A stretch of 64,000 bases of DNA from Gluconobacter kanchanaburiensis NBRC 103587. Its GTDB lineage: Bacteria; Pseudomonadota; Alphaproteobacteria; Acetobacterales; Acetobacteraceae. Within the stretch, counting starts at the first letter, position 1, and every line of letters begins with the position of its first letter. The stretch spans positions 1-64,000 of the forward strand of contig NZ_BJVA01000008.1 in NCBI RefSeq assembly GCF_007988905.1, given 5' to 3'. Positions 1 through 64,000 of the stretch are shown here, piece by piece. The notes beneath the pieces are model-generated. The model was not told where the DNA came from, searched no databases, and worked only from the letters and a program-made list of their open reading frames with translations. The translations under genes were made by a program, and so were the position numbers.

Positions 1-489
1 CCAGGTGTTTAGTCCCGTGGTTTGATGGCGTGATATTTTCACGAGAGTGGAAGGAAGCCTTATGGGGCAGATATGTCGTGGCGCCACGCCTATGACGTTT
101 CTGTCTCGGAACAAACCTTTGCCAGACCTTCACGGTGAGTTTCCCCGGACCTATCGTAAGACGTTACTCTTGTGCCGCAAGTCGTCATCTGGCGCGGATC
201 GCTGGAATGGCCCTTACGTCAAAAATGGAAAAATTCCGCGCGATCCCTAGCAGCATCCCTATCTCTATCAGAATCCGTCTTTACGCGAGGGACATGACTA
301 TGGTCTGTGTTCGGGCAGCAGGGGATCTCAGGGGCAGGATGGCATGATCTGTAGCCGAGCCGTTTCAGCGGGGCAGGGGTTCGGGAGAGAGCCTGTCGTG
401 ACCGGTTGTGGGAATGTGCTGGAATGAAAATTCTTTTTAGAGCCTGCGAACAGGGCGCATTTTTCCCAGAATGAGCTAATGTCCCGGAT
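1..489. other. Upstream region with no recognisable gene
   Basis: Open frames of up to about 70 codons exist on the plus strand, but none shows a recognisable domain or a convincing ribosome site. The stretch presumably holds the nadK promoter and the tail of whatever precedes the window. I see no RNA gene or repeat in it. Confidence 0.4.
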
Positions 490-1248
490 ATGAAAATCCA
501 TTTCGTGGCGTCTTCAGCGGACGCTCCCCAGACGGCCCTGACACAGCTTTCCCAGAAATACGGCAACGTTCCCCTGCACAGGGCTGACGTTGTCGTCTGT
601 CTGGGAGGCGATGGTTTCATGCTGGAGGCGCTGCACAAGGTTCTGGACAGCAGCATCGCCATTTACGGAATGAATTACGGAACTGTCGGCTTCCTCATGA
701 ATGCCGCGGATGAGGGTGAACTTCTGCTCCGTCTGGAACAGGCCCAGCCTTCGGTCCTTCATCCCCTGCATATGACGGCTGTGACGAAAAGCGGCGAAGT
801 CCGCACGGCTTTGGCTTTCAATGACGTTTTTCTGTTCCGCCAGACACGTCAGACCTCCCGGATCCGGATCGACATCGATGGCCAGACGCGCCTTGAGGAA
901 CTGATCTGCGACGGGATCATCGTGTCCACTCCGGCGGGATCGACGGCTTATAATCTGTCGGCGCATGGCCCCATTGTGCCGCTGAGCGCCAATCTTCTTC
1001 CGTTGACCCCGATCTCGCCCTTCCGTCCGCGCCGCTGGCGGGGCGCGCTGCTGCCTTCGACGGCGGTTGTGAAACTCACTTTGCTGGATACGGAGAAAAG
1101 GGCGACTGCCGCCGTGGCCGATTTCACCGAGTTCCGCGATGTGGTCGAGGTTGTCGTGAGGGAAGACCGCGACCGCAAGGCAACAATCCTGTTCGATCCC
1201 GGCCATGGCCTGTCGGAGCGGATCATCGCCGAACAGTTTATCGCTTGA
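490..1248 (+). CDS. nadK: NAD kinase
   Basis: Phosphorylates NAD to NADP with ATP in the cytoplasm; it is the only known route to NADP in most bacteria. The 252-residue protein has the family's GGDG nucleotide motif at residues 39-42, a GMNYGTVGFL segment around residues 60-69 and the STPAGSTAYN motif near residues 145-155, in the expected order. The length matches the short proteobacterial form. The ATG at 490 lies close to the family's usual N-terminus; no strong ribosome site is visible. It appears to be monocistronic, with the next plus-strand gene almost 600 bases away. NADPH supply matters here because the window also encodes several reductases of SDR and old-yellow-enzyme type. Confidence 0.93.
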   Translation: MKIHFVASSADAPQTALTQLSQKYGNVPLHRADVVVCLGGDGFMLEALHKVLDSSIAIYGMNYGTVGFLMNAADEGELLLRLEQAQPSVLHPLHMTAVTKSGEVRTALAFNDVFLFRQTRQTSRIRIDIDGQTRLEELICDGIIVSTPAGSTAYNLSAHGPIVPLSANLLPLTPISPFRPRRWRGALLPSTAVVKLTLLDTEKRATAAVADFTEFRDVVEVVVREDRDRKATILFDPGHGLSERIIAEQFIA

Positions 1249-1275
1249 GCGGCGCGGTTTTCGGTCTTCAGTCTT

Positions 1276-1527
1276 TCAGCTCCATGGTATGAAGGATGCG
1301 GCGCTGGGGATCGCATCGAGCGTCTTGCGTAGTGTCACGGTCCGCGGCAGGGCCTCCCTCAGGTCTTCGGTCAGTTTCGCGGCCGGCCTGTCCGTCTTCG
1401 GTGTTGCCCAGCCGCCGGGAAGGGGATTATCGGCGATACCGTCATCCTGCCGGGACTGACCGGTCGTGCTCTGGCCCTGTCCGCTGCCGGAGGAACTGTT
1501 CTGACTGCTGTCTTTCGTCGTGACCAT
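1276..1527 (-). CDS. Possible small hydrophilic protein, unrecognised
   Basis: An 83-codon frame opposite in direction to nadK, with its stop 27 bases from the end of that gene. The N-terminal third is rich in Ser, Gln, Gly and Asp and looks disordered; the rest carries an NPLPGGWATP stretch and a short basic segment. A GTG three codons earlier (1536) is an alternative start, and neither start has a clear ribosome site. I recognise no family. It may be a non-coding frame in GC-rich DNA; conservation in related genomes would decide. Confidence 0.27.
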   Translation of the reverse strand: MVTTKDSSQNSSSGSGQGQSTTGQSRQDDGIADNPLPGGWATPKTDRPAAKLTEDLREALPRTVTLRKTLDAIPSAASFIPWS

Positions 1528-1536
1528 GGACGGCAC

Positions 1537-1824
1537 ACGGTTTCATCAGGGCGCCATCCTCGATGTCATGGGAAAAAAATGCTGGCGCGTCCGATGCGCT
1601 TCGTCGCTGGCATGTTCAGCATGATTGCGGCAGTCCCGGGACGCAGGGCTCAAGATCCTGATCAGAGCAGGACGGGTCTCTCACGAGGTTTCATTGATCT
1701 TTGACTTCCACAGGGCTTCATTACGTCTATGCCTGTCCCTCTGGTGTCCCGCCCTCGACTAGGCAGGAATGGATAGGTTAACCTCGTTTCAGAGGCGTAT
1801 TTTCGTACCAGCAGAGGACGTAGG
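1537..1824. other. Intergenic region before the heptosyltransferase gene
   Basis: No gene is supported here. A purine-rich ribosome site (AGAGGA then TAGG) lies directly upstream of the ATG at 1825. A TTGACT at about 1700 could be a -35 element, but no good -10 follows, so no promoter is called. Confidence 0.35.
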
Positions 1825-3186
1825 ATGACCCAGGCCGAAAGCACATCGGAGGTTTCCATAACCGCCGGGAATTCCTCTGTCGCTCTGTCGTCCGAATCTG
1901 CCTCTTCCGTCGTATCGTCTGCTGCTGCTTCGCCGGATACGAAGACCCCCTATCTTCCGGCCTCGAAGGTGCCGACCGTCGAGGCGCCGAATGGCGTGCG
2001 GTTCGATTTCAATGATGGTGCGCGCGTGCTGGTTCCCGCCCTTGCGGAGGGGCAGGGACAGTGGCGTGTCCGTCTTATGGACGCGGAGACGGGCAATATT
2101 CTTTTCGATACCAAGGTATCGGGCGGACTGGTTTCTTCAGCGAAAAAGTATTTCGTGCCTTTCGGCGTGGATGTCTGGTTCCATGCTCCGGATGGCGCGG
2201 TCACCCATGTCGTGCAGCATGTGATGTATCTGCGTGGTCGCAAGGTTTTCGTCCAGATCCCGGTCGGAACGCTGGGTGACACGCTGGCCTGGCTGCCAGC
2301 GGTGTCCCGTTTTGCCCGGGAGACCGGTGCCCTCGTTACCGCGACCGTCTCCGAAGCGATTTTTCCGCTTGTCGATGGCGCGGATCCGGCCATGAAGCTT
2401 GTCGTGCAGGGGGAAGCCCAGAAAGACAAGGCGTTTACGGAACAGTTCTATGCGACCTATGCGCTCGGCCTGTTCTTCACGGACAAGGAGCATGTCCGCC
2501 AGCCGACCGATTTCCGCCATGTCGGGCTGCACCGGACCGCATCCTACATCCTCGGAATCGATCCCTGGGATGATACACCTCCTGCCCTGAATGTGGATGA
2601 TGGGGAGCGTCCGATCGAAGAACCGTATGTGTGCATCGCTGTACAGGCCAGTACGCAGTGCAAATACTGGAACAATCCAGGAGGATGGCGTGATGTCGTC
2701 ACCTTCCTGAAATCCTGTGGCTACAGGGTGGTGTGTATCGACCTCAAACCGATCTACGGTCAGGGAATCGTCTGGAACCATATTCCCTACGGTGCGGAAG
2801 ACGAGACGGGCGTACGGCCCCTGTCCGAGCGCGCACGGTGGCTGCGTCATGCTGCATTTTTTGTGGGGCTGTCGAGTGGTCTCGCCTGGCTTGCCCATGC
2901 TGCGAGAACGCCGGTCGTAATGATTTCGGGCTTTACCCACCCCGATAACGAGTTCGCGACGCCCTATCGCGTCATTAACTGGCATTCCTGCAACTCCTGC
3001 TGGAACGATGCGGCCCATCAGTTCGATCACAAGGATTTCCTGTGGTGTCCACGACATGCCAGTACGCCGCGCCAGTTCGAATGCACCCGCCTCATCACAA
3101 GCCAGCAGGTGATCAGGACCGTTCAGAAACTGCTGGGAGATTACGCGCTACCTGGCGCGGACAGGCCTGCTTACGTTCCTACCTGA
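1825..3186 (+). CDS. Autotransporter-type O-heptosyltransferase (TibC/Aah family)
   Basis: Members of this family transfer heptose from ADP-heptose to serines of strand-loop-strand autotransporter adhesins in the cytoplasm. After a Ser-rich, probably disordered N-terminus (about residues 1-50), the 453-residue protein shows the family's beta-rich N-terminal domain, then a GT-B-like domain with VQIPVGTLGDTLAWLPA, a nucleotide-sugar region (VAVQASTQCKYWNNP) and a C-terminal Cys cluster (NSCW, LWCPRH, FECTR) that in TibC binds an iron ion. A purine-rich ribosome site precedes the ATG. No autotransporter substrate or ADP-heptose synthesis gene lies nearby, so the acceptor is unknown. A plain glycosyltransferase-9 heptosyltransferase is the alternative, but the Cys cluster favours this family. 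Confidence 0.82.
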   Translation: MTQAESTSEVSITAGNSSVALSSESASSVVSSAAASPDTKTPYLPASKVPTVEAPNGVRFDFNDGARVLVPALAEGQGQWRVRLMDAETGNILFDTKVSGGLVSSAKKYFVPFGVDVWFHAPDGAVTHVVQHVMYLRGRKVFVQIPVGTLGDTLAWLPAVSRFARETGALVTATVSEAIFPLVDGADPAMKLVVQGEAQKDKAFTEQFYATYALGLFFTDKEHVRQPTDFRHVGLHRTASYILGIDPWDDTPPALNVDDGERPIEEPYVCIAVQASTQCKYWNNPGGWRDVVTFLKSCGYRVVCIDLKPIYGQGIVWNHIPYGAEDETGVRPLSERARWLRHAAFFVGLSSGLAWLAHAARTPVVMISGFTHPDNEFATPYRVINWHSCNSCWNDAAHQFDHKDFLWCPRHASTPRQFECTRLITSQQVIRTVQKLLGDYALPGADRPAYVPT

Positions 3187-3276
3187 GTTTTCGGGTGCGC
3201 CCCGGCGCGGAGAAAAGGCCGATCAGGTCTGATGCCGCTGTGTTCGCGTGGCAACAGTATCCCCATTGAAAAATTC

Positions 3277-3297
3277 TGTAAATGAGAACCATTTGCA
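3277..3297. promoter_or_regulatory. Fur-type box upstream of a broken receptor gene
   Basis: Inverted repeat TGTAAATG - AGAAC - CATTTGCA with arms that match at 7 of 8 positions, the typical form of an alphaproteobacterial Fur (iron) operator. It lies about 190 bases before the TonB-dependent receptor remnant at 3490, so it probably once controlled that gene. Confidence 0.72.
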
Positions 3298-3489
3298 TTT
3301 TAATTTAACCTGAACCAAAGAGGCACCAGTCAGAATGTCGCGAGGACTTTTCCGGTGCGCGCGAGCTGAATGCAGAGGAGGAACCGGGTTTTGCAACTGG
3401 TGTCCTGCCGCTGTTTCGTGCCGGGTTGAAGTCAACCCAGGGAAAGCCCTTTCGACGTTCTGTGGAGCGTTTGAAAGTTCAGGTGTTGC
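3298..3489. other. Leader region of the receptor remnant
   Basis: Between the Fur-type box and the receptor remnant there is no separate gene. Short frames occur but none is recognisable. The region is consistent with the former promoter and leader of the receptor. Confidence 0.35.
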
Positions 3490-3975
3490 ATGCCTTCAGA
3501 GAACGATTTTTTGCACTCCCTGTCATCTGTAGCTCCTTTCAGGTCCTGTTGCCGCGAAGGAGAGGGGCAGAGATGGTCGGCTCTCATCTTGCTGCCGCTT
3601 GGTGCGGGATTCGGTATTGTGGAAACCGGGGACGCTGAAGCACGGGATAGTGTGGATGCCACGGCCACAGATAGTGTGAGCCGGCTGCTGGATATGCGTG
3701 TTCACGGACAGGGCAACGCTAAAAGCAGCAATAGCAACAACACGTCTTTTGATATCGGGCAGATGCCGCGTGAGGTCCGCGATATGCTTCAGACCATCAG
3801 CGTCGTACCAAAAGAGCTGATCGTCCAGCAGCGTCTGTTCACGCTGGATAATGTTCCGGGCATCATGATGTCCACGGGCAATGGTGGCCTGAATGGGGAT
3901 CAGTTCTGCATTCGTAGCCAGCAGGCGCGCAGTGACATCTATGAGGACGGTCGGGATGTTTCCCATGCGTCTTGA
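3490..3975 (+). pseudogene. N-terminal remnant of a TonB-dependent siderophore receptor
   Basis: The 161-codon frame starts with a poor signal-peptide-like region, then reads clearly like the plug domain of a catecholate or ferrichrome-type receptor: SFDIGQMPREVRDMLQTISVVPKELI, then QQRLFTLDNVPGIMMSTGNGG and a degraded region equivalent to the RIRGQ-D-IYVDG motif. About four residues are missing between FTLD and NVPG, key positions have changed (RIRG reads CIRS), and the frame stops at 3975, so the beta-barrel is absent. Intact receptors of this class have 700-800 residues. A Fur-type box precedes it. A C-terminal piece of a similar receptor lies on the opposite strand at 9984-10315. Confidence 0.8.
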
Positions 3976-4079
3976 GCCTGTTTCGTTTCATGGAAACAGA
4001 TTTCGGATCCGTGTCCGTTTTCCGGACGCTTTTTCCCACCTTCCGCTGCTTTCGGCATGATCCGGCACAGGAAAGTCAG

Positions 4080-4652
4080 ATGTTCAAGAAATTTATGAAC
4101 CGTTATGGAACGCCGCTCACGACGGGGTTCTTTATTGTCTCTGGCGTGACAGGGGTCGCGCTGTTCTTCCACTGGGCGCCATTGGCGTTTCATCCCATTC
4201 ATGAATGGCTCAGCATGGCGCTTCTTGTGCCTTTTGTGCTGCATGTCATCAAGAACTGGACGTCATTCGTCAACTACGCGCGCCGGAAGACATTGTTTGT
4301 GCCGCTGATCATTGCGTTCATGGCCTGTATTCCGTTCTTTTTTCAGGGGCCCGGTGGTCATTCGGGCAACAGAAAGACGGCTTCAATAGCGCTGCCCGTT
4401 CTCGAGCATGCCCCGTTGTCCCAGATTGCACTCCTGATCCACACGGACGGAGATGGACTTGTGGGGCGTTTGCAAGGGCAGGGCTATACGGTTCAGACGG
4501 CAGACCAGACTCTTGAAGAGATCGCGAAAGCCTCCAACCGCCCCATCAACGATGCTGTCGTCGCAGCGCTTCAGCCTTCCCACCACAAACCGGGTGATGG
4601 GTCAGGTCGTGGGCACCATCAGGCTGCCGGAACAGCCTCTGAAGGAAAATAA
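4080..4652 (+). CDS. DUF4405 membrane protein with His-rich tail
   Basis: A 190-residue protein whose first 85 residues form three membrane segments (about 12-31, 42-58, 75-92) and carry conserved histidines (FHWAP, HPIHEW, LHVIKNW) typical of the DUF4405/cytochrome b-like group, which probably binds heme. A soluble domain follows, then a tail rich in His and Gly (HHKPGDGSGRGHH). The ATG at 4080 is chosen over an upstream one because an AGGAAAG ribosome site sits six bases before it and the membrane segment begins directly after. Its place between a Fur box, a receptor remnant and exbBD suggests a role in iron uptake, for example reduction of ferric complexes; that is inference. Confidence 0.72.
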   Translation: MFKKFMNRYGTPLTTGFFIVSGVTGVALFFHWAPLAFHPIHEWLSMALLVPFVLHVIKNWTSFVNYARRKTLFVPLIIAFMACIPFFFQGPGGHSGNRKTASIALPVLEHAPLSQIALLIHTDGDGLVGRLQGQGYTVQTADQTLEEIAKASNRPINDAVVAALQPSHHKPGDGSGRGHHQAAGTASEGK

Positions 4653-4675
4653 TCTTTGCGAATTCCTTAGACGTC

Positions 4676-4699
4676 GGCCCGGTTCTGTGGAACCGGGCC
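4676..4699 (+). terminator. Hairpin after the DUF4405 gene
   Basis: Perfect 10-base stem GGCCCGGTTC / GAACCGGGCC with a TGTG loop, 24 bases after the stop codon. No T run follows, so termination may be weak or the hairpin may protect the 3' end. Confidence 0.55.
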
Positions 4700-4757
4700 T
4701 AAAGACCTGCGGTGCTGACACGACAGGGTATACGGGATCGTGCAATCATTCATTGAT

Positions 4758-4776
4758 AATGAGAATTAGTCTCACT
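4758..4776. promoter_or_regulatory. Fur-type box of the exbB-exbD-tonB operon
   Basis: The 19-base site starts AATGAGAAT and ends GTCTCACT, close to the classical Fur consensus of AATGAGAAT and its inverted copy. It lies about 45 bases before exbB, so iron repression of the whole energy-coupling operon is expected. Confidence 0.75.
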
Positions 4777-4819
4777 ATTGTGTGTATTCAGGATTGTTTC
4801 AACCCATGTAGGTTTCGTG

Positions 4820-5545
4820 ATGTCGCTCAGTTTCTCTCCCTGGCAGATGTTTCTCAACGCAGGTCCGGTTGTGCGGGGCGTTATGACGATCCTCGCGATG
4901 GCCTCACTCGTCACCTGGACGATTTTCATTGCCAAAACCATCGAACTTCAGCATTTGCGCTCGCGGCTGAAGAAGTCGGAAATCGCTCTGGAGGATGCCG
5001 AAACGCTGGATATGGGCGAGGAGTGGACGCGCACCGGTTCGGGGTCTGGGATCGTGCATGCCATGGTTGTGGCGGCCGAAGTCGAGCGTCAGCGTTCGCA
5101 GGACATTCCGGGCGACCGTGAAGGCATCAAGGAACGCATTGTCCTGCACCTTGAACGGCTGGAAGCGGCTGAAGGGCGCAGGTTAATGCGAGGGACCGGC
5201 GTTCTTGCGACCATCGGAGCGACGTCTCCGTTCGTCGGCTTGTTTGGCACGGTCTGGGGGATCATGTCATCCTTCACAGGGATCGCTGCGGCTCACGCCA
5301 CCAGTCTCGCGGTTGTGGCGCCCGGCATCGCCGAAGCTCTGCTGGCCACAGCACTTGGTCTCGTCGCGGCCATTCCGGCAGTGGTAATCTACAATCATCT
5401 GGCCCGTCAGACGGCGGCGTGCCGGGCCTGTGTCGCGGATCTTACGTCGCTCGTGATGCGTCTTGTCTCTCGCGATCTGGCGCGCGGAACCAGCGGCGGC
5501 AGGGTGCTGAGTTTCGGTCGCGATACGCTGGCCGCGGCAGAGTAA
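4820..5545 (+). CDS. exbB: Biopolymer transport protein ExbB
   Basis: Proton-channel subunit of the TonB energy-transducing complex in the inner membrane. The 241-residue protein has one N-terminal membrane helix (about residues 15-38), a cytoplasmic helical region, and the MotA/TolQ/ExbB core with two helices: ATIGATSPFVGLFGTVWGIM and the ALLATALGLVAAIPAV segment. The MSLSFSPW start at 4820 is preferred over an upstream ATG at 4778, which lies next to the Fur box. The gene is followed after six bases by exbD and then tonB, so this is a dedicated iron-type TonB system rather than TolQ-TolR, and it would drive the TonB-dependent receptors found elsewhere in the window. Confidence 0.93.
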   Translation: MSLSFSPWQMFLNAGPVVRGVMTILAMASLVTWTIFIAKTIELQHLRSRLKKSEIALEDAETLDMGEEWTRTGSGSGIVHAMVVAAEVERQRSQDIPGDREGIKERIVLHLERLEAAEGRRLMRGTGVLATIGATSPFVGLFGTVWGIMSSFTGIAAAHATSLAVVAPGIAEALLATALGLVAAIPAVVIYNHLARQTAACRACVADLTSLVMRLVSRDLARGTSGGRVLSFGRDTLAAAE

Positions 5546-5551
5546 TTTTCC

Positions 5552-6001
5552 ATGGCCATCCGGATCCGCCATGCGGACGACACCGTGCTTGAAGCACATG
5601 AAATCAACGTCACGCCCTTCATCGACGTCATGCTGGTGTTGCTCGTGATCTTCATGGTCACGGCCCCCCTCACAACCGTCAACGTGCCGGTGGAGCTTCC
5701 GTCGTCCACTCAGCAGCCGACGCCCAGACCGGATGAACCCGTTTTCCTGACGGTCAAGGCAGACCATACGCTGTCTCTGGGCGAAAATGACGTGGCCGCC
5801 ACGCAACTGACGGAAGCGCTGAACGCGGCGACCAAAGGCAATCGTGACGAGCGCATTTTCCTGCGGGCTGACAAAACAGTGGATTACGGCACGTTGATGG
5901 ACGTTATGGATCATCTGCGCAGCGCAGGATATCTGAAGGTGGCCTTCGTGACGCTCCAAGGCGGGAACATACCGGCTCGGACGACCGGGGCGACGCCCTG
6001 A
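5552..6001 (+). CDS. exbD: Biopolymer transport protein ExbD
   Basis: Second subunit of the ExbB-ExbD proton motor. The 149-residue protein has a short cytoplasmic N-terminus, the single membrane helix beginning EINVTPFIDVMLVLLVIFMV with the essential membrane Asp in FIDVML, and a periplasmic domain ending near residue 140. Six bases separate it from exbB, and its TGA overlaps the ATG of tonB by one base, so the three proteins are translationally coupled. Length and layout are standard for ExbD. Confidence 0.94.
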   Translation: MAIRIRHADDTVLEAHEINVTPFIDVMLVLLVIFMVTAPLTTVNVPVELPSSTQQPTPRPDEPVFLTVKADHTLSLGENDVAATQLTEALNAATKGNRDERIFLRADKTVDYGTLMDVMDHLRSAGYLKVAFVTLQGGNIPARTTGATP

Positions 6002-6831
6002 TGTCGGATGGTCTTTTCTCACCGCAGGGGGCGTCTCTGTCTTTCAGGCGGTGGTATGAGGCGTCCTGCCGTCTGGAAGATCGCCGGAGCATGAGGCTGT
6101 GGGGAGGGGTAGGTCTCGGTGTGACCGTGCTGACAGGGGTAGTCCTGTTCTGGGCGCTGATATCCGTTCCTCCTCAGGCACCGCTCGCGGAACCCGCGCC
6201 TGCCGCGATCAGCATCGATCTCGCACCTGCGCCCGCGCCGGTTCCCGTTCCGCAGCAGGATAGCGATCCGGGCCCGCAGCAAGTCGTGGCGTCTACAGAG
6301 CCGCAGTCAGACGATCCACCGAAAGTCGAGGCACCTCCTAGCCCCGCACCCAATCCGCCTGTTCCTGTGCCGAAGGCGCAGAAGGTCAGGCCGCACAAAC
6401 CGTCACTTCACAGTCCAGCGCCCCCCGTGCCCCTGAAGGCCGCGTCTGCGGAAAAAACGACTGCGCCGCGAAGCGTCGATGTGCCTCCGGCCGCCAGGCC
6501 GAGCGCCTCTTCAGTCGCGTCGTCCAGTCAAGCCTCCCATGATCCCGTGACCTGGCAGGGAGAGCTTCTGGCCCGACTGGAGCGGTTTAAGCGCTATCCC
6601 GCAGCGGCCCAGTCTATCCGGCAGGAAGGAACGTCCCTTCTGCATTTCGTGATGGACCGCAAAGGCCATGTACTGAGCGCCAGCCTTAGCCGGAGCGCGG
6701 GTTATGATCTGTTGGACGCGGAGACACTGGCACTGATCCGACGCGCTGAGCCCCTGCCGATCCCGCCAGACAGCGTGCAGGGCGATCCATTGTCTCTGAC
6801 GGTTCCTATCGAGTTCTATCTGGAGCACTGA
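6001..6831 (+). CDS. tonB: Energy transducer TonB
   Basis: Carries ExbBD-derived energy across the periplasm to TonB-dependent receptors. The 276 residues comprise a basic N-terminal cytoplasmic segment, one membrane anchor (about residues 36-56), a long Pro/Ala-rich and Pro/Val-rich spacer (about 60-170, including PAPAPVPVP and KVRPHKPSL), and the C-terminal TonB fold starting near WQGELLARLERFKRYPAAAQ and containing FVMDRKGHV, LLDAETLALIRRAEPLP and VPIEFYL. Unusually, about 35 residues precede the membrane anchor. The start codon overlaps the exbD stop. Confidence 0.93.
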   Translation: MSDGLFSPQGASLSFRRWYEASCRLEDRRSMRLWGGVGLGVTVLTGVVLFWALISVPPQAPLAEPAPAAISIDLAPAPAPVPVPQQDSDPGPQQVVASTEPQSDDPPKVEAPPSPAPNPPVPVPKAQKVRPHKPSLHSPAPPVPLKAASAEKTTAPRSVDVPPAARPSASSVASSSQASHDPVTWQGELLARLERFKRYPAAAQSIRQEGTSLLHFVMDRKGHVLSASLSRSAGYDLLDAETLALIRRAEPLPIPPDSVQGDPLSLTVPIEFYLEH

Positions 6832-7015
6832 TCCGTAGGGGATGCTCTCGCCCCTCAGACTTCGATATCATCCAGTTCGAGAGTGACGAGCTTTCTGCGG
6901 CTGATAATTTTTCCCTGCATGTCGATCGGTAGGGTGCTGCAGGCGTCTGTCGAACAGGTTATGAAAATCGTATCCTGTGCGGTAATGTCCGGCCACGAAC
7001 GAAAACAGGGTTATC

Positions 7016-7366
7016 ATGGACAGTCATCTGAAATGCCCGGTCTGCGGGTGCGAACATGTTTATCCGGATGGTGCGCTCTGGATGTGCCCGGAATGCGCGC
7101 ATGAGTGGAATCCGGCTGAAACCTCAGAAGAAAATGGCGGAACGTCTGGAGAAATCCGGGACGCAAATGGCAATGTGCTGGCAGATGGCGACACGATCAC
7201 AGTCATCAAGGATCTGAAGGTCAAGGGTTCGTCCCTTGTCGTCAAGGGTGGCACCAAGGTGAAGAACATCCGTCTGTCGGACGGCGGCGACGGGCATGAC
7301 ATCGCCTGCAAGATCCCGGGGATCGGCGCGATGAACCTGAAATCTGAGTTCGTCAGGAAAGCCTGA
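7016..7366 (+). CDS. PhnA/YjdM-family zinc-ribbon protein
   Basis: A 116-residue cytoplasmic protein with a two-Cys-pair zinc ribbon at the N-terminus (CPVCGCEH, then CPECAHEW, residues 7-32) and the compact C-terminal PhnA domain ([25 protein letters not shown], then [12 protein letters not shown]). The length equals that of E. coli YjdM. The family was linked to alkylphosphonate use by its old name, but its function is not known, and no phosphonate genes lie near. Its 3' end overlaps the end of the SulP gene by 14 bases in convergent orientation. Confidence 0.9.
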
Positions 7367-9032
7367 CGGACGGGGGCGGGCCGTCCAGAATATCGTGGGC
7401 GGCTTTCAGTGCCGTGTGCAGTTCGGCATAGATATTGGTTGCTCCGAGGGCCAAGGTGATGTGGTGCCGATCCATGTCCGCGCGAAGAAAGACGCTTACC
7501 CGGCCGAAAATCAACGCGATGTCGCGTTGATGTAACTGCGCGATCAGATCCCGCAGGTCCGCGGCGGCGGAATAGTCGATATCGGTGACGGGACTGGCAT
7601 CCAGCACTATGCATCGCACCGGATGTGGGGCGTGGTCCACCAACGCTAGCAGATCCTGACGAAAGCGCGTCGAATTGGCGTAGAACAGGTCCGCGCAGAA
7701 GCGGAAGACGATTAGCCCCGGTGAACTTTCCTGTCCGTTCTTTGCGGGCAGGGCTTCTAGAACTCCGGCAGTTGGAGACTGTTGCAGCACCAGTGTATGC
7801 GGTTCGTAGCTGTGCCGGACGTGGCGGAACAGGGAGAGCGCGATGGCGAGGAAAATGCCTTCCTCGACGCCCACTCCCACCACGACCGCAGCTGTCGTAA
7901 CAGCCAGCCAGAACTCACCGGGGCTTTCCTGCCGGATCGCGCGCAGGCTTTTCAGGTCGATCATGCCAACCGCGACCGTAAAGACGATCCCGGCCAGCAC
8001 GCAGCGCGGCAGGGCTTCGAGTGGGCGTGTCAGGAACAGCAGCACCAGAAGCGTCACGCAGGCAAACGTAGCCTGTGCCAGCTGCGTTCGTGCACCGGAG
8101 CGGACGGCCATGGCGGTCTGTGTCGGGCTGCCATTGACGGTGAAGGTACCGCTCAGCCCTGCGGCAACATTGGCCGCCGACAGGCCCAGAAGGTCGCGGT
8201 CTTCATCGACGGTTTCATGAAACCGCTCCCCGAACGCCCGGGACGTGGCAGCACTTTGGGCAATGATGACGAACACGCAGGATGCCGCGACGGGCAGCAG
8301 GGCCAGAAGCTCGTTCCAGGAAACGTCCGGCAGGCCGAAATGTGGCAAGCCGCCCGCAACATGCCCGAGTGTCGGGACATCGTGATGAGACAGGTTCAGC
8401 GCCATACTCAGCATAATGCTTCCGATCACCACGCAGAGCCCTGCGGGCAGATGCGGCGCAAGGCGTTGCCCGGCCATGAGGGTCCCGACCGTCACTGCCG
8501 ACAGGCCCGCGACCATGAGACTCCCCTGCGGAATGTGCCGGAAGGTCTCATAAGCCTGCACCAGCGGATTATGTGCGCTGACGGACACGCCCAGCATATC
8601 ATGCAGCATGGCGATACAGACCTGCACGCCCACCCCGGCCAGAAATCCAGTCAGCACGGTCCGGGAGAGGAAATCCGCCAGAAAGCCCAGCCGGAAAACA
8701 CGCGCCACGAGGAGAAGTACCGCGCAGAGCAGCGCCGTTGCGCTGACGAGCGCAATGTAATGCGCGCTGCCTGGGAGCGCCATTTTGCCGATGGCGCTTG
8801 AAAAAATGGCTGCCGTCGCGGAGTCAGCGGCCACGACCAGATGCCGCGATGATCCGAAGGCCCCGAATGCGATAAGCGGCAGCAGGACCGTATAAAGTCC
8901 CGTGACTGCCGGCATGGCCGCAATCCGCGTATAACCCAGAACCTGCGGAATATTGACGGAAGCGAGGGAGAGACCTGCGACGATATCCGACCAGTTCGGC
9001 CGGCCGGTGATGGGCTTCTGCTGTTCCGACAT
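7353..9032 (-). CDS. SulP-family anion transporter with STAS domain
   Basis: Inner-membrane transporter of the SulP/SLC26 family, which moves sulfate, bicarbonate or dicarboxylates. The protein of about 559 residues has the N-terminal SulP signature ([23 protein letters not shown]), ten or more hydrophobic segments, the conserved [11 protein letters not shown] and [16 protein letters not shown] regions, and a C-terminal cytoplasmic STAS domain (about residues 430-540, with [19 protein letters not shown]). The ATG at 9032 is chosen; a GTG at 9071 would add 13 residues. The substrate cannot be read from the sequence, and no carbonic anhydrase or sulfur gene is adjacent. Confidence 0.88.
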
Positions 9033-9168
9033 GGCATCTGTTTTAAGCGCGTGACGCAGATCTGTCTTCACAATGTTCCGCGGGAGGTTGGGTCAGGCTC
9101 GAAAATGGCTCATGCTCCGGCAGATGGAGGACGGCTCTTCCGTCCATACAGCCAGAAGGAACAGGATC

Positions 9169-9900
9169 ATGACCCAGAGAGTGGCGCTTATTACCGGTGG
9201 ATCACGCGGCATCGGCGCGGCAATCGCGTTGAAGCTGGCGCAGGATGGCTTCGATATCGCTATCACCTATGCCCGTAACGAAAAGGCCGCGCAGAAAGTC
9301 GTGTCAGAAGTCGAGGCACTGGGCCGCAAGGCCGTCGCCGTTCAGGCCGATGGCGGCAGCACGGACGGCAATATAGCCGCCATTACGAAGACGCATGAGG
9401 CGTTCGGGCGTCTGGATGCGCTGGTGTGCAATGCGGGCATCTATCCTTATGGTCCTATTGACCAGATGACGGTGGCGCAGATCGAGGACGTCCTGAACCT
9501 CAACCTGCGCGCCGCGATGGTTGAGACGGTCGAAGCTCTGAAATACATAAAGGCGGGTGGTCGCCTGATCTATATCGGCTCGGCTTTCGGCGAACGTGCG
9601 CCATTCCCCGGTATCTCGCTATACGCGTCGACGAAGGCCGGTCTGATCGGCTTTGCGAAGGGCGTAGCGCGGGATCTTGGACCGCAGGGTATCACGGCGA
9701 ATGTTGTCGAGCCCGGCCCGATCGCAACGGATCTAAACCCTGAAGATGGTGCCGCCGCCGCGGTCATCCGCAAGTTCACGGCAACGGAATCCTACGGCAA
9801 GGTGAATGACATTGCCCGCACCGTGTCGTTCCTGGCCAGCCCGGATGCGTCTTACATCACGGGTGCCTCCATTCTGGTGGATGGCGGTCTCGTCGCTTGA
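9169..9900 (+). CDS. SDR-family NAD(P)-dependent oxidoreductase
   Basis: A classical 243-residue short-chain dehydrogenase. It shows the cofactor motif TGGSRGIG (about residues 9-16), the NAG motif (CNAGIYPYG), the catalytic Ser and YASTK (Tyr-x-x-x-Lys) and the C-terminal ITGASILVDGG segment. An Ala-Arg pair after strand 2 (TYARNEKAA) suggests NADPH preference. The start at 9169 is chosen because an AGAAGGAACAGG ribosome site precedes it and the cofactor motif follows at the usual distance. The product is most like 3-oxoacyl-ACP reductase or sugar/ketone reductases; in Gluconobacter such enzymes often reduce ketones and polyol oxidation products. The substrate is unknown. Confidence 0.88.
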   Translation: MTQRVALITGGSRGIGAAIALKLAQDGFDIAITYARNEKAAQKVVSEVEALGRKAVAVQADGGSTDGNIAAITKTHEAFGRLDALVCNAGIYPYGPIDQMTVAQIEDVLNLNLRAAMVETVEALKYIKAGGRLIYIGSAFGERAPFPGISLYASTKAGLIGFAKGVARDLGPQGITANVVEPGPIATDLNPEDGAAAAVIRKFTATESYGKVNDIARTVSFLASPDASYITGASILVDGGLVA

Positions 9901-9908
9901 GACTGAAA

Positions 9909-9934
9909 ACGGCTCCCTCGCAGCAGGGAGCCGT
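9909..9934 (+). terminator. Rho-independent terminator of the SDR gene
   Basis: Perfect 10-base stem ACGGCTCCCT / AGGGAGCCGT with a six-base loop, followed by CGTTTCTTC, nine bases after the SDR stop. Confidence 0.72.
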
Positions 9935-9983
9935 CGTTTCTTCAGGAGCCGAGGGACAGCGAAATCATCATCGAGAAGGGAGT

Positions 9984-10315
9984 CTATGCCATGAAGAATG
10001 TCGGCAGGTGATAGCCAAGCGCCAACGAGCTCGAGAAATAGGATGGCATCGCCTGATCATTCAGAATGTTGAGTATTGTTTGTCCGTGTAGCGAATGCTG
10101 GTGTTGAGGAAGAGCGGGCCTGCCGTATAGGTCAGGCCGACGCTGCCCATGAACTTCGGCATTATGATAGGCGTGCGGCCTTCGGTCCTCAGAAAGTCGA
10201 TCGAACCGTTATCGGCTGCGATGGGCAGGTTGTTGTCCATCGTGGCGTGCAGGTATTCAAACGACAGATACGGCCTGACGCGGTGGAACAGCGACTTGGT
10301 GGAGAGCATCGGCAC
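9984..10315 (-). pseudogene. C-terminal remnant of a TonB-dependent receptor, frameshifted
   Basis: Reads as the end of a siderophore-receptor beta-barrel: MLSTKSLFHRVRPYLSFEYL, then TPIIMPKFMGSVGLTYTAG and NTSIRYTDKQYSTF at about 10061. A stop follows, but one base out of frame the expected end continues (NDQAMPSYFSSSLALGYHLP) to a TAG near 9984, so at least one base has been lost. There is no upstream part; an in-frame stop lies just before 10320. Intact receptors have about 700-800 residues. It could be the lost end of the N-terminal remnant at 3490-3975. Confidence 0.8.
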
Positions 10316-10319
10316 CGCG

Positions 10320-10536
10320 CCGCTGGGAACTATTTGTTCACATTGTGGAACGTATTCTACAGTGTTGAGACCAATACATTATTTACTATATATTATGGGA
10401 AGAATTAATAATTTAGATTTTGTGCTTCCAACAAAATATGACGGGAAAGATCGTCGACGGTGGTGTGCCAGCGGGTTTGTCGAACCGGGCGTTCCATGAT
10501 TTTATGGGGTCTTTCGAGCCTTGAAAAACCGCCTTT
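10320..10536. other. AT-rich gap next to the receptor remnant
   Basis: An AT-rich stretch (around 10340-10435) that contrasts with the surrounding GC-rich genes. I find no supported gene; a short plus-strand frame through it has no recognisable domain. It may mark an old rearrangement or insertion point. Confidence 0.35.
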
Positions 10537-10557
10537 TTGCGATTGGGAACAGACCGA

Positions 10558-10938
10558 ATGACAGCGTCGCTAACGATTTACGGGCTTGCGAACTGCGATA
10601 CGATGCGCAAGGCGCGGACGTGGCTGCGTGAGCATGAGATCAGTGTGGTTTTCCACGATTATCGCAAGGAAGGCGTGGACCCTGAGCGTCTTAGGGCCTG
10701 GGTGGAAAAGTTCGGCTGGGAGAAAATACTGAACCGGTCCGGCACGACCTTTCGCAAACTGCCTCCCGAGCGTCGAGAAGGTCTTGATGAACAGCGTGCT
10801 CTGGCGCTCATGCTGGAACAGCCCGCCATGATCCGCCGACCGGTTCTCGAAGGGCAGGGAGTTCTTCTCGTCGGATTCCGGCTGGAGGACTACGCTGTGG
10901 TGCTGTCGGGGGCTAGCGCTCCAGACCGAGCGCTCTGA
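10558..10938 (+). CDS. ArsC/Spx-family (YffB-like) protein
   Basis: A 126-residue thioredoxin-fold protein of the ArsC/Spx family. It starts LTIYGLANCDTMRKARTWL, the NCDT motif with one Cys rather than the CxxC of Spx, and continues with DYRKEGV, the conserved WEKILNRSGTTFRKLP region and a PAMIRRPVLE segment. That pattern is typical of E. coli YffB-type proteins, whose role is uncertain; arsenate reduction is not supported because no arsenic genes are near. The ATG at 10558 gives the family's usual N-terminus. The last 26 bases overlap the end of the convergent regulator gene. Confidence 0.85.
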   Translation: MTASLTIYGLANCDTMRKARTWLREHEISVVFHDYRKEGVDPERLRAWVEKFGWEKILNRSGTTFRKLPPERREGLDEQRALALMLEQPAMIRRPVLEGQGVLLVGFRLEDYAVVLSGASAPDRAL

Positions 10939-11818
10939 TCTTGCGGTGCAGCGTGGCGCGGCTCACACCCAGCAGTCGTGCCGCCGCGCTGACATTTCCG
11001 TGGACGGTTATAAGCGCCGAGCGGATCACCTGAGCCTCCGCCCGGCGGAAGCTGGGTTCCTCGCATGCATCAAGCAGGGTGAGCAGCGCCGGAAGTCCTG
11101 TGAGTTCGCCTTCAGGCCAGTGCATATGTTTACGGCTGGCATGGGTAGCGCCCCGGACATGCCCGTCCCTGTCTATGGCGACAAGCATCGCGGAAGACGC
11201 GGTCGAGGGCCCCAGCGACACAATCATGTCCTTGTCGAAGCGATCGTGAAACAGTTTCTCCTCCACACGCCGCGCAGTTGTCTGAAGGGCATCCATCAGA
11301 AGCGATGCAGCGGGAAGAACATTTTCCGCCGTGAAAGAACAGATGTTGAGGGCGCCTGCAAGCTCTCCGATTGAATTGTAGACCGGCACTGCCATCCCGG
11401 TCAGTTTTCGGAAACACAGACGCCAGTGCTGGTCATGAACGACCATGACCGGGCGTTCCTCGCGTAGGCAGGTGCCGATGGCATTCGTGCCCGCATTGCG
11501 TTCATCCCAGACTGCTCCGGCCTGAAACCGCCATCGGCGGCATCCGCTCAGATTTCCCCGCTGGGTGTGGCGCGAGAGAACAATTCCCGTGGGGTCCGCC
11601 AGAAGCACCGTGAAATCCAGCGGATCGACAAGCGTATGCAGGCGTTGCATTTCAGGTACGGCGCTCTGGATCAGGCGTTGCGTCCGGCTGCTGACAAAAC
11701 GCAGTTCGGGTTGGCTGAGAACCTGTGTTTCCCATTGTTCGGCCGGGTCGAGATTATAATTCGTGGAGCAGCGTGCCCAGGAGTCCGAGAGGCATGTCCG
11801 CGTCGTGGAGAGCGTCAT
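10913..11818 (-). CDS. GAF-domain regulator with Fis-type HTH, no AAA+ domain
   Basis: A 301-residue transcription regulator resembling AcoR-type activators with the central sigma-54 ATPase missing. An N-terminal GAF-like region (about residues 55-185) contains AGAVWDERNAGTNAIGTCLR and MAVPVYNSIGELAGAL, the usual AcoR sensor pattern. A linker follows, then a C-terminal Fis-type helix-turn-helix (RSALITVHGNVSAAARLLGV then SRATLHRKIRALGL). No GAFTGA or Walker motif is present, so it should act with the housekeeping polymerase or as a repressor. It is divergent from the glucose dehydrogenase gene, with a perfect palindrome between them, so regulation of that gene is plausible but unproven. Confidence 0.88.
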   Translation of the reverse strand: MTLSTTRTCLSDSWARCSTNYNLDPAEQWETQVLSQPELRFVSSRTQRLIQSAVPEMQRLHTLVDPLDFTVLLADPTGIVLSRHTQRGNLSGCRRWRFQAGAVWDERNAGTNAIGTCLREERPVMVVHDQHWRLCFRKLTGMAVPVYNSIGELAGALNICSFTAENVLPAASLLMDALQTTARRVEEKLFHDRFDKDMIVSLGPSTASSAMLVAIDRDGHVRGATHASRKHMHWPEGELTGLPALLTLLDACEEPSFRRAEAQVIRSALITVHGNVSAAARLLGVSRATLHRKIRALGLER

Positions 11819-11859
11819 CGCGCACTCGCGACTGCGGCATAAGACACCGGGTGCCGAAA

Positions 11860-11883
11860 ACCTGTCGCAGTTCTGCGACAGGT
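11860..11883. promoter_or_regulatory. Perfect palindrome, probable operator of the GAF-Fis regulator
   Basis: Arms ACCTGTCGCA and TGCGACAGGT are exact inverted copies separated by GTTC. The TGTCGCA/TGCGACA core is the type of site bound by Fis-like helix-turn-helix regulators. It sits 42 bases upstream of the regulator's start and upstream of the small frame and glucose dehydrogenase gene on the other strand. A terminator for a minus-strand transcript is unlikely since no gene end is nearby. Confidence 0.6.
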
Positions 11884-11953
11884 GCGACGCAGCCCGTCAC
11901 AATCGGGTGAGAGTTCAACGATGCGGGATAGCCCCGCGCGAGGACAATGGGGA

Positions 11954-12109
11954 ATGACGGTTTCCGGGAAGGACGAAAAGTTGCGTGTCGGGGATGTAAT
12001 CTTACAGGCCATCGGTAACGCAGCGCTCCTCGTCTTTCTCGGTACAGTGCTGTGGTTCGGACGGGAAACAGGCCTCAATGCCGGTGTTTTTGCAAGCACT
12101 GGTTCATAA
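11954..12109 (+). CDS. Possible 51-residue single-span membrane protein
   Basis: A short frame of charged N-terminus (MTVSGKDEKLRVGDV) followed by one hydrophobic span (ILQAIGNAALLVFLGTVLWF) and a polar end. A GAGG-like sequence lies about twelve bases before the ATG. It precedes the glucose dehydrogenase gene by 139 bases in the same direction. I know no family for it; it may be an accessory membrane peptide of that dehydrogenase or merely an open frame. Confidence 0.38.
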   Translation: MTVSGKDEKLRVGDVILQAIGNAALLVFLGTVLWFGRETGLNAGVFASTGS

Positions 12110-12248
12110 GGTCCCCGACGCGCGAACAGGACTGTCCCGACCACCACAGCCATGACGGAACGCAAACGATATCGCGTTCCGCCGATGATCAGGAAAGACA
12201 AATCATTTCAAAGAAAGTGATTTCCGTTTTTCACAAGAACGAGGTCTC

Positions 12249-14720
12249 ATGTCTGCTTCACTTCAGAGGGTAATGTCGCCATTAACCTCTATCCTGCTCG
12301 CGCTTGTCGGGCTTTTCCTGCTGGGAGGAGGAGGGTATCTCCTCGTTCTCGGTGGTTCGTGGTTTTATGCCCTTCTGGGCCTCGTGATGCTCGCCGCTGC
12401 TGGCGTCAGCTTCAGAAACCCGCTTCTGGCTGTACGCCTGTATGCGGCCCTGCTGCTCGTGGCGACCGTCTGGTCCATTTTCGAGGTCGGTTTCGACATC
12501 TGGGGTCTGGAAGTCCGTCTGTTCACGCTTGTCGGCATCGCAGCCTGGATGCTGCTGCCGTGGGTTTGGCGGACCAGTGAGAGCTGGGTTTCGGACAAGC
12601 GCGAACTGCTCGGCTCGGCCGTTATTGCGATGGTTGCGATCATTGCAAGCTGCTTCACATCCTATTCCATCAACGGCACGCTGCCGGCGGATCGTATGGC
12701 CGCCAGCGGACAGTCCGATCTGACGGCCAAGAATACGTCGGCAGCCGACTGGCCAGCTTACGGCCGTACGGTTGGTGGTGATCGCTACAGCCCGCTGGCG
12801 CAGATCACACCCTCCAATGTCAGCCATCTCAAGCGCGCCTGGGTGACCCGCACGGGTGACGTCCAGAAGTCTGATGAAGGTGTTGTCGCAGGTCCTGATC
12901 AGGGCCACGAGTTCAACCTTGAAGTCACCCCCATTAAGGTTGATGACACGCTCTATCTCTGCACGCCGCATAACTGGGTCATGGCGCTTGATGCCAAGAC
13001 TGGTAAGGTGAAGTGGAAGTTCGATCCAAAGCCTGCCGCCGCCGATCTGGCTGCGAACGTCTATCTGGCCTGCCGTGGCGTGTCCTACTATAAGGCACCG
13101 GACGACTATACGGCTCCTGATGGCTCCAAGGCTTGCCAGAAGCGTATTTTCTCCCCGGTTGGCGACGTGCGCCTGCTGGCTGTCGATGCTGAAACCGGCA
13201 AGCCCTGCGAAGACTTCGGCGAGCACGGCTTCATCTCCCTGCGCCAATATCTTGGTCATGTTCCGCATGGCTTTCACTTCGTGACGTCGCCGCCGCTGGT
13301 AGTGAAGGATCGCGTAGTTCTGGGCGGCTGGATCTTCGACAACCAGGCGAATTTCGAGCCTTCCGGCGCAATCCGTGCGTTCAACCCGATCACGGGCGAG
13401 ATCGAATGGGCGTGGGATGCCGGTCATAATCCGGAAAACTGGAAGCCCGGCCCGAACGACGAGCTGACGCGTGACACACCGAACGCCTGGGGCGTTTACA
13501 CGGCCGATCCGGATCTCGGCCTGCTGTATATTCCGACGGGCAACTCTCCGCCGGATAACTGGGGTGGCTCGCGCCGTCCGTTTGACGACGCAACCTCCAG
13601 CGCCACGATTGCTCTCGACATTGAGACGGGTGAGCGTCGCTGGACCTTCCAGACCGTTCATCATGACCTGTGGGACATGGATCTTCCAATCGGTCCGTCC
13701 ATGGTTGATCTGCCCGGCCCGAATGGTGAAAACATTCCGGCTCTGATCCAGAGCACGAAGCGCGGTGAGTTCTTCGTTCTGGACCGTCGCACCGGCAAGC
13801 CTGTTCCGGGATATCCTGTCGAGGAACGTCCGGTTCCGACCGCAGGTGTAGCTCCGGATGATCATGTAACGCCAACGCAGCCTTTCGCTGTTGGTCTGCC
13901 GTCACTGACGCCGCCGGATCTGAAGGAAAGCGACATGTGGGGTGCGACACTGCTGGATCAGATGATCTGCCGCATCCAGTTCCGTCAGTCTTCTTATGAC
14001 GGTCAATTCACGCCGCCGCATGTTGGCAAGACGACGATCGTCTACCCCGCATTCTATGGCGTGGTGGACTGGCAGGGCGCATCCATTGATCCGCAGCGTA
14101 AACTGCTGATCGCCAATGCGAGCTACCTGCCGTTCCGGATCCGTCTGGAACACCGTCAGAAGGCTGAAAATGCCGGCATTCTTCCGAAGTGGAACGGCCA
14201 GGGTGACAAGCCGGAAGCCAAGGGCGATGCGCTGAGCGTCTCTCCTGATTACGGTACGCCTTATATCGCCTACACCAGCCCGTGGCTGAATCCGCTTCAG
14301 ATCCCCTGCAAGGGGCCGGCCTGGGGAACGATCACGGCAATCGATCTGGTGACGAAGAAGATTGTCTGGCAGCACCCCGTCGGCACTACGCGCGACACGG
14401 GTCCTTTCCGGACGCATAACAATCTTCCGCTTCCGACCGGGATGTACAACATCGGCGGCAGCGTTCTGACGAAGGGCGGCGTGTCCTTCATGGGGGCGAC
14501 GGCCGACGATTACCTGCGCGGTTTCGATATGTCGAACGGCAAGGTCATCTGGCAGGACCGTCTGCCCGCTGGCGGACAGGCAACACCGATGTCCTATCAA
14601 ATTGATGGGAAGCAGTATGTTGTGATCGCCGCTGGTGGTCATGGGGGCCTTGGCACCCGCAGCGGTGATTATATTATCGCTTATTCTCTGGACGGAGATC
14701 AGGGCGCGACTGCGCGCTGA
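12249..14720 (+). CDS. gcd: Membrane-bound PQQ-dependent glucose dehydrogenase
   Basis: Oxidises D-glucose (and other aldoses) to gluconolactone in the periplasm and hands electrons to ubiquinone. The 823-residue quinoprotein has five N-terminal membrane helices (about residues 10-33, 36-53, 60-76, 88-104, 121-139) and then an eight-bladed propeller: DWPAYGRTVGGDRYSPLAQI, NVYLACRGVSYY, the PQQ/tryptophan-docking HHDLWDMDLP, and IAAGGHGGLGTRSGDYIIAY near the end. The His of GGHGG (residue 798) corresponds to E. coli His775, which determines sugar specificity; its retention predicts the glucose-type enzyme. GAGGT before the ATG supports the start. It is followed by a hairpin terminator, and the regulator at 10913 faces it. 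In Gluconobacter this gene is often called gdhB or gdhS. Confidence 0.96.
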   Translation: MSASLQRVMSPLTSILLALVGLFLLGGGGYLLVLGGSWFYALLGLVMLAAAGVSFRNPLLAVRLYAALLLVATVWSIFEVGFDIWGLEVRLFTLVGIAAWMLLPWVWRTSESWVSDKRELLGSAVIAMVAIIASCFTSYSINGTLPADRMAASGQSDLTAKNTSAADWPAYGRTVGGDRYSPLAQITPSNVSHLKRAWVTRTGDVQKSDEGVVAGPDQGHEFNLEVTPIKVDDTLYLCTPHNWVMALDAKTGKVKWKFDPKPAAADLAANVYLACRGVSYYKAPDDYTAPDGSKACQKRIFSPVGDVRLLAVDAETGKPCEDFGEHGFISLRQYLGHVPHGFHFVTSPPLVVKDRVVLGGWIFDNQANFEPSGAIRAFNPITGEIEWAWDAGHNPENWKPGPNDELTRDTPNAWGVYTADPDLGLLYIPTGNSPPDNWGGSRRPFDDATSSATIALDIETGERRWTFQTVHHDLWDMDLPIGPSMVDLPGPNGENIPALIQSTKRGEFFVLDRRTGKPVPGYPVEERPVPTAGVAPDDHVTPTQPFAVGLPSLTPPDLKESDMWGATLLDQMICRIQFRQSSYDGQFTPPHVGKTTIVYPAFYGVVDWQGASIDPQRKLLIANASYLPFRIRLEHRQKAENAGILPKWNGQGDKPEAKGDALSVSPDYGTPYIAYTSPWLNPLQIPCKGPAWGTITAIDLVTKKIVWQHPVGTTRDTGPFRTHNNLPLPTGMYNIGGSVLTKGGVSFMGATADDYLRGFDMSNGKVIWQDRLPAGGQATPMSYQIDGKQYVVIAAGGHGGLGTRSGDYIIAYSLDGDQGATAR

Positions 14721-14735
14721 TCCTTTGATCGTGGC

Positions 14736-14764
14736 TGGAGCGTGTTCCCTGGGGGCACGCTCCA
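14736..14764 (+). terminator. Hairpin after the glucose dehydrogenase gene
   Basis: Stem TGGAGCGTG / CACGCTCCA with an 11-base loop, 16 bases past the stop. No long T run follows, so some read-through to the next gene is likely. Confidence 0.6.
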
Positions 14765-14796
14765 CACCCTCATTCATTTCGATGGAAATTCACGTT

Positions 14797-15687
14797 ATGC
14801 GTCGCAAATTCACGCTCGGAGTGCGTCTTGGGGCCTTCGCGGCCTCCCTGCCTGCCGTTGCTCTCTTTCCGGGCTTCGCCGCGCATGCCTCGGATATTCC
14901 ACTGGCCATCATTGGACCGCACGAATACGATCTTCCGGTGGATTTTAAGCCATTCAACGTGCTGGTGCAGTACGGTGACGGCAACGCGGCGGGCCACACT
15001 TATGACAGTCTCGGAAACCGCCAGCCAAGGGGTGGAAGTCACACCTGGGCGGGTATGACCAAATACGTTCATTTCCGCAGTTTCGACGCTATCCCGCATG
15101 TCGGTTTCGCATTCGAGCTGATCCAGTCCGAGAGCTTCGCGCTGGCCAACGGGCAGAACTGGGGTGGGCTGGGTACGACGATTGTCGGACCGGCAGCCTG
15201 GTTCAAGCCTAACAAGCATAGTACGCTCGGTATCCAGACGTTTATGGAAACGCCGTCGGGGACGCGGGATTCCACGGCGATGCATTACTGGGCGAACCTG
15301 TCGAGCATCATTTTCGATTATGAATGGAAGCATTTCAGTTTCGATGGCGATCTTGGCAGCGTCGTGAGTTCGACAAAACATCGCAACGGCGAACACAGCT
15401 ATTCGGCCGGGAACGTCTTCTACACGAATCTGCGTTTTAGTTGGAAAGCGACAAAGATGGTTGAGCCGTTCTTCTCGCTCGACTGGCAGAACACGGGCGG
15501 CATGCACGACAACACGTCCAATCTCTGGGTCGCGAATTCAAGCAGCAGGGAAACGGCGCTCGGTGTCGGCGCAATGTTCAACGTGACACCGCATTTCTCG
15601 ATTACGCCGCGTTATTCCCATTCCGTGGAGGGCCGCAACACGCCTGAAACGAATGCCTATTACATGAAGATTGTCTATCTCTGGTAG
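14797..15687 (+). CDS. Beta-barrel outer-membrane protein (MetA-type transporter family)
   Basis: A 296-residue exported protein with a cleavable signal peptide (basic MRRKF start, hydrophobic core, FAAHA-SD cleavage site near residue 31), then repeated amphipathic strands ending in VYLW, the aromatic C-terminus of an outer-membrane barrel. The pattern (an early PFNVLVQYGDG, then FGYSVEG-like strands and MFNVTPHFSITPRYSHS) fits the 'MetA-pathway of phenol degradation' barrel family, a broad group with few known substrates. The start at 14797 has a GGAAA ribosome site. It directly follows the glucose dehydrogenase gene, suggesting a role in entry of sugars or exit of acids. Its last 13 bases overlap the convergent lipoprotein gene. 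Confidence 0.75.
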   Translation: MRRKFTLGVRLGAFAASLPAVALFPGFAAHASDIPLAIIGPHEYDLPVDFKPFNVLVQYGDGNAAGHTYDSLGNRQPRGGSHTWAGMTKYVHFRSFDAIPHVGFAFELIQSESFALANGQNWGGLGTTIVGPAAWFKPNKHSTLGIQTFMETPSGTRDSTAMHYWANLSSIIFDYEWKHFSFDGDLGSVVSSTKHRNGEHSYSAGNVFYTNLRFSWKATKMVEPFFSLDWQNTGGMHDNTSNLWVANSSSRETALGVGAMFNVTPHFSITPRYSHSVEGRNTPETNAYYMKIVYLW

Positions 15688-16439
15688 ATTCTGGCAGGCT
15701 CCGGAATCAGAAATGTTTCCGGACAGGCGTCGCTTGCAGGGGCTTCATCGGCGAGCGATGAGGGTGCCGGAAAACGGGCCAGCCGTCGGGCACGGATGCC
15801 GATATAAATCCTGTCGAGCAGGCTTTCCCGCGTTTCGGCATCGGTTGCACAGCGCAGACGGATCGCATTGGTTTCTGTGGTTCCCAAAGAGGCCGCAAGC
15901 TCATGGAGCAGGGCGTCCCGATGGACCATTCTGCCGGCCTGATCCCTCAGAAATGTGCCTGCCGCACTGTTGCTGAAGGCGGCATAGGTCTGTCTGGCTT
16001 CCTGAAAGAAACTCTCCTGCGGAAATCCCAGACAGGCCGCTCGAATCTGGTAATCCCAGCTCAGACCTCTGACAGTCTCTCCTGGCGTCAGGTCAAGCAT
16101 TGCCTGTTGCAGGGTCGGTGAGAGGGCGACAGGGGGAAAGTGGACTGGTCCATAGGCGCGGCATCCCCGCTCGCGCCAGTCATCCGCAGACAGACCGGCC
16201 TTTTGCAGATCCTTCGGGATCGACCCCCTGAAAGCCCAGAGATAGAGGGTCCGGGCCGGGGGTGACAGGGTTTCGGTGCTGCTTGTGCTTCCAGTCCGTT
16301 TGAGAGAGGGTGTCCATCCCACTTCAAGCGTATAAGCTGAAAACTGACGACCATGCACCGGCTTCAGAGGGCCCGTTCCGGCACATCCCGTCAGCGACAA
16401 AAGACATCCTGCAAGCCAGATCCCTGTCTGTCGTCTCAT
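15675..16439 (-). CDS. Putative lipoprotein of unknown function
   Basis: A 254-residue exported protein. The start MRRQTGIWLAGCLLSLTGC is a lipoprotein signal with a canonical LTGC lipobox (Cys19). The mature part is hydrophilic, has scattered cysteines (ERGCRAYG, AACLGFP, IRLRCATD, SDACPETF) that could form disulfides, and ends in a Pro-rich tail. I recognise no domain. It is convergent with the barrel gene, overlapping it by 13 bases. Confidence 0.72.
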   Translation of the reverse strand: MRRQTGIWLAGCLLSLTGCAGTGPLKPVHGRQFSAYTLEVGWTPSLKRTGSTSSTETLSPPARTLYLWAFRGSIPKDLQKAGLSADDWRERGCRAYGPVHFPPVALSPTLQQAMLDLTPGETVRGLSWDYQIRAACLGFPQESFFQEARQTYAAFSNSAAGTFLRDQAGRMVHRDALLHELAASLGTTETNAIRLRCATDAETRESLLDRIYIGIRARRLARFPAPSSLADEAPASDACPETFLIPEPARIYQR

Positions 16440-16496
16440 GGCGCTTTCTCTATCACGGTCCCGTAATAAAGACCCTGGACGGAGCGGAAGATGATT

Positions 16497-17969
16497 TCAA
16501 GCGGCTTTCGGGCGGAAGCGCGCCGTGGTGATGTCGCAGTCGTAATGCGCTGCCGTCTCGCACGGATTGCTGGCAAGTTCGCTGACGGCATCAAGGATAC
16601 GCTGAACTTTGGCGTCCTCCATCAGCACGCTGAAATTCAGGCGCGTCCAGCCCGGCTTCTCGATTTCCTGCCCGGACAGAATGGCTCCGCGGATCAGCCC
16701 TGATTCGTCTTCATCAATCCCAAGCAGTCGATGAGCGTACGGGCCTGCACAGGCACAGCCCCCACGGACCTGAATACCATAGCGGTCCGACAGCATGCGG
16801 GTGAAAAGCTGTTGATGAATGAAGCCGCCATTCTTCACGTCGCGCACCCGGAACGAGAAGATCGGGAGGGCCGCTGCGGTCGGGTGCCCCAGAATTTCGA
16901 TGGCGGGATTGCTGGCCCAGGCTGTCATGGCACGCTCGCGCAGTTCGGCGTTGCGCTGCGCCATGTAGGCGTCTCCGATGACGTCCTTGACGATGAATGC
17001 CAGAGCCGCCCGGATGTCGCCGATCACGTTCGGCGTGCCGCTTTCCTCGCGGGCGGCAAGGCTCGCGGTGTAGTCGTGGTTCCAGGGCGACACGAAGCGG
17101 ACGGTCCCGCCGCCCGGCAGGACGGGGCGCGTGCGGGTGATCGCTGCATTGCGCACGATCAGGATGCCCGACGCCGCCGGACCGCCAATGAACTTGTGGC
17201 AGGAAACGACCACCGCGTCCTTTTCAAAGGACGTTCCGGGCTGCATGTCGATCGGGCAGTAAGGACCGGCCCCGGCATAATCCCAGATGGACAGCGCACC
17301 ATGACGCTTGAGAAGTGCCGTCACGGCATTCACGTCCGTCAGGATGCCCGTGACGTTGGATGCGGCCGAGAAAGAGCCGATCCTCAGTCGCTCCGCCGGG
17401 CAGGATTGCAGAGCCTGCTCCAGAACCCACAGGTCGGGGCCACCCGCGGGGGCTTCGGGGATCTCGACGATTTCCGCGCCACTTTCGCGCCAGGGCAGGA
17501 TGTTGGAGTGATGCTCGTAAGGGCCGATGAAAACGATCGGACGCTCATCGGCCGCGCACAGGGCCGGAATGTCCAGAAGATGTACGAGGCGGTTCAGGCC
17601 GGCCGTGGCGCCGTTGCCCACGAAAATGGTCGTGAAGTCAGGGGAGGGCGCGTGACAGATCCCCGCGATCGTGGCGCGCGCGCTGTTGCGCAGCCGCGTC
17701 ATGTAGGCGCCGCAGAACGAGGCTTCGGTATGACTGTTGGCATAAAACGGCAAAATCTCGTCCATGATGAACGTTTCGATCTGCTTCAGCGCGCGACCTG
17801 AGGCAACGTAATCGGCATAAAGCAGGGATTGCGTCCCGAACGGCGTTGAAAACTTCGCACCATCACCGATCACGCCCCGCCCAAGCGCGGCCAGCCCGTT
17901 GTTGCGCAGCGTTTCCTCGAACTGCTCAAGAATGGCGGTGCTGTCCTCGAGATTGCCGATCGTTTCCAT
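16497..17969 (-). CDS. Class V aminotransferase / cysteine-desulfurase-like PLP enzyme
   Basis: A 490-residue fold-type I PLP enzyme. It shows the class V pattern: GNGATAGLNRLVHLL, GPYEHHSNILPWRESGAEIVEI, the PLP Asp in IWDYAGAGPYCPID, the PLP-binding Lys in SCHKFIGGP, and a C-terminal Cys loop RGGCACAGPYAHRLL that resembles the active Cys of SufS/CsdA. The protein is longer than SufS (about 410), with an extended C-terminus. The start at 17969 has a GGGGAAAA site; upstream codons in the same frame run antisense to the Lrp gene and are rejected. Neighbours are an Lrp regulator and an amino-acid permease, so it more likely degrades or interconverts an amino acid than builds iron-sulfur clusters. 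Confidence 0.8.
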   Translation of the reverse strand: METIGNLEDSTAILEQFEETLRNNGLAALGRGVIGDGAKFSTPFGTQSLLYADYVASGRALKQIETFIMDEILPFYANSHTEASFCGAYMTRLRNSARATIAGICHAPSPDFTTIFVGNGATAGLNRLVHLLDIPALCAADERPIVFIGPYEHHSNILPWRESGAEIVEIPEAPAGGPDLWVLEQALQSCPAERLRIGSFSAASNVTGILTDVNAVTALLKRHGALSIWDYAGAGPYCPIDMQPGTSFEKDAVVVSCHKFIGGPAASGILIVRNAAITRTRPVLPGGGTVRFVSPWNHDYTASLAAREESGTPNVIGDIRAALAFIVKDVIGDAYMAQRNAELRERAMTAWASNPAIEILGHPTAAALPIFSFRVRDVKNGGFIHQQLFTRMLSDRYGIQVRGGCACAGPYAHRLLGIDEDESGLIRGAILSGQEIEKPGWTRLNFSVLMEDAKVQRILDAVSELASNPCETAAHYDCDITTARFRPKAA

Positions 17970-18054
17970 GGCGCGATGTTTTCCCCGTCCGTAATAGCCC
18001 TGCGTGACGAGAGAACGATAGACCGACGGAAAGAGTAAAAACCGCTTCTTTTTT

Positions 18055-18071
18055 AAGGATGAAAAATCCTT
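18055..18071. promoter_or_regulatory. Palindrome in the divergent PLP-enzyme/Lrp promoter region
   Basis: Arms AAGGAT and ATCCTT around GAAAA, flanked by T runs on both sides. It lies 22 bases before the Lrp gene and 86 bases before the PLP-enzyme gene. A/T-flanked palindromes are typical Lrp-family targets, so this is a likely operator for the adjacent regulator. Confidence 0.5.
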
Positions 18072-18092
18072 TTTGTGGTCATATGATGCGTA

Positions 18093-18554
18093 ATGGCCAG
18101 AAAACTCGATCAGACGGACAGGGCAATCCTGAGAATCCTGCAAAAGCAGGGCACCCCCTCGCAGCGCGAACTCGCCGAGAAAGTCGGGCTGTCGCAGAAT
18201 GCCTGTTGGCGGCGGCTCAATGCCCTGCGCGAGGACGGGGTGATCGCCCATGATACCGTGCGGCTCAATGCCGCTGCGCTGGATCTGACCCTGACGGTGT
18301 TCGTGTTGATGCGGACGCGACATCACTCGCGCGAATGGTTCGAGACATTCCGCAAGGTGGTCGGTTCGATCCCGAACATAGTTGATTTTTATCGGATCGC
18401 GGGCGAATACGATTATCTTCTGAAGGTGGTGGCCTGCGACATGAACGATTTCGATCGTGTTTATCAGCAGATCATCAGCAAGGTGGAGCTTGATGCCATC
18501 ACCTCGTACATCACCATGGAAACCCTGGCGGATAACAGGGATCTTCCGGTCTGA
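18093..18554 (+). CDS. Lrp/AsnC-family transcription regulator
   Basis: A 153-residue amino-acid-sensing DNA-binding protein. The N-terminal winged helix (LDQTDRAILRILQKQGTPSQ, then RELAEKVGLSQNACWRRLNA) is followed by the RAM effector domain (about residues 70-145, including IVDFYRIAGEYDYLLKVVACDMNDFDRVY). Length and organisation are standard. It is divergent from the PLP enzyme and 49 bases upstream of the permease, so it probably controls both in response to an amino acid; a palindrome lies in the shared promoter. Confidence 0.93.
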   Translation: MARKLDQTDRAILRILQKQGTPSQRELAEKVGLSQNACWRRLNALREDGVIAHDTVRLNAAALDLTLTVFVLMRTRHHSREWFETFRKVVGSIPNIVDFYRIAGEYDYLLKVVACDMNDFDRVYQQIISKVELDAITSYITMETLADNRDLPV

Positions 18555-18603
18555 AGCGTCCGGCCAGCAACACCGTCCCGTCCACAGCAGGAACCCCTTG
18601 TCC

Positions 18604-19902
18604 ATGAGCCAGCCCGACCAGCTTGCCCACAGTCTGCGTACGCGCCATGTCGTCATGATCGCCCTCGGCGGCGTGATCGGGGCGGGATATTTCATCGGGG
18701 CGTCCGCGGCGCTCTCGCTGGGTGGGCCGGCGGTGCTGCTGTCCTATGCTCTGGCCGGCACGCTGGTGTTTCTGGTCAATCTGATGATGCGCGATCTGGC
18801 GCTGAAAGTGCCGGGACGGGCTTCGTTTCTGGGCCAGATCCAGTATGCGCTCGGAAACCGCGCGGCCTTCGTCGCGGGCTGGGCATACTGGCTGACATGG
18901 ATCATCGCGATCGCCGTGGAGGTCATCGCGGTGGCGACGATGCTCGCCCCCTATATTCCGCTGCCCTACGCGGTGCTGGAAATCCTGATCATGGCGGTGA
19001 TGACCGGGGTGAACCTCATGTCCGTCAAAGGATACGGGGAATTCGAATACTGGTTCTCGGCCATCAAGGTTCTGGCGATCGTCTGCTTTATCGGGATCGG
19101 CCTCTGGGCGTTGTTGAGCCATCCTGTTCCGGTCCATGAAAATCTGTTCGCGCATGGCGGCCTGTTGCCGCATGGCTGGCTGGCGCTTCTGGCTGTGATC
19201 CCGACGATCCTGTTCTCCATGGGCGGCAGTGAGATTTCCACCGTTGCGGCCGTTGAATCCGACAACACCGAACAGAATATCGTCCGTGCTACGCGCTCCA
19301 TCGCGCTGCGGATCGGTGGGTTCTATATCGTGTCCATTGCGCTCGTTCTGTGCCTGGTGCCATGGAGCGATGTAGTCCCGGGATATTCGCCATTCCTGCT
19401 GGTGCTGCATCGGGTGCATGTTCCATTCGCGGATGTGGCGCTGGCGCTCGTCGTCATGACGGCGGCGCTCTCCAGCCTCAACTCCGGGATTTATGTGACG
19501 TCCCGCATTCTGTACGAACTGGCGGAATCCGGCTCTGCACCGGGACTGTTCCTGACGGTGGATACAGCCACGAAACTCCCCCGCCGCGCCATTCTGGTCA
19601 GTGCGCTGGCGTCCATTCTGGTCGCTGCCGTGGCCGTGTTTTCTCCCACACTGATTTTTGGTCTTCTGGTCAGTCTGACGGGCGGGTTCATGGTGTTTAA
19701 CAACACCATGATCGTGGCGGGACGGCTGAAACTTGTGCCGGAAACCCCTTGGAAGGCCTATGCCGCGCTTGCTTTGATCGGCTGTACGCTGGTCGCCATG
19801 CTGATCCAGCCTGAGACGCGCTCGCAGATCGTGCTGGGGGCGTTTGCCCTGCTGCTGATCTTCATAGCAGAGCGGTTCGTGCCACGTCGCCAGCCAAACT
19901 GA
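18604..19902 (+). CDS. APC-family amino-acid permease
   Basis: A 432-residue inner-membrane transporter of the amino acid-polyamine-organocation superfamily. The N-terminal SLRTRHVVMIALGGVIGAGYFIGASAALS is the family's first helix with the GxGxF/Y loop, and about twelve hydrophobic spans follow, including MGGSEISTVAAVESDN and SSLNSGIYVTSRILYELA, typical of the GABA/proline/aspartate subgroup. The start at 18604 has an AGGA ribosome site; upstream in-frame codons overlap lrp. Its link to the Lrp regulator and PLP enzyme suggests uptake of the amino acid that enzyme uses. Confidence 0.9.
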   Translation: MSQPDQLAHSLRTRHVVMIALGGVIGAGYFIGASAALSLGGPAVLLSYALAGTLVFLVNLMMRDLALKVPGRASFLGQIQYALGNRAAFVAGWAYWLTWIIAIAVEVIAVATMLAPYIPLPYAVLEILIMAVMTGVNLMSVKGYGEFEYWFSAIKVLAIVCFIGIGLWALLSHPVPVHENLFAHGGLLPHGWLALLAVIPTILFSMGGSEISTVAAVESDNTEQNIVRATRSIALRIGGFYIVSIALVLCLVPWSDVVPGYSPFLLVLHRVHVPFADVALALVVMTAALSSLNSGIYVTSRILYELAESGSAPGLFLTVDTATKLPRRAILVSALASILVAAVAVFSPTLIFGLLVSLTGGFMVFNNTMIVAGRLKLVPETPWKAYAALALIGCTLVAMLIQPETRSQIVLGAFALLLIFIAERFVPRRQPN

Positions 19903-19906
19903 ACCT

Positions 19907-20305
19907 TTAGAAAAGAGCGCCCTGCGCCGGGCTTTTGGGCACGGACCCTCCAAAGTCCCGCTCGATCCAGTGTCGCAGTACGAGCAGGATCCGTGCCTGC
20001 TGCTCCGCCGTTAGTGCTTGTCCGGGCGCCATACTGTGCCATTTGGACAGGCAAGTCCGGCAACATGAGCCAGTTGCATGTTGGGCAATGAAGACAGGAT
20101 GGCCACGCATGGGCGTCTGTTTGCCGTCCTGTGGCGGGTGGGCGGGGGCAAGACGCTCTGCGATGAAGGTCGCGCCATGCTCTATGACGGCATCCAGCCC
20201 CCGGCTTTCAAGATAGAGTCGCGCCTGATCGTCCAGATGAAATCGTGCCCTGAAGCGCGAGCGGGAGAGGCGTTCGAACAGTTCAGCGGGATCAAATCGG
20301 TTCAC
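19907..20305 (-). CDS. DUF4186 domain protein
   Basis: A 132-residue cytoplasmic protein matching the DUF4186 pattern almost throughout: ELFERLSRSRFRARFHLDDQ, GATFIAERLAPAHPPQDGKQ, TPMRGHPVFIAQHATGSCCR, TCLSKWHSMAPGQALT, then a C-terminal helix. The paired Cys-Cys-x-x-Cys with nearby His residues could bind a metal. Function is unknown. It ends four bases past the permease stop in convergent orientation. Confidence 0.88.
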   Translation of the reverse strand: MNRFDPAELFERLSRSRFRARFHLDDQARLYLESRGLDAVIEHGATFIAERLAPAHPPQDGKQTPMRGHPVFIAQHATGSCCRTCLSKWHSMAPGQALTAEQQARILLVLRHWIERDFGGSVPKSPAQGALF

Positions 20306-20365
20306 CGGCCCACAACCTTCTGAAAAACAGACAAAAATCCGCGTGAGAAGGCCGTGACCCCCTGT

Positions 20366-20381
20366 AAGAACATTTGTTCTT
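20366..20381. promoter_or_regulatory. Palindrome upstream of the XseA-like gene
   Basis: Exact arms AAGAAC and GTTCTT around ATTT, 18 bases before the start codon at 20399. It contains GTTC half-sites like those of LexA boxes, although the alphaproteobacterial LexA site is normally a direct GTTC repeat, so control by LexA is only a possibility. Confidence 0.45.
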
Positions 20382-20398
20382 TCTCCATATGGTGACGG

Positions 20399-21433
20399 AT
20401 GGACGCTTTTCCGAGACGCTCCCGCTCATCTTCCGCGGCGGGAGATACAACGACACTGACGGCTCTCTCTCCGCTTCAGGTGCAGGATCTTTTTTCTGCC
20501 CGGCTGGAAGAAATCTGTGCGGCTTTCGACGAATGGGGCTTCCCGCTGGTCGTCGCGGGTCAGCTTGGGGACGCCGCGTCTAATAATTACCCGAAATACT
20601 ACCAGCTTCCTCTCGTCGATCCGCAGTTCGGCACAACCCTGTCCCTTGAAGTTAAGAAAGACGTTCTGACACGGGCGGAGGTCGGGCCGGGCGATCATGT
20701 CCACGTCACGGGAATGTTGCGGGCACGGCAGTATCGCGGGCAGGTCGTCCTGCGGTTCGAAGTGGTCGCGGTGGAACTGCATGATCCGGGTCGCCAGAAG
20801 GTCGAAAGGGTGGAGCGTTCCATTCTGGACACGCTGCGAGGATTGCCCTGCGCGTTTCATCCCTATCCCACGCGCCCGGATGCCCGGCTCCTGCTGATCC
20901 ATTCCGCCGCGTCCAGTACGCTTGTGGCGGAGGATTTTCTTCAGGCTCTGGGGGGCGCCTGGCGTCCCGAGCGTGTGCGAAGCCTGCCCGCCGCCATGAA
21001 CGATCCAGGACGACTGGCGGAAGCGATCGGGACCTGTCGGGAAGACATTATCGTTCTGATACGCGGCGGCGGTGATGCCTCGGATTTCGTGGTGTTTGAA
21101 AATCCTACGGTGATGGAGGCGCTCGCCGTCTGCCCGGCGCATCGCGTTCTGGGGGTAGGGCATACGGCCAACCGGACGCTGGCCGAACGCGTCGTGGATC
21201 ATGCAGCAACGACCCCGGCAGATGCCGGGCATTACATTCGACGCATGAGTGGCCGGGTGTGGCAGGAACAGGAGGAAGCCCGGGCGCAGCAGGAAGAAAT
21301 GACCGCGCTCCGGGACAGTGTGGCGCTCAACGTCGCACCGGAGCGCATGCCAATCGGGGGACGTCTGCGCAACGGGTTGATTCTGTTGGCGATCGGTCTC
21401 GCCTTCGGCTTGCTCCTGCCGAAGCTATTCTGA
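20399..21433 (+). CDS. Short membrane-anchored exonuclease VII large-subunit-like protein
   Basis: A 344-residue protein with the XseA architecture in reduced form. Residues of about 40-145 form an OB-fold (GFPLVVAGQLGD, YYQLPLVDPQFGTTLSLEV, DHVHVTGMLRARQYRGQVVL). The next 150 residues carry the XseA catalytic-core motifs: VLIRGGGDASDFVVFENPTV and GVGHTANRTLAERVVDHAAT, equivalent to RGGGS-DL-F-D and GHE-D-T-AD-VAD-RA-TP. The XseB-binding coiled coil is replaced by a short helix and one membrane span at the end (NGLILLAIGLAFGLLLPKLF). Canonical XseA has about 450 residues. No xseB is adjacent. The role is probably nucleic-acid processing at the membrane, but that is inference. Confidence 0.78.
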   Translation: MDAFPRRSRSSSAAGDTTTLTALSPLQVQDLFSARLEEICAAFDEWGFPLVVAGQLGDAASNNYPKYYQLPLVDPQFGTTLSLEVKKDVLTRAEVGPGDHVHVTGMLRARQYRGQVVLRFEVVAVELHDPGRQKVERVERSILDTLRGLPCAFHPYPTRPDARLLLIHSAASSTLVAEDFLQALGGAWRPERVRSLPAAMNDPGRLAEAIGTCREDIIVLIRGGGDASDFVVFENPTVMEALAVCPAHRVLGVGHTANRTLAERVVDHAATTPADAGHYIRRMSGRVWQEQEEARAQQEEMTALRDSVALNVAPERMPIGGRLRNGLILLAIGLAFGLLLPKLF

Positions 21434-21436
21434 GCG

Positions 21437-21610
21437 TCAGGCTGCCATCAGCTTTACTTTGATGAGAAAGCCGAGCGCTGTCATGGCGACAAGTGCAAAG
21501 GCGACGACCCCATGCCCGTGTGTGACCGCGTAGGTTGTCATCGCAGTTGCAAGAAAGAGGTCGAGGCGATTCAGACGTGAGAGGGGCATGCTGCCCAGTT
21601 GTGAAATCAT
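21437..21610 (-). CDS. Small membrane protein, unrecognised
   Basis: A 57-residue frame with two probable hydrophobic segments (LDLFLATAMTTYAVTHG and VVAFALVAMTALGFLIKV) ending KLMAA. An AGGAC ribosome site precedes the ATG at 21610; a GTG start at 21763 would add 51 residues without hydrophobic segments. It is convergent with the XseA-like gene and its stop lies four bases from that gene's stop. No family is recognised. Confidence 0.45.
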   Translation of the reverse strand: MISQLGSMPLSRLNRLDLFLATAMTTYAVTHGHGVVAFALVAMTALGFLIKVKLMAA

Positions 21611-21856
21611 CAGTCCTGACGTCCTTTGTTTCTGTGCCAGATTGCCGAAAGAATGGTTAGGATCGCGGTCGGTGATGTGCGCTGCTAAAGTAAATCCATG
21701 CGCCTGAAGACGTGCGGCAATGAGGGACGGCGTCCAGACAATCGTGCCAAGATCCTGCCTCACGACCTGCTTGACACGAAAAAATTATCGTCCTGCCGTG
21801 GAGGGGTCAATGCTTAATCGGAACAAGTCGCGGCGTATTCCAGTCGTTGGTGATGC

Positions 21857-22351
21857 CTAGCGCACATCCACACGCACGAACGGTTTTGCGGTCGATCCAT
21901 CCGTGATGGCGTGCATCTCGATCTGGATGGGCTGGGCTCCGGCCTTGGTGAGATGGGCAGCGACAGGTGCGGCCAAGTGGTCCGTTACCTCTGTCAGAGC
22001 CTGCGCCTGGGCGTCCGGTGTGGCCTGTGGAGGTGCGAAGGCCTGTACGATGAAGAGCACGTTCTCCTTGCGAGACAGGGCGGTCTTCGCGGCACGTTCG
22101 ACGACCGGCCCATACTCCGATTCCGGTGTTCCCTCTGAAACGGAGAGGAAAGGCGCGTGCGGCGGCGGTCCTGGAGGAGCGGGCGGGATATAGGGATGGG
22201 GAGGTTTGCCCGCATTCGGGTTGAACGTGCGCTGGTCCAGCAGTTTGCATCCGGACAGCAGGGGCATGACGAGCAGCAGCCCCCCCATCAGGAGGGCGGA
22301 CTGCGGAAGGAGACCCCGCGGCGAACGGAAATGTTGGACAGGCAGTGTCAT
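21857..22351 (-). CDS. Putative lipoprotein of unknown function
   Basis: A 164-residue exported protein. The hydrophobic leader LLMGGLLLVMPLLSGC ends in an LSGC lipobox with Cys35. The mature part begins with a Pro-rich stretch (PYIPPAPPGPPPHAPF) and then an alpha/beta region with VLFIVQAFAPPQATPDAQAQ and IQIEMHAITDGSTAKPFVRV. I recognise no domain, although the second half has the look of an OmpA-like or sensor-type fold. No clear ribosome site supports the ATG chosen; earlier in-frame starts run antisense to gap and are rejected. It is divergent from gap by about 145 bases. Confidence 0.62.
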   Translation of the reverse strand: MTLPVQHFRSPRGLLPQSALLMGGLLLVMPLLSGCKLLDQRTFNPNAGKPPHPYIPPAPPGPPPHAPFLSVSEGTPESEYGPVVERAAKTALSRKENVLFIVQAFAPPQATPDAQAQALTEVTDHLAAPVAAHLTKAGAQPIQIEMHAITDGSTAKPFVRVDVR

Positions 22352-22496
22352 ATCGTGCGGAACCGTCGCAGGAACGGACGTTTTGAGCAAGATTATAGAA
22401 TCAACTTCGTGAAAAACTGTTGAATCCCCCTGTTGCTCTGCTGTGGCGGTGCTATGGAGGATGCCCGAGTTTTCAAGAAACGGAGTAGGGCAGGTC

Positions 22497-23519
22497 ATGG
22501 CTGTAAAAATCGCGATCAACGGTTTCGGACGGATCGGACGGCTGGTGCTGCGTGGCATCATTGAGAGCGGTCGCACGGATGTCGAGGTTGTCGCCATCAA
22601 CGATCTGGGTTCGGTCGAGGCCAACGCGCATCTTCTGGCTTATGACAGTACGCATGGCCGCCTTCCGGGAACCGTTCGCGCCGAGGGCAACAGCCTGATC
22701 ATTGAAGCCAATGGCCGCACCTATGGTCCGATCACGGTATCTGCCGAGCGTAACCCGGCACAGGTCCCGTTCCAGGGCGTCGATGTGGCGATGGAATGCA
22801 CGGGCCTCTTCACGTCCCGCGAAAAGGCTTCGGCCCTGCTGGAAGCTGGTGCCAAGCGGGTCGTCATCTCTGCTCCGGCCACGGACGTCGATGCGACGAT
22901 CGTTTATGGTGTGAACAATGATGTTCTGACGCCGGACATGAAGATCATCTCCAACGCGTCCTGCACCACGAACTGCCTGGCGCCCGTGGCCTCCGTTCTG
23001 GACAAGGCGTTCGGAATTGAATGTGGCTACATGGTCACGATCCACTCCTACACGGGCGACCAGCGCACGGTGGACACCCTGCACAAGGACCCGCGCCGTG
23101 CCCGCGCCGCCGCGCTCAACATGATCCCGACCTCCACGGGTGCGGCCAAGGCCGTTGGTCTGGTCCTGCCGCACCTGAAGGGCAAGCTGGACGGAACCTC
23201 CATCCGCGTTCCGACCCCAAATGTCTCGGTCGTTTCTCTGGATTTCGTCCCGACGCGCGCCCCGGCCTCAGCCGAAGCCGTCAACGAAGCCATCCGCGCT
23301 GCGTCGCTCGAAGGGGCCCTGAAGGGTATTCTCGAGTACAACACGGCGCCGCTCGTCAGTTCCGATTTCAACCATGACAAGGCGTCGTCGATCTTCGATG
23401 CGACGCAGACGGTCCTTGTCGATGGTGGCAAGATGGTGCGCGTCTGCTCCTGGTACGACAACGAGTGGGGCTTCTCCAACCGCATGGCCGATACGGCCGC
23501 TCTGTTCGGAAGCCTCTGA
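22497..23519 (+). CDS. gap: Type I glyceraldehyde-3-phosphate dehydrogenase
   Basis: Converts glyceraldehyde-3-phosphate, NAD+ and phosphate to 1,3-bisphosphoglycerate. The 340 residues begin with the NAD-binding INGFGRIGRLVLRG, contain the catalytic motif SNASCTTNCLAP (active Cys) and YMVTIHSYTGDQR with the catalytic His, and end with a standard SWYDNEWGFSNRM segment. The start at 22497 has a GGAGTAGGG ribosome site. It is followed directly by pgk, forming the lower-glycolysis operon usual in alphaproteobacteria. In Gluconobacter, glycolysis is incomplete, but this segment serves pentose-phosphate and Entner-Doudoroff flux. Confidence 0.96.
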   Translation: MAVKIAINGFGRIGRLVLRGIIESGRTDVEVVAINDLGSVEANAHLLAYDSTHGRLPGTVRAEGNSLIIEANGRTYGPITVSAERNPAQVPFQGVDVAMECTGLFTSREKASALLEAGAKRVVISAPATDVDATIVYGVNNDVLTPDMKIISNASCTTNCLAPVASVLDKAFGIECGYMVTIHSYTGDQRTVDTLHKDPRRARAAALNMIPTSTGAAKAVGLVLPHLKGKLDGTSIRVPTPNVSVVSLDFVPTRAPASAEAVNEAIRAASLEGALKGILEYNTAPLVSSDFNHDKASSIFDATQTVLVDGGKMVRVCSWYDNEWGFSNRMADTAALFGSL

Positions 23520-23522
23520 GTG

Positions 23523-24737
23523 ATGGCCTTCCGCACCCTTGATGGTGTGGACGCACGCGGCAAGCGCGTGCTGGTCCGCGCCGACCTCAATGTCCCGATG
23601 CATGACGGCGTCATTACTGATGACACCCGCCTGCAACGGGTCGCGCCCACGATCCGCGAACTGGCCGACAAGGGTGCGCGCGTCGTGGTGTTCAGCCATT
23701 TCGACCGCCCCAAGGGGCAGGTCGTCCCGGCTCTGTCTCTGCGTCCGATCGCCCTGAAGCTCGGTCAGATTTTGGGGCAGCCGGTCGGCTTCGTAGCCGA
23801 ATGCGTCGGCCCGACCGTGGAAGCGGCTGTGGGCGCGATGGAAGATGGGGACATCATCGTCCTCGAAAACACGCGCTTCCATGCGGGTGAAGAGGCCAAT
23901 GATCCGCAGTTCGCCAAGGCCCTGGCGCAGAATGGCGATATCTTCGTCAATGATGCGTTCTCGGCTGCGCATCGCGCCCATGCCTCGACTGAAGGTGTGG
24001 CCCGCGACCTGCCGTCCTTCGCCGGACGTCTGATGCAGGCCGAACTGAGCGCTCTGTCCGCTGCTCTGGAGAACCCGGAGCGCCCGGTCGGTGCGATCAT
24101 CGGCGGCTCCAAGATCTCGACGAAGCTCGACCTGATCGGGAATGTCATCGAGAAGGTGGACACGCTGTTCATCACGGGTGCGATGGCCAACACGTTCCTT
24201 GCGGCTGAAGGCATGAATGTGGGCAAGTCCCTGCAAGAAGCCGACATGCACGAAACGGCACGCAAGATCGCCCATCTCGCGCAGGAAAAAGGCTGCGAGA
24301 TCATCCTGCCCGTCGATGCAGTTGTCGCGCGTGAGTTCAAAGCCAATGTCCCGACCGAGACCTGCCTGATCGGTGAAGTCCCGGACGATGCCATGATCCT
24401 CGATGCTGGTCCGCGCACGGTCGAGCTGATCCGCGAGCGACTGGATACGCTCAAGACGTTGGTCTGGAACGGCCCGTTGGGTGCGTTCGAGATCGCACCG
24501 TTTGACAAAGCGACCGTCGATGTCGCGCAGTATGCTGCGAGGCTGACGAAAGAGGGTAAACTCAAGACGATCGCTGGTGGTGGTGATACGGTCTCGGCCT
24601 TGCGTCATGCGGGTGTCGTGGACGAGATGACCTATGTCTCCACGGCGGGCGGAGCCTTTCTCGAATGGCTGGAAGGCAAGATCCTTCCCGGCATCGAGGT
24701 GCTGCGGTCCGCAGGCCACGATCTGGGGCTCGAATAA
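23523..24737 (+). CDS. pgk: Phosphoglycerate kinase
   Basis: Transfers phosphate from 1,3-bisphosphoglycerate to ADP. The 404-residue protein shows [11 protein letters not shown], the SHFDRPKG loop, [11 protein letters not shown], the [15 protein letters not shown] signature and the C-terminal [11 protein letters not shown] nucleotide loop. ATG at 23523 follows the gap stop by three bases, so the two genes are one operon with probable translational coupling; a GTG at 23520 would add one residue. A strong terminator follows at 24741. Confidence 0.96.
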
Positions 24738-24740
24738 GAG

Positions 24741-24774
24741 AAAAGCCGGGAAGGGGTATCTTCCCGGCTTTTTT
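24741..24774 (+). terminator. Rho-independent terminator of the gap-pgk operon
   Basis: Stem AAAAGCCGGGAAG / CTTCCCGGCTTTT with a six-base loop and further T residues, starting three bases after the pgk stop. A textbook intrinsic terminator. Confidence 0.92.
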
Positions 24775-24800
24775 ATGCGCTCTTTGAAGAGGAGAGGCGG

Positions 24801-24977
24801 ATGTTGAGAAAATTTCTGTCAGGCTTTTGTCTGCTCTGCAGTCTGGCCGGGTGTCAGGCCTACAACCAGCCCCCAAAGCCGCCCGCTCCGCCTTCGACCG
24901 GGGAGCCTATTATAAGCGGACGCCCTGCAGGATTGCTGCTGTCTCCTCCAAGGCGTACGAGCGGGACATATTACTAA
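24801..24977 (+). CDS. Small lipoprotein (58 residues)
   Basis: A short gene with a strong purine-rich ribosome site (GAGGAGAGGCGG) directly before the ATG. The peptide starts MLRKFLSGFCLLCSLAGC, a lipoprotein signal with LAGC lipobox (Cys18), followed by a Pro-rich segment (QPPKPPAPPS) and a short basic end. Such peptides resemble LptM-like or entericidin-type small lipoproteins in layout, but I cannot assign a family. It lies between the pgk terminator and the convergent MFS gene. Confidence 0.66.
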   Translation: MLRKFLSGFCLLCSLAGCQAYNQPPKPPAPPSTGEPIISGRPAGLLLSPPRRTSGTYY

Positions 24978-24993
24978 GCAGGTTGTACACCTC

Positions 24994-26229
24994 TCAGTCG
25001 ATTGGACCCCGGATTTCGGACTGCCCACTGCGCCTGAGCAGCAGCATCGCCAGAAGATAGACGAGCAGCCCAGCCACAGAGAGAATCGCCCCGCCGATGC
25101 CGAGCGAGCCATAGCCGAACTGCCGGGCCAGCAGAACGCTTCCGAGCGAAGCGCCAAGCGCATTGGCGATATTGAACGCGGAGTGGTTCAGCGAGGCCGC
25201 CAGCGTTTGCGCGTCTCCTGCAAAATCCATTAGCCGTGTCTGAAGCGCCGGGCCAAGCGTGCTCACAAAGGCTGGGATTAGAAAAACATCCACCATCAGC
25301 AGTGGACCGTTATGAAGCAGGAAGGGGAAGGTTATCATGACCCCCGCGCTGCCTGTGAGGGCGACAAGGGCAGCGGCATCAAGGTTCCGGTCCACGATCC
25401 AGGCGCCGACATTGGTCCCCGCCAGCATCCCGAAACCCCACAGCATCATGAACAGCATGACCTGCCATTCCGGTACATGCGTCACGTTCTGAAGCACGCT
25501 CGTCAGATAGGTGTAGATCGCAAACATTCCGCCAAAGCCGATGGCCGCCGTCAGCAGGGTCAACAGGATCTGTACCTTTACAAGGGCCGTGACCTCCCGC
25601 AATGGGGAGTTCTTTCGGTTGGGGATATCGGCCGGAATATAGCGCCACACGCCGAGGAACGTCAGGAAACCGAAAACACTGATGATCAGATAGGCAATCC
25701 GCCAGCCAAAATGGTTAGCGGCAAATGTCGAAAACGGCGCGCCGATCAGGCTCGAGATCGCAATACCCGACAGAACGCGCCCGATTGCCCAGCCGCGCCG
25801 TGAACGCTCCACCATGGACGCGGCGACGAGCGCCGAAATCCCGAACAGCGCGCCATGAGGCAGGCCGGTAATGAACCGCCCGATCTCCACCAGCCCCAGT
25901 GTCGGCATGGTGATGCTAAGCAGGTTGCCGCAGCAGAACAGGATGAGAAGCAGCAGCAGAAGCTCGCGCCGTGAGAGCCGGGCGCCCAGAATGGTAATGA
26001 GCGGTGCGCCGATGACGACACCCAGCGCATAGGCCGTGATCGCATAGCCGGCTTCTGCGGGAGAAAGTCTGAGAGAATGGGCAAATTCCGGGAGCATGCC
26101 CATGATGGCGAACTCTCCGGTTCCCACCACGAACGTCCCGAATGTCAGGGTGAGGAGCGCGGCTGTCCGGCCATGCGGGGGAGGGACCTGAACAGTGGTA
26201 TCCGGTGGAGGAAGGGTGTCAGTCGTCAT
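24994..26229 (-). CDS. MFS transporter (DHA1, AraJ/YdhP-like)
   Basis: A 411-residue inner-membrane exporter of the major facilitator superfamily. Twelve hydrophobic spans are recognisable; GTGEFAIMGMLPEFA in the first helix and the loop 2-3 motif GARLSRRELLLLLL fit the DHA1 drug/arabinose efflux group (AraJ, YdhP, NepI). A Pro-rich N-terminus precedes the first span. The direction of transport and substrate are unknown; the group commonly exports sugars, nucleosides or drugs. Downstream on the same strand is nothing, and upstream lies a decayed GlcG-type gene. Confidence 0.9.
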   Translation of the reverse strand: MTTDTLPPPDTTVQVPPPHGRTAALLTLTFGTFVVGTGEFAIMGMLPEFAHSLRLSPAEAGYAITAYALGVVIGAPLITILGARLSRRELLLLLLILFCCGNLLSITMPTLGLVEIGRFITGLPHGALFGISALVAASMVERSRRGWAIGRVLSGIAISSLIGAPFSTFAANHFGWRIAYLIISVFGFLTFLGVWRYIPADIPNRKNSPLREVTALVKVQILLTLLTAAIGFGGMFAIYTYLTSVLQNVTHVPEWQVMLFMMLWGFGMLAGTNVGAWIVDRNLDAAALVALTGSAGVMITFPFLLHNGPLLMVDVFLIPAFVSTLGPALQTRLMDFAGDAQTLAASLNHSAFNIANALGASLGSVLLARQFGYGSLGIGGAILSVAGLLVYLLAMLLLRRSGQSEIRGPID

Positions 26230-26259
26230 GCAGGAAAACCATTGATGCGGGCTGGAGGA

Positions 26260-26470
26260 TCAGGCGTTGAGCGCAGCGGCACTCGGACGGGCGACCGCGA
26301 TATCGTCGTTCACACTTCCGTCGGAAACCCCGATGGCCCCAAGGAGGGGGCCGTCCATCCGGATCGTTGCCATCGGCCAGGCGGTCTCGTCAATGATGGA
26401 AATGCACACGGCGACGTCCAGCTGTCTGGCCTGCTTCACGCCGGGCAGTGGCGATGGAAAATTTCATGAA
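26260..26470 (-). pseudogene. GlcG/HbpS-family (DUF336) gene remnant with an internal deletion
   Basis: In one frame the minus strand reads VKQARQLDVAVCISIIDETA, ATIRMDGPLLGAIGVSDGSV and DDIAVARPSAAALNA before a TGA at 26260. The beginning and end match the heme-binding GlcG family, but the middle of the domain (about 60 residues between the RMDG and GAIGVSG motifs) is missing, and no start codon in this frame precedes it. It lies immediately upstream of the MFS gene. Confidence 0.7.
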
Positions 26471-26619
26471 TCCGGTCTCTATCACTGAAGAAACGGTGGG
26501 AACTACTCACGTTCGGTAGGAATGAAATTGGCAGATTTGTGAAAAATCGATTTGTCGATCAACATTGAATACAGGCTTTTTCGATCTGATACATCATCCG
26601 TTCCGGATTGATTAGCCGG

Positions 26620-26912
26620 GATTTCGGAAGAGCGGGTGCAGGGGGACTGACGCGGTCTATGACACCGGATCTTGGAAAATGTGGAATTCGCGTTAGTGCG
26701 GTTAATCCGGGACTGTGTCGTACGTTGTCGATGATCCGGAGAAAGCGGCGCGTTTCATTGAACGAACGGCTCTGGGGTGTCTTGGGGAACCTGAAGATGT
26801 GGCTGCTGTAATCGTTTTTCTCGCCAGTCCCGAGGCTGGATTCGTAACGGGCGAGACAGTCGCCGTGGATGGCGGAGCACTGGCATCCAATGGTCAACTT
26901 TCGATGTTCTGA
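26620..26912 (+). pseudogene. C-terminal remnant of an SDR oxidoreductase, frameshifted
   Basis: Reading begins with an SDR segment (LTRSMTPDLGKCGIRVSAVN then PG) in one frame, then moves by a base around 26725-26735 to DDPEKAARFIERTALGCLGE, PEDVAAVIVFLASPEAGFVT and GETVAVDGGALAS. The cofactor and NAG regions are missing. It is a decayed FabG-like gene. Nothing drives it, and a stop codon and the rpoH terminator follow. Confidence 0.78.
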
Positions 26913-26915
26913 TAG

Positions 26916-26951
26916 AAAAAACCCCGCTGCAACCGAGGTTTCAACGGGGTC
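26916..26951 (-). terminator. Rho-independent terminator of rpoH
   Basis: On the minus strand the arms ACCCCG and CGGGGT, with an inner partly paired TTGAAACC/GGTTGCAG, are followed by a run of T residues. It lies 25 bases after the rpoH stop. Confidence 0.85.
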
Positions 26952-26975
26952 TTTCTGAACAGGATGCGGTCAGGA

Positions 26976-27869
26976 TCAGGCCTGCAAACCGTTTTCACGA
27001 CGGCGATGTTCGACTTCGGCTGCCATTGCCTTCTGGAGTTTTTCCATCGCTCTCGCCTCGATCTGACGGATACGTTCGCGAGAGACGTTATAATGATGGG
27101 AAAGATCTTCCAGCGTGGAGGGCTCTTCCTTCAGACGACGCTCGGACAGGATATGACGCTCACGCTCGTTCAGCGTCATCATAGCCTGATCCAGAAGTGC
27201 CTTGCGGCCCGTGAACTCTTCGGACGCGGCGTAGGTCTGTTCCTGGTTCTCGTGATCGTCCACGAGCCAGTCCTGCCACTCACCTTCACCATCGATGCGC
27301 AGCGGCGCATTGAGGCTGTGGTCGGGCGCGGCCAGACGCTGGTTCATGGACAGGACGTCCTGCTCCGGCACGCCAAGCGTTGTGGCAATGGAATTGACCT
27401 GCTCCGGTTTCAAATCACCGTCATCAATGGCCTGCATCTGTCCCTTGAGACGACGCAGGTTGAAGAACAGCTTTTTCTGGGAGGCCGTGGTGCCAATTTT
27501 CACGAGCGACCAGCTATGCAGGATGTATTCCTGCATAGCGGCGCGGATCCACCACATGGCATAGGTTGCAAGGCGGAAGCCACGCTCCGGATCGAACCGG
27601 CGCACGGCCTGCATCATGCCGATATTGCCTTCGCTGATGAGTTCGTTCACCGGCAGGCCATAGCCACGATAGCCCATGGCAATCTTGGCTACGAGGCGCA
27701 GATGGGACGTGACGAGGCGGTGGGCCGCGCTCGTATCCTCGTTCTTGCGCCACTGGCGGGAGAGATCGAGCTCTTCCTGCGGGGTCAGCAGGGGGAACTT
27801 GCGGATTTCCTGAAGGTAGCGGGTGAGATTGTTCTCGGGACCCACTGAAATGACGGCTGGGGATGCCAT
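26976..27869 (-). CDS. rpoH: RNA polymerase sigma-32 factor
   Basis: Directs polymerase to heat-shock promoters. The 297-residue protein has region 1.2 (NNLTRYLQEIRKFPLLTPQE), the core-binding region 2 with SEGNIGMMQAVRRFDPERGF and RLATYAMWWIRAAMQEYILH, the RpoH box QKKLFFNLRRLK, and the region 4 helix-turn-helix (EDLSHHYNVSRERIRQIEAR). An AAGGAG ribosome site precedes the ATG. A strong promoter (28071-28099) and an unusually long leader of nearly 200 bases suggest control of translation by leader structure. It is the only gene in its transcript. Confidence 0.97.
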   Translation of the reverse strand: MASPAVISVGPENNLTRYLQEIRKFPLLTPQEELDLSRQWRKNEDTSAAHRLVTSHLRLVAKIAMGYRGYGLPVNELISEGNIGMMQAVRRFDPERGFRLATYAMWWIRAAMQEYILHSWSLVKIGTTASQKKLFFNLRRLKGQMQAIDDGDLKPEQVNSIATTLGVPEQDVLSMNQRLAAPDHSLNAPLRIDGEGEWQDWLVDDHENQEQTYAASEEFTGRKALLDQAMMTLNERERHILSERRLKEEPSTLEDLSHHYNVSRERIRQIEARAMEKLQKAMAAEVEHRRRENGLQA

Positions 27870-28070
27870 GGTTTTCGACTCCTTTCGCCCGGGGCTTAAC
27901 CCGCATCCGGATGAGATGGAGACTCATACGGACCGGCGACGAAAGAGTTCCGTCTGACCCAGGTGACGCATTGGGAAGGACTTTCACGTCCCCGACCGTC
28001 AGTCCCCGGACTGGGCGACTTCTGGCGGTACGATCCGTTCCGGCGGCGCGTCAGCTCGTCGGATAAGCTG

Positions 28071-28099
28071 TTTATGACAGGCTCAGCCAAAAAAGTCAA
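28071..28099 (-). promoter_or_regulatory. Sigma-70-type promoter of rpoH
   Basis: On the minus strand TTGACT (-35) and CATAAA (-10) are separated by 17 bases. Transcription would begin about 195 bases upstream of the rpoH start, leaving a GC-rich leader that can fold. Overlap with the rluD 3' end is avoided by 15 bases. Confidence 0.6.
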
Positions 28100-28113
28100 T
28101 GGCCTTTTAAGGT

Positions 28114-29082
28114 TTAGCCGATCAGTCGCTTTTTCAAGGCCTGGAAGTCTTCAGGGGGAGCAGTTTCGAACGATAGCTGCTTTTTCGTCCGCGGATGGAT
28201 AAATCCGAGTCGGGTCGCATGAAGCGCCTGACGGGGAAAATCGAGCGCTGCTTCCTTCGCATCCTGCGACAGACCGCGCGCCGCAGCTGGAATCCGGCGC
28301 AGATAAACCGGGTCACCGAGCAGGGGATGGCCTGCATTTGAAAGGTGAACACGGATCTGATGAGTCCGTCCAGTGGCGAGGCGACATTCGATCAGGGACA
28401 CAGCAGCCTGAAACGGCTCAATCAGTTTGAACCGTGTCAGCGCGACCTTGCCGCCACTGCCCACGACCGCCATGCGTTTGCGGTCCCGCTTGTCGCGGCC
28501 GATATTGCCGTCAAACTCGCCCTCGGATGGCACAAGCCCCCAGGCGAGGGCCAGATAGGCGCGGTCTATATCGCGGGCAGCGAAGGCTTCGGACAAGGCG
28601 TTATGAACCATCGCCGTTTTGGCCACGACCATCAGCCCGGACGTGTCCTTATCCAGCCGGTGGACGATTCCCGGACGCTTCTCGCCGCCAATTCCTTCGA
28701 ATCCTTCACCGCAATGGCCGAGCAGCGCATTAACCAGCGTACCCGTCTCGTTGCCAGGAGCGGGATGTGTGACGAGCCCCGCCTGCTTGTCGAGCACGAT
28801 CAGGTCGTCGTCTTCGTAAAGGATATCGAGCGGAATCTGCTCGGCGATCGGCCGGGCAGGCGTCGGTTCGGGAAATGTCAGCACTAATGTCATGCCATCG
28901 CGCAGGGTCTCGGCCGGTTCGCAGACCGTTTTTCCATTGACGCAGAGGTGTCCGGCTTCAATCAGGGCCTTGACCCGGGAGCGCGAAACCGTGCCGATGG
29001 CATCCGCAAGGGCGCGATCGGCTCTCTGGCCGGCCACGGTCGCATCGACAACAAGACGGAATGGGGAAACAGGATCAGACAT
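28114..29082 (-). CDS. rluD: RluA/RluD-family 23S rRNA pseudouridine synthase
   Basis: Converts uridines in 23S rRNA helix 69 to pseudouridine. The 322-residue protein has an N-terminal S4-like domain (VAGQRADRALADAIGTVSRS, RVKALIEAGHLCVNGK) and the catalytic RluA domain with the signature GIVHRLDKDTSGLMVVAKTA containing the catalytic Asp, then GRTHQIRVHLSNAGHPLLGD. The ATG at 29082 overlaps the start of the opposite-strand gene. rluD next to rpoH and a small membrane-protein gene is a common alphaproteobacterial arrangement. Confidence 0.93.
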   Translation of the reverse strand: MSDPVSPFRLVVDATVAGQRADRALADAIGTVSRSRVKALIEAGHLCVNGKTVCEPAETLRDGMTLVLTFPEPTPARPIAEQIPLDILYEDDDLIVLDKQAGLVTHPAPGNETGTLVNALLGHCGEGFEGIGGEKRPGIVHRLDKDTSGLMVVAKTAMVHNALSEAFAARDIDRAYLALAWGLVPSEGEFDGNIGRDKRDRKRMAVVGSGGKVALTRFKLIEPFQAAVSLIECRLATGRTHQIRVHLSNAGHPLLGDPVYLRRIPAAARGLSQDAKEAALDFPRQALHATRLGFIHPRTKKQLSFETAPPEDFQALKKRLIG

Positions 29083-29455
29083 GACACAGGGTGTAGCCGA
29101 GGAAGTGGCGAACAGCGAGTCGCAGACACCGAAAGCGCTGCTGGCCGCGGTAATTTTGATGGGAGTCCTGATCATTGCGGCTGTTTTCGGCCTGATCGGG
29201 GTGATTGCTTATCGTTTCCTGCATCCCCGGCCCAGTGTTACGGCAACTGTCCCGCTTGTTGAGGGTGGCTTTTCGCGTTTGGCGCTGCCGCTTCAGGAAG
29301 GGGAACATATTACCGCTGTGACGGCGCGTCCGGATGGTCTGATGGCGGTGACGCTGGGCGGAGTGGGGCGTGATCGTGTGCTGCTATGGAATCCGGAAGC
29401 CGGAAAGATTGCCGCCGAGCTTGATTTTGGTGCGCCTGCGTCGGCCGCTCCCTGA
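29081..29455 (+). CDS. Single-span membrane protein, DUF6476-like
   Basis: A 124-residue protein with a short N-terminus, one membrane helix (LLAAVILMGVLIIAAVFGLIG) near residues 19-44, and a periplasmic or cytoplasmic beta-rich domain (ITAVTARPDGLMAVTLGGVG, RDRVLLWNPEAGKI). Genes of this type frequently face rluD in alphaproteobacteria, and the pairing supports assignment to the DUF6476 group, although I cannot verify it. Its ATG overlaps the rluD start, so the two genes have overlapping promoters or leaderless transcripts. Confidence 0.72.
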   Translation: MTQGVAEEVANSESQTPKALLAAVILMGVLIIAAVFGLIGVIAYRFLHPRPSVTATVPLVEGGFSRLALPLQEGEHITAVTARPDGLMAVTLGGVGRDRVLLWNPEAGKIAAELDFGAPASAAP

Positions 29456-29612
29456 TTGACGCGATCGTCGCGACGGGCACTGTGTTCGGAGTACAGTACG
29501 CCCCGCGTGAAATCAGCCCGGCGGACGACGCTTCTACCCGTCGCTGGTGTTCGCCACCTGCTTCCACGAGAAAATCTGGCGCAAAAACTGAGGCCAGAGA
29601 GGGAAAGACGTC

Positions 29613-29912
29613 TCAGGACGCCTGAAGAATGGCCGACAGCAGACCGGGAAAGCGGGTGTTGAGTTCATCGCGGCGCAGGGAGTTACGATGCTGCACCCCT
29701 TCGATGCGCGTATGCAGGATTCCGCTCTCTCGCAGCACCTGAAAATGATGCGACATGCTGGATTTGGGGCGCGTTCCGATCAGCGTAGCGCAGTTGGCTT
29801 CCCCGACGCGTTCGAGATGCCGCACGATATCCAGCCGTGCCGGATCGGCGAGCGCGCGGAGTACCGCACTCAGTTCGAACGTCTCGGGGGCGGGATGGTG
29901 ATAGGCGGGCAT
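29613..29912 (-). CDS. ArsR-family transcription regulator
   Basis: A 99-residue winged-helix protein with the ArsR/SmtB pattern: ELSAVLRALADPARLDIVRH, then ANCATLIGTRPKSSMSHHFQ as helix-turn-helix and VLRESGILHTRIEGVQHRNS as the wing. It has the compact length of ArsR but lacks the ELCVC metal-binding motif, so it probably senses a non-metal signal. It is divergent from the old-yellow-enzyme gene with a perfect palindrome between, consistent with repression of both genes. Confidence 0.9.
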   Translation of the reverse strand: MPAYHHPAPETFELSAVLRALADPARLDIVRHLERVGEANCATLIGTRPKSSMSHHFQVLRESGILHTRIEGVQHRNSLRRDELNTRFPGLLSAILQAS

Positions 29913-29954
29913 GAATCCCTTATCCCTTTCCTGAGATTTTATCGCAACACTTGC

Positions 29955-29978
29955 ATTGTTCGAGTTTTATCGAACAAT
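29955..29978. promoter_or_regulatory. Perfect inverted repeat, likely ArsR operator
   Basis: Arms ATTGTTCGA and TCGAACAAT are exact inverted copies around GTTTTA. It lies 43 bases before the ArsR start and 28 bases before the reductase start, the typical position of a repressor site controlling a divergent pair. Confidence 0.75.
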
Positions 29979-30006
29979 ATGACATCCCCTTCTGAGGAGA
30001 GATGTA

Positions 30007-31092
30007 ATGCCTACATTGTTTGATCCTATCGATTTCGGTCCCATTCATGCGAAGAATCGGATTCTGATGTCTCCGCTCACACGCGCACGGGCTGACAGGA
30101 ACGCGGTTCCCACGCCGATCATGGCGGAATACTACGCCCAGCGCTCAGGGGCCGGCCTTATCATTTCCGAAGCTACGGGCATTTCCCGTGAAGGTCTGGG
30201 CTGGCCTTTCGCGCCGGGCCTGTGGACCGATGAGCAGGTTGAAGCCTGGAAGCCTGTCGTTGCTGCTGTTCATGCCAAAGGCGGGAAAATCGTTGCCCAG
30301 CTCTGGCATATGGGCAGGATGGTCCATTCGTCGGTGACGGGAACGCAGCCCGTTTCGTCTTCCGCAACGACCGCGCCGAACGAAGTCCACACCTATGAAG
30401 GCAAAAAGCCTTATGAACAGGCTCGGGCGATTGATGCGTCCGATATCAGTCGCATTCTGGGGGACTACGAAACGGCGGCCCGCAATGCCATTCGGGCGGG
30501 TTTCGACGGCGTCCAGATCCATGCGGCCAATGGCTATCTGATTGACGAATTCCTGCGGGACAGCACCAACCTTCGGACGGACGAATATGGCGGTTCCCCT
30601 GAGAACCGCCTCCGCTTCCTTCGGGAAGTGACGAAGCGTGTGATTGCCGCTGTGGGTGCGGACAGAACGGGCGTTCGCCTGTCGCCGAATGGAGACACGC
30701 AGGGTTGCATCGACAGTGCGCCGGAGACGGTCTTCGTGCCCGCCGCGAAGATGCTTCAGGATCTGGGTGTCGCTTGGCTTGAGCTGCGTGAACCTGGTCC
30801 TGACGGGACTTTCGGAAAGACGGATCAACCCAAGCTGTCCCCGCAGATCCGCAAGGTCTTCACCCGGCCGCTGGTGCTCAATCAGGACTATACGTTCGAG
30901 GCAGCGCAGGGCGCACTGGCTGAGGGACACGCAGATGCGATCGCTTTCGGCCGGAAATTCATTTCGAACCCTGACCTGCCGGAACGGTTCGCCAAAGGAC
31001 TGCCGCTTCAGCCGGATAATATGCAAACCTGGTACAGCCAGGGGCCAGAAGGCTACATCGATTACCCTGCTGCGACGTCCACGACGGACTGA
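30007..31092 (+). CDS. Old yellow enzyme-family alkene reductase
   Basis: FMN-dependent NAD(P)H oxidoreductase that reduces activated C=C bonds such as those of N-ethylmaleimide or cyclohexenone. The 361 residues contain the N-terminal NRILMSPLTRARAD, the active-site HAANGYLIDEFLRDSTNLRT, EYGGSPENRLRFLREVTKRV and a C-terminal FGRKFISNPDLPER. Length matches NemA/OYE. Start is supported by AGGAGAG. The divergent ArsR regulator with a palindrome suggests induction by an electrophile. A terminator-like hairpin follows at 31101. Confidence 0.94.
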   Translation: MPTLFDPIDFGPIHAKNRILMSPLTRARADRNAVPTPIMAEYYAQRSGAGLIISEATGISREGLGWPFAPGLWTDEQVEAWKPVVAAVHAKGGKIVAQLWHMGRMVHSSVTGTQPVSSSATTAPNEVHTYEGKKPYEQARAIDASDISRILGDYETAARNAIRAGFDGVQIHAANGYLIDEFLRDSTNLRTDEYGGSPENRLRFLREVTKRVIAAVGADRTGVRLSPNGDTQGCIDSAPETVFVPAAKMLQDLGVAWLELREPGPDGTFGKTDQPKLSPQIRKVFTRPLVLNQDYTFEAAQGALAEGHADAIAFGRKFISNPDLPERFAKGLPLQPDNMQTWYSQGPEGYIDYPAATSTTD

Positions 31093-31100
31093 CATGGCAG

Positions 31101-31127
31101 GCCCGGGAGCGGAACAGGCTCCCGGGC
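31101..31127. terminator. Hairpin terminator between the alkene reductase and rlmB genes
   Basis: Stem GCCCGGGAGC / GCTCCCGGGC with a seven-base loop, then TTTCC on the plus strand. It lies between two convergent genes and may serve both. Confidence 0.72.
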
Positions 31128-31134
31128 TTTCCGG

Positions 31135-31980
31135 TCAGACAGGGCGGACCAGTTCATAAAGCGCCACGGCGGCGGCGTTGGAGACATTGAGGCTTTCCAT
31201 GTCGCCCGGCATATAAACGCTGGCGATTTCGTCGCAGGTCTCACGCGTCAGGCGCCGCAGTCCGGCCCCTTCCGCTCCGAGAACCAGTGCGACCCGGCGT
31301 CCGGCAAAGCTTTTGCCGTCAAGCCGCGTGCCGCCTGCATCCAGCCCTACCACCCAGAAATTTTCAGCCTGAAGTGCCTGAAGGGCACGGGAGAGATTAA
31401 CCTCCCGCAGGATCGGCACGACGTCTAGGGCCCCAGAGGCCGCTTTTGCCATGGCGCCGCTTTCCTGCGGAGCATTGCGGTCCTGAACGAGAAGCGCCGC
31501 CGCTCCGAAAGCTGCGGCAGATCGCAGGATCGCACCGATATTGCGGGGGTCCGTGACCTGATCCAACACCAGAACAGGACCGGTCCGCTCAACGATATCG
31601 GGGATGGCCAGTGTCTCCAGCGGTTCTACCCGCAGGCAGACGCCCTGATGGACGGCATCACGCTCGCACAGTCGGTCCAGCCGCTCACGATCGACGATCT
31701 GTGGCTTGCGCGAGGTGGTGTCGAAAGAAGCGGCAGCCTCGCGCGTTGCCAGAAAGTCGTGGATGACGCGCTCGGGATTGGAGAGAGCGGCCTGAACCGC
31801 GTGATGTCCGTATATCCAGTACCCCGATCCGGAGCCGCCTCCCGATGGCCGCCCTGAACGGGCATTGCGCCCTCCCGATCGCTCGCCCGCCGGGCGGGCA
31901 GACTGTTCGGCATGAGGGGAGGGAGAGGGACGAGCCGTGGAACGGTCGGGAGCGGAACGGGAGGAGGATCTTCTGGCCAT
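31135..31980 (-). CDS. rlmB: RlmB-type SpoU rRNA/tRNA 2'-O-methyltransferase
   Basis: SPOUT-class methyltransferase; RlmB methylates a conserved G in 23S rRNA. After a basic, low-complexity N-terminus (about residues 1-55, rich in Arg, Ser, Gly) comes a substrate-binding domain (GSGYWIYGHHAVQAALSNPE) and the knotted catalytic domain with DQVTDPRNIGAILRSAAAFG, LVLGAEGAGLRRLT and YMPGDMESLNVSNAAAVALY, which are the SpoU motifs 1, 2 and 3. The ATG at 31980 is used; an ATG three codons earlier (31989) is possible. Upstream is a divergent tRNA-Tyr gene. Confidence 0.92.
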   Translation of the reverse strand: MARRSSSRSAPDRSTARPSPSPHAEQSARPAGERSGGRNARSGRPSGGGSGSGYWIYGHHAVQAALSNPERVIHDFLATREAAASFDTTSRKPQIVDRERLDRLCERDAVHQGVCLRVEPLETLAIPDIVERTGPVLVLDQVTDPRNIGAILRSAAAFGAAALLVQDRNAPQESGAMAKAASGALDVVPILREVNLSRALQALQAENFWVVGLDAGGTRLDGKSFAGRRVALVLGAEGAGLRRLTRETCDEIASVYMPGDMESLNVSNAAAVALYELVRPV

Positions 31981-32048
31981 AAAAAGCATATAATCGACAA
32001 CAGGCGATTGACATAGCCGTCAATCCGCCATATCCCAACCGCCGACCC

Positions 32049-32134
32049 GGAGAGGTGCCCGAGTGGCTAAAGGGGGCGGACTGTAAATCCGCTGGCGTAC
32101 GCCTACGTTGGTTCGAATCCAACCCTCTCCACCA
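32049..32134 (+). tRNA. tRNA-Tyr (anticodon GTA)
   Basis: Acceptor stem GGAGAGG pairs with CCTCTCC and a CCA end is encoded. The D-loop, an anticodon loop containing GTA (CTGTAAATC), a long variable arm (CTGGCGTACGCCTACG) and a GTTCGAATC T-loop are all visible. The long variable arm is typical of bacterial tRNA-Tyr. Confidence 0.96.
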
Positions 32135-32291
32135 GGTCTTTTTCCAGAAAATTCCTATCTGTATTTCCGTAAAGCGGGCGTGACGACGTGATCGCCGTTC
32201 ATGAAATGGCGATGCGGTTCAGTTGCGTCTGTCCATGTGGGACTCTGTCGACCCTGCCTCTTTGCAGAGACAGGGCGAGGTGCTGTTCAGA

Positions 32292-35200
32292 TCAGAAATG
32301 GGCGCCGATATTCATCTGGAATGAGCGGCCGATTATCGCTTCGTAATAACGTGTCAGGCTCACGGTCCCCGCGTATTTCGGCAGGGCGTTCGTGATGTTG
32401 TTAACCATGAAATTTATGTCGAAATTCTTGGTGAGTTCGTATCCGACAGTCAGGTTGAAGTAAGCCCAGGATGGGCGCTTGTTATGCTCGTACTCGCTGC
32501 TCGTGACCTGGGTAGCGTACTGGGATGGTCCGTACCAGATGGTCTGCCACTGGAGCGTAAACGGCCCGCGGATGTAGTTGGCATTGAGCGTGAAAAGGTC
32601 GTTCGGCGTACCCGTCGTTCCGCTGAGCAGATAGGTGTTCTGAAGATAGGATTCCTGGCTCTTCAGATAGTGTGTGTAGTTTCCGCGCAGATCGAGCGAG
32701 CCGGAACTTCTTGGCAGGCCAAATCGTGAGAGCGGGGTATTGTAATCCACCGATGCCTTGAGGGCCTGTGTCTCGTAGGAGGCGATGTTGTAGTAGCCGG
32801 CGGTGAAGGACGTGAGCTGACCGCTGCTGCTGCGTGTGAAATCCTTGCAGAAAGCATTGTTGGGATAATCACTGGAATCGTAGCACGCATCCATGATGTC
32901 CTGAGCGTCCAGATACGTGATGGCATTGTGGATTTTAACGTCCACGAAAGATCCCTGGAAATCGAAGCCCCTTATGAAGTGGGGGCGAACTTCGAGGGTG
33001 CCGGTGAAGCTCTTTGAAACTTCATTTTGCAGTTTCGAGTTTCCACCTGCCTTGCCCTCGATCGTTGCATTGTTGAAATTCGATTCAAAAGGCTGCGTGA
33101 TTCCGGCCTTGGCGCAGTTCGCCGCGCGTGTGGCCGGATTTGGGCCGGAGGAAATACCTTCTGTTGAGCAGGGATCGATACCATCTTCGTAATCGGTGGT
33201 TTCCGGAGAGAAAAGCTCGGTGATGGAAGGGTTACGCACGGACTGGGCGTAGTTGCCGCTCAGGCCGAAGTCCCGTGTTGGCCACCATGCGCCGCCGAAC
33301 ATGTAGGTCCAGTAGCCGCCGGTCATGCTGTTATGGATATAGCGTCCGTTCGCTGTCGCGGAGACTGAATACGCACCTGGAACATGCATGGCCGGGGAGA
33401 CGATCGGGATATCAAGCTCGCCAAAAGCTTCATGCGTCAGGTAATGGCCGCTGGTGGCGTGAATGATCGTCGAGTTGCCGTATTGCAGGTCGGACCCGTC
33501 GTCCGCTCCGCCGGACCAGCCTTCGAAAAAGGTTCCCGGATCGAAGTTGTAACCTTCGCGACGGTGCTCGTAGCCGATATCCCAGCGGATATCGCCGGCC
33601 GGAAGCCGGAAGAGCGTGCTGTGAATTTCTGCCTGAAGGTCGCGCTGCGTATTGACGTTCTTCGAATGGGCGTCGGCGGTAATGTAGTCCTTGGCCGCCT
33701 GGGTCATCTGGTTATAGCCGAACGGATCCAGTGGCGAGCATGTGGAACTGCGCGTCTTGACCGGCGCATTGACGTAGCCCGAGGAGCAGACGATGTTTCC
33801 GCTGGAATCCGTGGTGGCGTTCAGCGCATTCAGAAGATTCTGGGTCACGATTTCCGGTTCCCAGGTATCGTTCATGTAGCGGCTGTATTCACCTTTGACG
33901 CTCCAGTCGAAATGCCGCCCGACGGCATCGAAATCGCCTTTGAGCCCGCCCTGGAAGCGGAACATCTGCATCGTGGTCTGATACATGCCTGAATCCAGAT
34001 CCTGGTTCAGGCGGGACATGTAGAACGTGTCCGTGGACTGTCCCGCAGCGGCTAGGGCGCTTTTGATCGTCGTCTTTTCAGCCGTCGTCAGATAGGGATT
34101 GTCTGTGCTCAGCGTATAGGCCCCGTTGACGTCACCCGTCGCATGATAGCTTGCAAGCGAGAGGGGATTGTCGAAATCGGGCGTATTCCAGGTTCCCTGA
34201 GCCGTGTCGCTGGCTGCGGTGCCTCTCGCATACCAGCCCTGCCATGTCGCATGCAGATGGTCAGTCAGATCGTAATGTCCCAGCAGGGTCAGGTTGAGTT
34301 TCTGGGTAGGGGCGTAAAGCTGTTCGTAATCGCGAAGTGCGGTCGCATTGCCGCCAATGACGCTTAATGCGTTCTTCGTGGCGTAATCATAGGTGAGGGG
34401 GACAAGAGATTTTCCGTCCGCACTGAAAATCAACGGGTTGCCGTTGGCGCCGGAAATCCCGTCCTCGGTCTGGCCGTAAAGAACGGGAAAATCCTCTCCC
34501 GTCAATTGAGGTGTTCCCGTGACGCTGGCCAGCGTGTTCCTGATATTGCTCTGGAGCGTGTAGACGTAATTGGATGATGTTCCGTATTCCGGACGGGCAT
34601 AGGATGTTGCGCCTGATCCGATCAGGTTTCTGCGGTCATTATAAAGCATGCCGCCGGAATTGCGGTACTCGACATCAAACACGATGCCGCCTTTCCCATG
34701 ATCAAATTCCCGACCGGCCTTGAAGGTGATCTTCTCGCTGGGCGCGTCGAGCTTCTGACTCCAGCCGCCCTGCGCGTTGAAGTCCACGCCGGTAAAGTGA
34801 TCGTCGAGTGTATAGTTTACCACACCGGCGACGGCATCCGCGCCATAGGCTGCACCGGCGCCACCCAGCTTGGTATCGACCTGCTTGATCAGGGAGGTGG
34901 GGATGGTGCTGACATCGACCTGAGAGCCGGATCCTGCGCCATAGAGCGATGCCGTCGAACCGCCGACCATTCTCATACCATCAATGAGCGTCAGCGTCCT
35001 CTCGGAGCCAAGGTTCAGCAGCGAGATCATGGATTGACCCGCGCCAAAGCTGCCTTGTGTTCCGATGGGGGAGTTGTCGCCAATGCTGAAACTCGTGTCT
35101 TCGCGAAGAAGGGCGAGGCCGATATCCGTGTAGCCGCGCTTGCGAAGCTGGTCAGCGCTCACCGTGAAACCCGCCATCACATTCGTCAGGCGTGTCTGTG

Positions 35201-35516
35201 TCAGGCGTGTTCCCGTAACAACAATGCTTTCGCTACCCCCATCGCTGTCCGACGTACCGGTCTTTTTGTGAACGGTTTTCGACCCCGTTTTCGACGGGCC
35301 TTTCGAAGTTGCCTTAGGGGGGGCTTTTGCTGGGCCTGCTATCTTGTGATCTGCATTTTTCTTCAATGGGGCCGATGTTTCTGCCGCCTGTGAAGAAACG
35401 CTGTCCTGCGCAAAAGATGGAAGGGAGAAAAAGCCTGACAGCAGGGCGCCATAAGAAACGAATGCTACAGAACGAAATAATAAATAAAAATTAGATTCAT
35501 TCCTGTAACGCGCCAT
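32292..35516 (-). CDS. Large TonB-dependent receptor (1074 residues)
   Basis: An outer-membrane active transporter powered by TonB. It has a signal peptide (hydrophobic core LLFRSVAFVSYGALLSGFFS, cleavage after FAQ), a Lys-rich linker (about residues 45-95, with KAPPKATSKGPSKTGSKTVH), a TonB-box-like SIVVTGTRL, a plug domain including RTLTLIDGMRMVGGST and GAAYGADAVAGVVNYTLDDH, and a long beta-barrel ending in SFQMNIGAHF with terminal Phe. The ATG at 35516 has a GGAGATG ribosome site; an earlier ATG at 35594 is disfavoured. The size and plug type resemble receptors for carbohydrates or other large organic ligands rather than small siderophores. No Fur-type box is upstream, so its regulation is probably not by iron. 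Confidence 0.92.
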   Translation of the reverse strand: MARYRNESNFYLLFRSVAFVSYGALLSGFFSLPSFAQDSVSSQAAETSAPLKKNADHKIAGPAKAPPKATSKGPSKTGSKTVHKKTGTSDSDGGSESIVVTGTRLTQTRLTNVMAGFTVSADQLRKRGYTDIGLALLREDTSFSIGDNSPIGTQGSFGAGQSMISLLNLGSERTLTLIDGMRMVGGSTASLYGAGSGSQVDVSTIPTSLIKQVDTKLGGAGAAYGADAVAGVVNYTLDDHFTGVDFNAQGGWSQKLDAPSEKITFKAGREFDHGKGGIVFDVEYRNSGGMLYNDRRNLIGSGATSYARPEYGTSSNYVYTLQSNIRNTLASVTGTPQLTGEDFPVLYGQTEDGISGANGNPLIFSADGKSLVPLTYDYATKNALSVIGGNATALRDYEQLYAPTQKLNLTLLGHYDLTDHLHATWQGWYARGTAASDTAQGTWNTPDFDNPLSLASYHATGDVNGAYTLSTDNPYLTTAEKTTIKSALAAAGQSTDTFYMSRLNQDLDSGMYQTTMQMFRFQGGLKGDFDAVGRHFDWSVKGEYSRYMNDTWEPEIVTQNLLNALNATTDSSGNIVCSSGYVNAPVKTRSSTCSPLDPFGYNQMTQAAKDYITADAHSKNVNTQRDLQAEIHSTLFRLPAGDIRWDIGYEHRREGYNFDPGTFFEGWSGGADDGSDLQYGNSTIIHATSGHYLTHEAFGELDIPIVSPAMHVPGAYSVSATANGRYIHNSMTGGYWTYMFGGAWWPTRDFGLSGNYAQSVRNPSITELFSPETTDYEDGIDPCSTEGISSGPNPATRAANCAKAGITQPFESNFNNATIEGKAGGNSKLQNEVSKSFTGTLEVRPHFIRGFDFQGSFVDVKIHNAITYLDAQDIMDACYDSSDYPNNAFCKDFTRSSSGQLTSFTAGYYNIASYETQALKASVDYNTPLSRFGLPRSSGSLDLRGNYTHYLKSQESYLQNTYLLSGTTGTPNDLFTLNANYIRGPFTLQWQTIWYGPSQYATQVTSSEYEHNKRPSWAYFNLTVGYELTKNFDINFMVNNITNALPKYAGTVSLTRYYEAIIGRSFQMNIGAHF

Positions 35517-35914
35517 AAACATCTCCATAAATCTAGAATCTTGAAGGATAGAGAATCCTCTCTGGCGTAATGAAATATGAAAAAAATAATTCATTTGAAC
35601 TCTGTATTTTTGATTCTCTTTCTATGGATTCTGTGTGTTGCAATTTGGCAACTTAATATATTTCCAATTTAGAAATAATATAAATTTATTCTTCATTTTC
35701 GGTTTCTTTTCATGATCTCTGAGAAAAGATCTGTTGAGACATGATGCATCCCGTAACGGGGCATTTTCATGCTCTGGGCGGCTGATTTTTCATAAGGCAC
35801 TGATAAAAATGAAGTTTTTAGTTCGTTGGTAGAAATGTCAGATATGGAATGAAATATTCCTGGATGTGACAGGCTGATTCATATCCTTGGTACCCGTTTC
35901 ACGGAGCCACAGCG
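35517..35914. other. AT-rich region upstream of the large receptor gene
   Basis: Distinctly AT-rich compared with its neighbours and without a supported gene. It likely contains the receptor promoter on the minus strand. A near-palindrome GTTGCAATTTGGCAAC lies at about 35635. A further plus-strand open frame (35915-36433) has no support. Confidence 0.4.
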
Positions 35915-35998
35915 GTGGTGATCCGCCCGCTTCGCGGTGAGCACCTTGTTGTGAGGGCGTGTTATCTTTCGTTGCTTGGCCTGCAGTGCCCGTCCGTT

Positions 35999-36031
35999 AA
36001 GACAGGGCCTGCCGTCATCAGGCCCTGTCTT
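35999..36031. promoter_or_regulatory. Long perfect hairpin before a small lipoprotein gene
   Basis: Arms AAGACAGGGCCTG and CAGGCCCTGTCTT are exact 13-base inverted copies with a 7-base loop. It ends 25 bases before the start at 36057. No T run follows, so it could act as a regulatory leader structure or terminate something upstream. Confidence 0.5.
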
Positions 36032-36056
36032 GGGTCTGTGCCGAAGGAGAAAACTT

Positions 36057-36362
36057 ATGAAGCAGCGGATCTGTGTTGTGTTTGTTCTGATCGGGCTGGA
36101 GGGCTGTACCCGTCCCCATCCCCATCCCCGTCCACCGGCGGCAGACGGTCGCGATGTGCTTTTGCGTCCGGTTGCGACCAGCGGTTCCGAAAGTCCCAGG
36201 GATACGACGCATGCGGATCGGAAGATCCATGGCGCGGTGAGTGTCGGAACGGGATTTGGCGGCGGCAGGAATTATGGTCTGGGATCGCCCTCCTCACTGG
36301 GATCGGGGCTCGGCACGGGAACCGGTCTGGGGAGTACGGGATTGACGTCAGGCGGCTGGTAG
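36057..36362 (+). CDS. Small Gly-rich putative lipoprotein
   Basis: A 101-residue exported peptide. MKQRICVVFVLIGLEGC fits a lipoprotein signal with Cys17, although Glu at the -2 position of the lipobox is unusual. It is followed by a His/Pro repeat (RPHPHPRPP) and a tail rich in Gly, Ser and Thr (SSLGSGLGTGTGLGSTGLTS). AAGGAG lies nine bases before the ATG. It has low complexity, so no fold or role is inferred. A 13-base perfect hairpin precedes the ribosome site. Confidence 0.6.
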   Translation: MKQRICVVFVLIGLEGCTRPHPHPRPPAADGRDVLLRPVATSGSESPRDTTHADRKIHGAVSVGTGFGGGRNYGLGSPSSLGSGLGTGTGLGSTGLTSGGW

Positions 36363-36392
36363 GCCGCCGCCTGAGCCTATGGACGTCTGTTT

Positions 36393-37517
36393 TCAGTCTA
36401 GAGGGGCAATCTTCACGACGATATACGGCATGACTTCAAGGTCCTTGCCGCCATGGAACACCGGCAGACGTGCCCACTGTCCGATCGTGGCGTAGAGCGC
36501 GCCGTTGGCATAAGTCAAACCATCGGGTTCCGTCATGCGCGGGTCGTGAGCCACGACCGAGATCTGTCCGTCGGGTTTGCGCCGCAGAATGGCATGACGT
36601 TCATCATCCGTCATGTAGAGCGATCCGTCCGGACCCGTCGCCATGCCGTCGCCCATCCCGGTTTCGCCTTCGTCCTTCACGGCGCGCTCCAGCGTCGTCT
36701 CGCTGGCTTTCGGGTCGGACAGAACAGCGGTTGGCGCGGAGTAGAGGCGTCTGCTGGTCTGGGGTTGCCAGTACAGTGTCTGCTGGTCCGGACTGATGCC
36801 GATTCCGTTCACGCCACCCTGGGGCAGAATGGCGTGTGTCGGATCGTAGCGCCCCGCCACACCATCCATGACCGCCACAAACCCCTGAACAGGCATGACG
36901 GAGACTGTATCGGCGAGGATACGGCGCTGATGTCCGGTGGCCAGATCCACAACGATCAGTGCGGGATGCACCCCCGTCGAGGTGTCGGTAATGAAGGCGG
37001 TTCCTGCCTGACCATGCGTCAGGTCGATGCGGACGTCATTGACATGACTGTCCGGCAGAAGGGCAGGTGCGTTCAGCGGAATGACTTGAGCGATCTTTCC
37101 GCTCGCCGGATCAATGCGAAAGAGCTTCTGCGCCCCGGTCACGGTCCCTGTTCCCGCGACCATGCCTTCATCCAGAACCCAGAGCTGCCCTTTTGCATCG
37201 ACCGTCATGCCGAGGGGGGAGACGAACTGCTCCTGTGCGGCGGCGTCAGGGAAGGGCGTCAGCTTGCCATTGGCATAGAGCGCAAGACGTGGGCCGGAAT
37301 GTTCGTGGGCGCTGCGCGGGAAGCCCAGGACCAGACGGCCATCCGGTAGAACCGCAATGCCGGACGGCTGGGCTTCGGAAAAACGTCCGATGATCTGCAC
37401 ATTGCCGGACGATAGCGTGCCCTTGTCCACGGTCTGGGCGGCGAGAGCGGATGGCGCGGCCGTCAGGGCTGCGAGAGTGGTACTGAAAGCAAGGGCCATG
37501 AAGGGCTGACGGGGCAT
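36393..37517 (-). CDS. Periplasmic SMP-30/royal-jelly-type lactonase-like protein
   Basis: A 374-residue secreted protein with a cleavable signal (ALAFSTTLAALTAAPSALAA-QT). The mature part is a six-bladed beta-propeller with repeats such as GIAVLPDGRLVLGFPR, SPLGMTVDAKGQLWVLDEGM, VNDVRIDLTHGQAGTAFITD and EPDGLTYANGALYATIG, as in SMP-30/gluconolactonase and major royal jelly protein families. In a cell that makes gluconolactone outside the membrane it could open lactones, but such propellers also have other roles. An independent transcription unit is likely. Confidence 0.8.
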   Translation of the reverse strand: MPRQPFMALAFSTTLAALTAAPSALAAQTVDKGTLSSGNVQIIGRFSEAQPSGIAVLPDGRLVLGFPRSAHEHSGPRLALYANGKLTPFPDAAAQEQFVSPLGMTVDAKGQLWVLDEGMVAGTGTVTGAQKLFRIDPASGKIAQVIPLNAPALLPDSHVNDVRIDLTHGQAGTAFITDTSTGVHPALIVVDLATGHQRRILADTVSVMPVQGFVAVMDGVAGRYDPTHAILPQGGVNGIGISPDQQTLYWQPQTSRRLYSAPTAVLSDPKASETTLERAVKDEGETGMGDGMATGPDGSLYMTDDERHAILRRKPDGQISVVAHDPRMTEPDGLTYANGALYATIGQWARLPVFHGGKDLEVMPYIVVKIAPLD

Positions 37518-37592
37518 GGTCTGAAATCTCCTTTACCGTGAAAGGACTAGAGGCGACGGAATCTGACAACCCAGAAAACGCGGGCGCATCGA

Positions 37593-38789
37593 TCAGGTTT
37601 GCAGCAGCCGCTTCCGCAGGGCAGGGTCATGAGCGTACAGGAACAGCCCGTGGATTCCGCGAGTGAGAATGACGTTCAACGCATTGAGAATAACGCGCTT
37701 CTTCGCCTCGTCAGGCGCTGCGATACCGTCGCGTCCCTGAAATGCCGCACTGTCTTCATAGCGTTCCGGCCGCACCCCGATCCGGTCATGGGCCGCATCG
37801 TAAAACAGGGACGGACCCAGGATCACGCCTGCATAGTTCAGGTCGAATCCCTGGATCGTATAGACAGAACCCACTTCGTCGATCGTATCCGGGCGCTCGG
37901 CCCAGGGCTGTTTCTCGGTCGGGAGGGAGCGGTCCCAGCGCAGGTGGAACGCGCCTTCGGTAATGAAATGGTCCTCGCCGTTGAGCGTATAGGGATAATC
38001 ATAGGTCGAAAGCAGACGGCACAGGCCGTATTTCGCATTGCACGCGCACAGATCCGCATAGAGCATCGCGCAGTCGTCATAGATCCGCAGGTCGAAAGAC
38101 GGATCTTTCCGGCGCGGCAGAAGCCTGCCCTGTCCCAGGGCATCGATCCACGAACGCGTCGCCGGGCTGGCCGCGACCCGGAACTGCGTATCCAGATGGA
38201 ATGTTTCGGACGGACGCCCCTTGCGGAACGTGTCCAGTAGATCGACCGACCAGTGGCTTTTGAATTTCAGCACCTGCAACGGATCGAACACCACCACTAC
38301 GATCCGCGCCCAGCGCAGGATTTCTTCCAGATGGTTCTGTTGTGCGAAATGGTTGTAACGATCCGGTCGCGTCAACAGCAGATGTGCCTCGTCCACCAGA
38401 ACGATATCCGCCCGTTTTCCTGTTTTGGCCGATTTATTGATGAACGTCGTCGGGCGCTCGTAATCGCTCTTGCGCAGGTTCGGCATGATGGCCGCGATGT
38501 TGCGGTAAAGCTTGAGCATCTCCGGATGGTTGACGATCACCATGTTCTGCAGACCCTGCAGCGGATCGTCCCCCCTGCCATTCCGCGCCCGGGTCTGAAG
38601 CGTATTGAAAATCGCGTTCAGAACAACGCTTTTCCCCGTGCCCGCCGCGCCTTCAATGACGAACAGGGCGCTCTCATCTCTGTGGTGTTGCTCGCAGAAC
38701 GACACCACACGATTCAGCAGTTCCGTCTGTGGCCCGGACAGCGCCCGCCCGGGGGAGAGCTTGTGTGTCGCGGCGTTATCCGTGGTCAT
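37593..38789 (-). CDS. DUF2075 P-loop ATPase/helicase-like protein
   Basis: A 398-residue cytoplasmic ATPase. It has a Walker A motif (VIEGAAGTGKSVVLNAIF, about residues 44-61), a Walker B and DEAH-type box (ADIVLVDEAHLLLTR), a helicase motif III-like FDPLQVLKF, the FHLDTQFRVA region, and the C-terminal VYTIQGFDLNYAGVILGPSL and NALNVILTRGIHGLFLYAHD, the DUF2075 signature. The family (Schlafen group-like) is often found in defence and nucleic-acid contexts, but its function is unsettled. Its start is five bases after the ybaK stop, so the two form an operon. Confidence 0.88.
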   Translation of the reverse strand: MTTDNAATHKLSPGRALSGPQTELLNRVVSFCEQHHRDESALFVIEGAAGTGKSVVLNAIFNTLQTRARNGRGDDPLQGLQNMVIVNHPEMLKLYRNIAAIMPNLRKSDYERPTTFINKSAKTGKRADIVLVDEAHLLLTRPDRYNHFAQQNHLEEILRWARIVVVVFDPLQVLKFKSHWSVDLLDTFRKGRPSETFHLDTQFRVAASPATRSWIDALGQGRLLPRRKDPSFDLRIYDDCAMLYADLCACNAKYGLCRLLSTYDYPYTLNGEDHFITEGAFHLRWDRSLPTEKQPWAERPDTIDEVGSVYTIQGFDLNYAGVILGPSLFYDAAHDRIGVRPERYEDSAAFQGRDGIAAPDEAKKRVILNALNVILTRGIHGLFLYAHDPALRKRLLQT

Positions 38790-38794
38790 GCGGA

Positions 38795-39271
38795 TCAGTC
38801 CGCTGCGATATCGGCCACCGTGGCATCCGTCGCCCGCTGGGCGTCCGCGGGGGTGATCCGCACGACGAACCCCTGCCCCCCGGCATTAATGTAAACATGC
38901 CCGCGCGGCATGGCATCCTGCGAGATGACAACCGGGATCGGGGTCTGCGATCCGAAGGGACTGGTCCCGCCGGACTCGAAGCCGGTCAGATCGTGCGATT
39001 TTTCCGGACTCATCATGCGCGCGTTGCGGCCTCCGAACAGCGCGGCGACCTTCTTGAGGTTCATCCGCTGATGGGCAGGGGCCACCACGCAGACAGGCTG
39101 TTTCTTGTCCACTTCCACAATCAGCGTCTTGAGCACATCTTCTGGCGCCACGCCGATGGCTTCCGCAGCCTGCATGCCGATCAGGCCGCCATTGGGCGCG
39201 TATTCGTAATCATGGGTACTGAAGGGAATATTCCTGTCCGTCAGGAAGCGTGTTGCAGGTGTTTCGCGGGT
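38795..39271 (-). CDS. ybaK: YbaK-type Cys-tRNA(Pro) deacylase
   Basis: Hydrolyses mischarged Cys-tRNA(Pro), preventing translation errors. The 158-residue protein has the INS-fold pattern: ATRFLTDRNIPFSTHDYEYA, EAIGVAPEDVLKTLIVEVDK and CVVAPAHQRMNLKKVAALFG, then MMSPEKSHDLTGFESGGTSP with the GGxxP loop. A GTG start at 39271 is chosen because GGAG lies seven bases ahead and the length then matches E. coli YbaK; a plus-84 in-frame ATG at 39355 is less likely. It is the upstream gene of an operon with the DUF2075 ATPase. Confidence 0.9.
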   Translation of the reverse strand, partial: TRETPATRFLTDRNIPFSTHDYEYAPNGGLIGMQAAEAIGVAPEDVLKTLIVEVDKKQPVCVVAPAHQRMNLKKVAALFGGRNARMMSPEKSHDLTGFESGGTSPFGSQTPIPVVISQDAMPRGHVYINAGGQGFVVRITPADAQRATDATVADIAAD

Positions 39272-39584
39272 CACGGCGCACTCCGTTGCAGGCGGCAGGT
39301 CTGCCTGAGCGGGGTGTTCGGAACCGTGCCAGAGCAGTCTCGGCATGACCTGCAAAGTCTGAAAGATTTATGGCGTCCGGGGAGGGGATTGGCAACCGGC
39401 ATGCCCGAAGTCGAAAAGGGCGTGATCGGCGCGTGGTTGCAGGCATGTTTGTGATGTATCGTTATTTTTGGTTCAAATGGCATTTTCGGTGTGACTGTTT
39501 AGCGTTAAAGTCAAATGTATGGATTGGATCTTAAGGAAACGCCCGGGTAACCGGACGGATGGGATCTGTCGGAGGAGAGTGAGC

Positions 39585-40373
39585 GTGGATCAGAAGAGCG
39601 TGTGGGTCGGGACGAACTGGAAAATGAACAAGGGCCCGGGGGAAGCCATCGCGGCCGCCGATGCGCTTGCATCCTTTAAGCTCCCCGAAGGGGTGCGGGC
39701 ATTTGTCACGCCTCCGCTCACCTCTCTGAAGGACGTGGCTTCGATCCTGCAGGACAGCCCGGTTATGGTGGGCGCGCAGACGATGTACTGGGAAGACAGC
39801 GGCGCCTGGACCGGTGAGGTTTCAGCGCCCATGATCGCTGAATGTGGAGCATCCTGCGTACTGCTCGGCCATTCGGAGCGCCGGCAGAATTTCGGCGAGA
39901 CGGACTGGACCGTAAACCGTAAGGTCCAGGCGGCGCTACGCCACGGGCTGCGTCCGCTGATTTGTATTGGCGATCTTCTGGATGAATATGAAGCAGGCGT
40001 ATCGCAGGAGACCCTTGCCCGGCAGACGAAAATTGCACTGAACGGTCTGTCGCGGGAGGATCTGAGACAGGTCGTTGTCATTTATGAACCTGTCTGGGCG
40101 ATCGGCTCTTCCGGCCGGCCGGCTGATCCTCCTTTCGTGTCGGAAATCCATACGAAACTTCGCTCCGTGGTGGAGGAGATCGCAGGGCATGACGGGTCCA
40201 TCCGGATTCCACTGCTCTATGGCGGCAGCGTTTCGCGCGCCAATATCCGCGATTATGTTGCCCTGTCTGACGTAGACGGCGTGCTGATCGGCCGCGCGGG
40301 CTGGGACCCTGAGGATTTCATGAGCCTCATCGCGAGTGTCGGCGATCTTGTTTCGGTCAAGGCCGGAGCCTGA
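39585..40373 (+). CDS. tpiA: Triose-phosphate isomerase
   Basis: Interconverts dihydroxyacetone phosphate and glyceraldehyde-3-phosphate. The 262-residue protein has NWKMNKGP (catalytic Lys), the catalytic His in LLGHSERRQNFGE, the catalytic Glu in VVIYEPVWAIGSSG and the phosphate loop LYGGSVSRANI. A GTG at 39585 is chosen because GGAGGAG precedes it by seven bases; another GTG at 39579 is too close. Its TGA overlaps the start of a DeoR-type regulator gene. A linked TpiA and DeoR-type regulator occurs in polyol (for example erythritol-type) catabolic regions, so this could be a specialised copy. Confidence 0.94.
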   Translation: MDQKSVWVGTNWKMNKGPGEAIAAADALASFKLPEGVRAFVTPPLTSLKDVASILQDSPVMVGAQTMYWEDSGAWTGEVSAPMIAECGASCVLLGHSERRQNFGETDWTVNRKVQAALRHGLRPLICIGDLLDEYEAGVSQETLARQTKIALNGLSREDLRQVVVIYEPVWAIGSSGRPADPPFVSEIHTKLRSVVEEIAGHDGSIRIPLLYGGSVSRANIRDYVALSDVDGVLIGRAGWDPEDFMSLIASVGDLVSVKAGA

Positions 40374-41233
40374 TGGACACGCCGATCGGGGATTGGCCGT
40401 CCGTGTTCGGCCAATCCCTCTCCGGGCGCTGTCGGGGTATCCTTGATTTCGTCATGGAGCGGGGGGCGGTTCCGGTCGAGGAGCTCGTAAAGACGTTTTC
40501 GCTCAGTCAGGCCTCGGTCAACCGCGATCTCATGGCGCTCTCCGTGCAGGGACTGATCCGCAGGACAGGCAAGAAGATTACGGCACTTCCGGGGCTGGGC
40601 GTTGCAGCAAGTGTGACGTACCGCTCCCGGCAGGCCGTAGCCCGGAAAACCGCGATCGCAGCCTTGGCTACATCACTGATCAGCCCGGGCGAGACATTGG
40701 CTTTCGATGACTCGACGACTGCCCGGTGTGTGGGGACATCTCTGACCGATATCGCGCCGCTTGCGATTGTAACCAATAGTCTGGGTCTTGGGTTACATCT
40801 GGGGCAATCCGAGACGATCACATTTGTCGGGCTTGGTGGCCACTACCTTCCAGCTTTTGATGCTTTTGTCGGCATGATCTGCGAGCAGGCGATCCACTCC
40901 ATGCGGATCGATACGGCGTTCGTCTCGGCTGCCGCGATCGACGGGCTGACGGCTTTTCACCAGTCGGAAGATGTCACCCGGGTCAAACGGGCCCTGATGG
41001 AAACCGCGGACCGCCGGGTTCTTCTGGTGGATAGCGGGAAGTTCGGCAGGACCGCGATGTGCAGGTTCGCCACCCTGGCAGAATTTGACGTCGTCATCAC
41101 TGATGACGGCCTTGACCCACAGCTTGCGGATCTTCTGCGCGACGCGGGCGTTCCCCTGTGGCTTGCTCCCGTTGCCCCCGCAACGGACCATACGGGCGCT
41201 ATTGTAGGGCGGGAGCATCCTCACGGATCGTGA
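40373..41233 (+). CDS. DeoR-family sugar-phosphate regulator
   Basis: A 286-residue repressor. The N-terminal helix-turn-helix (FVMERGAVPVEELVKTFSLS, QASVNRDLMALSVQGLIRRT) is followed by the DeoRC sugar-phosphate sensor, with DDSTTARCVGTSLTDIAPLA, ITFVGLGGHYLPAFDAFVG and LLVDSGKFGRTAMCRFATLA. The ATG overlaps the tpiA stop (TGATG), so translation is coupled and it may sense a triose-phosphate or polyol-phosphate. The 3' end overlaps the alpha-E protein gene by 35 bases in convergent orientation. Confidence 0.92.
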   Translation: MDTPIGDWPSVFGQSLSGRCRGILDFVMERGAVPVEELVKTFSLSQASVNRDLMALSVQGLIRRTGKKITALPGLGVAASVTYRSRQAVARKTAIAALATSLISPGETLAFDDSTTARCVGTSLTDIAPLAIVTNSLGLGLHLGQSETITFVGLGGHYLPAFDAFVGMICEQAIHSMRIDTAFVSAAAIDGLTAFHQSEDVTRVKRALMETADRRVLLVDSGKFGRTAMCRFATLAEFDVVITDDGLDPQLADLLRDAGVPLWLAPVAPATDHTGAIVGREHPHGS

Positions 41234-42233
41234 ACGGGGTCACGGGCCAGAACGCAACTGAAACCTCTTCCTGCAGGGCTGCCAGTTCATCTTGAATATA
41301 GGTCATGTATTCATGCAGCCCGCGGGAGATGATCTCTTCCGCCGTCTGGTCCTCAAGGGTCGCGCGCAGATTGATGATTCGCTCCTGAAGCGGACTGCAC
41401 TGATGGCGAAGATTGTAATGGGTCGAGAGGGCGGAAAGCGTACTGTCCACCTGTCGTAGGTTGAGCATCAAGGAGCGGGGAAAGCCTTCGTTCTTTAGCA
41501 GGAAACCCACGACATTGGCCGGTGTGGTTGTGACCGGCTGAAGGCGCCGGAAAGCATGATATGCGGCGGCCGAGCGCAGGACGGACCCCCACTGCGTGAT
41601 GTCCATCTGCGAGCCGGAGGTTTCTCCGCTGGGGAGGAGCGTATGATAGCGGATATCGATCAGGCGGGTGATCTGGTCGGACCGCTCCAGATATTTTCCC
41701 AGCAGATAGAACAACCAGGCCTGATCGCGGTAGAGCGTGCCTTCGGTAATTCCGAAATGGCTTTGACAGTCCTGTTTGATCCGGTTGCACAGCCCCGACA
41801 GGCCGTTACGGCGGATGTCGGGCGTGGAAAGTTCCATCATGCTGTGGGTGAAGACATTGAGCTGCATCCACATTTCGGTGGAAATCAGAGGACGGGCCGA
41901 CCGGGCGTTTTCGCGGACCATATGGGCCATGGCGCGGATGGAGGTCGGGTTGGAGCTCTCGGTAATGTAGAAGGCGAGGATGTTCTCTTCCGTTGGGGGA
42001 AGCGGGTAGATCGCGGCGTAGCGTTCTTCGTCGGAATTGATCTGCAGGATCGTGTCCCAGCCCGGACTGCCGTCAGGGTTGCGGACGAACGCTTCCGTGA
42101 CTTCCAGCAGGCGGGCCAGATTCTCGATGCGCTCCATGTAACGGGCGAGCCACATCATGCTCTCGCCATAGCGCGACAGCAGCATGTTGAGGTTGGCGAG
42201 CATGGCGGGAAAATGAGAGCCGGTCTGTGTCAT
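41199..42233 (-). CDS. Alpha-E domain protein (ATP-grasp ligase partner)
   Basis: A 344-residue, mainly helical protein of the alpha-E family, which is nearly always encoded next to a circularly permuted ATP-grasp enzyme. It starts MLLSRYGESMMWLARYMERI, followed by ENLARLLEVTEAF, and continues with RSARPLISTEMWMQLNVFTH, FYLLGKYLERSDQITRLIDI and FLLKNEGFPRSLMLNLRQVD. No catalytic residues are assigned in this family. Its ATG overlaps the end of the ATP-grasp gene by four bases (ATGA), so the two proteins are made together. Confidence 0.9.
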   Translation of the reverse strand: MTQTGSHFPAMLANLNMLLSRYGESMMWLARYMERIENLARLLEVTEAFVRNPDGSPGWDTILQINSDEERYAAIYPLPPTEENILAFYITESSNPTSIRAMAHMVRENARSARPLISTEMWMQLNVFTHSMMELSTPDIRRNGLSGLCNRIKQDCQSHFGITEGTLYRDQAWLFYLLGKYLERSDQITRLIDIRYHTLLPSGETSGSQMDITQWGSVLRSAAAYHAFRRLQPVTTTPANVVGFLLKNEGFPRSLMLNLRQVDSTLSALSTHYNLRHQCSPLQERIINLRATLEDQTAEEIISRGLHEYMTYIQDELAALQEEVSVAFWPVTPFTIREDAPALQ

Positions 42234-43735
42234 CGCGCCATCACCCATGTGTCTTTCGAGCCGCCGCCCTGGGAGGAATTGACGACCAGCGATCCCTTTC
42301 GTAACGCCACGCGGGATAGGCCGCCGGGCAGAACCCATGTGCTTTTTCCGGTCAGGGCAAAGGGGCGCAGGTCCACATGGCGGGCTTCCACCCCGTTGGG
42401 GCAAAGCGTTGGCGAGACGGACAGATCAATGACGGGTTGGCTGATGTAGTTGGACGGATCGTCGAGCAGTTTGACGCGGAATTCGTCCAGTTCGGTCTGC
42501 GTGGCCTGAGAGCCGATCAGCAGGCCATAGCCACCGGATTCGCCGACGGGTTTGATGACGAGTTTGTCCATGTTGGCCAGCGTGTAGGCAAGGCCTTCCG
42601 GTTCCGCGCAGATATGGGTCTGGACGCTGTCGAGAATGGGGTCTTCACCCAGATAATAACGGATGAGACGCGGCATATAGGCATAGACCGCCTTGTCATC
42701 TGCGACCCCGGTTCCGAGCGCGTTGGCCAGTGTGACGTTACCTCGCCGATAGGCCTCCACAAGCCCCGGAACGCCGAGCATGCTGTCCGGGTTGAATGCC
42801 AGCGGGTCCAGAAAATCATCGTTCAGGCGACGGTAGATCGCATGAACCGGCCGCAGCCCTGCGACCGTCCGCATGTAGACGCGGTGGTTCTCGACGATGA
42901 GATCCCGGCCTTCCACGAGGGGCACGCCCATTTCACGGGCCAGAAAGACATGTTCGAAATACGCGGAGTTGTAGATGCCGGGCGAAAACAGCACGACCTG
43001 CGGATTGGTGACACCCGCAGGGGCCACGTCGCACAGCGTCTGATGCAGTTTCAGCCCGTATTCCTCGACCGAGCGCAGCGGCATTCCGGAGGCGAGATCG
43101 GGCATCAGCCGCAGCATCATGTGCCGGTTTTCGATGACGTATGAAACGCCGGACGGAGTCCGGGCATTATCTTCAAGGACCATGAAGCGCCCGCTGCTGT
43201 CGCGGATCAGGTCGGTTCCGTTGATGTGGACATAGACGTCCCCAGGCACACGGACGCCGATCATCGCTTCGCAGTAATTCGCATTCCCGAGCACCAGATC
43301 GGTCGGAATGATCCCGTCCCGCAGTACATGGCGCTCGTGGTAGATGTCTCGTAGAAACAGGTTGAGCACCCTGACGCGCTGTTGCACGCCGCGATCAATA
43401 TGGTCCCATTCCGCGGCGGTCAGGACGCGGGGGATCATGTCGAACGGCAGGATACGGTCGATGGCCTCGCGGTCGGAATAGACGGTGAAGGTGATGCCGA
43501 GGCGATAGAGCTGGGCTTCGGCAGTGCTGGTGCGATGACGGAGCTCTTCGAGATCGAAGCTGGCCAGACGATCACGGACGCTCCTGAGAGACGCTGGCAT
43601 CTCATCCGTCCGCCGCATCAGTTCGCAGAAGAAATCAGGCGTATCGTAGGCGGCGAACATACCTGCCCGGGCAGCCGAACCAGCAGGAGAAGGTATGGAT
43701 GAAGGAAGGGAGGACTGTGCAACCGGCCTGTTCAT
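42230..43735 (-). CDS. Circularly permuted ATP-grasp amidoligase
   Basis: A 501-residue enzyme of the permuted ATP-grasp (CP_ATPgrasp) class, thought to form amide or peptide bonds with ATP. Landmarks include FDMIPRVLTAAEWDHIDRGV, RDSSGRFMVLEDNARTPSGV with the metal-binding ED/N pattern, YVIENRHMMLRLMP, VVLFSPGIYNSAYFEHVFLA, LVIKPVGESGGYGLLIG and GGLSRVALRKGSLVVNSSQG. The ATG at 43735 has GAGG six bases upstream; another ATG lies at 43750. It precedes and overlaps the alpha-E gene and faces the transglutaminase and peptidase genes. The substrate peptide or acid is unknown. Confidence 0.93.
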   Translation of the reverse strand: MNRPVAQSSLPSSIPSPAGSAARAGMFAAYDTPDFFCELMRRTDEMPASLRSVRDRLASFDLEELRHRTSTAEAQLYRLGITFTVYSDREAIDRILPFDMIPRVLTAAEWDHIDRGVQQRVRVLNLFLRDIYHERHVLRDGIIPTDLVLGNANYCEAMIGVRVPGDVYVHINGTDLIRDSSGRFMVLEDNARTPSGVSYVIENRHMMLRLMPDLASGMPLRSVEEYGLKLHQTLCDVAPAGVTNPQVVLFSPGIYNSAYFEHVFLAREMGVPLVEGRDLIVENHRVYMRTVAGLRPVHAIYRRLNDDFLDPLAFNPDSMLGVPGLVEAYRRGNVTLANALGTGVADDKAVYAYMPRLIRYYLGEDPILDSVQTHICAEPEGLAYTLANMDKLVIKPVGESGGYGLLIGSQATQTELDEFRVKLLDDPSNYISQPVIDLSVSPTLCPNGVEARHVDLRPFALTGKSTWVLPGGLSRVALRKGSLVVNSSQGGGSKDTWVMAR

Positions 43736-44048
43736 TGTCTGCCTCACCATCCCTGTTTCCCGTCCGCTTTGACGGCTGTCCGAAGGTCCGGACAGCGGCA
43801 GCGCTTCGTTACGATATTTTATTAACGGAGCAAGATTTCGACGGTTTGCCAAGCGTGAAATTTACCCTTCAGCCGTATCGCGAAAAGGGGTGTGGAAATT
43901 GTTGCGGTTCCTGGCAGGACTGATAGGGTAACGTTTCGACTGATGTCAGAGACCCGGGCCGATGAAGCGGGATGGGCCCCAAAAACGCGAGGAAATGGCG
44001 CGGCTGGCAGCAGATGTCTGAACCGATTTTGCGCAGGGCCTCCTGACC
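43736..44048. other. Divergent promoter region of the ligase/transglutaminase cluster
   Basis: No gene is supported in these 313 bases. The region separates the two halves of the cluster and presumably contains both promoters. An AT-rich patch lies at about 43805-43830. Confidence 0.45.
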
Positions 44049-44948
44049 ATGAACTCCCGTGTCGTCCTGAGCCATGCGACCCGATACCAGTATGATCGGC
44101 CCGTGCATCTGGGGCGGCAGACAATCCGCCTCTGCCCGGTAACGCAGCTTCGCTCCGTTCGAGGATATGCGCTGGATGTGTCGCCGGAAGACGCGGACAT
44201 TCTGTGGCGGCAGGATCGTTACGGCAATCGCGTGGCGGAAATCCAGGTCACCGAACGGGTGACGCATTTCGACGTCTACGTGAAAATGGAAGTCGATCTC
44301 GCGGCTATACCGGAGAATGCCCTGAAGTTCGGCGTGCAGCTCGAACGCCCACTCTGTACGGCCTATGGCGCTATCGACAGCGCCGGGACGCAGGTCAGGC
44401 GTTTCGTGGAAGCCTGGCGTCCGGCGGGACAGAAAAATACGTTTGCCGCCCTGATGGCGCTTAACCGCGAAGTGGCGCGGCGTTTGACCTATCAGCGCCG
44501 TCTCGAGCCCGGAGTCTGGACGCCGGATGAGACGCTGGACCGGGCAAGCGGCTCATGCAGGGACAGCGCCTGGCTGCTGGTAACGGTCCTGCGTCATCTG
44601 GGGCATCCTGCGCGTTTCGTTTCGGGCTATTTGATCCAGCCGGACCCGGAAGGGGCGCTCGACTGCGAGCTTCATGCCTGGGCCGAGGCATGGATCCCTG
44701 AACAGGGCTGGGTCGGTTTCGACACGACGTCGGGACGGATGGTGGGTCAGAACCATATTCCGCTGGCTGTCGCCGCGCGTCCGGAGGAGGCGGCGCCGGT
44801 GTCAGGTTTGCTCGACAGGTGTCGTTCGACGCTGGACGTGACGATGCGCGTGGAACCGCTGGGCAGCGACCAGGGGACTGCACAGGGTGGTGCCGGACTC
44901 GCCTTGATCGGGAAAGCCGGTGTAATGCGGTCCCATGAAGCTCTTTGA
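44049..44948 (+). CDS. Transglutaminase-like cysteine protease/acyltransferase
   Basis: A 299-residue protein with a beta-rich N-terminal domain (HATRYQYDRPVHLGRQTIRL) and a transglutaminase-like core. The catalytic triad is visible as Cys in ASGSCRDSAWLLVTVLRHLG, His in CELHAWAEAWIPEQGWVGFD and the Asp of GFDTTSGRM. Members of this family in ATP-grasp clusters are proposed to cleave or form isopeptide or amide bonds. Its end overlaps the start of the zinc-peptidase gene by 14 bases, so the two are coupled. Confidence 0.93.
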   Translation: MNSRVVLSHATRYQYDRPVHLGRQTIRLCPVTQLRSVRGYALDVSPEDADILWRQDRYGNRVAEIQVTERVTHFDVYVKMEVDLAAIPENALKFGVQLERPLCTAYGAIDSAGTQVRRFVEAWRPAGQKNTFAALMALNREVARRLTYQRRLEPGVWTPDETLDRASGSCRDSAWLLVTVLRHLGHPARFVSGYLIQPDPEGALDCELHAWAEAWIPEQGWVGFDTTSGRMVGQNHIPLAVAARPEEAAPVSGLLDRCRSTLDVTMRVEPLGSDQGTAQGGAGLALIGKAGVMRSHEAL

Positions 44949-46008
44949 GTGCCAGTCCTGCGGACAGATTCTCTTTTTCGAAAATACGGTCTGCGAACAA
45001 TGCCGACATCCGGTCGGTTATCTACCGGAACAGACACTACTGACGGCGCTCGATCCAGCGGGCGAGCGTCTGTGGCATCCGCTGGAGCCGTCGGTTGCGC
45101 AGGAACAGGTTCTTTACTGCTCCAATCATGAATATGGTGTCTGTAACTGGCTGACAGTACCGGAACCCGGCGGTCGGCCATTCTGTTTCGCCTGCCGGTT
45201 CAACCGCACGATTCCGAACCTCCAGATTCCCGAAAACCCGGAGCGCTGGCGCAAGATCGAAGTCGCCAAGCATCGTCTGTTCTATACGCTGCTGCGCCTG
45301 AAGCTGCCCATTCATGATCGCAGGGAAGATCCCGAGAACGGTCTGGTCTTCGATTTTCTGGATGATGCGCCGGATGGTTCGGCGCCCGTGATGACCGGTC
45401 ATTCCAATGGGGTCATCACGCTCGCCATGCGTGAGGCGGATGATGCGACCCGGGAGCGGATGCGCGTCGAGATGGGGGAATATTACCGCACCCTCCTCGG
45501 GCATTTCCGTCATGAGATCGGACATTATTACTGGAACCTGCTAGTGCGGGACGCGGGGCGGCTGGAGGATTGCCGGACAGTGTTTGGGGACGACCGGGCG
45601 GATTACCAGCAGGCCCTGAAGACCTATTATGCCAGTCCGGCACCAAAGAACTGGCAGGACAGTCATGTGAGCGTCTACGCGACGTCCCATCCATGGGAAG
45701 ATTTCGCGGAAACCTGGGCGCATTACCTTCATATCGTCTCCACCCTTGAAACCGCCTGTGCATTCGGCGTGAGTGTCAGCCCGATTGTGAAGGGTATCGG
45801 GCGTGCATCAGGGGGAAAACTTGGCGATCCGTATACGGAGGCCTGTTTTGAGGACATCATGCAGGCTTGGCTGCCTCTGACTTATGCGGTCAACAGCCTC
45901 AACCGCTCGATGGGCTTGCCTGATTTCTATCCGTTCGTCCTGACGGAAGGAGTGATCCAGAAACTGGCCTTCATTCACAGGCTGATCCGGGAAAGCCGGA
46001 AGGACTGA
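44935..46008 (+). CDS. Zinc-binding metallopeptidase-like protein
   Basis: A 357-residue protein with an N-terminal treble-clef or zinc-ribbon (FECQSCGQILFF, VCEQCRHPVG) and a second Cys pattern (CSNHEYGVCNW, PFCFACRFNRT), followed by a metalloprotease core with the HExxH motif in RHEIGHYYWNLLV and a downstream ETWAHYLHIVSTLETA. This matches the putative zinc-binding metallopeptidase family (Peptidase_Mx-like) that recurs in alpha-E/ATP-grasp/transglutaminase clusters. It completes the four-gene set in this region. Confidence 0.92.
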   Translation: MKLFECQSCGQILFFENTVCEQCRHPVGYLPEQTLLTALDPAGERLWHPLEPSVAQEQVLYCSNHEYGVCNWLTVPEPGGRPFCFACRFNRTIPNLQIPENPERWRKIEVAKHRLFYTLLRLKLPIHDRREDPENGLVFDFLDDAPDGSAPVMTGHSNGVITLAMREADDATRERMRVEMGEYYRTLLGHFRHEIGHYYWNLLVRDAGRLEDCRTVFGDDRADYQQALKTYYASPAPKNWQDSHVSVYATSHPWEDFAETWAHYLHIVSTLETACAFGVSVSPIVKGIGRASGGKLGDPYTEACFEDIMQAWLPLTYAVNSLNRSMGLPDFYPFVLTEGVIQKLAFIHRLIRESRKD

Positions 46009-46231
46009 AAGCGGAGTTAGCATTTAGTCCTCGGGCTTCACTGTGATGCGTTGGGATCAGAACCGGTTTTTCTGTGTGTCTGTGCGGGAGATGATGCGTT
46101 TTGCTGAAAAATGTCGTATCCGTTCCGCAACCCGGATGATCGGACAGTCCGGGGTCTGACTGCGGAATGAAATCTGATGGCAGTCTTGTGCTCTTCTTGG
46201 GGCTGCCAGCGGCAAAACAGGTAATGAATCT

Positions 46232-48658
46232 ATGGACATGCGGTCCGCTTTTCTGCGTGTTGCGCTGTCGGTAACGACCGCGCTTTCAGTCGGGTTTTCG
46301 CCCGTCGTTCTGGCTGCGGGAACGCACCGCACCGGCACACCTCATGCGGATCGTCATCCGCGACACACGCTTCCGGTACCGCAAAAGCACCATGCAAGCG
46401 GGCCGTATGTCAGTCGGGACGCCGAGACGGTGGCCGTTGTGGCGCGTCATCCGCCTCGGGGGGCGGTGGAAACGGTCAGTCAGAAGATGCTTGCGGAGGC
46501 GCCTGCCGGAACCAACCCGATGAAGGTTATGGCGCAGCTTCCCGGTATCACGTTCCAGTCCGGGGATGGGCAGGGGCTGGACACCTGGAGCACGCAGGTT
46601 TTTATGCATGGTTTCCAGCAGCAGGAAATCGGGATGACGCTGGACGGTATGCCGCTCGGGGAGATGACGTACCGGAACTATAACGGCCTTAACCCGATCA
46701 TGGCGATCTCGTCGGAGAATGTGGCGCGCATTGATGTGTCGCAGTCGGCGGGTGCGGAGAGTATGGCGGCGAGCAATAATCTGGGGGGCGGGCTGAGCTA
46801 CGTCTCAATGACACCGTCCGATAAAATGGGCGGCACGGTTGCGGCGGGTTTCGGTAGTTATAGCACCTATCATACCTTCCTGCGCTTCGAGAGTGGGAAG
46901 CTGAATTCCAGCGGCACGAAGTTCTTCACATCCTACATGCGCAACGATAGTGGGATGTGGAAGGGCTATGGTGAGCAGTTCATGCAGCAGGTGAACGCCA
47001 AGCTGGTGCAGCCGATCGGTCATGACAGCTCGATTTCAGCATTTTTTGACTGGAGTGACCTGCACCAGAATACTTATCCGGATATTTCACCCCAGATCAT
47101 CAGTCGTGTGGGTTATGGTCTGTCGAGCTATGAGAACGGCAGAAATTCAGGCTATATCGCGGCTGTGAATGCGGCGAACGGGATCTATCCCGGCAAGGTC
47201 GGAACGCTCGATGATCCGACGGATGCGGCCTATTATGATGGCAGCACGAATACGGTCGATACGTTTGGTGGCATCAAGGCCGACCTGCGCCTGGCGGAGC
47301 GTTTGACCTGGAATACCACTGCCTATGGCCATGGTGAACGCAACCAGACATCCTGGGCAACACCCTATTTCCCGTCGCCCACGGGATCGCCAGTCAGTGA
47401 ATTGATGAAGGAGCCGGAAATCAGGCGTTTCGGCATCGTCTCGGCACTGCATTACGATATCGCGCGCAATCATATCGGTGCGGGTGTCTGGTACGAAAAC
47501 AACAGCTATATGTCGCCCATGAACGCCTATGCGCAGCCGGCGGTGGTGAATGGCGTGGTTCAGGGAAAGGTGCATGATCCGCTGACCCAGTGGCGCGATC
47601 CGTTCGCCCAGATCTTTAACCAGAACTATAACACCAACACATTCACGGCTTTCGTGCAGGATACCTATAACGTCCTGCCAAACCTGGCCCTGCATTTCGG
47701 CTTCAAGTCCCTGCTCAGCACGACCAACGTGGGCGACGGGTATCTGAACCAGGAGTATTACGGCGCAGGGGCTGCCGTCACGAGCGGGGAGAGCCTGACG
47801 GTCGCCAAGCCGTTCCTGCCGCATATCAGTGCGGACTGGCACTTCCTGCAGGATCATGAGCTGTATTTCGATATTTCGGAAAACGCTCGGACCTATGCGG
47901 AATCCGGCTACAAGCTTTCAAATTCGCCCTTCGCTGTCTCTCAGACGGCTTATGACGACACGAAATCCTCCATCCGTCCCGAGACGGCCTGGACCTATGC
48001 GATCGGCTATCGCTACACGGGCAAGCTGCTCGCCGCGACGGTCTATGCCTACCGGACGAATTACAACAACCGTCTGCAACAGATTACGGAAGGGCCGGTC
48101 GTCAACCCGATCTCGGCGGTCTCGAATGTGGGCGGCGTGACGATGAATGGCGTGGATGCGGGCCTGACGCTGACGCCGTTCCGGGGTTTCGCGCTGACCA
48201 ACTCCGTCAGCTATAACCATGGCGTCTATGACCAGAACCTTGTCAGCGGCGCCACGGTATACGCGACGAAGGGCCAGCAGGTCGTGAATTATCCGCGCTT
48301 TATGTACAAGGGACGTGTGTCTTACGAATGGCGCGGCATGACGGCCTATGCCGACGGGAGTTACACGGGCACGCGCAATTACAGCTACACGGGAGATGTC
48401 AGAAGCCCCGGTTACTGGCTGACGAATGTGGGCATCCAGTACAGCTTTGGAAACATGAAGCGATATAGCCGCTCTCTGGGGGCCATCAAGAACCTGACGG
48501 TCGCGTTCAACGGCTCCAACCTGACGAACAAACGTTATGTTTCCACGATGGGCCAGAATGGCAATCCGGCCGATATCGCCTCGGGCGCGCTGACGGACCA
48601 GTCCATGCAGATCGGGGCGCCCCGGATGTTCTTCGGCAGCGTTCGCGCGGATTTCTGA
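46232..48658 (+). CDS. TonB-dependent receptor with His-rich N-terminal linker
   Basis: A complete 808-residue outer-membrane transporter. A signal peptide (ALSVTTALSVGFSPVVLAA) is followed by a His-rich linker (about residues 29-60, with THRTGTPHADRHPRHTLP), a TonB box (ETVAVVA), a plug with AQLPGITFQSGDGQGL, GMPLGEMTYRNYNGLNPIMA and RIDVSQSAGAESMAASNNLG, and a beta-barrel ending in MFFGSVRADF. The start at 46232 is followed by a second ATG at 46238. It is flanked by non-transport genes, so the ligand is unknown; the His-rich linker may bind a metal. Confidence 0.91.
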   Translation: MDMRSAFLRVALSVTTALSVGFSPVVLAAGTHRTGTPHADRHPRHTLPVPQKHHASGPYVSRDAETVAVVARHPPRGAVETVSQKMLAEAPAGTNPMKVMAQLPGITFQSGDGQGLDTWSTQVFMHGFQQQEIGMTLDGMPLGEMTYRNYNGLNPIMAISSENVARIDVSQSAGAESMAASNNLGGGLSYVSMTPSDKMGGTVAAGFGSYSTYHTFLRFESGKLNSSGTKFFTSYMRNDSGMWKGYGEQFMQQVNAKLVQPIGHDSSISAFFDWSDLHQNTYPDISPQIISRVGYGLSSYENGRNSGYIAAVNAANGIYPGKVGTLDDPTDAAYYDGSTNTVDTFGGIKADLRLAERLTWNTTAYGHGERNQTSWATPYFPSPTGSPVSELMKEPEIRRFGIVSALHYDIARNHIGAGVWYENNSYMSPMNAYAQPAVVNGVVQGKVHDPLTQWRDPFAQIFNQNYNTNTFTAFVQDTYNVLPNLALHFGFKSLLSTTNVGDGYLNQEYYGAGAAVTSGESLTVAKPFLPHISADWHFLQDHELYFDISENARTYAESGYKLSNSPFAVSQTAYDDTKSSIRPETAWTYAIGYRYTGKLLAATVYAYRTNYNNRLQQITEGPVVNPISAVSNVGGVTMNGVDAGLTLTPFRGFALTNSVSYNHGVYDQNLVSGATVYATKGQQVVNYPRFMYKGRVSYEWRGMTAYADGSYTGTRNYSYTGDVRSPGYWLTNVGIQYSFGNMKRYSRSLGAIKNLTVAFNGSNLTNKRYVSTMGQNGNPADIASGALTDQSMQIGAPRMFFGSVRADF

Positions 48659-48676
48659 AGTTGGATATGCCTCCCC

Positions 48677-49969
48677 TCAGTCCAGCCGGACGGAGGGGCG
48701 TACGAAGGTTTCGACCCAGTCGGAATAGAAGGACATCATGCCTCGGTAATAGCCGAACAGTTCGATCTGGTGCTGACGATACAGCATGAGATGAGCCATC
48801 CGTGCAGAAAAACCGTGCGAAATTCCTCCACCCCACACGGTTCCGCCGGGCAGGGCCGCCCATCCGTTGTATTTTCCCAAAGCGACTATCGCGCCCTTGT
48901 TGTGGAAGATACAGCTCGGAACTTCTTGTCCGTGTTCGATCCAGGCGGGCAGATACCGCGCCAGATGCCGGGCCTGCTGACGCGCTACCTGGGCCGTGGC
49001 GGGCAGGGGATCGTTCTGGATGAATGAGCAGTCTCCCATCGCGAAGATCCGCGCGTCATCGATGGAGGAGAGGTTCGGATTGACGAGGATCTGCCCCGTC
49101 CGGTTGATCGTCAGGCCGCCATAGGCCGTGGTTACGTCGGGTGCCTTGACGCCTGCCGCCCATACACGGAGCTTCGCGGGAACATACGAGCCGTCTTTGA
49201 GTGTAAAGCCATGGGAGTCGGCCCCCGCGACGCGCGCGCCGGTGCGCACAGTGACGCCGATATGTTCCAGCTCCTGCTGGGCTGCTGCGGAAACAGATTC
49301 TGGAAACGCGGGGAGAATGCGGTCTCCTGACTGGAGAAGCGTGACGTGCAGCTTGGGAGGAGCCTTGCCGAAGGCGTGCAGATTATAGGGGCCGACGATT
49401 TCCAGTGCCTTGTGCAGTTCTGCGGCAAGCTGGACGCCGGTGGCGCCTCCGCCGACAATGGCGATGTCCAGCTCCGAATTGTTGGCGAATGCCCGGAGCA
49501 GTTCCCTGCGGAATTTTTCGTTGAATGCGTTGGCTTCTACGAGATTGTCGATGGACAGACAGTGTTCCTTGACGCCAGGCGTGCCGAAATCGTTGGCGCA
49601 GCTTCCGATCGCGATCACGATCGTGTCGTATTTCATGCGCCGGCTTTCCAGAATGACTGTCCCGTCCGCCTCCAGAAGCGGACTGAGGACGACTTCACGG
49701 CAGGCGCGGTCTATGGAGGCGACTTCTCCCGGCCAGAACTCGAAATGGTGCCCGCTGGCCTGCGAGATGAAATTGACCCTGTCGTTTTCGTTGCTGAGCG
49801 TGCCGGAAGCAAAGCAGTGCAGCATCGGTTTCCAGACGTGGGAAAAGCTTTTGTCGATCAGCGTGATGCGCGCCTTTCCGGTTTTTCCCATGGATTTTCC
49901 AAGACGGGTGGCAAGGGACAGACCGGCAACGCCGCCACCGACAATGAGGATTTCAGATCGAGACGCCAT
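48677..49969 (-). CDS. ndh: Type II NADH:quinone oxidoreductase
   Basis: Single-subunit, non-proton-pumping NADH dehydrogenase that feeds electrons to ubiquinone. The 430 residues contain two Rossmann motifs: LIVGGGVAGLSLATRLG near the start (FAD) and IAIVGGGATGVQLAAEL (NADH), then WAAGVKAPD and AMGDCSFI for FAD contacts, and a C-terminal amphipathic region for membrane attachment. NDH-2 is the main NADH dehydrogenase of acetic acid bacteria, where fast sugar oxidation needs a low-coupling chain. A 30-base near-palindrome lies upstream at 50145-50174. Confidence 0.92.
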   Translation of the reverse strand: MASRSEILIVGGGVAGLSLATRLGKSMGKTGKARITLIDKSFSHVWKPMLHCFASGTLSNENDRVNFISQASGHHFEFWPGEVASIDRACREVVLSPLLEADGTVILESRRMKYDTIVIAIGSCANDFGTPGVKEHCLSIDNLVEANAFNEKFRRELLRAFANNSELDIAIVGGGATGVQLAAELHKALEIVGPYNLHAFGKAPPKLHVTLLQSGDRILPAFPESVSAAAQQELEHIGVTVRTGARVAGADSHGFTLKDGSYVPAKLRVWAAGVKAPDVTTAYGGLTINRTGQILVNPNLSSIDDARIFAMGDCSFIQNDPLPATAQVARQQARHLARYLPAWIEHGQEVPSCIFHNKGAIVALGKYNGWAALPGGTVWGGGISHGFSARMAHLMLYRQHQIELFGYYRGMMSFYSDWVETFVRPSVRLD

Positions 49970-50144
49970 CGGTTTCCAGGCCTCCGTTCAGGGGGTGGGC
50001 AACAGAAAAAGACACGAGGAAAGGCATGTTTGCCCCGTTGTTCGGTAGTAAACAGGAGGAAAGCACGCAGGATTTCGCACAGACTGTTATGGGTATTCCG
50101 GATATTCCGAAAATCATATTCAGGTGACTGTGGTAGATAGTGAT

Positions 50145-50174
50145 GAGTTCTTTTCTGAATTCAGTAAAGAACTC
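50145..50174. repeat. 30-base near-perfect palindrome
   Basis: Arms GAGTTCTTT and AAAGAACTC are exact inverted copies and the centre CTGAATTCAG is itself palindromic; the only breaks are two T residues. It lies between the aldehyde dehydrogenase end and the ndh start, so it could be an operator for ndh or a transcript-end structure. Confidence 0.6.
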
Positions 50175-50200
50175 AAATGAACGTGATGTTTCTGACAGGA

Positions 50201-50228
50201 GGAACCCGGAAATGCTCTTCCGGGCTCC
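50201..50228. terminator. Hairpin after the aldehyde dehydrogenase gene
   Basis: Stem GGAACCCGGAA / TTCCGGGCTCC with a six-base loop, 12 bases past the stop of the minus-strand gene. No T run follows on the minus strand, so it may be a weak terminator. Confidence 0.6.
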
Positions 50229-50240
50229 TTCCTGGTGTCG

Positions 50241-51632
50241 TCAGATCGGAGCGTCGATATCCACGATATTGATGAGCTTGTGGTTGACGAACTCCTTGAT
50301 CCCGAGCCCCACCAGTTCGCGGCCGTAGCCGGAGCGTGCGATGCCACCAAAGGGAAGATCGGCCTTCGGGATCAGGGGGTGGTTGATATAGACCATGCCA
50401 GTGCGGATCTTTGCGGCGACCTGTGCACCGCGGCTCTCGTCTTTCGTGAAGACCGCTCCACCCAGACCATAGGGAGAGTCGTTTGCGATGCGGATGGCGT
50501 CGGCCTCGTCCTTGGCACGATAGAGCTGGGTAACGGGGCCGAAGAACTCCCAGTGACGGGCCTCGTTCTGTGCGTCCAGTCCCGTCATCAGCAGGGGCTG
50601 GAAGAAGGAGCCCTTTTCCGGGACCGGAGCGCCGATGGCCTCGACCTTGGCACCGTGTTTCTTGGCTTCCTCGACCTGTTTGCGCAGATCATCCGCCGCA
50701 CCCTGCGAGCAGAGCGGAGCAAGGGTGGTGGATGGGTCCATTGGATCACCGGCTTTCAGTGCGGCGACGCCCTTCTTGTAGAGGTCGAGGAATTGATCAT
50801 AGACCGCATCGGCCACGATGATGCGTTTGGCGGAAACGCAGACCTGACCGGCGTTCCAGTGACGTCCCATGACGGCCCATTTTGCGGCTTTTTCCACGTC
50901 GGCGTCGTCGAGCACGATGAAGGCATCCGCGCCGCCGAGTTCCATTGTGGCTTTCTTGAGCGCCTTGCCGGCCGTTCCCGCGATGATGACGCCAGCCCCT
51001 TCGGAGCCCGTTAGCGCCACGCCGCAAACGCGGGGATCGTTGAGGATCATTTCCGTATGGGGCCGGGCAAGATAGAGGTTGCGGAACAGCCCCTTGGGCA
51101 GTCCGGCTTCGTTCATGAGGTCCTCGCAGATGGCGGCACACTGCGGCAGGTTGGACGCATGTTTGAGTAGAACCGCGTTACCGGCTGAAAGCTGCGGAGC
51201 GATGATGCGGACGACCTGATAGAATGGGAAGTTCCAGGGCTCGATGGCCAGGACGATGCCGAGAGGTTCGTGAACCAGCGTGGCCTTGCCTTCTGCCGGA
51301 CTGGCGACCGGAAGTGTCTCGGGCTTCAGCAGTTCTTCTGCGTATTTGGCATAATATTCGAAGATTTCGGCGGAGAGGATGATCTCCAGTTTCGACTCTG
51401 TAAACAGTTTGCCCATTTCCAGCGTGCCGAGGCGGGCGTATTTGTCGATATCGCGGCGCAGGATCGCTGCGGCGGCATTCATGATCTTTGCCCGTTCGGC
51501 AAAGGGAGTGTCGCGCCAGCTTTCGAAAGCTGCGTGGGCTTCGGAGAGGGCCGCCTGGACGTCTTCATCCGTTGCGTTAGGGAAGGTCTTGAGGACTTCG
51601 CCTGTAAGGGGATTTGTCGTTGCGTAGGCCAT
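50241..51632 (-). CDS. NAD(P)-dependent aldehyde dehydrogenase, succinate-semialdehyde type
   Basis: Oxidises an aldehyde to its acid. The 463 residues show the ALDH core: PLGIVLAIEPWNFPFYQVVR, GVALTGSEGAGVIIAGTAGK, the catalytic Glu in ATMELGGADAFIVLDDADVE, and the catalytic Cys in NAGQVCVSAKR, then WEFFGPVTQLYRAKDEAD. The best family fit is succinate-semialdehyde dehydrogenase (GabD/Sad), with a plausible role in the modified TCA route of acetic acid bacteria. It is monocistronic; a hairpin follows and the upstream region is long. Confidence 0.88.
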   Translation of the reverse strand: MAYATTNPLTGEVLKTFPNATDEDVQAALSEAHAAFESWRDTPFAERAKIMNAAAAILRRDIDKYARLGTLEMGKLFTESKLEIILSAEIFEYYAKYAEELLKPETLPVASPAEGKATLVHEPLGIVLAIEPWNFPFYQVVRIIAPQLSAGNAVLLKHASNLPQCAAICEDLMNEAGLPKGLFRNLYLARPHTEMILNDPRVCGVALTGSEGAGVIIAGTAGKALKKATMELGGADAFIVLDDADVEKAAKWAVMGRHWNAGQVCVSAKRIIVADAVYDQFLDLYKKGVAALKAGDPMDPSTTLAPLCSQGAADDLRKQVEEAKKHGAKVEAIGAPVPEKGSFFQPLLMTGLDAQNEARHWEFFGPVTQLYRAKDEADAIRIANDSPYGLGGAVFTKDESRGAQVAAKIRTGMVYINHPLIPKADLPFGGIARSGYGRELVGLGIKEFVNHKLINIVDIDAPI

Positions 51633-52202
51633 TTTTACCTCGTTACCGATTAAAAGAAGGCGATAGGGCGCGGGGCGTCCGGGCGTAAGCGGTACTGTTT
51701 CTGGATTTCATAAAAAATAGGAAAGTAAACATACTACCGGATTGAATAGAGTGGATAAAAATATCATAGGCTTCGCATGGTAATTCCATAGAATTCCGGT
51801 ATATATTTAACATCCATTTTATCCTTTATCCGGATTGAAAACAGATAGACTGTCGGAAGACAGATTTTTTCAAAAAAATGACACCGGGTGCCAGAAATTG
51901 GTATTATCCAAATCCTGGCTGATGACCAGAGCGCGGACATCACATGGATGTGAGGCTGACCGGCCGAACAATGTGCCCGCGGGGTGCTGGGATGGGCAGG
52001 GAGAGTGAAAATACGCAGAAAATCTGTCTCTTCAGCCATGCGGAATTTTCTCGTCGCATGTGAAGGTCGAATTGTGGCTCAGGGAGCGTCAGACAGGTTT
52101 TCAGGATCGTAAAAAAGGGAGTCGCCGGTCTGTAAAGCTGCAGACGCGATATCAGGCGGCCAGACCCGGGACATATGCCTATGTCCCGGGGTAATATTGT
52201 GA
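51633..52202. other. Long intergenic gap between aldehyde dehydrogenase and pgm
   Basis: About 570 bases without a supported gene; AT-rich between 51700 and 51900. Minus-strand frames of up to 131 codons show no recognisable domains. The region holds the aldehyde dehydrogenase promoter and the pgm terminator. Confidence 0.4.
52165..52190 (-). terminator. Hairpin terminator of pgm
   Basis: Perfect 11-base stem CCCGGGACATA / TATGTCCCGGG with a TGCC loop, 13 bases after the pgm stop. No T run is evident on the minus strand. Confidence 0.7.
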
Positions 52203-53849
52203 TCAGGCGGCAAAGACCCTGGAGATCGCGTCCTGTGCTTCCTGCTGGATCGCGCGCAGGTGCTCCTGACTGATGAAGCTCTCCGCGTAGATCTTGTAAA
52301 CGTCTTCCGTGCCGGACGGACGGGCGGCGAACCATCCGTTTTCAGTCACGACCTTCAGACCGCCGATCGGTGCGTCATTGCCCGGAGCGCGGGTCAGCTT
52401 GTTGATGATTTTGTCGCCAGCCAGCGTCTCCAGTGGGAACTGCTCGGGCGTGAGCTTGCTGAGCTTCGCTTTCTGTTCCGGATTGGCTGCGGCGTCGATA
52501 CGCTCGTAATAGGGCGTACCCAGGCGCGTGATGATGTCGTGATAATGTGCGCTGGGGTTCTTGCCGGTCTTGGCCGTGATTTCAGCCGCCAGCAGGCCGA
52601 GGATGAGGCCGTCCTTGTCCGTGGTCCAGACGGTGCCGTCCCGACGCAGGAAGGTCGCGCCCGCGCTTTCCTCTCCGCCGAAACCCAGCGAGCCGTCCAT
52701 TAGTCCCGGCACGAACCATTTCAGCCCGACCGGAACCTCAACAAGCTTGCGGCCCATGTCTTTCGCCACGCGGTCAATCAGCCCGCTGCTGACGAGCGTC
52801 TTGCCAACACCGAGCTCCGGACTCCAGTCCGGACGGTTCCGGAACAGGTAGGAAATCGCCACAGCAAGATAATGGTTGGGGTTCATCAGCCCGTCGGGCA
52901 TGGCGACGATGCCGTGACGGTCGGCGTCGGTGTCATTGGCGAAAGCGACGTCGAAGCGGTCTCCCATTTCGATCAACCGCGCCATGGCGTAGGGGGAGGA
53001 GCAGTCCATGCGGATCTGCCCGTCCCAGTCGGCGGTCATGAAGGAGAAGGTGGGGTCCACCACGTCGCTGACGACGGTGGCATTGAGGCCATAGCGGTCG
53101 ATAATGGGCTTCCAGTACGCCACAGCCGCACCGCCCAGCGGGTCGATTCCGATTTTCACGCCCGCATCGCGGATCGCCTTCATGTCGATGACGGAGTCCA
53201 GATCGTTCACATAGGGGGTGATGAAATCGTAGCCCCTGATGCAGGCTTCCGCCTTCGCCTGTTCGAAAGGCAGACGTTTGACGTCCTTCAGATCGTTGGC
53301 GAGGAAGTCGTTGGCCATGTCCTGAATGGCCTTGGTAATGGCGGTGTCAGCCGGGCCGCCATTGGTCGGATTGTACTTGAAGCCGCCATCTGAAGGCGGG
53401 TTATGCGACGGGGTGATAACCACGCCATCGGCCAGACCTGTCGTGCGGCCTTTGTTATAGGTCAGGATGGCGTGGGAGATGACGGGAGTTGGGGTGTAGC
53501 CGCCGTTTTCATCGATCCGGGTGTCGATTCCGTGGGCTGCGAACACCTCGATGGCGGATTTCTGTGCCGGCCCCGAAAGGGCATGGCTGTCCATACCGAT
53601 GAAGAGCGGGCCGTCGATACCTTCGGCCTTGCGATGGCGGCAGATGGCTTCGCAGATGGCAAGGATATGGTTCTCGTTGAAGCTGGTATGGAGCGACGAG
53701 CCCCGGTGGCCGGAGGTGCCGAACGAAACGCGCTGTGTGACGATCGACGGGTCGGGCTTGCGGTCATAATAGGCCGCGATCAGGGCGGGGATGTCTGTAA
53801 GCTGCGACGGGGAAAGGGTTTTTCCGGCCAGAGGACTGATATGGGCCAT
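52203..53849 (-). CDS. pgm: Phosphoglucomutase (alpha-D-glucose-phosphate-specific)
   Basis: Interconverts glucose-1-phosphate and glucose-6-phosphate. The 548-residue protein has the [21 protein letters not shown]-terminal motif, the catalytic phosphoserine loop [18 protein letters not shown], the metal-binding [14 protein letters not shown], the sugar-binding [15 protein letters not shown] and the C-terminal [17 protein letters not shown] phosphate-binding loop. Links glycogen/cellulose/nucleotide-sugar synthesis to central metabolism. Independent transcription unit with a terminator. Confidence 0.96.
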
Positions 53850-54032
53850 TGCTTCAAGATCCTTGCACTTGCCGTCGGGGTAGAGACGTCGATGGACGGC
53901 TGTAACGCGTTAACGCCCGCTCGGGGCGTGCCGTTCGGGCAGGAAAACTTGGATCGGCCCAGATGTCCAGAGAAGCGGTCCGGATTGCTCCTTTTCAAGG
54001 TGATAGCGGCGTCCAAAGCGGGCTTTTCCCGA

Positions 54033-55208
54033 TCAGTCCGGAAATGTGCTCTGCAGAAGGTTTTCCGGCCCGAGTCCGGACAGGGATGCCTGTCCGCTCA
54101 GCCCCATTGTGACTCGCAGTTCTTCCAGAAGCATCGTCAGGACACGTTCCACTCCCCGGGTTCCCTCTGCAGCGAGGCCGTAGAGGGGCAGGCGGCCGAT
54201 CATGACCGCGTCTGCGCCGAGCGCCAGAAGCTTGAAGACGTCGCTTCCCTGGCGGATGCCGCTGTCGGCAATAACGGTCATATTGCCTGACTCCGCCACC
54301 AGACCGGGCAGCACGTCGACGATGGGAGGAGCGGAGTCCAGATTGCGCCCTCCATGCGTCGAGACAACGATGCCATCCGCTCCGAGGCGTCTGGCGCGCA
54401 CGACGTCTTCGACCGACAGCAGCCCCTTGATGACGAGTTTTCCTTTCCAGACCGTGCGCAGATGTTCGATATCGCTCCATGTCACGTCATGGGCCAGTCG
54501 GACCGACGGATCCTGTACGGGTTTCAGGACCGTCGGACGGAGGTCCTCCGGATAATGCGGAAAACCGGGAATGCCACGTCCGTGCAGCAGGGGGCGCAGG
54601 AGCGCAAGCCATGTCCATATGGGGTGTGTGGCGATATCGAGCAGGGAGCGTGGCGTCGCGCGGAAGCCCATGCTGAAACCATTGCGGCGGTTATAATGCC
54701 GCAGGGGCTGGACGGCGGTGTCGACGGTGACGACGAGCGTCTCCACGCCCGCTGCCTTCACACGGGCCACAAGGTCCAGCATTTTGCGCCGGTCCCGCCA
54801 GACATAGAGCTGGAACCATACGTTTCCCGGGGCGGCCCGAACCACGGTTTCGATGGGAACGATGGACTGCGTCGCCAGACAGACCGGAATACCGGACCGG
54901 GCCGCTGCCGTCGCGATCCTGGCTTCTCCGCCCGGACGGATCATGCCCGCGATGGCTGTGGGCGCTACGATCAGTGGCGTGGGGAGCGTCTTGCCCAACA
55001 CGGTGCAGGACAGATCGAGGGTGTTCACGTCGTTGAGAACGGAGGGGACGATCCGCAGCCGGTCCAGCGCCGCGCGTCCCTGTCGCAGGGCGGTCTCCTG
55101 CTCGCTGCCCCTGTCCATGTAGTCGAACAGGACCCGCGGCAGGTAACGGCGCGCCGCCCTGCGAAAATCTTCGGCGTCGAGCAGGGAGGAGGGATTAGGA
55201 GACATCAT
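54033..55208 (-). CDS. FMN-dependent alpha-hydroxy-acid dehydrogenase (LldD-like)
   Basis: Oxidises an L-2-hydroxy acid to the oxo acid and passes electrons to the respiratory chain. The 391 residues include LFDYMDRGSEQETALRQGRA, the TPLIVAPTAIAGMIRPGGEA phosphate region, GNVWFQLYVWRDRR, TLVVTVDTAVQPLRHYNRRN, LVIKGLLSVEDVVRARRLGA and the active-site GIVVSTHGGRNLDSAPPIVD, where His is the catalytic base, then VIADSGIRQGSDVFKLLALG. The STHGGR in place of the usual SNHGGR is a modest variation. L-lactate is the commonest substrate, but mandelate or glycolate cannot be excluded. It overlaps the SDR gene by four bases, so the two are coupled. Confidence 0.9.
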   Translation of the reverse strand: MMSPNPSSLLDAEDFRRAARRYLPRVLFDYMDRGSEQETALRQGRAALDRLRIVPSVLNDVNTLDLSCTVLGKTLPTPLIVAPTAIAGMIRPGGEARIATAAARSGIPVCLATQSIVPIETVVRAAPGNVWFQLYVWRDRRKMLDLVARVKAAGVETLVVTVDTAVQPLRHYNRRNGFSMGFRATPRSLLDIATHPIWTWLALLRPLLHGRGIPGFPHYPEDLRPTVLKPVQDPSVRLAHDVTWSDIEHLRTVWKGKLVIKGLLSVEDVVRARRLGADGIVVSTHGGRNLDSAPPIVDVLPGLVAESGNMTVIADSGIRQGSDVFKLLALGADAVMIGRLPLYGLAAEGTRGVERVLTMLLEELRVTMGLSGQASLSGLGPENLLQSTFPD

Positions 55209-55990
55209 ACGCTCCGGATCATGCCGCCATCAACGCGAAGCTGGCTGCCGGTAATGTAGGAGGCGCGTTCGCTGGCGAGGAAAACCGCCGCATCTGCAAA
55301 CTCTTCAGGTCGTCCGTAACGGGCGGCAGGAATATCCCGGAGGGAGCGTCGGGCGACGTCGTCGCGGGTCAGTCCGTCCCGCTGTGCGGCGGCCCCGTCA
55401 AGCTGGTCGAGGCGATCGGTATGGATGCGTCCGGGAATGAGCATGTTGACCGTTACGCCATCTGCTGCGACCTCGTTGCTGAGCGTTTTGGACCATCCGG
55501 CGATTGCGCCCCGGATTCCATTGGACAGGCCGAGGCCCGCAATGGGCTGCATGATGCCGGAAGATCCGACCGTCAGCACGCGCCCCCACTTACGCTCCCG
55601 CATTCCCGGAACGAGATGCGAGGCCAGCAGGAAGAAGCGGCTGGCCATGACCGTGAAATGGGCGATCCAGTCCTCGTCGGAAAATGTGCTGATTGCGCCA
55701 GGGGGGGGGCCGCCGCTGTTGTTGACGAGAATGTCCACGCCCCCGTCCCTTACGACCCGCTCCGCCAGGGCGACGATCGAGGCACGGTCCGCAAGGTCCG
55801 CATGGAAGGCAGTTAGCTGGGTCTGTTGGTCCGGGGGAAGATCCGCGCGCCAGGCTTCGATGTCGGATGGATGGCGCGCGGCTGCCAGCACGGTGGCACC
55901 CTCCGCACAGAGCCCTGCGGCGATCGCGCGGCCAAGTCCGCGGCTCGCTCCCAGTACGAGTGCGGTCTTTCCGTTCAGGCCCAGATCCAT
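55205..55990 (-). CDS. SDR-family oxidoreductase
   Basis: A 261-residue short-chain dehydrogenase. It has the cofactor motif GASRGLGRAIAAGL, NNSGGPPPG instead of NNAG, the catalytic Ser (TVGSSGIMQ), then GLSNGIRGAIAGWSKTLSNE where the catalytic Tyr of Tyr-x-x-x-Lys appears replaced (SNGIRGAIAGW), and VNMLIPGRIHTDRL. The missing Tyr is an oddity that would impair a classical reductase; it resembles the divergent 'SDR (3-oxoacyl reductase-like) with SGGP' group. The first gene of an operon with lldD-like; the ATG at 55990 has GGAGGA before it. A run of nine Cs encodes the PPP. Confidence 0.8.
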   Translation of the reverse strand: MDLGLNGKTALVLGASRGLGRAIAAGLCAEGATVLAAARHPSDIEAWRADLPPDQQTQLTAFHADLADRASIVALAERVVRDGGVDILVNNSGGPPPGAISTFSDEDWIAHFTVMASRFFLLASHLVPGMRERKWGRVLTVGSSGIMQPIAGLGLSNGIRGAIAGWSKTLSNEVAADGVTVNMLIPGRIHTDRLDQLDGAAAQRDGLTRDDVARRSLRDIPAARYGRPEEFADAAVFLASERASYITGSQLRVDGGMIRSV

Positions 55991-56232
55991 GGATATCCTC
56001 CTTTGCAACCCTGTGCGGATGACTGTGGAACAGCTTTCACAGCCTTGTCGACAGGCTGCTTTGGAAGGGCATGTGCGAGGCAATCACGATCTGACACTTT
56101 ATTTCGATATGGTATTGGTTAAAGTTATAGCACCCGATGATTTACAATCGGGCAGAATTGCAAAACAGGTTCACCTGAGCCGCTTTTCGTTTTCTCCTGT
56201 AAACGACATCCCAGACGACAGGCAGGCCCCCG

Positions 56233-57711
56233 ATGACATCCCACGCTCTTCCGCACGCAGACCGCGCCCTTGCCGACCTGACATTGCGTGTCCGTGACGA
56301 TCTTGATCGTATCTCCCATCCGCGACGTCCCTGGACATTCGCGCACGACGCGCCGTCTGGCGGGACGATGCTCGATGTCCTGATCGTGGGAGGCGGGCAG
56401 AGCGGCCTTGCGGCGGCGTTTGGCCTGATGCGGGACGAGGTGCGCAACATTCTGGTCGTCGATCAGGCGCCGCGCGGTCTGGAAGGGCCGTGGCTGAGCT
56501 ATGCGCGGATGCATACGCTCCGCAGTCCGAAAGACTTTACCGGCCCGGATCTCGATATTCCGTCTCTGACCTATCAGAGCTGGCACGAGGCGAAATTCGG
56601 CCCGGAAAGCTGGACCGCGCTTCATCTGATCACGAAGCAGGACTGGGTGGACTATCTGCTTTGGCTGCGCGATGCGGTCGGAATCCCGGTCCAGAATGAT
56701 ACGACCGTTCTGGACATTGAACCCTGCGAGGGTGGGCTGTGCGTCGTGCTGTCCATGATGGGGGGCGAGCCTGTACGCCGTTATGCCCGCAAGGTGGTTC
56801 TGGCCACGGGGCAGGAGAGTCTCGGCCGCTGGTCCATGCCCGGTTTTGTCGAGGCGCTTCCCCCCCAGGTGCGCGCCCATACGGCGGAAGGTATCGATTT
56901 TGCGGCCCTGCGTGGAAAGCGTGTCGCCATTCTCGGCGCAGGGGCTTCGGCGTTCGATAATGCCGCAACGGCGCTCGAGGCGGGGGCAGGGGAGGTGCAT
57001 CTCTTCTGTCGCCGGGCGGAACCACAGCTTGTCCAGCCCTATCTCTGGCTGACATTTACGGGATTCCTGAAGCATTTTTCCGAGCTCGACGATGTGTGGA
57101 AATGGCGTTTCATGAACTATATCCTCGGTCTGCGTGAAGGGTTTCCGCAGCCCACATGGGACCGTTGCGCAAAGCACATGAATTTCCGCCTCCATACCGC
57201 AGCCGGCTGGTCCGGTGCGCGGATGGAGGGAGACAGGGTCGTTCTGGAGACGGCGAAGGGACCTTTGGAGGCCGATTATGTGATCTGTGCCACCGGGATC
57301 GAACACAACCCCGCCCAGAGACCCGAACTCGCCCGCGCCGCGGGAAACATCGCGCGCTGGGAAGACCGCTTCACCCCGGCGCCGGACGAGCAGAATAACC
57401 GCCTTTCGGCCTTTCCCTATCTGGGCAATGATTACACGCTTCAGGAACGTGTTCCTGGTCAGACGCCCTGGTTGCGGAACATTCACCTGTTCTCTATCGC
57501 TGCAACAATGAGTTTCGGGCCATCGGGCTCCTCCATCAACGCCATGAAGTTTTCGGTGCCCAAACTGGTCTCCGGCATTACGGGAGGACTGTTCCGCGAT
57601 GATGTGGAAGCTTACTGGCAGGATCTGAGGAGCTATGACATCCGGCAGGCCGAACTGCGCTGGCCCGAGGGTCATCCGATGACGCTTTCCCTAATGAAGC
57701 AAGACGCCTGA
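56233..57711 (+). CDS. FAD/NAD(P)-binding monooxygenase-like flavoprotein
   Basis: A 492-residue flavoprotein with an FAD Rossmann motif VLIVGGGQSGLAAAFGL (residue 48 onward) after an N-terminal extension, the GPWLSYARMHTLRSPKDFTG segment, LATGQESLGRWSMPGF, and a second nucleotide motif VAILGAGASAFDNAATAL. These fit the FMO/BVMO-like or lysine/ornithine hydroxylase-like group (Pyr-redox 3). The substrate is unknown. It heads a same-strand run with the ABC transporter, N-carbamoyl amino-acid hydrolase and racemase, so it may act on an uptaken nitrogen compound. Confidence 0.8.
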   Translation: MTSHALPHADRALADLTLRVRDDLDRISHPRRPWTFAHDAPSGGTMLDVLIVGGGQSGLAAAFGLMRDEVRNILVVDQAPRGLEGPWLSYARMHTLRSPKDFTGPDLDIPSLTYQSWHEAKFGPESWTALHLITKQDWVDYLLWLRDAVGIPVQNDTTVLDIEPCEGGLCVVLSMMGGEPVRRYARKVVLATGQESLGRWSMPGFVEALPPQVRAHTAEGIDFAALRGKRVAILGAGASAFDNAATALEAGAGEVHLFCRRAEPQLVQPYLWLTFTGFLKHFSELDDVWKWRFMNYILGLREGFPQPTWDRCAKHMNFRLHTAAGWSGARMEGDRVVLETAKGPLEADYVICATGIEHNPAQRPELARAAGNIARWEDRFTPAPDEQNNRLSAFPYLGNDYTLQERVPGQTPWLRNIHLFSIAATMSFGPSGSSINAMKFSVPKLVSGITGGLFRDDVEAYWQDLRSYDIRQAELRWPEGHPMTLSLMKQDA

Positions 57712-57715
57712 GCCG

Positions 57716-59335
57716 GTGGCCGGATATGCTGTCAGCCGCCGGACGTTCCTGAGCACGACCCTCGGGGGAGGCATCTCTCTGGGGTTTGCGTCGCCAGGCG
57801 CTGCTCTGGCCCAGTCCCGCCGGGAAACGCTCCGTCACGTTACCGGTGGCGCCGTCAACACGCTCGATCCCACGATGCTCGGTTCAACACGGGAGTCCTT
57901 TGGCCTGAGCATGAGCGTCTATGACCGCCTCATGACGTTCGGCAGCCGTTCTATCGGGGATTTCTCAACCTTCGATCCGCAGGCTCTGAAAGGCGAACTC
58001 GCGGAATCATGCGATGTCAGTCCTGACCAGAGGACGCTGACCCTGCATCTACGTGACAATGCGGTATGGCACGACGGGACGCCCGTGACGGCCGAGGACA
58101 TCAAATGGTCGCTCGATCGCTGCGTGTCGGCCAATTCGCTTGCCCGCCCCCAGTTCAGCAGCGGCTCCATGAGCAGTGCTGAACAGTTCCGGGTCGCGGG
58201 GGAGCGGACCCTCGAGATTTCCCTTCCTAAACCTGACCGGCTGGCGATGGCCAATCTCGCCATGCCCTATGCCATCATGGTTAACAGCCGTCTGGCCCGT
58301 CAGCACGCGACGTCCGACGACCCTTGGGCACAGCAATGGCTTCAGCACAATACGGCTGCTGGAGGGGCATATCGCGTGGGGGCATTCCGGCCGGGCGTCA
58401 ATGTCACGCTCGACCGTCATGAAGACTGGCATGGCGGAAACAGACCGTTTTTCGAGAGGATCATCAGCCAGACCGTTCCTGAAGCCACAACCCGGGCCGG
58501 ACTGATCGAACGCGGTGATGCAGACATCGTTATCGACCTCGAAGCCTATGACATTATGGCGCTGTCCCGGCGGGGAAAGGTTCGTATCGATTCCATCGTG
58601 CAGAGCAACTGCTTCACGCATCTTGCTTTCAACACGCAGAGCGCCCCCTTCGACAATGTTCTGGTGCGGCGCGCCATTGCCCTCGCCATACCCTATCAGG
58701 ACCTGTTCGCTGCCAGCATTTTCGGTCGTGGCAGACCGCTTTATGGCGCGGACTGGTCCGGGCACGCTCCGGCGCCGGATTTCCCGCAGCCGTTGCCTTT
58801 CGCACAGAATATTCGCAAGGCCAGAGAGCTGCTGGCGCAGGCCGGCCATCCCGATGGCTTTCAGACGACGTTTTCCTACGCCACCAGCCAGACCACGACA
58901 GCCGAGCCCATGGCGGCGCTTATTCAGGAAGCGCTCGGCCATATCGGCATCACGGTGCGGATCGACAAGCTTCCCGACGCGCAGTTCAACACCATGCAGG
59001 CCCGCAGACAGCTCGATTTCTACACCGACACCGCTGCGGGCTGGATCGAGCATGCCTATTATTTCTTCTACCTTTACTTCACGCGGGACCAGCGCTGGAA
59101 TTTTTCCAACTGGAACAGTCCGCGCATGGTGCAACTCGTGGAAAAAGCCCGTTTCGAAACGGATGAAGCGGCCTATGTCGCGGAATGTCAGGCCATGCTG
59201 GAGCTTCTGGTCGATCAGGTGCCGCTGATTCTGCTGTGGCAGCCCAACATGGATGCCGTCACCGTTCCTGACCTGACGGGCTTTATCTACCAGTATTACC
59301 GTCAGGTTGATTTCCGTACCCTGGCCAGGAGCTGA
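57716..59335 (+). CDS. Dipeptide-type ABC transporter substrate-binding protein
   Basis: Periplasmic solute-binding protein of the SBP_bac_5 family, 539 residues with a GTG start at 57716. The N-terminus SRRTFLSTTLGGGISLGF fits a twin-arginine export signal. Family features: RRETLRHVTGGAVNTLDPTM, LAESCDVSPDQRTLTLHLRD, VWHDGTPVTAEDIKWSLDRC and RHEDWHGGNRPFFERI. Five bases separate it from the flavoprotein gene and two from the permease, supporting one operon. Such proteins bind di- or oligopeptides, or other small compounds such as nickel or opines; the ligand is unknown here. Confidence 0.9.
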   Translation: MAGYAVSRRTFLSTTLGGGISLGFASPGAALAQSRRETLRHVTGGAVNTLDPTMLGSTRESFGLSMSVYDRLMTFGSRSIGDFSTFDPQALKGELAESCDVSPDQRTLTLHLRDNAVWHDGTPVTAEDIKWSLDRCVSANSLARPQFSSGSMSSAEQFRVAGERTLEISLPKPDRLAMANLAMPYAIMVNSRLARQHATSDDPWAQQWLQHNTAAGGAYRVGAFRPGVNVTLDRHEDWHGGNRPFFERIISQTVPEATTRAGLIERGDADIVIDLEAYDIMALSRRGKVRIDSIVQSNCFTHLAFNTQSAPFDNVLVRRAIALAIPYQDLFAASIFGRGRPLYGADWSGHAPAPDFPQPLPFAQNIRKARELLAQAGHPDGFQTTFSYATSQTTTAEPMAALIQEALGHIGITVRIDKLPDAQFNTMQARRQLDFYTDTAAGWIEHAYYFFYLYFTRDQRWNFSNWNSPRMVQLVEKARFETDEAAYVAECQAMLELLVDQVPLILLWQPNMDAVTVPDLTGFIYQYYRQVDFRTLARS

Positions 59336-59337
59336 CC

Positions 59338-60381
59338 ATGTCCACGGAAAAACCTCTTTTCCCGCCTCTGTTGCGCCGGATCGGGCTTCGTCTGGGAGCG
59401 GCGCTTCCCGCGCTTTTCTGCGTTATTCTCTTTACCTTCATCATGATGCGGGTCCTCCCCGGTGATCCGGCGGTCTATTTCGCATCGGGTCCGAATGCGG
59501 GTCAGGCCGAAATCCAGGAACTGCGTCATAGGATGGGTCTGGATGCGCCGATGCTCGTGCAGTTTCTGCACTATCTGGAAAATCTCGCGACGGGCGATCT
59601 GGGGCGCTCCCTTACGACCGGCCAGTCCGTGGCGCAGGACATGCATGATCGATTGCCTGCCTCGCTGGAACTGACGCTGACGGCGCTGGCGTTCAGTCTG
59701 CTGATTTCCCTGCCGTTGGGTCTGACATCTGCCTGGTGGTCTGGTTCGATATACGACCAGTGCGTGCGGGCATTCTGCTCGGCGTGCTTCTGTATTCCAC
59801 CATTCGTCTCGGGCATTCTGCTGGTTTACGTCTTCTATTACTGGCTCGGCGTCGCCCCCGATCCGACGGGGCGGATCAATATTTTCCTGCCCCAGCCGCC
59901 GCGCGTGAGCGGTCTTCTGCTGATCGACAGTGCGCTCGCAGGGGACTGGACGGCCTGGCACGAGGCTGCCGGACAGCTTGTCCTGCCAGCGCTGACAATG
60001 GCCCTGTTCGTTATCGCACCGCTGACCCGCATGACGCGGGCGGCCGTCATTTCGGTTCTGGGAGCGGACTACATCCGGACCGCGCGGGCCATGGGACTGC
60101 CGACCTGGCGGATCATGATCGTCTATACGCTGCGCAATGCGCTGATGCCCGTCCTGACGACGGTCGGGATCGTGTTCTCGACCATGATGGGGGCGAATGT
60201 TCTGGTGGAGAAAATCTTCTCCTGGCCCGGCGTGGCGTCCTATGCGCTCGATGCGCTGGTGTCCTCTGATTATGCCCCGGTGCAGGGATTTATCCTGCTG
60301 ATGGCCTGCCTTTTCATTCTGGTCAATCTGGTGATCGACCTGTTGCTGGGCGTTCTGGACCCGCGGGTGAGCGTGGAATGA
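59338..60381 (+). CDS. ABC transporter permease, DppB-like
   Basis: A 347-residue membrane protein with six hydrophobic spans and the DppB/OppB inner-membrane signature: a first span LPALFCVILFTFIMMRVLPG, DPAVYFASG, MDAPMLVQFLHYLENLATGD, RSLTTGQSVAQDMHDRLPAS, then FVIAPLTRMTRAAVISVLGA followed by EAA-loop GLPTWRIMIVYTLRNALMPV. Its stop overlaps the start of the next permease by four bases. Confidence 0.93.
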   Translation: MSTEKPLFPPLLRRIGLRLGAALPALFCVILFTFIMMRVLPGDPAVYFASGPNAGQAEIQELRHRMGLDAPMLVQFLHYLENLATGDLGRSLTTGQSVAQDMHDRLPASLELTLTALAFSLLISLPLGLTSAWWSGSIYDQCVRAFCSACFCIPPFVSGILLVYVFYYWLGVAPDPTGRINIFLPQPPRVSGLLLIDSALAGDWTAWHEAAGQLVLPALTMALFVIAPLTRMTRAAVISVLGADYIRTARAMGLPTWRIMIVYTLRNALMPVLTTVGIVFSTMMGANVLVEKIFSWPGVASYALDALVSSDYAPVQGFILLMACLFILVNLVIDLLLGVLDPRVSVE

Positions 60382-61244
60382 CCATGACAGATTTCATGAC
60401 GCGTTTCCGTCGTCCCGATATCGGACGTTTCGTCCGTCGTCAGCCTGTGGCCGCACTGGCTTTTGCGGGCCTTTCCGCCATCGTTCTGCTCGCTCTTCTG
60501 GCTCCCCTGATTTCTCCCTATGATCCCCTTGCGTCGGACGTGCCGCATGCTCTGCTGCCACCCGACAGGCTCCACTGGTTCGGAACGGACGAACTGGGGC
60601 GTGACGTTTTCAGCAGGATCCTTGCCGCGGCCCGGCTTGACCTGTCGATCGCCGTATCTGCCGTGGCGATTTCGCTTGTGGCCGGTGTGACGGTCGGGTG
60701 TTTCTGCGGCTATCAGGGAGGCTGGCTGGACCGTGTCACCGGGCGCATCGTGGATGTGCTGACGGCGTTTCCGCTGTTCGTTATGGCCATGGCACTTGTG
60801 GCCGTTCTCGGGAACTCGATTGCGAACCTGATTTACGCCACGGCAATCATCAACTTCCCGTTCTACATCCGCATTGCGCGCAGCGAGGTTGCGGCGCGGC
60901 GCAATCTGGGCTGGGTCGAGGCCGCGCATGTCAGCGGAACATCCCCCACACGTGTTGTCCTGATGTTCCTGCTGCCGAACATCTTGCCGACCATTGTGGT
61001 GCAGGCGTCCCTCAATCTGGGCTGGGCCATTCTCAATGCGGCCGGCCTATCCTTTCTGGGGCTCGGTATCCCGGTCCCGACCCCGGAATGGGGTGTCATG
61101 GTGGCCAACGGGGCGCATTTCATGTCTTCGGGGCGTTGGTGGCTGGTCGTGTTTCCCGGCGGAATGCTGATGGTGACCATCCTGTGTTTCAATCTTCTGG
61201 GCGATGGCTTGCGGGACCTGCTCGATCCGAGGACGCGCTCATGA
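60378..61244 (+). CDS. ABC transporter permease, DppC-like
   Basis: The second permease, 288 residues, with six spans. The N-terminal FAGLSAIVLLALLAPLISPY and DLSIAVSAVAISLVAGVTVG, FGTDELGRDVFSRILAAARL, GLGIPVPTPEWGVMVANGAH and the EAA loop AAHVSGTSPTRVVLMFLLPN match DppC/OppC. It overlaps its upstream partner (ATGA) and its own stop overlaps the ATPase start. Confidence 0.93.
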   Translation: MTMTDFMTRFRRPDIGRFVRRQPVAALAFAGLSAIVLLALLAPLISPYDPLASDVPHALLPPDRLHWFGTDELGRDVFSRILAAARLDLSIAVSAVAISLVAGVTVGCFCGYQGGWLDRVTGRIVDVLTAFPLFVMAMALVAVLGNSIANLIYATAIINFPFYIRIARSEVAARRNLGWVEAAHVSGTSPTRVVLMFLLPNILPTIVVQASLNLGWAILNAAGLSFLGLGIPVPTPEWGVMVANGAHFMSSGRWWLVVFPGGMLMVTILCFNLLGDGLRDLLDPRTRS

Positions 61245-62851
61245 CCAAACCTCTCCTGAGTATCCGTGATCTGCGGGTCAGTTTCGTGTCCGACCGGACG
61301 CACAAGGATGTGCTTCACGGCGTATCCCTGTCCGTGGAACGCGGGAAAGTTCTGGCGCTCGTAGGTGAAAGCGGGTCCGGCAAGTCGGTGACCGGCCTGA
61401 CCACAATGGGTCTGCTGCCCCGACAGGCCACTGTGACGGGCGGGAGTATCCGCTTTCGCGGAGAGGAGATCACCGGGCATGTTCCCCGCAGTTTGCGGGG
61501 AGCGGGCATCGCCATGGTGTTCCAAAACCCGCGTGCGGCGCTCAATCCGACGCGCCGTATACGGGACCAGCTCTCGGACGTTATCCGTGCGCATGGAAAA
61601 GTGGATCGCGCAGGGTTGCAGGCTCGGCTGACCGAACTGATGCATCAGGTGAGCATTACGGACGCTACACGCTGCCTGAACGCCTACCCGCACCAGCTTT
61701 CGGGCGGGCTGTGTCAGCGCATCGTGATTGCCATGGCTGTGGCGTGTTCGCCGGATCTGATCATTGCGGACGAGCCGACAACCGGGCTGGACGTGCTAAC
61801 GCAAAAGGCGGCGATGGACCTTCTGCTGCGCCTGACGCGGGAGCGGGACATGGGCATGATTCTCGTGACGCATGATCTGGGAATGGCGGCGCAGTACAGC
61901 GATGACGTGGCGGTTATGCGCCATGGGAAAATCGTGGAACGCGGGACGCCGGAAGCGCTTTTCCGCTCTCCGCGCAACGACTACACGCGTCAGCTTGTGG
62001 CGGCCTGTCCAACCGCGACATCGCTTCTGGAAGCCCCGGAAGCTACCGTGGCACGGCAGGCCGCAGAACCTGTGCCTCTGCTGGAAGTCCGCAGTATGGT
62101 GAAGGAATACCAGAACGGATTCCGGGCCGTGGATGACGTCTCTTTCGTCATCCGGCCTGGTGAATGTCTGGGGCTAATTGGAGAATCCGGTTCCGGCAAG
62201 AGCACGATTTCACGTCTGGTCAGTCGTCTGGTGGATCCGGAGGGGGGAGAAATCCTGTTCAATGGCACGCCGATCAGTACCATTCCTGCGGAAGCCTTCT
62301 ATCGGGCGTCACAGCGACGGCAGATCCAGTTCGTGTTTCAGGATGCCGCGGGCAGTCTCAATCCGCGTTATACCGCCTATCGTTCCATCGTCGATCCGCT
62401 CCTGCGGATGGGGCCGGTGCCAGATGGGGAGGCGCTGCGTGCGCTTGTCGTGCGAACCGCGTGTTCGGTCGGACTGTCGGAGGAAATGCTGGAGCGTTAT
62501 CCGCATCAGATGTCCGGCGGGCAGTGCGCCCGCGTGGGCATTGCGCGGGCGATCATCGTCTCGCCTGACCTGCTGATCCTTGATGAGCCGACGGCGGCTC
62601 TTGATGTGCTGGTGCAGGCCGAGGTTCTCGCATTGCTGGAACGTCTGAGACGGGAGCGGGGCATGTCCTATCTGTTCGTCAGCCATGACCTGCATGTCGT
62701 GCGCATGCTGTGCGACCGTGCGATCATCCTGCGCAGGGGGCGAATTGTGGAAGCCGGTCGGTGCGATGATATCTTCCGTGCGCCGCAGAGCGACTATACA
62801 GCCAGCCTGCTTGAAGCGATCCCCCATTTCAGTCCTGGCGCGTCCGTATAA
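61241..62851 (+). CDS. Fused double ABC ATPase (DppD-DppF type)
   Basis: A 536-residue protein with two nucleotide-binding domains. Each has Walker A (GESGSGKSVTGLTTM and GESGSGKSTISRLVSRL), a signature (LSGGLCQRIVIAMAVACS and MSGGQCARVGIARAIIVS) and Walker B with DEPTTGLDVLTQ or DEPTAALDVLVQ. It combines the two separate ATPases of classical dipeptide systems in one chain, as in other fused Opp/Dpp-type systems. Its ATG overlaps the upstream stop by four bases. Confidence 0.93.
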   Translation: MTKPLLSIRDLRVSFVSDRTHKDVLHGVSLSVERGKVLALVGESGSGKSVTGLTTMGLLPRQATVTGGSIRFRGEEITGHVPRSLRGAGIAMVFQNPRAALNPTRRIRDQLSDVIRAHGKVDRAGLQARLTELMHQVSITDATRCLNAYPHQLSGGLCQRIVIAMAVACSPDLIIADEPTTGLDVLTQKAAMDLLLRLTRERDMGMILVTHDLGMAAQYSDDVAVMRHGKIVERGTPEALFRSPRNDYTRQLVAACPTATSLLEAPEATVARQAAEPVPLLEVRSMVKEYQNGFRAVDDVSFVIRPGECLGLIGESGSGKSTISRLVSRLVDPEGGEILFNGTPISTIPAEAFYRASQRRQIQFVFQDAAGSLNPRYTAYRSIVDPLLRMGPVPDGEALRALVVRTACSVGLSEEMLERYPHQMSGGQCARVGIARAIIVSPDLLILDEPTAALDVLVQAEVLALLERLRRERGMSYLFVSHDLHVVRMLCDRAIILRRGRIVEAGRCDDIFRAPQSDYTASLLEAIPHFSPGASV

Positions 62852-62980
62852 GTAATTCAAATAGAGGCCATTCAATCGTTATAGGCCTTTAATTGATCCG
62901 CTTCCGGAATTTCCATAACCTCAAGACAGGTCAGAAAGAGACACAATACTGTTCTCCACCAATACAGATTCGAGAAAACA

Positions 62981-63922
62981 ATGAGCCGCATTATCAGAAT
63001 TGCTGCCGCCCAGATGGGGCCAACACAGCGTACGGATTCGAGGGCTGACACACTTGCCCGGCTCATAACGCTTCTGGAACAGTCGGCGCAGCAGGGTGCC
63101 GAACTGGTGGTGTTCCCGGAACTGGCGCTGACGACATTTTTCCCGCGCTGGCTTCTGGAAGGTCAGGAACTCGAGGATTATTTCGAACAGTCAATGCCTA
63201 ATCCCAATGTCCAGCCCCTGTTCGACCGGGCGCGGGAACTGGGCGTTTCGTTTTATCTCGGATATGCGGAACTGACGCCGGAAGGGCAGCGCTTCAACAC
63301 CTCCGTTCTCGTTGGCCCGCAAGGCCAGATCATGGGGAAATACCGCAAGATCCATCTTCCGGGCTCGGTCGAACCGCGTCCCGGCGCAGTTTATCAGCAG
63401 CTTGAGAAGCGTTATTTCGAATATGGAGACATGGGCTTTCCAGTCATCCATTCAGGTCCGGCACTGAAAGACGCCATCATCGGAATGCTGATCTGCAATG
63501 ACCGCCGCTGGCCGGAAGCCTGGCGCTGTCTGGCGTTGCAGGGGATGGAACTGCTCTGCGTCGGCTATAATTCGGCAGCTTACGACCCGAATGGCGGCGA
63601 TACGGAAAGCGCGGCCCTGCGGACATTTCATGCTCAGCTCGTTGCGCAGTCCAATTCCTACATGAATGCGTGCTGGAGCGTCGCCGTTGCCAAAGCGGGC
63701 GATGAGGACGGTTCGGGTCTGATCGGTGGATCATGCATCGTCGATCCGGACGGGCAGATCGTCGCTGAGGCCGCCACACTCGGAGACGAGGTCGTAGCGG
63801 CTGACTGTGACATGGACCAGTGTTTCCAGGGCAAGTCCAAGATGTTCAACTTCGAAGCGCATCGCCGTCCTCAATGGTACGGGCCAATTACCGAACAGGT
63901 CGGCGCGATTATCCGAAAATAA
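62981..63922 (+). CDS. N-carbamoyl-D-amino-acid hydrolase
   Basis: A 313-residue nitrilase-superfamily amidohydrolase that converts N-carbamoyl-D-amino acids to D-amino acids, CO2 and ammonia. The catalytic triad is visible: Glu in VVFPELALTTFFPRWLLEGQ, Lys in KYRKIHLPGSVEPRPG and Cys in MLICNDRRWPEAWR. These and FNFEAHRRPQWYG align with Agrobacterium D-carbamoylase, so confidence in the family is high; stereospecificity is inferred. It lies 129 bases after the ABC ATPase and 35 bases before a racemase, in the order of hydantoin-catabolic clusters. Confidence 0.88.
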   Translation: MSRIIRIAAAQMGPTQRTDSRADTLARLITLLEQSAQQGAELVVFPELALTTFFPRWLLEGQELEDYFEQSMPNPNVQPLFDRARELGVSFYLGYAELTPEGQRFNTSVLVGPQGQIMGKYRKIHLPGSVEPRPGAVYQQLEKRYFEYGDMGFPVIHSGPALKDAIIGMLICNDRRWPEAWRCLALQGMELLCVGYNSAAYDPNGGDTESAALRTFHAQLVAQSNSYMNACWSVAVAKAGDEDGSGLIGGSCIVDPDGQIVAEAATLGDEVVAADCDMDQCFQGKSKMFNFEAHRRPQWYGPITEQVGAIIRK

Positions 63923-63957
63923 AATCTGTCCGGATTTCTTCTGTCTGTGGGGGGCTT

Positions 63958-64000
63958 ATGACGGACACTACCAGAATACTGGTCATCAATCCGAATTCAT
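63958..64000 (+). CDS. Start of an Asp/Glu/hydantoin racemase-family gene (truncated by window end)
   Basis: Only the first 14 codons are visible: MTDTTRILVINPNS. The strand-1 motif RILVINPNS is characteristic of the Asp/Glu/hydantoin racemase family. GTGGGGGG lies eight bases before the ATG. With the preceding carbamoylase this fits hydantoin or allantoin metabolism, but the rest of the gene is outside the window. Confidence 0.62.
   Translation, partial: MTDTTRILVINPNS

Follow-up and report, generated by a model that had tools for sequence, protein, structure and literature searches.

A conserved family of XseA-related proteins with a hydrophobic C-terminal helix in Gluconobacter

The 64,000-nucleotide stretch of Gluconobacter kanchanaburiensis NBRC 103587 analysed here (the window; contig NZ_BJVA01000008.1, positions 1 to 64,000) contains, at 20399–21433 on the plus strand, a gene for a 344-residue protein (plus stop) that is related to XseA, the large subunit of exonuclease VII, and ends in a putative membrane anchor. 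XSL, a name coined in this analysis, denotes the family of this open reading frame. The family is real, conserved and XseA-related, and it is not to be filed as XseA, three tested defining features of which it lacks. Searches of the open-access literature gave no description of the protein or the family, in line with an earlier note on this DNA that knew of no characterised protein of such architecture; XSL is conserved and seemingly undescribed. We tentatively regard it as a tail-anchored, XseB-independent, putative single-stranded (ss) DNA-binding protein of the inner membrane that would cut in the main Gluconobacter group and serve as a binder or tether elsewhere.

XSL shares descent with XseA. 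Pfam PF02601 (Exonuc_VII_L) is the sole family above cut-off in the window protein (55.6 bits versus 35.9), and its alignment pairs XSL residues 178–299 with profile positions 29–157 of 315, that is, with the first half of the core only. A profile of nine XSL sequences matched a single chain among solved structures, E. coli XseA (8TXR_A; E 7.7e-12, profile positions 32–300), and aligned with a profile of 11 XseA sequences over columns 38–283 (probability 99.1, E 5.9e-19); phmmer scored the XSL protein at 47.1 bits against 37 XseA-type frames, a match being obtained with none of 100 shuffles. Two AlphaFold models of XSL, made from shallow alignments and with mean pLDDT values of 42 and 49, served for helix positions and for one fold search, in which Foldseek returned 8TXR chains as the top three matches of the low-confidence model (E 5.9e-7 to 8.6e-7, TM 0.24), a result that the tool flags with a warning on models of such quality. 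The XseA relationship proposed in the earlier note is thus upheld by profile searches (PF02601, 8TXR_A and profile against profile). At the same time, the NCBI xseA model TIGR00237 gives XSL 54.8 bits, under its cut-off of 180. Moreover, a tree of 31 XSL and 19 XseA rows, from which 11 similar Gluconobacter XSL rows were left out, places XSL outside the XseA sequences, the two being split at 100/100 with a warning of long branches from the tool.

The XSL protein has an OB-like region (residues 25–130; 20471–20788, plus strand) that profile alignments show to be collinear with the OB fold of XseA, followed by a shortened XseA core, defined by Pfam and profile alignments, that carries D179, R222, H255 and N258 (residues 160–280; 20876–21238, plus strand). 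The OB region is weak on its own: hhalign versus XseA aligned it in register with probability 20 and E 0.0011, phmmer gave no match for it among the XseA-type frames, and its best match among solved structures had an E value of 0.13. It is therefore chiefly its collinearity with the core that supports the OB assignment. The earlier claim of an OB fold and catalytic-core motifs stood for the core (PF02601 and the 8TXR alignment), with Asn at the counterpart of D241, and remained weak for the OB region alone. The match to XseA ends near residue 299, and both the long arm and the C-terminal segment, into which the XseA of the same genome (about 517 residues) continues, are absent from XSL; the lack of an XseB-binding coiled coil, already pointed out in the earlier note, agrees with a Pfam match that stops halfway through the profile and shows no arm.

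In the low-confidence models, a helix at residues 285–310 is connected by a short linker to a second helix at residues 320–343. The first lies in a pre-anchor region (residues 281–310; 21239–21328, plus strand) with the signature R-x3-EE-x2-ALR-x-S, which is found in 39/39 chromosomal copies and in 0/3 mobile copies, the latter being one in genome G414 and two on plasmids; together these make up the 42 XSL proteins examined. The second (21356–21427, plus strand) is the C-terminal hydrophobic helix, called when a 17-residue segment no more than 25 residues from the C-terminus had a mean hydropathy of 1.6 or higher. In the window protein the value is 2.32 and the helix ends one residue short of the C-terminus; by this simple measure such a helix is present in all 42 proteins, and the same criterion detected none at the C-terminus of the XseA from the same genome. 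The single, putatively membrane-spanning C-terminal helix described earlier is accordingly seen as a hydrophobic tail kept in every relative. The ten residues preceding the hydrophobic stretch carry a net positive charge in 38 of the 42 proteins, which suggests that the main part of XSL is cytoplasmic. In addition, the helix includes G-x3-G in 34 of them, compared with 11.2 expected from shuffled letters, a count that comes from related rows and is thus not a probability.

XSL is present, with intact frames, in all 26 Gluconobacter genomes searched; the ten named relatives are Gluconobacter oxydans, roseus, potus, sphaericus, aidae, vitians and cerevisiae, plus three members of the genus that lack a species name. 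At the family level, an XSL-type match was found in at least 31 of 397 genomes, those listed belonging to the own genus (14), g57 (10), g125 (3), g85 (2), g94 (1) and g67 (1); the 17 from outside Gluconobacter were fetched except for G339, G257 and G375, giving 14. Among the matches listed, G081 (g57) has one to XseA only. In 385 genomes of the class, searched with P0002 at E 1e-10, XSL was detected in the window genome only, three others having XseA-type frames, and in 398 genomes of the phylum it was found in the own genome and in G1032, whose match shares the coordinates of Sulfuricystis plasmid pSTJ1. G1032 is the only positive among 300 genomes of its order, as is G414 among 14 genomes of its genus. 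Among 72,556 plasmid records, two show the XSL architecture. P0001 had matches in another 22, where the annotation reads exonuclease VII large subunit in 19 cases and is lacking at that place in three, and P0003 matched five others. A phage origin was rejected, since 50,697 phage records gave no match to P0002 and seven matches to P0003, all of them partial, and the viral contigs searched contained no XSL. Rejected as well was an anti-phage defence role, for a PADLOC search yielded nothing for P0001 and P0002 and, for P0003, a single match too weak to matter (E 0.0052).

The earlier note had also described the gene as lacking an XseB partner and suggested a search for full-length xseA and xseB. 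The description is correct for the gene neighbourhood and incorrect for the genome: both genes were found elsewhere in the window genome, the one in which XseB was looked for, and XSL is therefore an extra protein. All 26 same-genus genomes combine XSL with a second match, in an XseA frame of 484–526 codons. The arm of the window genome's own XseA (L034 415–1968) contains repeated LPSP-x-LLI-x-R stretches, as if its coiled coil had grown by duplication.

Alignment with 8TXR places D179, R222, H255 and N258 of XSL opposite D155, R205, H238 and D241 of E. coli XseA, so that three of the four XseA residues have their counterparts in the window protein and the fourth is replaced by Asn. We take D241 of E. 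coli XseA to be an essential, catalytic residue. Both R205 and D241 reportedly matter, according to Poleszak and colleagues in 2012. H238 is singled out by the title of the 8TXR entry, 'E. coli ExoVII(H238A)'. Passages of a further report (PMC11077951) give D155 a catalytic role and F63 a role in DNA binding; no obvious counterpart of the latter was found in XSL. R222 and Asn258 are each retained by 22 of the 39 chromosomal orthologues, D179 by 23 and H255 by 24. RGGG followed by GxGH occurs in 22 of the 39 and in all three mobile copies, and the same numbers apply to the joint retention of D179, R222, H255 and the motifs. The catalytic motifs are gone in the other 17 chromosomal copies, which still keep the pre-anchor signature and the tail. 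All 22 chromosomal copies with the motifs and both plasmid copies have Asn at the D241 position; the G414 copy has Asp.

Strong constraint on the XSL core is seen only where these motifs are kept. Five motif-keeping pairs have dN values of 0.035, 0.035, 0.132, 0.076 and 0.166 in the core and of 0.053, 0.069, 0.198, 0.084 and 0.282, respectively, in the OB region. The corresponding values of three motif-lost pairs are 0.037 and 0.008 (L023/L026), 0.068 and 0.008 (L025/L026) and 0.362 and 0.071 (L023/L024); the core therefore changes more slowly than the OB region in copies with the motifs and faster in those without. The XSL tree unites the 17 motif-lost rows (96/96), favouring one loss, and a gap+pgk tree (two genes, midpoint root) puts the motif-lost Gluconobacter within the motif-keeping ones (94/90), favouring two; we regard two losses as the likelier course. 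Alignments A1, A2 and A3 used subsets of the 26 Gluconobacter genomes.

Downstream of XSL, a lipoprotein-like gene and gap-pgk are found in 19 of the 20 fetched loci, the exception being G414. On the other side, the divergent neighbour (19907–20305, minus strand) encodes a DUF4186 protein of 132 residues (PF13811, 159.6 bits) that we do not count as a component of the mechanism. The two genes are adjacent in the seven motif-keeping genomes checked (G000, G002, G004, G005, G006, G008 and G012); the location of the DUF4186 gene away from XSL in three of four motif-lost Gluconobacter genomes, G118 and G414, and its absence from 14 of 26 genomes searched led to its rejection as a functional partner. 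Past the end of XSL, the window has a 108-residue open reading frame without Pfam match (21437–21763, minus strand); at this site G012, G006, G183 and others have a same-strand frame of about 480 residues, a putative glycosyltransferase labelled by eye.

The palindrome with GTTC arms that had been noticed before the gene is real: AAGAACATTTGTTCTT, at 20366–20381 between the DUF4186 gene and XSL, has no other exact occurrence in the window, and allowing up to two mismatches gives three matches versus 1.27 expected. The pattern GAAC-N4-GTTC occurs in 22 of the 26 same-genus genomes, and these are exactly the ones with the catalytic motifs. Across them, neither the AGAAC arm nor the GTTC arm changes and the centre varies, as would be expected of a candidate regulator site. 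The direct repeat GAAC-N7-GAAC, which we take to be the alphaproteobacterial form of the LexA box, is found in the window genome near lexA (GAACCTATAAAGAAC, L065 1417–1431) and near recA (GAACGTTTTGCGAAC, L067 1374–1388). The 4 kb XSL locus contained neither GAAC-N7-GAAC nor GTTC-N7-GTTC and has GAAC-N4-GTTC instead, and SOS (LexA) control was consequently rejected. Genome-wide, on both strands, GAACNNNNGTTCT has 20 matches versus 26 for the reversed control; being no commoner than the latter, it reveals no regulon. The two further sites whose arms read AGAAC and GTTCT both fall inside open frames.

The three mobile copies occur in two different settings. In G414, XSL begins 16 bases past a relaxase frame that matches DUF3363 at 423.3 bits and Relaxase at 26.7 bits. 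Small genes come next, and after them genes for a coupling protein, at 340.5 bits, and for a TrbB-like ATPase, at 119.1 bits; the locus is near the contig end and may belong to a plasmid or an integrative element. The other two copies, on the betaproteobacterial plasmids pSTJ1 (Sulfuricystis) and pAZI09, are divergent from a PD-(D/E)XK nuclease-like gene (L116 10692–11579 and L117 10702–11589, respectively), which matches DUF3799 on pSTJ1. After this gene, L116 has an AAA ATPase whose matches to defence families are weak.

As to DNA binding, cutting, membrane insertion, orientation, pairing and cellular role, we infer the following. XSL, a descendant of the exonuclease VII large subunit, would be tail-anchored: its C-terminal helix, which may self-pair through G-x3-G, would hold the OB-like region and the shortened core at the inner membrane on the cytoplasmic side. 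Because the XseB-binding arm is absent, its action would be independent of XseB. In the main Gluconobacter group, including the window copy, it would bind and still cut ssDNA at the membrane; in other lineages, with the cutting residues gone, a binding or tethering role would be left. This reading, to which we give somewhat less than an even chance, is favoured by the descent from XseA, the universal tail and the chromosomal helix signature, the residues and motifs retained in 22 chromosomal and all mobile copies, the core dN of motif-keeping pairs (0.035–0.166, below 0.053–0.282 for the OB region, with the reverse in motif-lost pairs) and the full XseA match in each same-genus genome, as well as by the position of the G414 copy between relaxase and coupling protein, where ssDNA meets the membrane. 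It is opposed by the Asn at D241, which would mean no cutting if the residue is needed, and by the dependence of XseA on XseB even for DNA binding, as reported in passages of PMC11077951. The lack of an obvious F63 counterpart, the missing C-terminal segment, the weakness of the OB region alone, the poor structure models and the lack of the helix signature in the mobile copies also speak against it.

Because of the same Asn, the chief rival of the nuclease reading is a relative that is dead throughout: cutting would already have been abolished in the window copy, and the protein would, at the membrane, bind ssDNA or full XseA and place or regulate it. Such a role is consistent with the 17 chromosomal copies that keep gene, helix and tail without the motifs, and with the constant presence of full XseA within the genus. 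However, a mere tether would have no need of the slower-changing core, nor of the D179, R222 and H255 found in motif-keeping genomes, and on balance we consider this possibility doubtful.

The mobile copies raise the question of origin. The conjugation operon of G414, the two plasmid copies and a midpoint-rooted tree that sets the mobile copies apart from the chromosomal group, on the outside, would fit a part of conjugative elements that handled the transferred strand at the channel and later moved to the acetic acid bacterial chromosome; nevertheless, with just three mobile copies in two settings, only two of them in the plasmid records, and a tree that leaves the direction of transfer undecided and carries a long-branch warning, this is quite improbable. 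It is likewise unlikely that XSL represents a new family of membrane-tethered, XseB-independent ssDNA nucleases that originated on conjugative elements, where they would process the transferred DNA at the secretion channel, moved to the chromosome of acetic acid bacteria and were turned, perhaps twice, into a non-cutting DNA tether. That the core binds a small ligand or a protein rather than DNA, as lumazine synthases and a B12-binding domain among the weaker Foldseek matches (E 0.0025 and above) could indicate, is very unlikely, considering that the model is of low confidence and that sequence, profile and fold all give XseA as the best match. Finally, a decaying, functionless relic, as the loss of motifs in 17 copies might suggest, is barely credible and already contradicted by constraint: frames are intact in every same-genus genome and dN is well below dS (0.057 versus 0.90 for L001/L003 and 0.027 versus 0.53 for motif-lost L023/L026), with dN/dS of about 0.05–0.09 for near pairs where computable, many dS values being saturated.

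A natural short core that lacks the XseB-binding arm, keeps most catalytic residues and is under strong selection would reveal what a minimal core can do, which is of interest because passages of PMC11077951 report that exonuclease VII needs its small subunit even to bind DNA. In addition to an anchor that points to ssDNA handling at the membrane, the family offers, in the motif-lost lineages that retain helix and anchor, a comparison set for separating binding from cutting. For G. oxydans B58, a transposon knockout collection that spans the genome has been described (PMC8602642).

Compared with XseA (PF02601, TIGR00237; PDB 8TXR), XSL has in common a collinear OB-like region, the first half of the core and counterparts of D155, R205 and H238; unlike XseA, it is devoid of the XseB-binding arm and C-terminal segment, ends in a hydrophobic helix, has Asn at D241, forms a separate tree branch (100/100) and coexists with a true XseA. 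PHROG 9454, a phage 'exonuclease' family, matches XSL residues 216–312 (E 7.3e-12) but has 395 positions and matches in the core only. Closest in layout are the plasmid proteins WP_126447975.1 and WP_152091082.1, whose distinctness is hidden in databases because such proteins are annotated simply as exodeoxyribonuclease VII large subunit: with an XSL-like length of 350 and 351 residues, they resemble the window protein in core motifs and C-terminal hydrophobic helix, and differ from it in their 29% identity, lack of R-x3-EE-x2-ALR-x-S and plasmid context with PRTRC and DUF3799 genes.
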